From assembly GCA_946627725.1 (NCBI GenBank), contig CAMOVW010000005.1, forward strand, positions 1 through 39,577: 39,577 nucleotides of DNA. The letters are read 5' to 3'. Source of the stretch: an uncultured Clostridia bacterium (GTDB lineage: Bacteria > Bacillota > Clostridia > Oscillospirales > Acutalibacteraceae). Below are positions 1-39,577 of this stretch, in pieces (position 1 is the first letter of the stretch; each line of letters starts with the position of its first letter). The translations under genes and the position numbers were made by a program. The notes beneath the pieces are model-generated. The model was not told where the DNA came from. It did no database searches and saw only the letters and a list, made by a program, of their open reading frames with translations.

Positions 1-72
1 GATGTGCCTTACGGCACGGGAAAGTTACACAGCCTGTGTTATTCTCCCGCGAGCGCAGCGATCATTCTCCCT

Positions 73-114
73 GAAAAAATTGCCGCGCCAACGGAAAACC
101 TCCGTGGGCGCGGT
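73..114 (-). terminator. Intrinsic terminator for the 138-692 minus-strand gene
   Basis: Read on the minus strand, a 14-bp GC-rich stem (82-95 pairing with 101-114, one mismatch, 5-nt loop) is followed by a run of six T at 79-74. It lies just past the stop codon of the minus-strand gene. The remaining bases 1-72 hold a small GTGCC/GGCAC hairpin (4-17) but no gene I can support. Confidence 0.85.
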
Positions 115-137
115 TTGCTGTATTTCGGAATCTGATT

Positions 138-692
138 TTACGGTACGATCAGCACGTTATTGTAAACGTGTTCTCTTTCGTATTCCCATGAAAAGGATAC
201 GGTATATGTGCCGGAGGGCGTATTCTTCGGCAGGGTGATATGCACATGCAGCACGTATTGGTCGCCCTCTTTGATCAGATAGGGATCCCCCTCGATCTCC
301 ATTGTGTAAGAAGCGTTCATCGATGGAAACACGTCGTACCACAGCAGGTTCTCGCGGTAGTAATCTTTGGGATCGTAATCCTCGTCGTCCTCGTCGAATT
401 CATAGTTGAGCACGTCGTCGGGGTATTTTGCAAGGCTTTCGTCTGTATTTGCCACCTTGAGATCAAAATCATACCGCTGCTTTCCCGCCAGGATCGGGCG
501 GCGGATCTGCTCGTAGCTTGCGGTGAAATCGGCCGTATAGCCCTCCGCCGTCTGTACGCATGCCACAGGGCCGTTGTTCAGCGAGCAATTCAGCATCTCG
601 CTGTGGTTCGGCACGTCGGGCCCCACGCGGATCTGCAGGATCACAAACAGAATGCTGAGCCAAATCACACGAAAAATTTCACGGATGGTCAT
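138..692 (-). CDS. Small membrane-anchored or secreted protein of unknown function
   Basis: I do not recognise this 184-residue protein. The start was set at the ATG at 692 rather than the longer ORF start at 803, because GGAAGGAG sits about 8 nt upstream and the promoter lies beyond it. An N-terminal hydrophobic stretch (about residues 7-22) looks like a signal anchor or uncleaved signal peptide. A very acidic segment follows in the middle (EFDEDDEDYDPKD). The C-terminal third has alternating hydrophobic residues with a PSGTYTVSFSW-like run, suggesting a small beta-sandwich outside the membrane. It is transcribed alone, with its own promoter, a possible operator and a terminator. That the gene is real is well supported; its role is unknown. 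Confidence 0.75.
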   Translation of the reverse strand: MTIREIFRVIWLSILFVILQIRVGPDVPNHSEMLNCSLNNGPVACVQTAEGYTADFTASYEQIRRPILAGKQRYDFDLKVANTDESLAKYPDDVLNYEFDEDDEDYDPKDYYRENLLWYDVFPSMNASYTMEIEGDPYLIKEGDQYVLHVHITLPKNTPSGTYTVSFSWEYEREHVYNNVLIVP

Positions 693-717
693 AAACAGGT
701 CTCCTTCCAAATTGATG

Positions 718-747
718 AATTTTGCATATCGGTTGTTATGCAAATTT
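718..747 (-). promoter_or_regulatory. Inverted repeat over the transcription start (candidate operator)
   Basis: Two 10-bp arms with one mismatch (core TTTGCAT / ATGCAAA, 721-727 and 738-744) lie directly next to the -10 box of the minus-strand promoter, over the expected transcription start. A dimeric repressor would fit. It could equally fold as a 5' UTR hairpin. Confidence 0.4.
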
Positions 748-776
748 ATAATAGCACACCCCGCGGCGGAATGCAA
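748..776 (-). promoter_or_regulatory. Sigma-A-type promoter for the 138-692 gene
   Basis: On the minus strand TTGCAT (776-771) is followed after 17 bp by TATTAT (753-748). The expected start near 741 leaves a 5' UTR of about 50 nt to the ATG at 692. Confidence 0.65.
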
Positions 777-831
777 TACGGTTTTTGGGGAATCATGGAG
801 CAAATTGCAGTTTAGCGCGCAGTCAGGTAGG

Positions 832-922
832 CAGACATGGGGACGGCTTCTATGTCTTCGCCCATCACATAAACGCCCGAAGTTTGCAGTCGATACGAAG
901 ACATAGAACCGTCCCCTTGTCT
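832..922. repeat. Palindromic hairpin repeat, copy A (GGGGACGG...TATGTC family)
   Basis: The left arm (832-860) reads cagacatggggacgg then cttctatgtcttcg. The right arm (895-921) is its inverted complement except for a one-base indel and one substitution. The loop is about 34 nt. GGGGACGGTTCT-type palindromes are, from memory, dispersed repeats in Clostridia and are sometimes found with REP-associated IS200-like transposases. No transposase is present here. The small ORFs crossing it are shadows. Confidence 0.7.
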
Positions 923-1009
923 GACGGTTGGTGCGTATCGAGCCGCTTTTTTAAACCCATAAAAGAATATTTCTTCGCCTTCCGCAATGAGATTTGCGCG
1001 CGGATTCCA

Positions 1010-1094
1010 GACACGGGGACGGTTCTATGTCTTTTTATTATTCCGGCTTGCTGATCTTTGCAAACTTCAAAGACATAGAAGCCGTCCCCATGTC
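1010..1094. repeat. Palindromic hairpin repeat, copy B, mirror image of copy A
   Basis: The left arm starts at 1010 (gacacggggacggttctatg) and the right arm ends at 1094 (gacatagaagccgtcccc). The variant that marks copy A's left arm (CTTC) is in copy B's right arm, and A's right-arm variant (TTC) is in B's left arm. Copy B is therefore the inverted copy of A, and 832-1094 is a larger imperfect palindrome. Next to it, at 1118-1143, lies a short tandem of the form CTCAAYGCT. Confidence 0.7.
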
Positions 1095-1149
1095 CGGGCG
1101 GCTTTTTTGCAAACCAACTGCTCAATGCTCAACGCTCAATGCTTCTCGC

Positions 1150-1440
1150 TAAATTATAATCTTGAATATCGGCTTTAAGCAGAAGCATGTCAAATTGCCA
1201 GTAAAATTAACTTGCCAATTGGTATAAGAGATAGCATGGCGGCCCACCGTCGATTACAATCAGCACGGCGCAGACGCGCAAACCTTGTTTCATCCTATTA
1301 TTGCAAAATCTATGGCGGCTTCACCGCATTGTTGACGGCGGTGGCCGCCGTGCTACCACGTACTTTTTAGCCTGTTTCGTATGACTATTCGTCACAATGC
1401 TACTTTGCTGCTTAAAGCCGATATTCAGAATTATAATTTA
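1150..1440. mobile_element. MITE-like element with 34-bp terminal inverted repeats
   Basis: The left end 1150-1183 (TAAATTATAAT then tgaatatcggctttaagcag) matches the inverted complement of 1407-1440 at 32 of 34 positions. Inside, a second inverted pair (about 1232-1250 and 1336-1354, TAGCAYGGCGGCC) makes the 291-bp element fold into one long hairpin. There is no credible ORF inside, so any mobility would need a transposase in trans. No clear target duplication is visible beyond a possible TA. The right end lies ten bases before the mutS2 -35 box, so the element may alter mutS2 transcription. Confidence 0.65.
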
Positions 1441-1450
1441 TTGTTTTTGA

Positions 1451-1479
1451 TTGCATTTTTTCCTTATTTGTTTTACAAT
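1451..1479 (+). promoter_or_regulatory. Promoter of mutS2
   Basis: TTGCAT (1451-1456), a 17-bp spacer and TACAAT (1474-1479). The start is expected near 1486, about 48 nt before the GTG start codon. The promoter immediately follows the inverted-repeat element. Confidence 0.7.
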
Positions 1480-1533
1480 GAAAAGGAAAGACAAAGCAGT
1501 TCCCGCCGGGGCTGTGTTTACGGAGGAAAAAAA

Positions 1534-3927
1534 GTGTTGAACCGACATCATAAAGCCTTAGAGCTGGATAAAGTGCTGGATATGCTGGCCGTTTACTGCA
1601 GCGTTGCGGACGCGAAGGAGCTGGCGAAAACGCTGGAGCCGGCCGAGGCGCTCTACGGGGCGCAGGCGCTGCTGAACCAGACGAGCGCGGCCCACGCCCT
1701 GATGGCAAAGCAGGGCGCGCCAAGCTTCGGGGCGATCAAAAACGTGAAATCCTCTCTCTCCCGCGCGGCGGCGGGGGGTATGCTCAGCCTGCGCGAGCTG
1801 CTGGACGTGGCCGAGGTGCTGCGGGTGATCCGCTCCGTTTACGAGTGGCGCTTCCATAACCCGGGCACCGACAGCTGCCTTGACGTGTATTTTTCTTCGC
1901 TGATGCCCAACCGCGCGCTGGAAGAGAGCATCACCTCCGCCATTCTCAGCGAAGAAGAGGTGAGCGACCACGCAAGCCCCACGCTTGCGGATCTGCGGCG
2001 CAAAAAACGCGCCCGCGCCCAGAGCATCCGCGAAAAGCTGGAGAACATGATCCACTCCAGCCATTATCAGAAATTTCTGCAGGACGCCATCATCACCCAG
2101 CGGGGCGGCCGTTTCGTGGTGCCTGTGAAAAACGAGCACCGGGGCGACGTGCCCGGCCTTGTGCACGATACCAGCGGCAGCGGCGCCACCGTGTTTATCG
2201 AACCCATGGCGGTGGTGGAGGCCAATAACGATATCAAGGTGCTTGAGAGCAAAGAAAAAGAAGAGATCGAGCGCATCATCGCCGAGCTTTCCGCCATGGC
2301 CGGGGATTCCGGCGACGTGATCAAGCATAATTACGACAGCCTTACCGAGCTGAACCTGATCTTCGCCAAGGCGCAGCTGGGCTATAAAATGAAGGCCACC
2401 GTGCCAAAGCTGAATTCCGTGGGCAAAATCGACCTGAAGCGCGCCCGCCACCCGCTGCTGGACCCCGCCAAGGTGGTGCCGGTGGACGTGCATCTGGGCA
2501 CGGAATTCGATACCCTTGTGATCACCGGCCCCAATACCGGCGGTAAAACCGTATCCATCAAAACCCTTGGGCTGCTCTCTCTGATGGCGGCCTGCGGGCT
2601 GATGGTTCCCACGGCAGACGAGAGCGAGATCTGCGTTTTCAAAAAGGTGTTCGCCGATATCGGCGACGAGCAGAGCATAGAGCAGAGCCTTTCCACCTTC
2701 TCTTCGCACATGGTGAACATCGTTTCCATTTTGGAGCAGAGCGACGAAGAGAGCCTTGTGCTGATCGATGAGCTGGGCGCGGGCACCGATCCCGTAGAGG
2801 GCGCGGCGCTTGCCACCGCCATATTGGAGCGGCTGCATCTCAACGGCGCAAAGGTGGCTGCCACCACCCACTATGCGGAGCTGAAAACCTACGCGCTGCA
2901 AACTCCCCGGGTGGAAAACGCCTGCTGCGAATTCGACGTGAACACCCTGCGCCCCACCTACCGGCTGCTGATCGGCGTGCCGGGGCGCTCCAACGCCTTT
3001 GCCATCAGCGAAAAGCTGGGGCTGGACCCCGTTCTGATCCAGCGGGCGAAGGAGTTCGTTTCCGAAGAGAGCGCCCGGTTTGAAACGGTGGTGGATTCCC
3101 TCGAGCGCAGCCGCCTTGAAATGGAGGGGCAGCGCTCCGCCGCCGAGGATACCCGGCGCGAGTACGAGGCAAAGCTGCAGGCCGCGGAGGAAAAGCTGAA
3201 AAACGCGGACGAGCTTCTGAAAAAAGAATACGAAAAGGCCCAGAGCGAGGCCCTGAAGATCACCGAAAACGCCCGCCGGCAGGCCAACGCCCTGCTGATA
3301 GAGGTGGATCGGTTCAAAAAAGAGATGAAAACCGCCACCAACGCGGCGGATCTTGCCAGCCGCGCCAAACAGAGCATGAAGCGCAGCCTTTCGGAGATCG
3401 ACGCCGCCGTGAACCCGGTCACCACCAGCCTGTATGAGGACGACGATTACGTGCTGCCTCGGCCCCTCGTAGTTGGGGATACGGTTCTGATCGCAAGCCT
3501 GGGCAAAGAGGCAAAGGTGCTTTCCGCCCCCGATAAAAAGGGCAACGTGGAGGTGCTCTCCGGCACAGCCCGCATGCGGGTGAAAACCGACGGCCTGCGG
3601 CTGATCGAAAAGAAAAAGGCCGCCCCGCCGAAAACCCCCACCCTTACCCGCAATACCGGTACCGAGAGCCGCATGACCACCTCGGCGGACAGCCGCTGCG
3701 ATTTAAGAGGCATGACGGTGGACGAGGCCCTGCTCACGCTGGACAGCTTTCTCGATTCCATGCTGATGGCGAATATCGGCGAATTCACCGTGATCCACGG
3801 CAAAGGCACCGGCGCCCTGCGCAAAGCCGTGGGCGACCACCTCAGGGGCAACAAGTTCGTTAAATCTTACCGCCTCGGCACCTTCGGCGAAGGGGAGAAC
3901 GGGGTTACCATCGTAACGCTGAAATAG
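1534..3927 (+). CDS. mutS2: Endonuclease MutS2 / ribosome-rescue factor (MutS2-Smr)
   Basis: A 797-residue MutS2, the usual length. The start is the GTG at 1534, seven bases after GGAGG; the longer ORF start at 1381 lies inside the upstream repeat. The ATPase is complete: Walker A GPNTGGKT (332-339), the STFSSHM segment, Walker B LVLIDELGAGTDP (about 408-420) and TTHYAELK. A long charged coiled coil follows. The C-terminal Smr domain has DLRGMTVDEA (from 723) and IHGKGTGALR (from 754), the nuclease-associated motifs. MutS2 proteins are known to bind branched DNA and suppress recombination; in Bacillus subtilis MutS2 (RqcU) also acts on collided ribosomes. It is transcribed alone; the next gene is convergent and I see no strong terminator in 3928-3986. 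Confidence 0.95.
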   Translation: MLNRHHKALELDKVLDMLAVYCSVADAKELAKTLEPAEALYGAQALLNQTSAAHALMAKQGAPSFGAIKNVKSSLSRAAAGGMLSLRELLDVAEVLRVIRSVYEWRFHNPGTDSCLDVYFSSLMPNRALEESITSAILSEEEVSDHASPTLADLRRKKRARAQSIREKLENMIHSSHYQKFLQDAIITQRGGRFVVPVKNEHRGDVPGLVHDTSGSGATVFIEPMAVVEANNDIKVLESKEKEEIERIIAELSAMAGDSGDVIKHNYDSLTELNLIFAKAQLGYKMKATVPKLNSVGKIDLKRARHPLLDPAKVVPVDVHLGTEFDTLVITGPNTGGKTVSIKTLGLLSLMAACGLMVPTADESEICVFKKVFADIGDEQSIEQSLSTFSSHMVNIVSILEQSDEESLVLIDELGAGTDPVEGAALATAILERLHLNGAKVAATTHYAELKTYALQTPRVENACCEFDVNTLRPTYRLLIGVPGRSNAFAISEKLGLDPVLIQRAKEFVSEESARFETVVDSLERSRLEMEGQRSAAEDTRREYEAKLQAAEEKLKNADELLKKEYEKAQSEALKITENARRQANALLIEVDRFKKEMKTATNAADLASRAKQSMKRSLSEIDAAVNPVTTSLYEDDDYVLPRPLVVGDTVLIASLGKEAKVLSAPDKKGNVEVLSGTARMRVKTDGLRLIEKKKAAPPKTPTLTRNTGTESRMTTSADSRCDLRGMTVDEALLTLDSFLDSMLMANIGEFTVIHGKGTGALRKAVGDHLRGNKFVKSYRLGTFGEGENGVTIVTLK

Positions 3928-3986
3928 CTTTTTGGGAGGCCCCGCATGAAAAACCTTTTCGGCGACGCCCTTTTCTGTTTTTATCG

Positions 3987-5348
3987 TCAGTACGAAGCGT
4001 AAATATACACCGCGCAAGCGTATCCGCTGAGCAGGATCAGGGATACGAGGGCTTTTTTCCATTTTGTTTCCGTCAGCTTTGCGGCGGCCTCCGGCAGAAG
4101 GGGGTCGCCGCTTTTCAGTACGGTGAACAGCAGCATAAAGCAGGAGAACCACGTTGCCCCTGCCCAGCGGGAGGTATCGGTGGAAACCACCATGGCCGCG
4201 GCCAGCGTGAGGGGCTGCAGCAAAAACACAAGATAGGGCAGGCGCCGCCCTTTTTCTTTGCGTTTGCAGATATACACCCACAGATATCCCAACAGCCCGA
4301 ACACAGGGAAGGTGGAAAGCGCGTAAAATAGATGCGACGTCGGGTTGATCCGTTCAATCGCATAGTTGATCAGGAACGATACAAATTTTGCGGGAGAGGA
4401 ATAATCGATCCCCTGAAAATCCCCGTAAATATAATAGGTAAAATACTCCTTGAACACACCCCACACGCGAAGATCGTAAGCGTCGTATTTTGAACACATG
4501 TAGTCGTAGAGTTCGGAGGCGTCCATTTTTGTATGGTATTTTGAGAAGAATACAAGGTAAACGGTAAGCGCGGCGCTCCCTGCCGCGGTAAGGAAAAATA
4601 CCGCCGTGCGGAGCTTTCGGCCTGTTTTGCCTGCGCAGATATGGTACAGCTCAATGGAAAGGATTGCCGTAAGATACGCAAGCGCAAACTCGTAGTGCAG
4701 TATAATACCCGTGAAGCAGATCACCGGGGCCATGATATACGCCGCCCGCGTATCTGAAATATATATATACAGGATAGCGAGCAGCAGATTATATGTGTCC
4801 AGAACGCCGAAATTGATTACGTTCGGTATGACCGTGTGCGGGGATATAGCAAAGAAGAGAAACAGAACGCACAGCAGAGGACTTTTTGAAAGCCACGCTT
4901 TTTTTATGGCGATCGCCGCGATAACGGCCTGCAGGATCAGCGAGAGCCATACCACAACGCGGGTGAGCCGCAGAATGAAAACAAAAGAGATCTTGTTTGT
5001 AAACAGTGAAATAATATGTCCTACGAGCGCGCGTGAAACAAAGCCGACGCTGTAATCTATCAGATAAAACTGCGTCATCAGGTTTGCGTGCAGCGGAAAA
5101 TTCCCGAACAGATAGTTGTAACGTGAAAAGGAATACGTCAGCAGCATCAGCGCAAGAATCAAAACCGAAAGCGGAGCGGCGCTGTATTTACAGCATATAA
5201 ATCTGTTGACGGCGGATAGAACCGCCCGTGAAAGGGCAAGGCCCTTTTTCAGTGCGTTTTCCGCTGCGCCGGACGCTGTGTGAAGGGCCTTGTTTGTGAA
5301 TGCTTTTGCTTTTTGTGACGTTGTGATTTTTTGTTTCTTTTTTTTCAT
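3987..5348 (-). CDS. Polytopic membrane protein, paralogue 1 (possible GT-C-like)
   Basis: A 453-residue protein with a Lys-rich cytoplasmic N-terminus (MKKKKQK), then roughly ten hydrophobic segments. It is clearly paralogous to the upstream neighbour over its whole length. Shared blocks are FYLIDY..GF.SRAL.G.IIS, ICFTGI.LHY, EYFT.YIYGDF and VSTDTSRW (ISTDQSRW in the partner). From memory, the GF.SRAL.G and D..RW signatures resemble uncharacterised membrane proteins found near polysaccharide genes, so a GT-C-like or polymer-handling role is possible, but I cannot name the family. It starts 15 bp after the stop of the upstream paralogue with no clear Shine-Dalgarno, suggesting translational coupling in one transcript from the promoter at 6750-6778. 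Confidence 0.8.
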   Translation of the reverse strand: MKKKKQKITTSQKAKAFTNKALHTASGAAENALKKGLALSRAVLSAVNRFICCKYSAAPLSVLILALMLLTYSFSRYNYLFGNFPLHANLMTQFYLIDYSVGFVSRALVGHIISLFTNKISFVFILRLTRVVVWLSLILQAVIAAIAIKKAWLSKSPLLCVLFLFFAISPHTVIPNVINFGVLDTYNLLLAILYIYISDTRAAYIMAPVICFTGIILHYEFALAYLTAILSIELYHICAGKTGRKLRTAVFFLTAAGSAALTVYLVFFSKYHTKMDASELYDYMCSKYDAYDLRVWGVFKEYFTYYIYGDFQGIDYSSPAKFVSFLINYAIERINPTSHLFYALSTFPVFGLLGYLWVYICKRKEKGRRLPYLVFLLQPLTLAAAMVVSTDTSRWAGATWFSCFMLLFTVLKSGDPLLPEAAAKLTETKWKKALVSLILLSGYACAVYIYASY

Positions 5349-5363
5349 GGCGAAATAACCGGC

Positions 5364-6728
5364 TTACAGCATGATCTTTTTCATGGATAAAAGCGTAATG
5401 ATATAACCTGCCGCAAAAACCGCGACAATAACGGTGAGCACAAGCGGTTTTTTCAGTTTTTCCGCCGCTTCGTAAAGCAGCGGTTCTTTGTTTTTGACCA
5501 GCGTGAACAGAAGAGCAAAATTTGAGAAAAACGAAGCGGCCGCCCAGCGGGATTGGTCTGTGGATATCACCATGGTAACGGCCGCAACAAAGGGCTGCAG
5601 CATAAAAACAAACAGCGTAAACCTTTTTTCTTTTTCCGACCTGCGGAACATGTATATGTACAAATACTCGATTACGGCGTAAACGGGAACAAGCGTTGCG
5701 GCGTAGCCGCACAGCGATTTTGTGTTCAGACGGTCAAACGCATAATTCAGCAAAAATCCGATAAACTCAACCGGGTTCGAATAGTTTTGCCCGTTGAAAT
5801 CGCCGTAAATATAGAATGTGAAATACTCCTCAAAAAGCCCCCAGGTGTGATAATCGCTGAATTTTTCGCACATGTTCGCGTAAAGCTCGGCGGCGCTCAG
5901 TTTTATGTGGGATTTTGAAAAAAGAATCAGATAAACGGCCGACGCCGCGGATACGGCCACGCAAACGAAAAAAGAAACGGCTTTTAATCCTCTGCGGTTT
6001 TTATCCTTCAATACATAATAGAGATGCACAGAGAGTATGGCCGGGAGAAAAGCGAACACGAACTGATAATGAAGAAGGATTCCGGTAAAGCAGATAACAG
6101 GCGTCAGAAAATAAGATATCTTTTTATCGGAGATATAAAAATAAAGGATCGTAAGGATAAGATTAAACGGATCGAGGTAACCGAGGTAAATCGAATAGGA
6201 GGCCACGGTTACGGGCGAGATCACAAAACAGACGCACAGCAGGCATATAAGAGGGGATTTGTTTATATACGCTTTCTTAAAGGCGCAGGCTGCGACGCCC
6301 GCCTGCAGCACAAGCGAAACGATGATAACCCCCCGCGCGATCATCAGGATCTGATATACGGAAACGGAATCGGTAAAAAAGGAAATGATCTGCCCGATCA
6401 GCGCGCGGGATATGAATCCGGCTCTGTAGTCGATCAGATAAAAGGGGAAGGAAAAGGGGAACGCGATCGCAAAGGTTTTCGTTAAAATGTGATGGCCGAA
6501 AAGCGCGTAAGTGATCGCCATGAGCAATACAAACAGCGCCGTTGTGGGTACGGCGCTGTATTTGCATTTAAAAAAAGAAAGAAGCCTTTTGTTCGCGGCG
6601 TTCAAAGCGGCGGTAAAAAAACCGATTGCGTTCGTATCGGGTTTTGATACGGGGGCGGCGGCGCCCTGCAAACGTTTCGTTTCCGAAACGGTTATTTCTT
6701 TTGCCGACGTGGATTTTTTCTTGCTCAT
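5364..6728 (-). CDS. Polytopic membrane protein, paralogue 2 (possible GT-C-like)
   Basis: A 454-residue paralogue of the 3987-5348 protein and first gene of the pair. The ATG at 6728 follows AAAGGAA with normal spacing; an alternative ATG four bases upstream is out of frame. A polar Lys/Thr-rich N-terminus of about 45 residues precedes many membrane segments. Conserved blocks include FYLIDYRAGFISRALIGQII near the N-terminal third, a hydrophilic segment EYFTFYIYGDFNGQNYS that is probably extracytoplasmic, and VISTDQSRWAAASFF near the C-terminus. Invariant Asp, Arg and Trp in these loops are candidates for a functional site. The tandem arrangement indicates a local duplication. Function is unknown; a role in cell-surface polymer synthesis is inferred from the divergent glycosyltransferase-like neighbour. 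Confidence 0.82.
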   Translation of the reverse strand: MSKKKSTSAKEITVSETKRLQGAAAPVSKPDTNAIGFFTAALNAANKRLLSFFKCKYSAVPTTALFVLLMAITYALFGHHILTKTFAIAFPFSFPFYLIDYRAGFISRALIGQIISFFTDSVSVYQILMIARGVIIVSLVLQAGVAACAFKKAYINKSPLICLLCVCFVISPVTVASYSIYLGYLDPFNLILTILYFYISDKKISYFLTPVICFTGILLHYQFVFAFLPAILSVHLYYVLKDKNRRGLKAVSFFVCVAVSAASAVYLILFSKSHIKLSAAELYANMCEKFSDYHTWGLFEEYFTFYIYGDFNGQNYSNPVEFIGFLLNYAFDRLNTKSLCGYAATLVPVYAVIEYLYIYMFRRSEKEKRFTLFVFMLQPFVAAVTMVISTDQSRWAAASFFSNFALLFTLVKNKEPLLYEAAEKLKKPLVLTVIVAVFAAGYIITLLSMKKIML

Positions 6729-6749
6729 ACATGATTCCTTTCTTCGTTA

Positions 6750-6778
6750 ATCTTACAATATCGCCGGTTAAAAGTCAA
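6750..6778 (-). promoter_or_regulatory. Promoter for the two paralogous membrane protein genes
   Basis: On the minus strand TTGACT (6778-6773), a 17-bp spacer and TAAGAT (6755-6750). It lies back to back with the plus-strand promoter at 6811-6839, so both directions could share regulation. Confidence 0.75.
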
Positions 6779-6810
6779 GAAAATAATCGTTGGCGACCGG
6801 CGGCGCCATG

Positions 6811-6839
6811 TTGACATTGCATTTGCGTTTTTATATAAT
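6811..6839 (+). promoter_or_regulatory. Consensus promoter of the GT-C-like gene
   Basis: A perfect TTGACA (6811-6816), a 17-bp spacer and a perfect TATAAT (6834-6839), 30 bp before the ATG at 6870. Confidence 0.9.
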
Positions 6840-6869
6840 GAAACGGAAAAGAAAACACAGGGGTGTTTT

Positions 6870-8690
6870 ATGAATCGGTACGGCCTGAAAAAATCTGAAT
6901 ATCTCCGCTGCGATATTTGCGCCGCGCTGCTCGGAGCGGCTTTGCTGGCGCTGTTTTTATATTGCGCGCGCCTTGGCGTGGCCTCAAACGACGAGGCTTA
7001 TTATTATACCGTCCCGCAGCGCATTCTGAACGGAGACAGGCTTCTTGTTGACGAATGGGGCATGACGCAGCTTGCGTATTTCCCCGCGCTGCTGCCGTAT
7101 TATTTATATACAAAAATCACCGGCGGCACGGCGGGGATCATATTGTTTATGCGGCTTGTTTTTGTTTGCGTTGATATGCTGTTTTATGCGTTTATGTATA
7201 TAAAGCTTCGCCGATGGAAATGGAGCGGACTGATTTCCGCGTTTTTGTTTTGCGCCGTTGTGCCGCAAACGATTTTCGCGCTTACCTATTATACCGTTGC
7301 GGCCATGGCGTTCTCTGCGGCGGCTCTGATTCTGATCCCGGCGGATAAACCGAAAAGCGTTCCCACGCTGGCGCTGTGCGGTGTGATAACCGCGTTGGGA
7401 ATACTGGAAGAGCCGCTTTTGATTATTGTATACATTATATATATTGCGGCGGTTGCGGCGGCAAGCTTAAAAAAACGGAACGCCGCACGTTGCGGACGTC
7501 ATCCCGTATTTGAGTTCAGAACGCTTTTGTTTATAAGCCTCGGCGCGTTTATCGTATTTGTTGTTTTTGTTTTGTATCTGCTGCTTTCCGGAAGCCTTTC
7601 CGGTTTGCGGATCACCCTGCCGTATCTTTTTACGGGCAGGGAAATGAACCGCGGCAATTTTATCGATCCCGCAAAGCTTTCACAGCTTATAAGGTATTTC
7701 GGATACGTCCCCTTCGGTCTGATCTGCCTGTGCTTCGGGGGTTCGCTGGCGTTTTGTTTGTTACGGCGCCGCAGCGAAATCATAAGATCGGCGCTGTTCG
7801 CGCTGTCCTGCGCGGCGGTAGGCGGCGCGTATATAAACGCCCTGTTTGTTTCCGGCGCGGGAAAAATATTTTCGTTTATCGCTTTTTTTCCGGCGCCGCT
7901 GCTTGCGGCGTCTGCCGTGTGGCTGCTTCTGTGCCGGGGCAGGACGGATAAAATGCGGGAGCTTTCAATGATCGTTGTTCTCGGCGTTCTTTACAGCGTT
8001 ATTGTTGACGTTTCTTCTTCCTTCGTGATCGGTACCGGAGGGATGATCGCGCAAATCGCGGGCGTTTATTGTTTTTCGGTTTTGTTTTCGGCTTCCGTAC
8101 AAACGGTCAAAACAAAAAAAGAGACGCTGCGGAAAGGGGTTGCGGTTTCGGCGGTCGCCTTGTCGTCGCTGTTCCTTTGCTGCAGTATCTTATGGCATGC
8201 GGCCTTTATCTGTTTGGAAACTGTTTATAAGCCGGTGGAAAAATTCTTTTCTCTCGGCGGCGGCAGCGTGGAGCTGAACTGCAGACTTACGGACGGCCCT
8301 TATAAAAATCTGTATACTACGGAGCACATATCCGTGGTGTACGGCGATATGCTTGAAGATCTCGATCAGATCAGGCAGAATTCGCAGGGCCTGCCTATGG
8401 CTGTAATGGAGCTGAATCCGTTTTTGTATCTGTATCCGGATTTGCCCTGCGGCGCTTATTCGGCATGGTATCAGGATCCTCACGAACGCAGCGCGCTGTA
8501 TTGGCGCGTATTGCCCGAACGCAGGCCCGGTTTTATCTATATCCCATATTCCGGCAATTATTTTTTCACGCCGCCGGGTTCAGCGCGCAGCCTGCCAGAG
8601 GACGTAAAAGCTGTTTTGAACGGGATATGCTCGTATACCTGCGGCAGGGGAAAGGCAGGCTTTATAATAAAAGTGGAAAGCTGGATCTGA
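6870..8690 (+). CDS. GT-C-like membrane glycosyltransferase (PMT/ArnT-like)
   Basis: A 606-residue polytopic protein starting at the ATG after AGGGGTG. After the first membrane segment (about residues 17-33) comes an external loop with an acidic pair, SNDEAYYYTVPQRI (D41, E42), then an amphipathic stretch leading to the next helix. This layout, with catalytic acids in the first loop, is typical of GT-C enzymes of the PMT/ArnT (GT39/GT83-like) type, which use lipid-linked sugars. Many hydrophobic segments follow to about residue 445, then a soluble C-terminal domain of about 150 residues, probably outside the cell. Acceptor and sugar cannot be read from sequence. It faces the paralogous membrane genes across a shared promoter region and ends upstream of the giant secreted protein gene, making that protein a conceivable acceptor. 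TTA codons are used freely, unlike the giant gene. Confidence 0.72.
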   Translation: MNRYGLKKSEYLRCDICAALLGAALLALFLYCARLGVASNDEAYYYTVPQRILNGDRLLVDEWGMTQLAYFPALLPYYLYTKITGGTAGIILFMRLVFVCVDMLFYAFMYIKLRRWKWSGLISAFLFCAVVPQTIFALTYYTVAAMAFSAAALILIPADKPKSVPTLALCGVITALGILEEPLLIIVYIIYIAAVAAASLKKRNAARCGRHPVFEFRTLLFISLGAFIVFVVFVLYLLLSGSLSGLRITLPYLFTGREMNRGNFIDPAKLSQLIRYFGYVPFGLICLCFGGSLAFCLLRRRSEIIRSALFALSCAAVGGAYINALFVSGAGKIFSFIAFFPAPLLAASAVWLLLCRGRTDKMRELSMIVVLGVLYSVIVDVSSSFVIGTGGMIAQIAGVYCFSVLFSASVQTVKTKKETLRKGVAVSAVALSSLFLCCSILWHAAFICLETVYKPVEKFFSLGGGSVELNCRLTDGPYKNLYTTEHISVVYGDMLEDLDQIRQNSQGLPMAVMELNPFLYLYPDLPCGAYSAWYQDPHERSALYWRVLPERRPGFIYIPYSGNYFFTPPGSARSLPEDVKAVLNGICSYTCGRGKAGFIIKVESWI

Positions 8691-8815
8691 TTGACGCTTC
8701 CGGCGTGGTTCTGCCTTTCACAGCAAGTGAACGGCCGCGGATGCGGAAAACGCGCCTGCAGGTCACATGATATTGTGGATGGTATCTTTTTTCATATCAA
8801 CATGTATGGATTTTT

Positions 8816-8847
8816 GGGCAAAAACACGTGTTTTTGTCCCTTTTTTT
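8816..8847 (+). terminator. Intrinsic terminator between the GT-C-like gene and the giant gene
   Basis: The arms GGGCAAAAACAC and GTGTTTTTGTCCC pair over 12 bp with one bulged base, followed by seven T (8841-8847). It separates the glycosyltransferase transcript from the giant gene's own promoter. Confidence 0.85.
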
Positions 8848-8850
8848 GTG

Positions 8851-8892
8851 AAAATCGCAACAAAAAATGATTTTGTTCACAAAATTGCAACA
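8851..8892 (+). promoter_or_regulatory. Two direct repeats AAAATYGCAACA upstream of the giant gene promoter
   Basis: AAAATCGCAACA (8851-8862) and AAAATTGCAACA (8881-8892) are exactly 30 bp apart, close to three helical turns, about 95-135 bp before the -35 box. The surrounding 8841-8984 is strongly AT-rich. A regulator site is plausible; nothing identifies the protein. Confidence 0.35.
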
Positions 8893-8984
8893 GTTCATTC
8901 ACAATCACAAGAAAGCAGATAAAATTTGGATATATTGTCTATATTCAAAGTTAATATTTGTGCAAAACAGCAAAGATGCAATTG

Positions 8985-9014
8985 TTGACAATGCCGGAAA
9001 GTTTGAAGTATAAT
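8985..9014 (+). promoter_or_regulatory. Promoter of the giant secreted protein gene
   Basis: TTGACA (8985-8990), an 18-bp spacer and TATAAT (9009-9014), both perfect hexamers. Transcription is expected from about 9021, giving a 5' UTR of about 93 nt. Confidence 0.85.
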
Positions 9015-9032
9015 AATGATGATATAGTATAG

Positions 9033-9095
9033 CCGAAGTGCCCCCAAATGGAGGGGCTTTCGGTAATTTGCTATAAACATTGCAATTTTTTGCAA
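9033..9095 (+). promoter_or_regulatory. Structured 5' UTR of the giant gene
   Basis: Two hairpins are visible: CCGAA..GCCCC pairing with GGGGC..TTCGG (about 9034-9062), and TTGCAA-TTTT-TTGCAA (9080-9095) just before the Shine-Dalgarno AGAAGGAG (9099-9106). They could stabilise the long mRNA or control initiation. I do not recognise a known riboswitch. Confidence 0.4.
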
Positions 9096-9113
9096 ACAGA
9101 AGGAGTGTTACGT

Positions 9114-12100
9114 ATGGGAACAAAGGCTAAGCTTTCTACGAAAGTTATTAGCATTGTCCTCTCGGCCCTGATGGCGTTCAGCTGCGTTTACGTGGCTTTA
9201 CCCACTCTTGCGCCGAAAGCCTTTGCCGCCACTGCCGAGGAAAAAGCCTGGCAGGAACTGCACGACGCGTTTGAGTCTGCGTTCAACGGCGGTTACCTGA
9301 GCACCAAAGATTGGGCCGGGATCTCATCGTCGAACGGCGCCGTTACGGTGACCGACGGCACGAAAAACGGTTATGCGTACCGTATCGTTGCCGCCATCGG
9401 CGAGGTGATTGAGCTCATCGGTACGGGCAAGCACAACAGCGAGCTGATCGCAACGATCACCTCCACCCTTGCCGCCGATTACGATATGGCGCTCAACACC
9501 TATCAGGCCAACTTCCTGAACACGGTGCTCGATACCAGCGGCACTTACGGTGCTTATACCCCGGATAACATCTGGAACGGTACCTCCGCCGCCATGGCCG
9601 AGAACCTGACCGCGCAGACGATCACGATCACTGCCAACCGCGAAGAGAGCGCCGCTATCCTTTCGGATTTCGAAAGCATCAACGCGCTTGCAGAGGCGGG
9701 CTATAAGATCAGCAAATCTTATACGATCACGATCAACGCCGCGGCGCAGGCCTGCGAATCGAACAACGGCGCCGAAACCGGCGCTTACTACGCCAACAGC
9801 TCCGTGGCCGCCGCTCCGGCAACGCCCGTAGAGGCGTCCGCGAAAGCGCAGCTGCAGAAGATCAAGGCGTATCTGGACTACGTTGGTACCGACGAGTTCA
9901 AAAACCCGTTCGATGCGTGGTACAACAACGGCAACGCCGCGAATACCGCTTCTCTTTACCAGCTGACCTCCGCGCAGATCAATACGCTGCAGACCGGCTA
10001 CGGCGCCGTGCGCTCCGCTGCTGAAACCTGCGACGCGGTTTACGTGGAAGAGTATATCGGCTCAAACATCTATGCCGCGCATCAGCAGTTCATAACGGCT
10101 GCCGCAAACGCGCTGCAGGTGGTTGGGTATAAAGATTACGTGGCATGGCTGGTGAACGGCGCGCCTCTGGGCGGCTCCACCCGCAACCGCGACGATTTCG
10201 ATACCTCTCTGCCCGATACCATTGAAAAGGTGCTCGCGCAGGCGGAGTCGAACCGTGACGCTCTGAATTCCGCAAGCGCCTCTGCAATTGCCATCCTCGA
10301 AGGGCTCTATCCCGGTTTCGACGCGGACGGCTCTTACAACGTAGACGACAGCGCTACCTATTATATGAACTATGCGAACTACATCCGCTACCTGAGCAGC
10401 CTGCTGTATAACTACTATCTGCAGGAGATCAAGGCCGGCGCGAATGTGCTTCTGAACAACGGCGCTTCCACTACCTACTCCTTCTCTAACAAATCTTCGC
10501 AGTTCTTTAAGCTGTTGAGCAATTCCGTGGGCGCGGGTTATCAGGAGGGTACCAAATACGTGCTTACCTCCGATTCTCATATCGATCAGGATAAAACGTA
10601 TTATACCCCCGACGCCACTTACAGCTACGCTGCCACCGCAGACGTGAAGGTGGACGGCGAGAAACGCTACTTCACCAACTGGGCGAAAGTGGAATCTCCC
10701 GTGGCTTCCGGCCTGGCCGGTTATTATGAGGACGTTGAGGTGTTTACCTACGCCCTTACCGAAGATACCGAGCTGAAGGACGGCACTGCCTATTATACCC
10801 TTGCGGACGGCGTTTACACCGCCGTGGAAGAGCCCGTTGCCGAAAACCTCGGCACGTACTATGTGCGCACCGGTTCTTATCACGAGTATCAGAAAACCGC
10901 CGATACCGCTGTAAGCGCTACCAAGGTGTATTACGCGCAGGGCGAGTACACCGTTGTAACCTCTCCTTCTGACGCATATATCGGCACCTATGCCGAAAGA
11001 ACCGCCCAGTATTCTTATCAGCCGACTGCCGATAAGGTTCTTATGAGCGGCAAAACCTATTACACCGCCGCAGGTGAAGAGATCGAAGAGCCCACCCTCG
11101 ACGATATCGCCACCTACTACGAAATGAAGTTCAAGGTTGTTGCGGCCCCCACCGCCCCGTATCTGTTTGATTACTACGAGGTGGAGGGCGCCTACTACGG
11201 CCTGAAGGGCGTAGGCAACGGCGAATACGTTTCCGCCGACTACGATTACAGCGAAACCGAGTGCCCGATCGACGATACCGATCTTGACGCTCTGTATACC
11301 TTCTTCGCCAACGCCGTTACCATGATCGGCAAAGCGCGCAGCTATGGTGTGAACATCAGCAACTACATGGATTCCACCTTCGTTAATGAGATTTCCGAGA
11401 TGGCTGAAGCGCTTCGCACCGAGCAGATCAGCCGCGGCCGCATCACGGAAGCGTTCCTTGCCGATTACGAGCCTGCCGGCAGCATGATGGCCGGTTACGT
11501 AAAGGGCGGCAAGAGCATCCAGACGCTGTATAATGACCTTAAGACCATGGAAGCGCTCCGCTCCACGCTGCGCTCCCGCTACAGCTGGTTCGCCTCCGAT
11601 CCCCGCGACGCCGCGATGGGCAACTTCATTACCGAGCTGTATAACGAGATCTACGACCGCGTTCAGGCGCAGTATATCGAGATCCAGAACGAGTACAGAG
11701 AGTATAACAATGTAAACGTTCGCAACTACTATCAGCTGAAGCAGAACCTGAACCGTGTGAACGATCTCACCGGAACCTACAACGGCTCCTCTGTGAAGAT
11801 CCTCACCTTCATCGGCCAGAGCTATACTGCGGGCAAGATCAGCGGCACCAACGACAAGGGCTTTGCCCGCGACGCCAACCATCTTGCGCTGGTTTACTAT
11901 AACAGCAGCACGTACGCATATGCGGGTACTGCGCTGAGCACCATTACCACCGGCGTTACCAACTTCAACGTGAACGGCGCCGCAGGCGCGGTTTCCGGCA
12001 ATCAGTATTCCCACGCCAACATCACCCGCTATCCCATGGATGAGGACTGGGTGCATAACGTGGCTTACACCGCATACTTCACCTCCAAGAGCACTCCCAC

Positions 12101-15100
12101 CTCCGGCAACTACAACAGCGTGCTCAGCACCGTGCAGAAGCTGGATAACTTCCTGAAGAGCAGCGACTTTGTTAAACTGCTCGGCTCTGATGAAAAGGGT
12201 AAGAATATCACCACCCTCACCGCGTTCATTCAGGATATCCTTGCGGAGAACCTGTTCTCCAATAAGATGCTGGATACCCTTCTCGGGCTCCTGTTCCCGC
12301 TGCTTACCTCGATCTTTGACGAGACTCTTCCCTCTATGCTTGCAACCAAGATTCAGGGTAAGAGGATAAGCGATTTCGCGACCGATACGGGTAGCTTCTA
12401 TGTAAACGGCGGTATTCTTTGGTTCTATTTCAACGGCTACACCACCGCGTGGAGCGAAAACGCGGACGGCGGCGTTACCGGAACCTATACCGGCGGTTCT
12501 CCCTCAAACTATCTCACAAACAATTTTGTTGACGTAACCTCCAAGGCTGCGGGTATCTATATTTATCCTTCAACCCTCGGCAGCTATTTCCAGAATATTA
12601 CTACATCTGCCGGGCTCACCGCAGCGCAGGTAAATCTTGTAAAGGCCATCGGCCAGAAGATCAGCGCTGTTGGCAACACCACCATGCAGTGGAACAATTA
12701 TCACGGGCGCAACGCCTGGGATAAGTTCAAAGACGCGGACGGCGAATTTGTCTTCAACGGCGGCAACGGCTTTGATTGGGGCGTGGACGCGCAAACCTCC
12801 TTCGACGGCAAATATAATCAGTTCAAGGCGATGCTGGGCGCTATGCTCGGTTCCGCTATCGGTATTCTGCGCGCGCTGTTCGGTGATCAGACGTTCTCGC
12901 TGAACATGAACGGCAGCTATAACGAAGGAAAGAACCTTCTGTACGGCCATGTTGAGGATCTTGACGTCGGATATGATTTGGGAATCTTAGGCACGCCCAA
13001 ATCTACCGGTAACTGGCTTGACGTAGGTAACATTCAAGCAAGCCTTTCCATCCCCGGCCTGAACCTGTATAAGGTTGTATGGATCCCGCTGATGGAAGCG
13101 CTCGGTATGAACATGGGCGCCGACGGCGTATTTACCTGGTCCGTGCCCAACGTATCCGGCAACTTTACAGGCCCCGCGCTCGCCGGATATCTGATCGATC
13201 CCGTTTATCAATTGGTTCTCGCGATCAGTAATAAGCCCGTTGAGTCGGTATGCAAGCTGCTTCCCAACCTTGCGTATCACCTTCTGAACAACAGCATCCA
13301 GAACCTGTTGAGCATCAACATCAATATCAACCTCGTTCTCAGCGATCTTTCCATTAAAGACGCCGGCGGCGGTATTGCAGCCTATGCGGCAAGCTGGGAT
13401 TGGGTAAAGAGAATCATCCTCAACGCAGCGAAGGACGCGCTGAATTTCAACATCCCCGTGGCCCTCGGCGACATGCTGAATCTTGAAGACCTTCTCGGCT
13501 TCAGCCTCAGAGATCTCAATACGGTACTTGCCGGCGTGCTCGGCATGATCAAGGAAGACAGCGACGCCGTTTACGAAGTGCAGATCGGCACAGACGCCGA
13601 CGGCAATCCCATTATGGAAAAGCGCTGCCGCTATCTGCCCGGTATCGGCACCGGTAAGCTTGCCACGATGTTCAAGAGCGGCGGCTTTGTAACCAACGCT
13701 TCCACCAACGGCGCCCGTCCCAACGGCGTTACCAGAACCTATGTGAAAGCGGATGTGGAATATGTGTTCTACGCCATCTTCAACTACGTGTTCCGCGCCG
13801 CGCAGACCAAGGGCGGTCTGGCTGATATCTTTGCGCTGATCGAAGCCCTTGCAGGCTCCAACGTGGGCGAGAATATCCCTGCCATCGTTTACTCTCTGGT
13901 AGAGGGCATCGAGAGCGCGGACCTTGCGTTCGCCGCTCTGATCGAGCTGCTCAACGAACCGGAGTATTCGGTATCCGGCTACAACTGGTATAAGAAGTCC
14001 GCCTCTAACCAGCCCACCATCAACTGGTCTACCACCACCTTCACATATCTCAATTACTCCAACAAGTGGACCAGTGAAAAAGCTAAATACATTTATAATA
14101 ACGTAGACAACATCGTAAACGCCGTTGTGAACATGATCACCCCTGAAAGCCTTGAGGACTTCGGCGGCGACGTGAACGTATGGCTCGATAAGACCATCAA
14201 CTCCATGTTCAACAACGAAGGCATCATGAATGTGGTTGAGATCGTTACCACCATCGCCAACGCCATGAAGGGCATGAACGGCCTTGTGAAGCTGCTGCGT
14301 CAGCAGCTCACCAGCTCCGTTGCCTCCGACCCCGAGGTGAACATCTACGCATGGTATAACGTATTCGGCTATATTTACGACGATTACCGCAACGTTGAGC
14401 TGGAGCAGAACCAGTTCCTCGCTTACAACCAGATCGCAAAGCAGGTTTACGTTTATGAGGCCGTGGCCAAGGATAAGGAAGTTGAAAACTTTGTGGCTTC
14501 CCTGAAGGCCGGCACGCAGGCGCAGACCAACAAGTCTGCTTCCGATTATCTGCCCTACACGTGGAAGATCGTTTCCGCGTATCCCGTTGCGCCCGGCGAA
14601 AGCATCCCGTGGACCATCAACGGTCAGGTGATGAGCCGCTCCAATATCGTTCCTTATAACAAGAACGCCACCAACGACGCTTACCAGGTATACGAGAACC
14701 TGTTCTCTAACGTCCGCTGGACCGAAGCCACCGATCCCAGCGGCGGCGAAGACCCGTATTACACCTGGGAAATCAAGCTGACTGCCGATACCATCAGCCA
14801 CCTGAAGGTGAACGGCACCACGCTGACCAGAAACGGCAATACCTATATTGACGACGGCGTATCCTACACCGTTGGCAGCTGGTATCCGCTGGTAGACGGC
14901 GGCAAGATTGACGATCCCACCTCCGAGAACGCCCGCGCTGTATTCAGCGCCGTGTTCAGCGAACTGATCGGGCCGTTCTCCACGCTGTTCGGCTTCATCC
15001 TGTACGGCAAGGATCTGAACCTCTTCGGCGGCAACCTTACCATTCAGGGCTACAACGGCTATAACCACGCTCTGATCCCGTTCCTTGAGGCGCTGGGCAT

Positions 15101-18100
15101 CTACGATCTGAAGACCGAAGCCCAGATGAATGCCTATCTGAACAGCAACGGTACCCGCGCCGCTTTCGATTACCTTGTGAACAAGCTGTTTGAGGGTATG
15201 GATGAGCTGCTTACCGACGACCGCGTTTACGACGCCGACGGCAACGTGGTTTCCGGCAAGGGCGCGTTCCAGAAGCTGGTAGACGTACTGCCGCACCTGT
15301 TCTACTTCCTGCAGAGCGACGGTCTTACCACCGTGATCAAGAACTCCCTGATGTTTGTATGGCAGCTGCTCGATACACTGCGTCCCATTGCGAACATCAA
15401 TCTTGACGATATCATCCACGCGGCGCTCTGCCGCATCCTCGGCTACGTTTACAAGGCCGAAGGCAGATACGCGCACAATAACCTTACCACCGCGCTGCTC
15501 GAAATGATCGGCATCGACGAGGCCAAGTATACGGCTGCCGCCGCCACCCGCGACGCCGCCAAGGTATCTGCCATCTTCGATTTCTCGCTGCAGCACATGA
15601 CGCTGCAGGGCGTATATCGCCTTGTGACTGGCCTTACGGGCCTGAACATCTATCCTCTTACCTATGCGCTTGAGGGTATGGTTGAGGTTGCTATTGCCAA
15701 CGATCTTCTGAAAGAACTGACATACAGCGCCACCCAGAATGAAGAGTGGAGATATACGAGCTATCTTGTACCCAATACCTCCAATACCTACAGAACTTAT
15801 ACGCTGAACTTCCCGGGTCAGGATACCATCACCGTTACCCTTGAAGCGCTGCTGGATATCCTCAAGTACGAGGGCAATGCGGCCGCGCTCGACGAGCTGA
15901 TGGGCACTGTTAACGATTATCTGCCCGGTTCCATGAACCTGCTCACCGGCGAAGGCCTCGGCGGTCTGATCCAGGCCATCGTCAAGATCCTGGACGACCA
16001 GCCCTACGGTATCGAAGTTGAAAGACCCAACTGGGACTACATCTTTGAGAACCAGCGCGTGATCTATGCCGACGGCAACGAGCGCGCATGGGCCGACATC
16101 ATCACCACCAACGAGAAGCAGCCCGATTCCGCTTCCCGCTGGGCTGCCCTCACCGCGATCACCAACGTAAACAACTACGATTTCAGCCGCTATCACGCGC
16201 AGACCCTGTATAACCTGCAGTATCTCACCAGCTGGACCGAGGATACCGCCGAAGCCACCTATGAGGTGCTCTCCAGCGTACTCGATTACGTTGTATCCCT
16301 GATCGACCTTTCCGATATGTTTGAGGAAGGCACCGACGTATCCACCTTCAGCGCCGTTGTGGACGCCCTTCTGAGCCAGAAGGTATTCACGCCGGATCTG
16401 ATGATAAGCCTGCTGGATATGCTTGCCAACGTATACACCTACCTGCCGGACGATCTGCTTGACGTTATCAATCACCTGCTCACCGATAACGCCGCGGAAG
16501 GCGCTACCGTAGATATGTTCGCATGGCGCGACGCCGGTTACATCATTCAGGATTATCCGTGGAATGAGGACGGAACGCAGGATACCACCGCCGATAAGGT
16601 ATGGCAGGCCAACCGTAACTACGATTGGTTTGTGGAAGGCAACGCCAAGTACATCAACAGCGAAAGCACCTTTATCGACGCCATCGGCGAACTGCTTAAA
16701 CCTGCAGGCACCCTGTTCGCGCTGATCTTCCTGAACGAAGACTACGATCTGCTGGAGTCCATGAACACAAACTCCGCAAACAATTACGACAGCGTTGTGA
16801 TCAACGCCACCGCCGCGTACGCCACCGCTCTTGTGCCGATCTTTGAGGCGCTGGGTGTGGATCTTACGAATTATCAGCCCTCTAAGTATGATAACGGCGA
16901 CGGCACCTATAACGGCAGCCTGTTCATCACCGACCTTGTTGAGATCATCGATACCCTGTTCAAGGATATCATCTACGGTCCCAACGGCCAGGGCGGCCCC
17001 GTGATGTGGATCATCGAAAACCTGCCCAATATCATCTACTTCATCAACGCCGACGGCCTTAAGGCCTCCATCAATAACGTGTTCGGCTCCATCAACGGCG
17101 TGCTTGACGCCATCGAGACCGTTGTGAAGCTGCCCGTCGACTTCCACAACCTGCTTGATTCCGGTTTGGATCTTACCGATATTACCATGGAAGGTATCTT
17201 CGGCATGATCTACTCCCTTACCAAGAGCTATGCGGACGACGGCACCGTGATCCCCGGCCTCTACATGAGCCCGAGCCTGCTCAGCTACATCCAGAGCATT
17301 TACATCGGTAAGATCGAGGCCTTCACCTCCGCAAACGGCTATCAGAGCTTCCGTATGACCTACAGCCATACGGGCGACGAGAGAGCGGAAGAAGAGCACG
17401 ATATGATCACTATTCTGCTCGCCACCCTGCTTGAGTACGCTACCGATTCCGGCACGTTCTACGATAACGTAGACAGCCACGGCAACGAGATCGCATACAA
17501 CAACGCCGAAGCCCTCGATCGGCTCCTGTTCAAGGATTCCGATATGGAAGGCCTGATCGGTCAGGTAATCCACGCCCTCAGAAATCCCGAGGCGCTGGTA
17601 GTTACCGACATGGATTGGAATTACTTCAACCACGACGTGACCCTTACCACCGATACGGCGGCGGAACCCGTAACCGTACCTTACTATGCGTTCCAGTATC
17701 TGAACTGGACCACCGAATGGACCTACACCAAGGCCGAAACCGCTTCGGATGAATTTGAAAACCTGATTTTCCAGGTGCTCAAGATGCTCGTTCCTTCCAA
17801 TGAGGACGATATCGAAGAAGGCTCTCTGATGGAAAAGGTGAAGAACGCCGATGATATGGGCGATATCCTCTCCATCGACTTCATCTTCTCCGGCGATCTG
17901 CTGAATACGGTTCTCGACTTTGTAGCCAACCTGCTCTACGGTGAAGACAGCAAGCTGAACGAAGATATGATCAAGCTGATCGGCTACGTTCTCGGCGGCG
18001 ATCTCACCCAGTGGAACGGCACCGCTTACGCTTTCGATACCGTTGAAGCGAACGCCGACGGCACATGGACCCTGCCCGCAGGCGCCCAGCCCGAAACCAT

Positions 18101-21100
18101 CGCCGATATCGCTGGCAACCAGATCTACTACCTGGCAAATCAGGTAGTGGAAGTGCCCGAAGTGAAAGATAAGGACGGCAACGTTGTAACGCCCGCCACC
18201 ACCAAGACGGTTGAGAAGCTGTATCTGGTACGTGAAGGCAACTCCAAAGACTTTATTGCCGCTCTTGTTAAGATCCTTGAACCCGCCAAGGGCATCCTTG
18301 CATGGCTGCTCTTCGGTGAGGACTACACCTTCTTCAACCCGCACGACAGCCGCGACGAATACCTGCTGTCCATCCCGGGCTCCAACGGTTATAAGGACGG
18401 CCTCGCCCTGCTGCTGGAAGCCTTCGGCGCAGACAGCAACATGAAGTATGCCGAAGCTTATATCGGCCATACCGATCAGTTCATCTATGACCTTGCAAGC
18501 TCCATCGCGGAAAAGGCCAACGCCATCTGCAACGACCCCGTTAACGAAGTTGTGGGCCTGATCCCCGAACTGATCTACTTCATCAACGCAGGCGGCCTTG
18601 CCAAGACCGTAACCGGTTTGCTTTCCGGCCCGCTCGGTCTGGTGAACCAGGTGAGCGCGCTCGCGCCCGCGATCCAGAGCATGCTCGACCTGCCCGAGAC
18701 CGCTACAAGCGCTGTGGATGAAGAAAGCCAGTATGCGCTGATCGAACTCACGGTAGACAGCCTTCTGAAGAGCATCTTCGCCGATCAGGGCTATACCGTA
18801 CCGGTGAAAGCCGACGGCACCACCGATATCGACTTCAAGCTTACCGGCATCAACCTTGCTTACGTATTCAATATCCTTGAAGTGATCACCGGCATGGAGA
18901 TCACCGACGTGATCGGCAACCGCCTTGATCTGTTCGCCATCGGCCAGATCCACGCCTACGATTCCAAGTCCGGTTCCATCGGCGAGCCCGCGCTTGCCTA
19001 TAAGATGGGCTTCAACGCCAACTCCGCACAGGGCGGCAACGACGCATTCGCCGACTTTATCACCATCCTGCTCTCCGCAGTGGTAGATATCGTTGAATAT
19101 AAGGATGCTTCCGATAATTACGCCAACGTAACCGCGCTTGCCAAGCTGCTGGGCATTGAACAGTACGAAAGCCTCATTACTGCGGTGGTTAAGCTTCTGA
19201 AGGGCGCTCTGAATACCGAGATCCTGCCCATCGACTGGTTCTACTTCGACGGTGATCTGTCCAGATACGTTGTGGACGACGAAACCGGCAAACTGAAGCT
19301 GAGAGATCCGCAGCCCGAAATCACCGAGGGCTCTCTGAACGATATCCCCGAAGCCACCATCAACTATCTGACCTATGCTTCCGACTGGACGAAGAGCACC
19401 AGCGAATATATCGTTGACCACTTCAGCGAGATCGTGGACGGCGTACTCGGCATGTTCGTGAAGGACGAAGAGACCGGCGCTTCCAAGACCCTTACCGATA
19501 TCATCAACGATAACTTCTCCCTTGAAAACGACGTATTCACCTACGAGAACTACGCTGCTGTTGTAGAAGGCGTCTCCGGCATTGCCGAGCAGATCCCGGA
19601 CGTAGTGAACACGCTGCTCAACATTGCCCTTGAGATGGATCTCTCCTCTCTCGGCAGCCTTGCAACCCTTACCGAGGATCAGTATAACGCCCTGGACGGC
19701 GAAGGCAAGAAGAACGCGTTTGTTTCCGCGATCATCGCCATCGCCACGCCGCTGCGCCCGATCCTTGAGTGGTTCCTGTTCAACCAGAACCTTGAATACT
19801 TCGATAAGAAGACGGATTCCGGCATCGAGACCCTGATCTCCCTCGGCGGCGCCAGCGGCTATAACGACGCTCTCGTTCCGCTGCTTGAGGCCATCGGTGT
19901 GGATTGCCCGAGCTATACCGTATCCGACGGCGATACCGCTGCCCAGAGAAACGTGAAGTTCGGCAACTTCCTGTCCATCCTTATTGAAAAAGTGCTTATG
20001 CGTGTGGAAGAGATCCTTCAGGATCCGGCGGACGCGATCATCAACCTGCTGCCCAACCTGATCTATTTCGTAAACACCAACGCGCTTGCTACCATCATCA
20101 ACAATCTGCTTGCGCCCATCATCGGCCTTGTGAACGAAGCCGCTCCCGTGCTCGTATCCCTTACCGCCGATATCGATCCCGATGCGCCCGACGCTGATCA
20201 GGACGATATGATGGTGAAGCTTGCCAAGGCGCTGAAGGAATATAACGTCACCGCCGAAAGCACGCTGGATATGGCCGACGTGATCGGCATCATACTGGCG
20301 CTCTTCAAGGATGAAAACAGCGCCGAAGAAGATACCGGCCTGGTAGATTACGTACTGCAGAACATCAACTTCACCAAGCTTGATCTTGTAGCCATCCTTC
20401 AGCTTGTGGAAGGCATCCTTGCCGGCGGTTACATCGGCGATAAGGCTGTCAACCTCAAGATCCTTGACGTGGTAGGCGCCGATAAGATCGATAACTTCTA
20501 TCTCAACGGCATCGAATACTTCAAGTCCGCCAACGGCAAGCCCGCGTTCCGTATGCCCGGCTCCGCCGATATGATCACCGTGATCGTGAACTTCGTGCTT
20601 GAAGTGCTCCTGTATCAGGACGGCGACTTCTCCAACGCCGCCGAGATCGATAAGCTGATCAACGACGAAGAAGATCCCGCAAACCTTGTTCAGAAGGTTG
20701 TGGACCTGATCTACGGCATCCGTGAGATCCAGGAAGTGGATCCCGCCGCGCTTGATTGGAATTATTGGGATCACGAGCAGACGCTGGGCGATGGCATCAC
20801 CGTTCCGAGCCATAAGTTCGTATACCTTGATTACTCCAACCAGTGGAGCTTCGAGAAAGCCGTTTACATCGATAACGGCCTTGAGGATATCGTGAAGCAG
20901 ATCCTCACCCTTGCGGGCGTGGAAGACGGCGATATCAGCAAGCTGATCGGCCAGTATGTGAACCTTGCGGATTATCTGAACGCCGAAACGCTGCAGACGA
21001 TCCTTGACGCCATCAACGGCCTGTTCAACAGCGGCGATATCACGCTGCCCAAGGCCCTCACCGATCTGATCGGCCTGGTGCTCAACGTAGACCTCTCGAA

Positions 21101-24100
21101 GTGGGACGGCAGCTACGACTTCGTAGCCGACGGCACCGCCACCGCCGAAGCCAACGGCCTTGGTTACTACACCGAAACCGTGGACGGCAAAGAGATCAGA
21201 CATTACATTATAAATACGGATAACGACGATTACTCCGACTTCTCCTCCGGTCTCCAGATCATCCTTGAACCCGCGCAGGGTCTGCTTGGCTGGCTGCTGC
21301 TGGGCAACACCTTCGGCTTCTTCGTACCCAGCGAGAACGGCAACGTGGACGACGACGGCAACCGCCTGCACAACGAGCTCATCCGCGTGCCCGGCTCCAA
21401 CGGTTACGATTCCGGCCTTGTGCTTCTGCTGGAAGCCCTCGGCTGCGAAGGCCTGAAGCCCTACACCGCTTATGAGACCGCCGCCGGTTCCGGCACTTAC
21501 GACTGCGCCGCTCTGATCAAAGACGTGATCGATTCCGTACTTGCCAGAGTGAACGTGATCCTTGCCAACCCGATCGAAGAGATCCTTGCGCTGATCCCCG
21601 AGATCATCTACTTCATCAACATCAACGGCCTTGGCGCTGTGGTTCAGAACTTCGCAAGCGTACTGCTTGCCATCGTGAACGAAGTGCTTGAGAGCGGCCT
21701 GCTCGACAGCATGGTAGAAGGCGACCTTGCCAAGTATCTCACCGAGAACGGCGACGGCACCAACGCGGAAGGCGAACCCTACAACGGCACCTACAAGGTA
21801 GACCTTGACGCCATCATGACCGACCTGCTCAAGGAGCTGCTCGGCGATAAGGCGCCCGCAGACTTCACCTTCTCCTTCGACGACGTTGACCTGCAGTTCG
21901 TGATCGATATGGTTGAGATCTTCACCGGCCTTGAGATCGACGACGTGGTGGGCTACACCATGGATAAGTTCATCATCGGCGTGGTAGAGAGCTACGACTC
22001 CGCTTCCACCACCTATGAAGATACTTACAAGCTTCGCTTCAACACCGCCGAGCTGGATGAAAACGGCAATGCCGACCACACTCTGATCGGCCAGACCCGC
22101 GCCGACATGATCACCATCCTGATCAGCCTTGTGCTCGATCTGCTCGATAACACCGATAACGTAAACGCTCTGGTTGCCCTGATCGGCAACGAAGACATCA
22201 CTGCCGATACCATCAACGCCATCGTTGCACTGCTTAAGGGCGGCAACCTGGATGAGATGATCGATATCGACTGGTTCTACTTCGATCCCGACCACTCCAT
22301 CTACAAGGCGGACGGCATTACCGAAAAGGATCCGAAGCCCGTTATCGACTATTCCACCACCATCGCAACGCCCGCGCGTACGATCAACTACATTGAGTAC
22401 TACACCGATTGGACCAAGGAAGACGCCGATTACCTTGTAAACAACATCGACGCCATCATCTCCGAAGTGCTCGGTATGGTGCCCGGCATCGACGCCGATA
22501 ACGTTGCGGAACTGATCGCCGGTTACTTCACCGTGGATCAGATCTACACCAAGGATCTGTTTGTTACCATCCTCGACGCGATCCAGGGCCTGATCGATAA
22601 CTACGGCGAGACCCTTGTGAACGCCATCGGCCTGATCATCGGCGGCGACTTCTCGGTATACGCCAACATCGATACCGACGCCCTCGTCGTCAACGATAAG
22701 GAGACCTTTGTAGATACCCTTGTAACCGTACTCGAACCCATCTATGAGCTTCTCAACTGGTTCCTGTTCGGCGAAGACATGAAGTACTTCTACGATAACG
22801 AGTTCTACCGCAACGGCGGCGGTGAGACCACCGAGGCCCTGTACGACGATGCGAGAGACCTTATCAACCTCACCGGCGCGGAAGGCTACAAGTACGGTCT
22901 TGTACCGCTGCTCGAAGCCCTCGGCGTAGAGCTGCCCGCATTCCCCGCCTCCGGTAAGCTGGTTGCAGGCGAAGACTTCATGAAGGAACTTCTTACCGCG
23001 GTATTCACCAGAGTGGAAGATATCCTTGCGGATCCCGTTCATGAGATCGTGGCCCTGCTGCCCGAACTGCTTTACTTCATCAACGCAGGCGGCCTTACCG
23101 CTTCCCTGTACAACCTGCTGAACGCTGTTGTGGGTCTGCTGCCGCAGATCAGCGAAGTGATCGCGGCGCTGGGCGTTGAAGTGAAAATCAACGATAAGGT
23201 TTACACCGAAATCAATATCGACGACATCGTTAACGATCTGCTTGCAAACTACCTGCCCGAGGGTTCCAACGTTACCGTGAACCTGAAGCACGTAACGCTG
23301 CTTACCATTGCCGAGATCGTGGAAGCCTTCACCGGCATGGAGATCACCGATATCGTAACCAAGGAGAACATCCGCTACTTCTACTTCGGCAAGCTCGTAT
23401 CCTACCCGTCCGGCTCCGGCAAGACCGGCTTCAAGATGGTTTACTCCGACGCTGAAGGCGAAGCCGAGATGATCACCCTGCTTCTCAACTTCATCATCGA
23501 AGTGATCCTGTACAAGAACGAAGAGACCGGCGCGGATAACGTGGCCGCCCTCGAAAAACTGCTTGGCCTTGACGACAGCAACAAGGATCTTGTTGACACC
23601 ATCGTTAAGCTGATCACCGGAGATAAAGACATTTACACCTATAAGTATAACGAGATGAAGTGGAACTACTTCGACGAGACCGTTACGATCAAGACCGAAG
23701 ATCCCGAAACCGGCGTTATCACCGTGAACACGGCCCTTACCGTGCCCACCAGCCAGTTCATCTATCTCGAATACGAAAACGATTGGACCCTGCCCAGAGC
23801 GGACGGCATCGACAAGAACCTTGCCAGCCTGATCGACGGCATCCTGCCGCTGGTTATGGAAGACGCCACCTCCCTGAGCGACCTGCTCAACGGTTATTAT
23901 GAAGACTTCGCGATGGATACCATCTTCACCGCGGATAATCTGAACACCATCCTTGAACTGCTCCAGACTTACCTCTACGGTGAGGACGCTGTGATCGGCC
24001 AGCATCTGGCTGAGTTCGCGGGCCTTGTACTGGGCGCCGACATCACCGGCTGGAACTTCACCTACTCCTTCGCCGATTACGACGAATCCACCACCTATAT

Positions 24101-27100
24101 TACGGACGGCACCGGCCTGAGATACAATGCGGATTCCGGCATCAAGGTTTACGCCATTGAGAATGAAGAAGACTTCATCAACGGTCTTACCCTGCTGCTG
24201 CAGCCCGCAGGCAAGCTGCTCGGCTGGCTGCTCCTCGGCGAGAGCTACAACTTCTTCGCTGTGGATCAGGATGCCACCCAGACCAAGACCCTGATCAACA
24301 TCCCCGGCTCCGACGGTTACGGCAACGCGCTTGCGCTTCTGCTGGAAGCTCTCGGCGTGAAGGGCCTGAAGAAGAGCGCCGCTTATAACGGCGACGGCGT
24401 GGCCCTGCTGAAGGATATCCTTACCGGCCTTGTGAACCGCATCGATGAGATCATCGCCGATCCGGTGAACGAAGTTCTGGATCTGATCCCCGAGCTGATC
24501 TACTTCATCAACGCCAACGGCCTGAGCGTGATCGTGAACAACTTCGCCGGTCTGCTGCTCAACGTAGTGAACGCTGTGGTTGAAAAGCTGGATCTCTCCT
24601 CGCTCAACAGCGATATCCTGGATGACATGATCGTGGACGGCAAGCTGGATCCCGTGAAGTATCTGGAAGGCTACGTGACCGACCTGCTGAACAAATACGC
24701 CTACGAGCCCGTTACCTTCACGCTGGACGGCGTGAACACCGGCTGGGCTGTGGAAGTGATCGAAGCCCTCACCGATCTTCAGATCATGGAAGTGCTCGGC
24801 ACCGATTATCCGATCAGCAAGTTCGTACTCGGTACGCCCACGAAGTATGATACCGTATCCAACTTCGACGTTGCTTACAAGATCGCCTTCCCGGAGACCG
24901 ATAAGTACAACTATCGCTGCGATCTGATCACCATCGTTCTCAGCTTCGCCATCGAGCTGCTCGAGAACGCCCACAACCAGGTAGTGATCGAAGACGAATT
25001 CAAACTCACCGCGGGCATCATCAGCGACGTGCTTGCCCTTGTGAAAGAACGCGCCATCCAGATCACACCCGATTACGAGTGGTTCTACTTCGATTCCGCC
25101 GCCACCTTCAACGGCACGGATATCACCGTAACCACACCCGAACGCACCATCAACTATCTGACCTACGCCAGCAACTGGAGCGAAGACTTCGCCGATTATC
25201 TTGACGACCACCTGAACGGCATCATTGCTTCCGTTCTCAAGATGGCCGGCCAGGGCGATACCTCGGTGGCAAAGATCATCGAAGGCGTCTTCTCCATGAA
25301 GAGCGTATACACGGCTGATAACCTCAACACCATCGTGAACGCCATCAAGGATCTGGTAGGCCAGCTCGATCAGCTGATCACCGACGCGGTAGGCGAAGAA
25401 GCCGATAACAACGTGATCGCCGATGCGCTCGACCTGATTCTGGATATCGATATCCACGCATGGGATAACATGACCTTTGATGAAGCGCTTGTTTCCGATA
25501 AGGAAGGCTTCTCCAAGGCGCTGGCCCAAATCGTGGCCCCGCTGAGCGACGTACTCAACTGGCTGTTCTTCGGCAGCAGCATCCGTCTGTTCAACAGAAG
25601 ACATACCGATACCGGCGTGGTAGACGACATCCTTGTGATCAACGGCTACGACGGCTACAACGAAGGCCTTGTACCGCTGCTTGAGGCTCTGGGCGTAGAC
25701 CTTACCGACGCAAAGAACACCGCCACCATCGAAGAGAAGGTTGAAAAGATCCTGCTTGCGGCCTTCACCAGAGTGGAAGAGATCCTTGCGAATCCTGTGG
25801 ACGAAGTGCTTGCGCTTCTGCCCGAACTGTTCTACTTCATCAACGCGAACGGCCTTGCCGCTTCCGTGAACCACCTGCTCGGCGCGCCGCTCAGCCTTGT
25901 GGACGGCATCAACGCCCTGCTGAAAGACCTGAGCATCGAACTGAACATCGCCGGCAATGCCTACGATGAGATCGATATCGACGGTCTGCTCAACAGCCTT
26001 CTGAACAACGCGCTTGCCGATAAGCTCAACGGTAAAGAGCTGGTGATCAACACCAAGAAGCTTGACCTTGTTGAGATCGTTAAGATCGTTGAACTGTTCA
26101 CCGGCCTTGAACTGGTAGACGTGGTTACCGAAACCAAGCTCGATAACTTCTATCTCGGCCAGATCTATTCTTACGAATCCGCCAACGGCAAGACCCTGTT
26201 CAAGATGGGTTACTCCGAGGATGCACAGAAAGATCGTGCGGATATGATCACCGTTCTGGTCAACTTCCTTGCCGAAGCCGCCCTGTATGAGGATAACGAC
26301 GCTGTGATCGAAGACCTTGCCGGACTTGACGAAGGTACCATCGAAGAGATCATCAACGCGCTTGAAACCCTCGGCGGCAAAGACTACGAATACGACTGGA
26401 ACTACTTCGAGGGCACGTATGAAGAAGCCTTCGACCGTTACGCAACGCCGGATACCCCGTTCAACAACTACCTCACCTATAAGAGCGACTGGACCAAGAC
26501 CCTGGCCAACGACCTCTATAACAACCTTGATACCATCATCAACTCCGTTCTCGCTATGACGGGCAACGAGTCCTCCACGCTCGGCGAGCTGATCAACAAG
26601 AGCTTCACGCTCTACAAGGGCGAGTATCTGAACAAGATCCTTGAACTGGTTCAGAAGCTGTACGACGTACTGGACGAGACGCTTCTCGGCGCCATCGACG
26701 CGTTCCTTGACATTGACCTCACCTACTGGAAGAGCCTGCACTTCGACGAGACCAAGACCTACACCTCTTCTGAGTTTGCGGCTGCCGTAGTGGAGATCGT
26801 TAAGCCCATCTACAGCGTGATCGACTGGCTGTTCTTCGGCAAGGATATCACCCTGTTTGTGGATAACGCCACCGGTACCGAGAACCTGATCGTGATCCAG
26901 AGTGTGGATGCTTACACCACCGGCCTTGTACCCGTACTGGAAGCCCTCGGCGTAGAGCTGCCTGCCTACGACGGCACGCAGAAGTGCTCCACCAAGGTAG
27001 ACGTGAACGGCGTTCAGATGGACTTCTTCGCCGCGATCGTTAACGCGATCCTGCGCCGCGTGGATACCATCCTGGCAGATCCGATCAACGAAGCGTTTGA

Positions 27101-30100
27101 GCTTCTTCCCGAACTGCTGTACTTCATCAATGCAAACGGTCTGTCCACCGCCGTATATAATATGGTTGGCGGCGTGATCGACGCTGTGAACAAGGTCATC
27201 GAGCTCGGCTTCCTTGATCTGGGCAGCGAAAACATTGAGCAGTACGTACTCGATAACTTCAACATCGACCTGAATAAGCTCGATCTGGTAGGCCTCTTCA
27301 ATATCGTTGAAAACCTGGATGCGGTTCACGGCCTGAAGCTGAACGACGTATTCACCGGCGACTTCAATGAAGACGGCGTTGAAGAGAACATTCTCGAATA
27401 CTTCTACATCGGCGATTACGCGAACGCGTACATCTCCTCCGCTGAAAACTACAAGGGCTACAAGCTGAGCCTTGACGAAGAGAACAAGGGCGACCTGCTC
27501 ACCATGCTTCTCAGCGTAGTGCTTGAAGTGATCCTGTACGACGCCAACGAAGGCCCGATCACCGAGATCATCAAGGGCTTCAGAGAAGACTTCACGCAGG
27601 AGAACTTCCACACCCTGAAGCTGCTGCTCACCACCGGCATCCAGACCAACCCCGAGATGCTGAATATCAACTGGGTATACTTCTGGAACTACAGTGAGGA
27701 AGAGCTGCAGGCCAAGATCACCGAGGCCCTGAGCAACGAAACCACCAACTGGCCGGCGGAACCGGTTGAAAGAACCCAGAACGCTCTGAAGTATTCCAAC
27801 AACTGGAACACCGACGTAAGAGATTACCTCAACCAGAACATCGATGAGATCGTTGATCTCGCGATCGCCAAGTTCACCGACGCCAACAGCCTGAGCGATC
27901 TGCTTGCCAACAAGCTCGACCTGTGGAGCAGCAAGGATGTGAATCCGGACAGCATCGACCTTGCGAACCTGCTGCTCGGTTACATCAAGAACGCGCTCGG
28001 CAAGATCGACGGCGTGCTTGTGGATACCGTAGGCTCCCTGCTCGGCGCAGGCCAGCTTACCGCTCTGAAGAATGCCCAAGCCGTAGGCCTTGAGAGCAAA
28101 GAAGACTTTGTGGACTTCATGGTTGAAACCCTCAGCCCGCTCTCACCCGTACTTGACTTCGTACTGTTCGGCGGCGAATACAAGTTCTTCACGCACCTCA
28201 GCGACGGCGAGCCCTGGACCATCATCCTGAAGGGCGGCGAAGGCTACAAGTATGGCCTTGCTCCGATCCTTGCGGCCCTCGGCGTGGATACCGATATCTC
28301 TGCCGAAACCGCCGACGTGGCGCTCAGAGACGTATTCACCAACCTTGTAAACCGCATCGATGATATCCTTTACGGCGGCGACACCATCAACGAAGCTCTG
28401 AAGCTGATCCTGAACGTGATCTACTTCATCAACGCGGATGGCCTGAGCATAAGCGTAACGAACCTGCTTGCCCCGATCGATGAACTCCTGAAAGAAGTGA
28501 ACGACGAGCTTCACATCAAGGATGAACTCACTATCAACAGCCTGATCAAGAACGTTGATCTTGCGAACCTGAACTTCGACTTCATCTTCGATCTCGTTGA
28601 GAATAAGACCAACATCGATATCGGCACCCCGATCGGCGATTACCTCAAGAACTTCTACTTCGGCGCTACCGAGTACTTCACCTCTTACGATGAGCTCGGC
28701 AACTTCCGTATGGTATACTCCGAGAAGGAGAACCGCATCGACTTCATCACCGTAGTTGTTACCCTGCTGCTCGACGTGATCGTATACGCCGATAACCGCG
28801 ACGCCTTCATCAGCCTGCTCGGCAGCGCTGCGAACATGGAAGAACAGAAGGCGGCTGCAAGCTTCGACGCACTTGTGGCTCTGCTCACCAACAACGAGAT
28901 GAGCATCCCGATGGCGAAGTACGAATGGAACTTCCTGAAGTACGCCGATACCGGCACGGTGATCTCCGCTGCGAACGGTCTTACCGGCAACAGCATCTTC
29001 GGCACCGGCATCTACGGCCCGCTGTACACCAGAGAGATGGGCGCTTACATCTCCAAGTTCCTGCCGCTGTTCATTGATACGTATCTCGTGCTTCTGGGCG
29101 TAGATAACGGCAATGGCGGTACCTACAAGAGCCTTGAAGAGATCCTGAAGAAGCTCATCGGCAACAACATCTACACCAATAAGATCCTGCAGCAGCTTGC
29201 CGGCGCGATCACAGGCGCGGTTGCAAACCTGAAAGAGACCATCGGCGATCAGCTGTTCAACCACATCGTTAACGTTCTCAACGCCTCTCTCGGCGTGGAC
29301 CTGAACGACCTGCTTTACGGCAGGGTTGCCACCATCACCGAAGGCAACCAGCAGCAGTTCATCAAGGCGATCTGCGATCTGCTTGCGCCTGTTGCCCCGC
29401 TGCTCAGATGGCTGCTTTCCAGCGACACCGATATCGCTCTGTTCAACCACGATACGGTTGTGAACTCCGGCGATAACTACGCTGCCGGCGATGATTACCT
29501 TGTGATCCACGGCGCTGACGGTTATCAGAACGCCATCATCCCGATCCTTGAAGCCCTGTGCGTAGGCACCAACGGCAACATCAAGACCCAGGCCGAGTTC
29601 GACGCCATCACCGATAACAGCCAGATGATCTCCACGATCATCACGCCGATCTTCGAGCGTCTGAACAACATCCTGAATGACCCGATCAACGAGATCCTGA
29701 AGGAACTGCCCGCAGTGGTTTACTTCCTGAACTCCTATGGCCTTGATACCGCTGTGAAGAACCTGCTGAACCCGGTATACAGCCTGCTTTACACCATCGA
29801 GCCTCTGATTGCGGACGTTGACGCGCTGCACAACAGCAAGGGCGAAATCGACCTGCTGGCCATGGCCAACATCGATCTCTCCGAACTCACCGCCAACAGC
29901 CTGATCCAGATGGTGATCGATATGGTAAGCGATCAGATCTCCGGCTTCGATCTTACCGATATGATCGGCGACGCCGTAATAGAACTGAGCATCGGTACCG
30001 TAGACAGCTTCACCTCCAAGCGCATCCTGCCCGAGGAACAGATCGGCACCGCTTATAAGAGCGACGCCAGCAAGACCAGACAGGTAAGCGGCGGCAACGC

Positions 30101-30626
30101 GATCGACTACACCATGAACTACAGCAAGGACGGCGCCGGCGGCGACAAGGTTGACTATGTAACCATCCTGCTGCGTCTGCTGCTCAAGTTCATCTCCATC
30201 CCGCAGAACGTAACCGCTCTTGAAGCGCTGCTCAAGACCAAGCTCAACGGCGACGGCTACAAGTTCGTATGCTCGCTGCTCGAGAACTTCTCGCAGATGG
30301 CTGCTTCCGAAGGCGGCATGGATAAGATCATGTACACCGTTTACTACATCTTCTATGCTGCTCTGAACGCCGGCGTAGCCACCAACAACGGCCTTGCCAA
30401 ATTCAACGGCGACTACACGTTCCTGAACCAGCTGTTCGCTACCAGCAACGTTGGCTTCCTGCGTCAGCTTGAGATCTCCCTGGGCGACCTGCTCAACAAG
30501 TACACGCCCGACGTGGTCAACGACCACGAAGTGATCCCGAACGGCCAGATCAGCTTCTGGCAGAAGATCCTGAACTTCTTCAAGAAGATCGGCGACTTCT
30601 TCAGAAACCTGTTCAACTTCGGCTGA
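9114..30626 (+). CDS. Giant secreted repeat protein of about 7,170 residues
   Basis: One uninterrupted 21.5-kb gene. The ATG at 9114 follows AGAAGGAG and gives a classical signal peptide (basic start, hydrophobic core 11-33, cleavage near KAFA/AT, residues 38-39); the in-frame start at 9048 would bury it. The order is: helical region (about 40-480), a tandem TYYT-type module (about 481-690), a helical and mixed region (about 690-1010), then twelve diverged large repeats to about 6900, and a cationic aromatic tail (FWQKILNFFKK...). Each repeat carries the same ordered blocks: WLLFGED..FF, GSNGY..ALVPLLEALGV, LLPELIYFINANGL, EIFTGLEI.DV, a DMITVLLN-type helix, WNYFD or DWFYFD, and INYLTYASDWT. 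It has no LPXTG, SLH, dockerin or enzyme motif that I can see. The gene is monocistronic with very biased codons. I do not recognise the family; a structural or adhesive extracellular role is inferred only from size, repeats and secretion. Confidence 0.9.
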   Translation: MGTKAKLSTKVISIVLSALMAFSCVYVALPTLAPKAFAATAEEKAWQELHDAFESAFNGGYLSTKDWAGISSSNGAVTVTDGTKNGYAYRIVAAIGEVIELIGTGKHNSELIATITSTLAADYDMALNTYQANFLNTVLDTSGTYGAYTPDNIWNGTSAAMAENLTAQTITITANREESAAILSDFESINALAEAGYKISKSYTITINAAAQACESNNGAETGAYYANSSVAAAPATPVEASAKAQLQKIKAYLDYVGTDEFKNPFDAWYNNGNAANTASLYQLTSAQINTLQTGYGAVRSAAETCDAVYVEEYIGSNIYAAHQQFITAAANALQVVGYKDYVAWLVNGAPLGGSTRNRDDFDTSLPDTIEKVLAQAESNRDALNSASASAIAILEGLYPGFDADGSYNVDDSATYYMNYANYIRYLSSLLYNYYLQEIKAGANVLLNNGASTTYSFSNKSSQFFKLLSNSVGAGYQEGTKYVLTSDSHIDQDKTYYTPDATYSYAATADVKVDGEKRYFTNWAKVESPVASGLAGYYEDVEVFTYALTEDTELKDGTAYYTLADGVYTAVEEPVAENLGTYYVRTGSYHEYQKTADTAVSATKVYYAQGEYTVVTSPSDAYIGTYAERTAQYSYQPTADKVLMSGKTYYTAAGEEIEEPTLDDIATYYEMKFKVVAAPTAPYLFDYYEVEGAYYGLKGVGNGEYVSADYDYSETECPIDDTDLDALYTFFANAVTMIGKARSYGVNISNYMDSTFVNEISEMAEALRTEQISRGRITEAFLADYEPAGSMMAGYVKGGKSIQTLYNDLKTMEALRSTLRSRYSWFASDPRDAAMGNFITELYNEIYDRVQAQYIEIQNEYREYNNVNVRNYYQLKQNLNRVNDLTGTYNGSSVKILTFIGQSYTAGKISGTNDKGFARDANHLALVYYNSSTYAYAGTALSTITTGVTNFNVNGAAGAVSGNQYSHANITRYPMDEDWVHNVAYTAYFTSKSTPTSGNYNSVLSTVQKLDNFLKSSDFVKLLGSDEKGKNITTLTAFIQDILAENLFSNKMLDTLLGLLFPLLTSIFDETLPSMLATKIQGKRISDFATDTGSFYVNGGILWFYFNGYTTAWSENADGGVTGTYTGGSPSNYLTNNFVDVTSKAAGIYIYPSTLGSYFQNITTSAGLTAAQVNLVKAIGQKISAVGNTTMQWNNYHGRNAWDKFKDADGEFVFNGGNGFDWGVDAQTSFDGKYNQFKAMLGAMLGSAIGILRALFGDQTFSLNMNGSYNEGKNLLYGHVEDLDVGYDLGILGTPKSTGNWLDVGNIQASLSIPGLNLYKVVWIPLMEALGMNMGADGVFTWSVPNVSGNFTGPALAGYLIDPVYQLVLAISNKPVESVCKLLPNLAYHLLNNSIQNLLSINININLVLSDLSIKDAGGGIAAYAASWDWVKRIILNAAKDALNFNIPVALGDMLNLEDLLGFSLRDLNTVLAGVLGMIKEDSDAVYEVQIGTDADGNPIMEKRCRYLPGIGTGKLATMFKSGGFVTNASTNGARPNGVTRTYVKADVEYVFYAIFNYVFRAAQTKGGLADIFALIEALAGSNVGENIPAIVYSLVEGIESADLAFAALIELLNEPEYSVSGYNWYKKSASNQPTINWSTTTFTYLNYSNKWTSEKAKYIYNNVDNIVNAVVNMITPESLEDFGGDVNVWLDKTINSMFNNEGIMNVVEIVTTIANAMKGMNGLVKLLRQQLTSSVASDPEVNIYAWYNVFGYIYDDYRNVELEQNQFLAYNQIAKQVYVYEAVAKDKEVENFVASLKAGTQAQTNKSASDYLPYTWKIVSAYPVAPGESIPWTINGQVMSRSNIVPYNKNATNDAYQVYENLFSNVRWTEATDPSGGEDPYYTWEIKLTADTISHLKVNGTTLTRNGNTYIDDGVSYTVGSWYPLVDGGKIDDPTSENARAVFSAVFSELIGPFSTLFGFILYGKDLNLFGGNLTIQGYNGYNHALIPFLEALGIYDLKTEAQMNAYLNSNGTRAAFDYLVNKLFEGMDELLTDDRVYDADGNVVSGKGAFQKLVDVLPHLFYFLQSDGLTTVIKNSLMFVWQLLDTLRPIANINLDDIIHAALCRILGYVYKAEGRYAHNNLTTALLEMIGIDEAKYTAAAATRDAAKVSAIFDFSLQHMTLQGVYRLVTGLTGLNIYPLTYALEGMVEVAIANDLLKELTYSATQNEEWRYTSYLVPNTSNTYRTYTLNFPGQDTITVTLEALLDILKYEGNAAALDELMGTVNDYLPGSMNLLTGEGLGGLIQAIVKILDDQPYGIEVERPNWDYIFENQRVIYADGNERAWADIITTNEKQPDSASRWAALTAITNVNNYDFSRYHAQTLYNLQYLTSWTEDTAEATYEVLSSVLDYVVSLIDLSDMFEEGTDVSTFSAVVDALLSQKVFTPDLMISLLDMLANVYTYLPDDLLDVINHLLTDNAAEGATVDMFAWRDAGYIIQDYPWNEDGTQDTTADKVWQANRNYDWFVEGNAKYINSESTFIDAIGELLKPAGTLFALIFLNEDYDLLESMNTNSANNYDSVVINATAAYATALVPIFEALGVDLTNYQPSKYDNGDGTYNGSLFITDLVEIIDTLFKDIIYGPNGQGGPVMWIIENLPNIIYFINADGLKASINNVFGSINGVLDAIETVVKLPVDFHNLLDSGLDLTDITMEGIFGMIYSLTKSYADDGTVIPGLYMSPSLLSYIQSIYIGKIEAFTSANGYQSFRMTYSHTGDERAEEEHDMITILLATLLEYATDSGTFYDNVDSHGNEIAYNNAEALDRLLFKDSDMEGLIGQVIHALRNPEALVVTDMDWNYFNHDVTLTTDTAAEPVTVPYYAFQYLNWTTEWTYTKAETASDEFENLIFQVLKMLVPSNEDDIEEGSLMEKVKNADDMGDILSIDFIFSGDLLNTVLDFVANLLYGEDSKLNEDMIKLIGYVLGGDLTQWNGTAYAFDTVEANADGTWTLPAGAQPETIADIAGNQIYYLANQVVEVPEVKDKDGNVVTPATTKTVEKLYLVREGNSKDFIAALVKILEPAKGILAWLLFGEDYTFFNPHDSRDEYLLSIPGSNGYKDGLALLLEAFGADSNMKYAEAYIGHTDQFIYDLASSIAEKANAICNDPVNEVVGLIPELIYFINAGGLAKTVTGLLSGPLGLVNQVSALAPAIQSMLDLPETATSAVDEESQYALIELTVDSLLKSIFADQGYTVPVKADGTTDIDFKLTGINLAYVFNILEVITGMEITDVIGNRLDLFAIGQIHAYDSKSGSIGEPALAYKMGFNANSAQGGNDAFADFITILLSAVVDIVEYKDASDNYANVTALAKLLGIEQYESLITAVVKLLKGALNTEILPIDWFYFDGDLSRYVVDDETGKLKLRDPQPEITEGSLNDIPEATINYLTYASDWTKSTSEYIVDHFSEIVDGVLGMFVKDEETGASKTLTDIINDNFSLENDVFTYENYAAVVEGVSGIAEQIPDVVNTLLNIALEMDLSSLGSLATLTEDQYNALDGEGKKNAFVSAIIAIATPLRPILEWFLFNQNLEYFDKKTDSGIETLISLGGASGYNDALVPLLEAIGVDCPSYTVSDGDTAAQRNVKFGNFLSILIEKVLMRVEEILQDPADAIINLLPNLIYFVNTNALATIINNLLAPIIGLVNEAAPVLVSLTADIDPDAPDADQDDMMVKLAKALKEYNVTAESTLDMADVIGIILALFKDENSAEEDTGLVDYVLQNINFTKLDLVAILQLVEGILAGGYIGDKAVNLKILDVVGADKIDNFYLNGIEYFKSANGKPAFRMPGSADMITVIVNFVLEVLLYQDGDFSNAAEIDKLINDEEDPANLVQKVVDLIYGIREIQEVDPAALDWNYWDHEQTLGDGITVPSHKFVYLDYSNQWSFEKAVYIDNGLEDIVKQILTLAGVEDGDISKLIGQYVNLADYLNAETLQTILDAINGLFNSGDITLPKALTDLIGLVLNVDLSKWDGSYDFVADGTATAEANGLGYYTETVDGKEIRHYIINTDNDDYSDFSSGLQIILEPAQGLLGWLLLGNTFGFFVPSENGNVDDDGNRLHNELIRVPGSNGYDSGLVLLLEALGCEGLKPYTAYETAAGSGTYDCAALIKDVIDSVLARVNVILANPIEEILALIPEIIYFININGLGAVVQNFASVLLAIVNEVLESGLLDSMVEGDLAKYLTENGDGTNAEGEPYNGTYKVDLDAIMTDLLKELLGDKAPADFTFSFDDVDLQFVIDMVEIFTGLEIDDVVGYTMDKFIIGVVESYDSASTTYEDTYKLRFNTAELDENGNADHTLIGQTRADMITILISLVLDLLDNTDNVNALVALIGNEDITADTINAIVALLKGGNLDEMIDIDWFYFDPDHSIYKADGITEKDPKPVIDYSTTIATPARTINYIEYYTDWTKEDADYLVNNIDAIISEVLGMVPGIDADNVAELIAGYFTVDQIYTKDLFVTILDAIQGLIDNYGETLVNAIGLIIGGDFSVYANIDTDALVVNDKETFVDTLVTVLEPIYELLNWFLFGEDMKYFYDNEFYRNGGGETTEALYDDARDLINLTGAEGYKYGLVPLLEALGVELPAFPASGKLVAGEDFMKELLTAVFTRVEDILADPVHEIVALLPELLYFINAGGLTASLYNLLNAVVGLLPQISEVIAALGVEVKINDKVYTEINIDDIVNDLLANYLPEGSNVTVNLKHVTLLTIAEIVEAFTGMEITDIVTKENIRYFYFGKLVSYPSGSGKTGFKMVYSDAEGEAEMITLLLNFIIEVILYKNEETGADNVAALEKLLGLDDSNKDLVDTIVKLITGDKDIYTYKYNEMKWNYFDETVTIKTEDPETGVITVNTALTVPTSQFIYLEYENDWTLPRADGIDKNLASLIDGILPLVMEDATSLSDLLNGYYEDFAMDTIFTADNLNTILELLQTYLYGEDAVIGQHLAEFAGLVLGADITGWNFTYSFADYDESTTYITDGTGLRYNADSGIKVYAIENEEDFINGLTLLLQPAGKLLGWLLLGESYNFFAVDQDATQTKTLINIPGSDGYGNALALLLEALGVKGLKKSAAYNGDGVALLKDILTGLVNRIDEIIADPVNEVLDLIPELIYFINANGLSVIVNNFAGLLLNVVNAVVEKLDLSSLNSDILDDMIVDGKLDPVKYLEGYVTDLLNKYAYEPVTFTLDGVNTGWAVEVIEALTDLQIMEVLGTDYPISKFVLGTPTKYDTVSNFDVAYKIAFPETDKYNYRCDLITIVLSFAIELLENAHNQVVIEDEFKLTAGIISDVLALVKERAIQITPDYEWFYFDSAATFNGTDITVTTPERTINYLTYASNWSEDFADYLDDHLNGIIASVLKMAGQGDTSVAKIIEGVFSMKSVYTADNLNTIVNAIKDLVGQLDQLITDAVGEEADNNVIADALDLILDIDIHAWDNMTFDEALVSDKEGFSKALAQIVAPLSDVLNWLFFGSSIRLFNRRHTDTGVVDDILVINGYDGYNEGLVPLLEALGVDLTDAKNTATIEEKVEKILLAAFTRVEEILANPVDEVLALLPELFYFINANGLAASVNHLLGAPLSLVDGINALLKDLSIELNIAGNAYDEIDIDGLLNSLLNNALADKLNGKELVINTKKLDLVEIVKIVELFTGLELVDVVTETKLDNFYLGQIYSYESANGKTLFKMGYSEDAQKDRADMITVLVNFLAEAALYEDNDAVIEDLAGLDEGTIEEIINALETLGGKDYEYDWNYFEGTYEEAFDRYATPDTPFNNYLTYKSDWTKTLANDLYNNLDTIINSVLAMTGNESSTLGELINKSFTLYKGEYLNKILELVQKLYDVLDETLLGAIDAFLDIDLTYWKSLHFDETKTYTSSEFAAAVVEIVKPIYSVIDWLFFGKDITLFVDNATGTENLIVIQSVDAYTTGLVPVLEALGVELPAYDGTQKCSTKVDVNGVQMDFFAAIVNAILRRVDTILADPINEAFELLPELLYFINANGLSTAVYNMVGGVIDAVNKVIELGFLDLGSENIEQYVLDNFNIDLNKLDLVGLFNIVENLDAVHGLKLNDVFTGDFNEDGVEENILEYFYIGDYANAYISSAENYKGYKLSLDEENKGDLLTMLLSVVLEVILYDANEGPITEIIKGFREDFTQENFHTLKLLLTTGIQTNPEMLNINWVYFWNYSEEELQAKITEALSNETTNWPAEPVERTQNALKYSNNWNTDVRDYLNQNIDEIVDLAIAKFTDANSLSDLLANKLDLWSSKDVNPDSIDLANLLLGYIKNALGKIDGVLVDTVGSLLGAGQLTALKNAQAVGLESKEDFVDFMVETLSPLSPVLDFVLFGGEYKFFTHLSDGEPWTIILKGGEGYKYGLAPILAALGVDTDISAETADVALRDVFTNLVNRIDDILYGGDTINEALKLILNVIYFINADGLSISVTNLLAPIDELLKEVNDELHIKDELTINSLIKNVDLANLNFDFIFDLVENKTNIDIGTPIGDYLKNFYFGATEYFTSYDELGNFRMVYSEKENRIDFITVVVTLLLDVIVYADNRDAFISLLGSAANMEEQKAAASFDALVALLTNNEMSIPMAKYEWNFLKYADTGTVISAANGLTGNSIFGTGIYGPLYTREMGAYISKFLPLFIDTYLVLLGVDNGNGGTYKSLEEILKKLIGNNIYTNKILQQLAGAITGAVANLKETIGDQLFNHIVNVLNASLGVDLNDLLYGRVATITEGNQQQFIKAICDLLAPVAPLLRWLLSSDTDIALFNHDTVVNSGDNYAAGDDYLVIHGADGYQNAIIPILEALCVGTNGNIKTQAEFDAITDNSQMISTIITPIFERLNNILNDPINEILKELPAVVYFLNSYGLDTAVKNLLNPVYSLLYTIEPLIADVDALHNSKGEIDLLAMANIDLSELTANSLIQMVIDMVSDQISGFDLTDMIGDAVIELSIGTVDSFTSKRILPEEQIGTAYKSDASKTRQVSGGNAIDYTMNYSKDGAGGDKVDYVTILLRLLLKFISIPQNVTALEALLKTKLNGDGYKFVCSLLENFSQMAASEGGMDKIMYTVYYIFYAALNAGVATNNGLAKFNGDYTFLNQLFATSNVGFLRQLEISLGDLLNKYTPDVVNDHEVIPNGQISFWQKILNFFKKIGDFFRNLFNFG
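10554..11200 (+). repeat. Tandem TYY(T/E) module inside the giant protein (about 43 residues, five copies)
   Basis: Around residues 481-690, copies follow the scheme Y..TADT.V..GKTYYT..G.YT.V..P....IGTYYE, for example ALTEDTELKDGTAYYT and PTADKVLMSGKTYYTAAG. The first copy is shortened and the last is followed by a degenerate VVAAPTAPYLFDYYE. From memory, similar short beta-rich repeats occur in phage structural proteins and clostridial secreted proteins. The remainder of the protein has no further copies. Confidence 0.7.
13254..29744 (+). repeat. Array of twelve large protein repeats in the giant gene
   Basis: The LLPELIYFIN block marks each unit and starts at 13254, 15282, 17016, 18555, 20043, 21588, 23052, 24480, 25812, 27099, 28401 and 29700. 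Spacings are 676, 578, 513, 496, 515, 488, 476, 444, 429, 434 and 433 residues. Unit 1 is highly diverged (KLLPNLAYHLL). Units 4, 6 and 8 share one subtype and units 5, 7 and 9 another. The sequence is diverged enough between units that collapse in assembly is unlikely. Confidence 0.85.
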
Positions 30627-30647
30627 TCACCGCGCAAATAAACCCAT

Positions 30648-30678
30648 CCCCCGAAGCCTCCCCGGCTTCGGGGGTTTT
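30648..30678 (+). terminator. Strong intrinsic terminator of the giant gene
   Basis: A perfect 11-bp stem, CCCCCGAAGCC with GGCTTCGGGGG, has a 5-nt loop and is followed by TTTT. It begins 21 bases after the stop codon of the giant gene. Confidence 0.92.
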
Positions 30679-30794
30679 ATAATGGTATTGGTAACAAAAT
30701 AATTAAAAATTGATTACAATTTCATTAACTCCGTTTATTTTCTCATATATATATGATACTATATAGCCGATTTGAGAAAGGATGGAAACGGTGT

Positions 30795-31997
30795 ATGGAA
30801 TTGGATAAATGGATCAGCCTTGCCGTTGGGTTCGCCGCCGTGTTTGCGGGGTCGGCGATTTACAATAAAGCGAGCAAAAAGATAAACGGCAGGCGGATCA
30901 CGGATTTTCAGAGCTTTTTATTCGGTACGGGCTTTACCTATTTGTTTATGACGGTTTACGTGGTCGTCACGTTTTTCTTCGATTACTATATCAAGGGGTC
31001 GGCGCTGCAGGGGTATCACCGCACGCCGGTAAACAACACCCTGTTTTTTGCGATCTTCGGCAAGGGGCTTGCCGGGGAGGCGCAGTATCCCATCATGGAT
31101 CTGGATCTGAAAATCCTTTGCTGCATGATCGGGTGCGCGTTGGGCGGCGGCGCTCTGGTCCTTTACCGCGCGCTGCGCAACCGGAAGCAGCACACCCCCG
31201 AATACGGCCTGCTGTACGGCTGGACCTTCCCGAAAACCACCTTTAAGGCGTACTTCAAAAATGAACTGCGCGATATGAAAGCGCAGCTGCACCCCATAGA
31301 GTACCTCTGCTGGTGGGCGCTACGGCTGGTGATGATATACGTTCTGATCAAAAGATACGTTACGCAGGGGTATGATACCGTTGTGATGCAGCTTGCGGTG
31401 AATCTGGTGGCTACGTTTGTGATCCCGCTGGTGCGCATCCTGTTTTTCGGAAAGCTTTTCTTCGGCAAGATCAATCTGCGGGTGCAGAGCTATATCGATA
31501 TCTTTGTATGCTTCGGCTCTCTGATCGGGCAGGGGTTCGGCCTGAACGGCGAGATCCGCGAATATGATAAGATATTGCATCTGGTTTCGGGCGGCGTGGC
31601 GGTATTCATCGCCTTCTGCCTGATCGAGGGCACCCGCAACGGGAAAACGCTGCCGAAGTTTACAAAAAGCGTGGCTTCCATGGGTTTTTCATGCACGGTG
31701 ATCGTGGTATGGGAGATTTTTGAGTTCTTTACGGATTTTCTGATGCCGGATTCCTACAACCAGAACTTTTATTACGATCCGCCCGCGGATATGTTCTTCT
31801 TCAAGCTGTTCGGCTTCGGCGCTGAGAACCCGGGCCAGCTTGCCGTGCTCGATACCGATATGGATATGCTGATCGCCTTTTTCGGCTGTATCGTTTGCGG
31901 CGGCGCGCTTCTGGCGTATCTTACCGTAAAAGAAAAGACCGGGCAGAAAAATCCGGCAGAACGGCGCAGCATGTTGAAAGCCTTCAGCCTGAATTAA
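30795..31997 (+). CDS. Multi-spanning membrane protein, DUF2238/YjdF-like
   Basis: A 400-residue membrane protein. The start at 30795 was chosen over the ORF start at 30753 because AAAGGATG precedes it (a somewhat long 12-13 nt spacing) while 30753 has no ribosome binding site. The C-terminal half has KILHLVSGGVAVFIAF, VVWEIFEFFTD and DTDMDMLIAFFG. This order, a helix starting with K-LH, a WEIFEF motif and a D-T/M-D helix, resembles the DUF2238/YjdF family of integral membrane proteins, whose function is not established. The N-terminal half, with four or so hydrophobic segments, is additional. I see no confident promoter; the AT-rich stretch 30700-30770 probably contains it. No clear terminator follows. 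Confidence 0.65.
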   Translation: MELDKWISLAVGFAAVFAGSAIYNKASKKINGRRITDFQSFLFGTGFTYLFMTVYVVVTFFFDYYIKGSALQGYHRTPVNNTLFFAIFGKGLAGEAQYPIMDLDLKILCCMIGCALGGGALVLYRALRNRKQHTPEYGLLYGWTFPKTTFKAYFKNELRDMKAQLHPIEYLCWWALRLVMIYVLIKRYVTQGYDTVVMQLAVNLVATFVIPLVRILFFGKLFFGKINLRVQSYIDIFVCFGSLIGQGFGLNGEIREYDKILHLVSGGVAVFIAFCLIEGTRNGKTLPKFTKSVASMGFSCTVIVVWEIFEFFTDFLMPDSYNQNFYYDPPADMFFFKLFGFGAENPGQLAVLDTDMDMLIAFFGCIVCGGALLAYLTVKEKTGQKNPAERRSMLKAFSLN

Positions 31998-32038
31998 GCG
32001 CGGATTCGTATCATTCATAAAAAAATTTTATTATCCTC

Positions 32039-32067
32039 TTGCATTCTCTTTCAAAAAGTTATATAAT
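32039..32067 (+). promoter_or_regulatory. Promoter of the PHP-domain gene
   Basis: TTGCAT (32039-32044), a 17-bp spacer and TATAAT (32062-32067). The start is expected near 32074, about 95 nt upstream of the TTG start codon. Confidence 0.75.
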
Positions 32068-32071
32068 AATA

Positions 32072-32151
32072 TCAGCGAAACAGCGCCATAAATTGCAGAA
32101 TAGCGCTGTTTCACTGATTTTCTTGGCGGGTCTATGTATATAGACTTTTTT
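32072..32151 (+). promoter_or_regulatory. 5' leader with two hairpins, the second attenuator-like
   Basis: Hairpin 1 has 15-bp arms (TCAGCGAAACAGCGC with GCGCTGTTTCACTGA, one G-T type difference) at about 32072-32119, followed by TTTT. Hairpin 2 (GTCTAT-GTAT-ATAGAC, 32130-32145) is followed by six T, ending just before the Shine-Dalgarno AAGGGGG. The layout resembles a transcription attenuator. The ligand, if any, is unknown. Confidence 0.45.
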
Positions 32152-32168
32152 AAGGGGGATAATTCACT

Positions 32169-33068
32169 TTGGGCGGAGATTTGCATTGCCATACTCGATT
32201 AACGGACGGCAGTATGGGAATTGAAGATATTATCGCGCTCGCGAAAAACAGGGGGCTTGAAACCATCGCCATCACCGACCGCGACTGTCAGGCCGGTACG
32301 GTAAGAGCGAAGATCATAGGGGAGAGAAACGGCATACGGGTCGTGCCCGGCGTAGAGCTTTCGTCGCTTGACGCCGAAACGGGGGAGGTTGTTTACATCC
32401 TCTGCTATTTGCCCGATTACGCCGACCGGCTGGAAGGGCTATGCCACAGAAACGCGGCGGCCACCAAACGCGCCGCGCAGAAAATGATGATCAAAACCGC
32501 AAAGCGGTTTCCGATCACGGCGGACGTGATCAAGCGCTGCGCGTCCGGTTCCACAAATCTTTACATACCGCACATCATGCACGCGCTGATGGAATGCGGC
32601 GAAACGGACGGCATCTATTCCGATTTGTACCGGGAGCTGTTCTGTTCCGAAAGCGAAACGAATATCATTGAAACGCCCGCATACGCCCACACGGCGGAGG
32701 TGCTTACCGCGATCAAAGACGCCGGCGGCATCTCGGTGCTGGCGCGTCCCGCCGTGTATGCCGATCCGCTTGCGCTGCTGGACCGCCTTGTGGATATGGG
32801 GATCAATGGCGTAGAGGTGTGGCACCCGTCGGCGGATAAAGAACACACCGATATCTATTACGCCTATGCGAAAAAGAAAAAGCTGCTGATGGTGGGCGGT
32901 TCCGATTTCCGCGGGATGTATACGCCCCAGCCGCTTTCACTCGGTTCTTATCTCACGCCCAAAACCCAGCTTGCGGAACTGCTCGGCTACAAAGCAAAGC
33001 TCAAGCGCCTTGCAAAGCGTGAGGCCGCCCTTGCGGAAAAAGAGGCCGCAGAGGCGATCAGCGAATAA
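32169..33068 (+). CDS. PHP-domain protein with altered metal site
   Basis: A 299-residue protein starting at a TTG with AAGGGGG about 10 nt upstream; its first residues already form the PHP motif GDLHCHTRLTDG (H6, H8, D13). The fold follows the TrpH/YciV branch of PHP phosphoesterases: GVELS (E63), IPHIM (H135) and GSDF (D246) are present. The positions that are normally histidine in ITDHD, AHP and SDFH are arginine here (R38, R193, R248), and the IHIVG-type histidine is Tyr76. Four of about nine metal ligands are thus lost, so a trinuclear metal site is unlikely. It may be a degenerate enzyme or a binding protein. The C-terminus is a charged Lys/Ala/Glu helix. The next gene starts 38 bp downstream in the same direction. 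Confidence 0.8.
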   Translation: MGGDLHCHTRLTDGSMGIEDIIALAKNRGLETIAITDRDCQAGTVRAKIIGERNGIRVVPGVELSSLDAETGEVVYILCYLPDYADRLEGLCHRNAAATKRAAQKMMIKTAKRFPITADVIKRCASGSTNLYIPHIMHALMECGETDGIYSDLYRELFCSESETNIIETPAYAHTAEVLTAIKDAGGISVLARPAVYADPLALLDRLVDMGINGVEVWHPSADKEHTDIYYAYAKKKKLLMVGGSDFRGMYTPQPLSLGSYLTPKTQLAELLGYKAKLKRLAKREAALAEKEAAEAISE

Positions 33069-33106
33069 ATTAGTTGGATCATTCCGTGATCTCAGGGGGG
33101 ATCGGT

Positions 33107-33682
33107 ATGCCGGAACTGTATGACGACAGCGATATGAAAATTGTGGGCGCGCCGCAGAAAAGTGCGGAGGACGTCGATTTTCAGGGGTTTCTTGCGGAAT
33201 CCTCACGCCAGCATTTCAACGGGAATATCGCCAAGGCGAAAACGCTGGGGGCGAACATCGTAAGCTCTTTTTCTTACCGCGCCGCACCGGCGGAGCTGGT
33301 GGATTTCGTAATGGAAAACGGCGTGCTGCCCACCGAGGACGTGCTTCTGCAGACCCGGTTCCTTTCCGTGTTCTCGGCGGAGATCAGCCTTGAACGGTAT
33401 CTGCCCTCGCCGCTGCTGGCGGAGATCGCGAAAAGCGCCATGTACGACGTGCTCATGCAGTTCTCGCCCGATTTTTACAACAGCCTTGCGCGCTCCGGCG
33501 CATTCTCGTTTTATTACATGCATGCCGGCAATGGCGACGTTGCCGACGCCGAGGTGGGCCGGCAGTTTGCCGTACTCTGCGGAAAGGGAGGCGACCCCGT
33601 TTATGCCGCTCTGGGCGAAAAGCTGCACCGTATGAACACCTCGGTTTACAGAAAAGCGATCCGGGGATTCGTATTTGTGTAA
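33107..33682 (+). CDS. Uncharacterised cytosolic protein
   Basis: A 191-residue protein. The ATG at 33107 follows AGGGGGG by six bases; the ORF's earlier TTG at 33074 is poorly placed. No signal peptide or membrane segment is visible. The body looks alpha-helical, with a hydrophobic C-terminal half containing ALCGKGGDPVY-like and FSFYYMHAGNG segments. It sits 38 bp after the PHP gene and is probably co-transcribed with it. I do not recognise a family. Confidence 0.7.
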   Translation: MPELYDDSDMKIVGAPQKSAEDVDFQGFLAESSRQHFNGNIAKAKTLGANIVSSFSYRAAPAELVDFVMENGVLPTEDVLLQTRFLSVFSAEISLERYLPSPLLAEIAKSAMYDVLMQFSPDFYNSLARSGAFSFYYMHAGNGDVADAEVGRQFAVLCGKGGDPVYAALGEKLHRMNTSVYRKAIRGFVFV

Positions 33683-33706
33683 ATCTAAAATTTAATAAAA
33701 AAATAC

Positions 33707-33736
33707 TTGACAAGTATTCCCTGCCTGTGGTATAGT
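33707..33736 (+). promoter_or_regulatory. Promoter of the rpmG-secE-nusG cluster
   Basis: TTGACA (33707-33712), an 18-bp spacer and TATAGT (33731-33736). The start is expected near 33743. A short hairpin (GCAGGG / CCCTG, 33751-33773, followed by TTTT) forms at the 5' end of the about 100-nt leader. Confidence 0.75.
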
Positions 33737-33842
33737 TATTGTACCTCTTTGCAGGGTTTATTTTTTTGCCCTGTTTTGCGTGTAAATTTTATATGTACGC
33801 AGTAAAATGAGGGAGGCAACATTAAAAAACGGAGGTGCCGAA

Positions 33843-33992
33843 ATGAGAGTGAAAGTCACCCTTGCATGCACGGAATGCAAGCAGCGCAACTACAACACCA
33901 TGAAAAACAAAAAGAACACACCCGACAGACTTGAAATGAACAAGTACTGCAGATTCTGCAGAAAGCACACTCTTCACAGAGAGACCAAGTAA
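33843..33992 (+). CDS. rpmG: 50S ribosomal protein L33, zinc-binding form
   Basis: A 49-residue L33. The start at 33843 follows GGAGGTG; the ORF start at 33807 has no ribosome binding site. Both CxxC pairs are present (C9/C12 and C36/C39), so this is the zinc-containing form, which Firmicutes often keep beside a zinc-free paralogue. It heads the classic rpmG-secE-nusG order. Confidence 0.95.
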
Positions 33993-34034
33993 GAGGGCTT
34001 AAAAAACAGAGTCCTCATTGAAAGGATGGAGCGT

Positions 34035-34511
34035 ATGGCAGATACCGAAAAAGATGCGGTAAAGGCTGCAAAAGAAGCCGAAAAAGCCGCCAAAAAGGCA
34101 AAGCAGGAAAGAATTAAACAGAGCAAGCCGAAAAAAGAAGGTAACGTCGCGTCCAGAGCCGGTAAGAGTGTGAAAAAGTTCTGGAAGGATTTTACCGGAA
34201 CCGTGAAAAAGGTCGTTTGGCCCGGCAGGACCCAGGTGCTCAAATCCAGCGCAGTGGTGCTTGCTTCCATTATTGTGGTGGGCCTTGTGATCTACGGCTT
34301 CGATCAGGGCCTTACCGCGCTGTTCAACGGCGGTAAAACGCTGGCCGGCAATCTCGGCGAACAGGTAGCCGTTACCGAAGAAGTTACCGATGCGGCAAAC
34401 CCCGAGATCACCACGGCGGAAGAACCTTCTTCCGAAGATGTTCCCGAAACCGAATCGGCTGCCGAAGCCGATACCGCCGCGCAGGATACCGAATCCACTA
34501 CGGCAGGCTGA
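34035..34511 (+). CDS. secE: Preprotein translocase subunit SecE with long acidic tail
   Basis: A 158-residue SecE. The start at 34035 was preferred over 34026 because AAAGGATGGAG needs spacing. Residues 1-45 are a Lys/Ala-rich cytoplasmic extension. The conserved core is KKFWKDFTGTVKKVVWPGRTQV (48-69) followed by the single essential membrane helix (about 72-97). SecE stabilises SecY in the translocon. Unusually, about 60 residues rich in Glu, Ala and Thr follow the helix (98-158), where single-helix SecE proteins normally end. With the usual N-in orientation this tail is outside the membrane. The position between rpmG and nusG supports the assignment. Confidence 0.92.
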   Translation: MADTEKDAVKAAKEAEKAAKKAKQERIKQSKPKKEGNVASRAGKSVKKFWKDFTGTVKKVVWPGRTQVLKSSAVVLASIIVVGLVIYGFDQGLTALFNGGKTLAGNLGEQVAVTEEVTDAANPEITTAEEPSSEDVPETESAAEADTAAQDTESTTAG

Positions 34512-34547
34512 TAATTCTAAGCTTTTTTGCAAACGCGGAGGTCAGTT

Positions 34548-35105
34548 ATGATTGAAGATTATAAATGGTATGTTGTTCACACCTATTCCGGTTACGAGAA
34601 CAAGGTAGCCGAGAATATCAGAAAAGTTGTTGAAAACAGAGGTCTTCAGGAACAGATCGCTGAGGTTTGCGTCCCCATCGAAACCGTTACCGAGATCAAA
34701 GACGATAAAAAGCGCGAGGTTGAGCGCAAGATCTTCCCCGGGTACGTGCTGGTAAAGCTGGCTGTTTCGTATAACGAAAAGGCCGAAGAGCAGCGCATGA
34801 CGGACGAGATCTGGTACATCATCCGCAATACCCGCGGCGTTACCGGCTTTGTGGGCCCGGACGGCCGCCCCGTGCCCCTTACGCAGGAAGAGGTTTACCG
34901 CCTCGGCGTAGAAAAGCACAGCGTAAGCCTGAGCTACGAGGTGGGCGATCTGGTCACCATCATCTACGGTTCTTTCGACGGGTTCTCGGGTATCGTTGAT
35001 AAGATCGACGCTGAAAACGATACCGTTCGCGTGATCATCTCCATGATGGGCAGAGACACGCCTTTGGAGCTGGGGCTCGATCAGGTAGAGCCCGCAGTCG
35101 ATTAG
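34548..35105 (+). CDS. nusG: Transcription termination/antitermination protein NusG
   Basis: A 185-residue NusG starting at the ATG after GGAGGTCAGTT. The N-terminal NGN domain begins KWYVVHTYSGYENKVAENI and contains FPGYVLVKL and RNTRGVTGFVG. The C-terminal KOW domain has VGDLVTIIYGSFDGFSGIV. NusG binds RNA polymerase, modulates pausing and links transcription to translation. It lies 36 bp downstream of secE in the conserved order. Confidence 0.96.
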   Translation: MIEDYKWYVVHTYSGYENKVAENIRKVVENRGLQEQIAEVCVPIETVTEIKDDKKREVERKIFPGYVLVKLAVSYNEKAEEQRMTDEIWYIIRNTRGVTGFVGPDGRPVPLTQEEVYRLGVEKHSVSLSYEVGDLVTIIYGSFDGFSGIVDKIDAENDTVRVIISMMGRDTPLELGLDQVEPAVD

Positions 35106-35117
35106 TTTTTGGTAATT

Positions 35118-35186
35118 AGGCCCCTTGCGGCCTGTTATGGCGCTTTATGCGCCGTGGGAGGGAATAAATCTTTCTGTTCCCGCCAC
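35118..35186 (+). promoter_or_regulatory. Three-hairpin leader upstream of rplK (candidate L1 autoregulatory site)
   Basis: Consecutive stems AGGCC/GGCCT (35118-35133), GGCGC/GCGCC (35139-35153) and GTGGGAGGGAA/TTCCCGCCAC (35154-35186) fill the nusG-rplK gap. In many bacteria L1 represses the rplK-rplA mRNA by binding a hairpin here. The GTGGGAG segment is compatible with such a site, but the match is by eye only. Confidence 0.45.
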
Positions 35187-35212
35187 TACCACATTTTTTT
35201 GGAGGTGCAGTT

Positions 35213-35638
35213 ATGGCACAAAAAGTAGTAGGCTTAATCAAGCTTCAGATCCCCGCAGGAAAGGCAACCCCTTCTCCCCCTGTAGGTCCCGCACTCGGTC
35301 AGCACGGCGTTAACATTATGGCTTTCACCAAGGAATTCAACGAGAGAACCAAAAACGATATGGGTCTCGTGATCCCCGTGGTGATCACCGTTTACGCAGA
35401 CCGTTCCTTCTCCTTCATCACCAAAACGCCTCCCGCGGCCGTTCTCATCAAAAAGGCCTGCAACATCGAAAAGGGTTCCGGCGTTCCGAACAAGACGAAG
35501 GTAGCTACCATCACCACCGAGCAGGTAAGAAAGATCGCCGAGCAGAAAATGCCCGATCTGAACGCCGGCAGCGTGGAAGCCGCCATGCGCATGGTAGCCG
35601 GTACTGCCCGCAGCATGGGCATCACCGTAACAGACTGA
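35213..35638 (+). CDS. rplK: 50S ribosomal protein L11
   Basis: A 141-residue L11, full length, after GGAGGTGCAGTT. It starts with the conserved [20 protein letters not shown] and [14 protein letters not shown] region, which binds 23S rRNA at the GTPase centre, and ends with the usual GTARSMGI. It is followed 19 bp downstream by rplA. Confidence 0.97.
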
Positions 35639-35657
35639 GCGGGGGAGGTATTATACA

Positions 35658-36362
35658 ATGAAACACGGTAAAAAGTATGTAGACAGCGCAAAGCAGGTAG
35701 ACCGCTCCAAGCTGTACGATTCCACCGAGGCGCTGAAGCTCGTTTGCGAAACCGCCAAGGCCAAATTCGATGAGACCGTAGAACTCCACGTTCGTTTGGG
35801 CGTAGACTCCCGCCACGCGGATCAGCAGGTTCGCGGCGCTGTGGTGCTTCCCAACGGTACCGGTAAAAAGGTACGCGTTTGCGTGTTCGCCAAGGGCGCT
35901 GAGGCCGACGCCGCCACCGCCGCCGGCGCAGAGATCGTTGGCGCCGAAGATCTGGTAGCCCGCATTCAGGGCGAAGGCTTTATGGATTTCGACGTGTGCA
36001 TCGCCGCTCCCAACATGATGGGTCTGGTTGGCCGTCTCGGTAAGATCCTTGGCCCCAGAGGCTTAATGCCCTCTCCCAAGGCCGGTACCGTTACCCCCGA
36101 CGTGGCGAGAGCCGTGAACGAGGCCAAGGCCGGTAAGATCGAGTACCGTCTCGATAAAACCAACATCATCCACTGCCCCATCGGCAAGGCTTCCTTCGGC
36201 GCAGATAAGCTGTATGAGAACTATGCCGCTCTGATCGACGCCATCATCAAGGCAAAGCCCGCCGCCGCCAAGGGCCAGTATATCCGCTCCTGCGCCGTGG
36301 CTTCCACCATGGGCATCGGCATCAAGATCAACCCCAACAAGGTGCTTGCTACCGCCGAATAA
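35658..36362 (+). CDS. rplA: 50S ribosomal protein L1
   Basis: A 234-residue L1 with the typical start [14 protein letters not shown], then [15 protein letters not shown], the [19 protein letters not shown] signature and [20 protein letters not shown]. It binds the L1 stalk of 23S rRNA and in many bacteria represses its own operon. GGGGGAGG precedes the ATG. A new promoter begins about 20 bp after the stop. Confidence 0.97.
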
Positions 36363-36380
36363 GCGAATAAAAAAAATATC

Positions 36381-36409
36381 TTGACAAACGCCGTTTGTTA
36401 TGATATCAT
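36381..36409 (+). promoter_or_regulatory. Promoter of the rplJ-rplL unit
   Basis: TTGACA (36381-36386), a 17-bp spacer and TATCAT (36404-36409) preceded by TG one base upstream (extended -10). The start is expected near 36416, at the beginning of the L10 leader. Confidence 0.75.
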
Positions 36410-36415
36410 ACCGTT

Positions 36416-36533
36416 GCTGTTCTTAAGACAGCAGGTGCATTTTGCATAAGGATCTGATCCGCCTGCCGAGGAATGGAGCTGAAAATCACGTATTTTTATG
36501 CCCTTTTGCCTCAGCATGGCGAAAGGGCTTTTT
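36416..36533 (+). ncRNA. L10 leader RNA with attenuator
   Basis: This matches the arrangement of the known ribosomal protein L10 leader of Firmicutes: AAGACAGCAGGTG early on, a complementary CCGCCTGCCGAGGAA segment, then an intrinsic terminator (36500-36533: 11-bp stem GCCCTTTTGCC with GGCGAAAGGGC, T5). Binding of the L10-L12 complex to the upper part favours termination, giving feedback control of rplJ-rplL. The identification rests on motif recognition and position. Confidence 0.85.
36500..36533 (+). terminator. Attenuator terminator in the L10 leader
   Basis: An 11-bp stem with one G-T type pair, loop TCAGCAT, then TTTTT, 31 bases upstream of the rplJ start codon. Read-through must be regulated for rplJ to be made. 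Confidence 0.88.
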
Positions 36534-36564
36534 GCATGAAAATAGAAAAGGCAGGTGAAACAGT

Positions 36565-37107
36565 TTGCCAAGTGCTAAGGTTTTAGAAGAAAAGAAAGCA
36601 AAGGTTGCCGCTCTTAAGGAACGTATCGATTCCGCAGTTGCCGGTGTGGTCGTAGATTACAAGGGCACCACCGTGGAAGACGATACCAAGCTTCGTAAAG
36701 AGCTCCGTGAGGCGGGCGTTCACTACACCGTAGCGAAGAACACCCTGATCCGTCTCGCTATCGACGGTACCGCGCTTTCCGCAATGGACGATATGCTGAA
36801 CGGCACCACCGCCATTGCAACCAGCAGTGAAGATTACGTTGCCGCCGCGAAGATCCTCTCCAAGTTCGCAGAAACGCATGAGAACTTCAACGTGAAAACC
36901 GGCTTCATTGACGGCGAGGTTATCTCCCTCGACAAGATCGATGAGCTTGCGAAGCTTCCCAGCAAGGAGCAGCTCCTTACCAACGTTGCTTACGTATTCG
37001 CAGCGCCCATGGCCTCCTTCGCGAGAGCCATTCAGGCCATCATCGATAAAGAAAACGGCGGCGAAGCAGCCGCAGAGGCTCCCGCAGAGGAAGCCGCAGC
37101 CGAATAA
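36565..37107 (+). CDS. rplJ: 50S ribosomal protein L10
   Basis: A 180-residue L10 beginning with a TTG codon eight bases after GCAGGTG. It has DYKGTTVEDDTKLRKELREAG and YTVAKNTLIRLAI, the usual rRNA-binding domain, and a C-terminal Ala/Glu-rich helix that recruits L7/L12 dimers. It is controlled by the L10 leader upstream and is followed 47 bp later by rplL. Confidence 0.97.
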   Translation: MPSAKVLEEKKAKVAALKERIDSAVAGVVVDYKGTTVEDDTKLRKELREAGVHYTVAKNTLIRLAIDGTALSAMDDMLNGTTAIATSSEDYVAAAKILSKFAETHENFNVKTGFIDGEVISLDKIDELAKLPSKEQLLTNVAYVFAAPMASFARAIQAIIDKENGGEAAAEAPAEEAAAE

Positions 37108-37154
37108 TTCGGTATCAATCATTAAAAATGAAATTAACATTGGAGGATTAAAAA

Positions 37155-37532
37155 ATGGCATCCGAGAAAATTACCGCGATTGTTGATGAAGTTGCTGCTC
37201 TCTCCGTTCTTGAGCTTGCAGAACTTGTAAAAGAAGTAGAAGAAAGATTCGGCGTTTCCGCCGCTGCCGCTGTTGTAGCCGCAGGCCCCGCTGCCGAAGC
37301 AGGCCCCGCCGCTGAAGAGAAGACCGAGTTTGACGTTGTTCTCAAGAGCGCAGGCGCAGGCAAGCTGAACGTTATCAAGGTTGTTCGCACCATCACCGGC
37401 CTTGGCCTGAAAGAAGCCAAAGAGGCCGTTGATAACGCTCCCACCACCATCAAAGAGGCTGCTTCCAAGGAAGAGGCTGAGGACATCAAGGCCAAGCTCG
37501 AAGAAGCCGGCGCTGAGGTTGAACTCAAGTAA
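37155..37532 (+). CDS. rplL: 50S ribosomal protein L7/L12
   Basis: A 125-residue L7/L12 after GGAGGATTAAAAA. An N-terminal dimerisation helix ([17 protein letters not shown]), an Ala/Gly/Pro-rich hinge and the C-terminal factor-binding domain [20 protein letters not shown] with [15 protein letters not shown] are all present. A terminator follows directly; rpoB, the common next gene, is absent. Confidence 0.98.
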
Positions 37533-37548
37533 GTTTTTCTCAACAAAC

Positions 37549-37581
37549 AAAAAAGTCCCTTGCGGTTGCAGGGGATTTTTT
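37549..37581 (+). terminator. Intrinsic terminator after rplL
   Basis: The stem TCCCTTGC / GCAGGGGA (8 bp with one G-T pair, loop GGTT) is followed by six T (37576-37581) and preceded by an A-run. It ends the ribosomal cluster. Confidence 0.88.
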
Positions 37582-37606
37582 ACTGTAAGAAAACGGAGGA
37601 TACATT

Positions 37607-38617
37607 ATGAATTGCAGATACTGCGGGCAGCCCATGCCGGGCGGCGCGGAGCGCTGCCCCGCCTGCGGCGCGCTCGATCCTTATTTTACGGCGGGTACGC
37701 CCGCGCAGCAGCCCGGCGACGCCCCTGTGCAGAATCAGGCGGCCGCGCCAAACACCGACGCCCCGGCGCAGGGCCAGTACACAGCGCCCACGCAGGGCCA
37801 ATATACACCTCCCACGCAGGGCCAGTATACACCTCCCGCGCAGGGGCAGTATACACCTCCCGCGCAGGGGCAGTATGCCGCCCCCGCATCGCCGCAGAAT
37901 ACGGAATTTGCCGCGCAGGTACAGAAGGCGCAGCGCAAAAACAAAGGCTCCGCCATCGGCTTTACCATTGGCAGAATCGTTGCGGGGCTGGTTGTGATCG
38001 CCCTGCTGGCGGGCGGATTCAACCTGTTTCATAAGCATGCGTCTTTCCTCTCTGAGGGGGAAACCGTGAATCTGGACGACCTTCTCGCAAAGGGCGAGGA
38101 TTACCCGGTAGGGGAGTTTGTGCACGTGGACGCGCCCTTTGTGCTGGACGTTTTCGCCAAGGAAGAAAACACCATGAACGGCGTTACCTCCTCTGAGGAT
38201 TATTATTATATGATCGTGCTGAACAGCAACGCCGCCATCGCCGTGAAGGCGGGTTCCGTGGACGATATCGCCGTGCTTGACAAGGGCACCGACGATTCGA
38301 TCGCTTACCTGAACGAAGAAATCGAGATGTTTGACGATATCCCGCTGGATGGGAAGCTTGTAAAGATGACCGACAGTAAGATCCGCCAGTATTTTGACGA
38401 GGCCGCGGTGGAATACGGCTTCAGGGACGCCGACAGTAAAATCAAAACGGAATACTACGTGATCGATATGACCGCCGCCCGCGCGGAAAACGTGCTGCTG
38501 TTTATTATAGCGCCCGTGGCTGTGATCGTGGTGGTGATCGTGGTGATCTCCATCGTGCGAAAGAAGAAGAAAAAGGCCGCTGCGGTTCCGCCTGTGCCCG
38601 GCAATACAACAGTGTAA
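37607..38617 (+). CDS. Zinc-ribbon membrane protein with proline-rich heptads
   Basis: A 336-residue protein after GGAGGATACATT. The N-terminus is a zinc ribbon (C3, C6, C17, C20) and is followed by a Pro/Gln/Ala-rich linker with five PAQGQYT-type heptads (53-90). A first membrane helix (about 116-141) leads to a soluble domain of about 150 residues, probably outside the cell, with YYYMIVLNSNAAIAVKAG and DDSIAYLNEEIEMF segments. A second helix (about 292-318) ends in a Lys-rich cytoplasmic tail. Many Clostridia carry such zinc-ribbon plus two-helix proteins of unknown role. The next gene starts 12 bp downstream, so they probably form an operon. Confidence 0.75.
   Translation: MNCRYCGQPMPGGAERCPACGALDPYFTAGTPAQQPGDAPVQNQAAAPNTDAPAQGQYTAPTQGQYTPPTQGQYTPPAQGQYTPPAQGQYAAPASPQNTEFAAQVQKAQRKNKGSAIGFTIGRIVAGLVVIALLAGGFNLFHKHASFLSEGETVNLDDLLAKGEDYPVGEFVHVDAPFVLDVFAKEENTMNGVTSSEDYYYMIVLNSNAAIAVKAGSVDDIAVLDKGTDDSIAYLNEEIEMFDDIPLDGKLVKMTDSKIRQYFDEAAVEYGFRDADSKIKTEYYVIDMTAARAENVLLFIIAPVAVIVVVIVVISIVRKKKKKAAAVPPVPGNTTV
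37763..37876 (+). repeat. 21-bp tandem repeat coding for P-(A/T)-Q-G-Q-Y-T heptads
   Basis: Five near-identical in-frame units of the form cccRcgcaggGccagtatac (last copy truncated after QGQY). Differences are mostly silent, which points to recent slippage expansion. It encodes a flexible cytoplasmic linker between zinc ribbon and membrane. Confidence 0.85.
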
Positions 38618-38629
38618 AGAGGTGCCCGC

Positions 38630-39343
38630 GTGACAGGAAAAGACGCTGCAATGCGTATGATAGAGATCCCAACATCATCGCAGATCGAAGATTGCATCAA
38701 ACAATTCAACGAAGAACAGGCGACGGCGGAGAAAGCCATATCCACCGCCTTTCGCGCGTTGAACAATTCCGACCCTGAAAACATATTGATCAAGGTTATT
38801 CTGCTGAACGATCTGTACAGCGCCGGTTTGAACAGCAACGCGCCCGGTGCTGAAACCCTGTTGAAGAAGAGGGAAACCGGAAAAAAGCTGATGCCCGGCG
38901 TGATGCTTGCCGCAGAGAAGATCTGCGCTTACGAGCGGGAATGCAGATTTGACGGCTGCGCCTCCAAAGCCGACGCGGCGAAGCTGATTGCCGATTTCGT
39001 TGTTTTTGACGCGCCCTACAGTAAGCCGTATTCTTTTATTACAAAATACTGCTCTTTTCGTTTGCCCGAACTGCAGCTCCCCATTGCGGATAATTACGTG
39101 CGGGCGCTGCTTCTGCTGCTGAATGAAAAGCTGCAAAAAGAAAACGGGATAGGCTTTAACGAACCGTTCAAAAACGCGGATCTGAATGATTACAGCCGGT
39201 TTTGCGGCGTTGTGGAAAACTTTACCGCCCGATATGCGCCGGATCGGGCGGCTAAGGACGTGGATAAATTCCTTTGGCAGTACGCAAAAAATCTGAAAAA
39301 CCGGAAAGAGAACGGAATGGATATCAGAACGCTGATCTCCTGA
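38630..39343 (+). CDS. Uncharacterised cytosolic protein
   Basis: A 237-residue protein with a GTG start six bases after GAGGTG. There is no signal or membrane segment. It is predicted to be mainly helical. The block SFITKYCSFRLPELQLPIADNY resembles, from memory, a SF.TKYCSFH.P..YPIYD.YV motif in many bacterial hypothetical proteins; the usual His and the YPIYD part are changed here. It lies 12 bp after the zinc-ribbon gene and before a terminator. Function unknown. Confidence 0.68.
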   Translation: MTGKDAAMRMIEIPTSSQIEDCIKQFNEEQATAEKAISTAFRALNNSDPENILIKVILLNDLYSAGLNSNAPGAETLLKKRETGKKLMPGVMLAAEKICAYERECRFDGCASKADAAKLIADFVVFDAPYSKPYSFITKYCSFRLPELQLPIADNYVRALLLLLNEKLQKENGIGFNEPFKNADLNDYSRFCGVVENFTARYAPDRAAKDVDKFLWQYAKNLKNRKENGMDIRTLIS

Positions 39344-39370
39344 GGTTTGCTTGTCAAACAAATAAACAAT

Positions 39371-39416
39371 AAAACACCCCGGAAGAAGGAGAGAACCCTC
39401 TTCCAGGGGTGATTTT
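39371..39416 (+). terminator. Intrinsic terminator after the last gene
   Basis: CACCCCGGAAGA pairs with TCTTCCAGGGGTG (one bulge), followed by ATTTT. It ends the two-gene unit 37607-39343. Confidence 0.8.
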
Positions 39417-39432
39417 GTGAGGATAATTATTA

Positions 39433-39550
39433 TTTATCGCGCACTTTGCGCGATAAACGCCGTTCGCCGTTCGCTGTTCGCTGTTCGCAAGAATCTCAGT
39501 CTCCGCGATAAGGTTCAGTGACGCAACGGTAGGGCGGCATTTTATGCCGC
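39433..39550. repeat. Cluster of small hairpins and a GTTCGC tandem
   Basis: A perfect 10-bp hairpin TTTATCGCGC/GCGCGATAAA (39433-39457) is followed by four copies of a GTTCGC(C/T) hexamer-type repeat (39458-39488) and a GCGGCAT/ATGCCGC hairpin (39534-39550). I see no gene. It looks like intergenic repeat DNA that continues past the window edge. Confidence 0.6.
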
Positions 39551-39577
39551 GTTAATTATTGTGTCTGCGGGTTCAGC

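Follow-up and report, generated by a model that had tools for sequence, protein, structure and literature searches.

Loss of metal ligands in a stand-alone RNase AM/TrpH-type PHP protein of an uncultured Clostridia bacterium and its recurrence across a bacterial family: a probable turn from catalysis to binding

Introduction

What does a PHP protein do when three of its metal-binding histidines have become arginines? The question is raised by a gene in a 39,577-nucleotide stretch of DNA (the window; contig CAMOVW010000005.1) from an uncultured Clostridia bacterium of the gut. The closest well-described enzyme is RNase AM of Escherichia coli (Rnm, YciV), a TrpH-type PHP exoribonuclease. Three metals are held by H13, E72 and D255 (alpha), by E72, H83 and H198 (beta), and by D20, H45 and H257 (gamma), and activity is lost in the D20A, E72A and D255/H257A mutants (PMC9410882). 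PHP domains without metals have been described in bacterial replicases, where the ligands are lost and the neighbouring residues are better conserved (Barros et al., 2013; PMC3666897). Arginine is the commonest replacement there at six of nine positions, and it has been read as a positive side chain that replaces metal (PMC3666897).

Results

The gene, its control region and its product

The PHP gene occupies positions 32169-33068 of the forward strand and starts with a TTG codon. Its reading frame and translation, a match to Pfam PHP (PF02811; 36.4 bits, above the cut-off of 26.4) and structural matches to 3o0f, 9etk and 2yb1 identify the product as a stand-alone protein of 299 amino acids of the RNase AM/TrpH type. 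The NCBIfam matches lie below their equivalog cut-offs: Cycl_ph_dihydrol (NF041661), the best profile, scored 117.3 bits (cut-off 500), nside_bi_sphtase 85.9 (400) and RNase RNM 76.5 (375).

An AlphaFold2 model built with 48 orthologues has a pLDDT of 96.4 and contains both the PHP barrel and the insertion domain, as the Foldseek matches also indicate; the fold is thus predicted to be intact. The best match in sequence and in structure is Bifidobacterium adolescentis BAD_1165 (3e0f/3o0f; 28% identity, Foldseek E 6.7e-24 to 3o0f, TM-score 0.81), which has histidine at positions 38 and 248, where the window protein has arginine, and Asp at 246. Further matches were 9etk of Vibrio cholerae (TM-score 0.78) and 2yb1 (TM-score 0.75). 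Fold and domain layout are those of 9etk and of E. coli RNase AM (7ug9).

A sigma-70-type promoter (TTGCAT-N17-TATAAT, 32039-32067, forward strand) aligns in three relatives, and the ribosome-binding site AAGGGGG (32152-32158, forward strand) is invariant among the four closest species. Pairs resembling TTGCA/TATAAT precede many PHP genes of the genus, whether their sites are intact or degenerate. The leader can form a hairpin with 25-nt arms that begins at the -10 box (32065-32124), and right before the ribosome-binding site comes a second hairpin that resembles a terminator, GTCTATGTATATAGAC (32130-32145) with TTTTTT after it; this second stem seems to be preserved by compensatory changes in the relatives L002-L004. 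A structured leader shared across the genus was considered and rejected, the hairpins being limited to the closest species.

The metal site of the window protein

Ligands were mapped by alignment to RNase AM (7ug9) and from the published ligand list (PMC9410882). The residues noted in the initial annotation were all confirmed by the translation and this alignment. R38 (codon CGC, 32280-32282, forward strand; motif ITDRD) and R248 (CGC, 32910-32912, forward strand; SDFR) stand for the gamma-metal histidines H45 and H257 of RNase AM; R193 (CGT, 32745-32747, forward strand; ARP) and Y76 (TAC, 32394-32396, forward strand; VYILC) stand for the beta-metal histidines H198 and H83. Three of the ten ligands are therefore arginine and one is tyrosine. 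The HxH pair (H6, H8), D13, E63, H135 and D246 are retained, and the HxH motif, E63, D246 and conserved H135 are features shared with RNase AM. Unlike RNase AM, the window protein has lost two of three ligands at the beta site and two of three at the gamma site, so that the three-metal set is incomplete. The alpha site is complete (H6, H8, E63, D246), H8 being counted there on our assumption that the general PHP pattern applies. From the HxH pair, the text on RNase AM names H13 alone (PMC9410882). A further difference lies in the 5'-phosphate pocket: the position of Arg141 of RNase AM, occupied by Lys in 93% of intact orthologues, is Ile in the window protein (I133; ATA, 32565-32567, forward strand).

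The closest relatives

An orthologue was found in 23 of 26 genomes in a genus search and in 255 of 398 in a family search (E<=1e-30). The near relatives are metagenome-assembled genomes labelled Clostridia, Ruminococcaceae or Oscillospiraceae, several of them from goat rumen and gut. R38, R193 and R248 are common to L002, L003 and L004, which belong to other species and are 90, 82 and 80% identical to the window protein; histidine at these positions in close relatives would have spoken for decay or error, and the nearest ones carry the same three arginines. L005-L008 have R38 and R248 and retain H193. In the eight-species clade of the window protein, R38 and R248 thus occur in 8/8 species and R193 in 4/4 of a subset, so the arginines are conserved in an orthologous clade. 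The changes are real, but it was too much to call them three independent His-to-Arg events on this protein's own account: R38 and R248 are clade-wide in eight species, and R193 came later, in four. Loss of K133 and the residue V242 are also common to all eight species, while the changes at 193, 76 and 246 are confined to subsets; the gamma site and the phosphate lysine therefore probably went first.

Other genus members have different ligand sets, such as N13 with R248, N13 with A246, or Y8, N13, N193, C246 and K248, and in five (L014, L015, L018-L020) the metal site is fully intact. Intact orthologues of the family (e.g. L014, L018, L024, L050) reach 65% identity to the window protein and mostly have the same companion gene downstream (see below); unlike it, they retain all ten ligands and, as a group, mostly K133.

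Replacement by an intact paralogue was considered as well. The window PHP query had no match in the window genome at E<=0.001 besides itself, and five members of the genus whose sites are intact (G001, G007, G013, G016, G021) likewise yielded no full-length TrpH-like second copy; no simple replacement is visible. A separate frame of 1229 amino acids elsewhere in the window genome contains a PHP domain and is probably DnaE. Genome G002 has two diverged PHP copies with differing patterns, L008 (R38/R248) and L045 (N13/R248), which reflect either a duplication or genome mixing in the assembly.

Recurrent ligand loss across the family

The family sample comprised 142 distinct orthologues after the addition of 80 more loci. 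All ten ligands are retained in 80 of them and one to five are missing in the other 62 (44%); because the sample is skewed to the sequences nearest the window, this share is no family-wide rate. When the ten ligand columns were left out of the tree, the losses formed about 24 maximal clades, an approximate number since the tree was a quick build with some weak branches. The outgroups carry intact metal-site states. Parsimony without a reversal penalty gave 12 changes between intact and lost at position 38 and 15 at position 248. H6, H8, E63 and H135 show hardly any variation, degenerate members included, and this near-constancy suggests that part of a role with metal or ligand persists. At least one alpha ligand is missing in 36 of the 62 degenerate proteins.

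The replacements differ between positions that all begin as histidine. At 248, 17 of 18 first losses led to a basic residue (Arg 11, Lys 6); at 76 none of 17 did (N, S, D, Y and others; Fisher p=4e-9 for 248 vs 76). Arg or Lys accounts for 6 of 13 first losses at position 38 and for 4 of 13 at 193, where Asn predominates otherwise. The six direct changes from His to Lys at 248 each need two base changes. Mutation alone is therefore insufficient to explain the outcomes at the four positions. After loss of the histidine, position 248 tolerates almost only basic residues, with K248 later becoming Met in one clade of another genus. The set of basic residues varies by lineage and is empty in some (NN and D..N patterns). 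In 47 of the 62 degenerate proteins the ten ligand positions together carry a net charge above the -3 of the canonical set. As a sole rule, charge compensation is incomplete, as 14 of the 62 sites stay at -3 and one is at -4.

The rest of the active site and selection

Of the columns with at least 90% conservation in intact orthologues, degenerate orthologues have most often lost the ligands and K133, Q134, H219 and T242. K133 is present in 93% of intact vs 32% of degenerate orthologues. Losses at K133, Q134, H219 and T242 rise with ligand losses (Spearman 0.79, uncorrected for phylogeny). In the same proteins, conservation is at least 97% in 25 columns, for intact and degenerate orthologues alike, and the ligand neighbours L5, C7, D37, F247 and G249 are nearly invariant.

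Sister pairs of degenerate proteins (18 pairs) gave a median dN/dS of 0.099 (range 0.05-0.22) vs 0.059 in intact pairs (p=0.0017), values that are rough since synonymous distances were often near saturation; the closest pair gave 0.09. Degenerate lineages thus show a small relaxation, and purifying selection on them is still strong. Purifying selection in spite of lost catalytic residues, the mark of a pseudoenzyme, was therefore observed in the degenerate sister pairs. The initial proposal, that selection has changed the function and left the fold otherwise intact, agrees with these ratios (0.05-0.22) and with the predicted structure (pLDDT 96; TM-score 0.81 to 3o0f).

Discussion

A non-catalytic PHP protein

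The reading that we favour, and consider probable, is that the protein descends from a metal-dependent, RNase AM/TrpH-type phosphoesterase and has become a non-catalytic PHP protein, in which basic side chains take the place of lost metals. Beta and gamma sites would be gone, and the three arginines, R38 and R248 for gamma and R193 for beta, most likely occupy the emptied metal positions or lie next to them, where they may neutralise the remaining acidic ligands and so keep the barrel folded. With the substrate-phosphate lysine lost, the protein should, judging from the sequence, have given up the ability to bind and cut 5'-phosphate substrates. The recurrent loss of metal residues, with the rest of the protein under selection, indicates that the protein probably binds rather than cuts. 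Its retained function would probably be the binding or scaffolding of another macromolecule, and this bacterial family may have gone through such a change from enzyme to non-enzyme about 24 times. Points against this explanation are that the complete alpha site could hold one metal and that H6, H8, E63 and H135 stay nearly constant in degenerate members.

The nearest parallel is the variant PHP domain of E. coli Pol III alpha, in which part of the ligands are lost while the fold is kept, arginine is a frequent replacement, also for the histidine of the D-x-H motif (R203, compared with R248 here), and residues adjacent to the ligands are better conserved than the ligands themselves. We would file the window protein as one that works like a variant PHP domain outside the polymerase group. 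There are differences: position 76 is never basic in the family, while the corresponding position 6 of the Pol III PHP domains is often Arg; the window protein stands alone (299 amino acids), whereas the PHP domain of Pol III alpha belongs to a polymerase linked to the epsilon proofreading subunit; and here the site was lost many times inside one bacterial family.

Several other readings were weighed. That the arginines come from a decaying gene, or from an assembly error in a metagenome-assembled genome, is very improbable. In its favour are the fragmented state of the window genome (404 contigs, 92.9% complete), the single transition that turns His into Arg and a slightly higher dN/dS in degenerate lineages; against it stand the same residues in genomes of three other species, unbroken reading frames, dN/dS values well under 1, a conserved promoter and ribosome-binding site, and losses centred on the active site. 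Error or decay was rejected on the three species with the same arginines and the low ratio in the closest pair. It is also improbable, though less strongly so, that the protein is still a hydrolase, working with one metal at the intact alpha site while the arginines replace the other two metals. D246 is changed in close relatives (to E in L005 and L007, to G in L010), more than half of the degenerate proteins miss an alpha ligand, and both K133 and T242 are lost. Moreover, no exonuclease activity has been detected for the PHP domain of Geobacillus kaustophilus PolC, which has only an Asp-to-Asn change and binds metals (PMC3666897). What speaks for one-metal hydrolysis is that the window protein and the three relatives nearest to it have lost none of the alpha ligands, and that H6, H8 and E63 are nearly invariant family-wide.

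The arginine cluster may instead form a new anion site that holds a nucleotide, RNA phosphate or another anion uncut, for example as a sensor, which is close to what the initial annotation had suggested; we consider this unlikely. The constancy of R38 and R248 in the window clade, the bias towards Arg and Lys at 248, two-base changes included, and the raised net charge of most degenerate sites would all fit an anion site. The same bias is explained equally well by charge replacement of metal, and Arg or Lys in place of a metal-binding His is a known structural substitution in the metal-less PHP domains of Pol III (PMC3666897). Furthermore, K133, the counterpart of the 5'-phosphate arginine of RNase AM, is lost together with the ligands, the basic sets differ among lineages or are absent, and K248 gave way to Met in one clade. 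An anionic ligand may be entertained, but the case for it is the weaker one. A bolder proposal, to which we give only a small chance, is that a non-catalytic function, perhaps tied to the companion protein, predates the loss of catalysis, and that the three-arginine pocket of the window clade is a dedicated anion-sensing site. An older non-catalytic function would leave the active site free for repeated dismantling; if it were true, the family would provide about 24 natural replicates of the transition from enzyme to binder.

Metal-less PHP domains have previously been known as parts of DNA polymerases. The case described here is new in that the protein stands alone, the loss recurs in one family and intact orthologues are close by. 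Intact and degenerate orthologues exist side by side, even in one genus at more than 60% identity, and the repeated loss amounts to a replicated natural experiment on an enzyme becoming a non-enzyme. An annotation as phosphoesterase or RNase would be wrong for many of these PHP genes. Our literature search found no paper that joins pseudoenzyme and PHP domain, and none on the window PHP protein, which is weak evidence of absence.

The companion gene and its surroundings

Directly 3' of the PHP gene, on the forward strand (33107-33682), lies a gene for a helical protein of 191 amino acids with an N-terminal D-D-S-D-x-K-I motif. In 105 of 142 orthologue loci, from many genera, this gene and the PHP gene are neighbours on one strand. 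The AlphaFold2 model (pLDDT 88.7) has helices after the motif; the motif itself is conserved in the alignment and of low AlphaFold confidence, and it resembles a docking peptide. The companion gave no consistent Pfam match, its fold no PDB match at E<=0.001, and its profile nothing significant against PDB sequences. In all 35 PHP-bearing genomes searched that lack an adjoining copy it is missing genome-wide, and it was found in 6 of 12 searched genomes without a PHP gene. Its absence has no link to PHP degeneration (lacking in 14 of 62 degenerate vs 23 of 80 intact, p=0.45), so nothing marks it as the binding partner. In the non-catalytic reading preferred here it would be a candidate partner and not an obligatory one.

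The genes 3' of the pair we take, from their translations, to be rpmG, secE, nusG, rplK and rplA; an L10 leader is also located downstream of the pair in the window. Upstream, at 30753-31997, a membrane protein of 414 amino acids with a weak DUF2238 match is encoded; of 149 loci, 8 carry it in their flanks, and these come only from the closest species or ones near to them. Farther upstream, an ORF of 7192 amino acids (9048-30626) shows what appears to be a signal sequence and numerous repeats of similar segments, and an open frame of 5030 amino acids (12987-28079) runs antisense to it.
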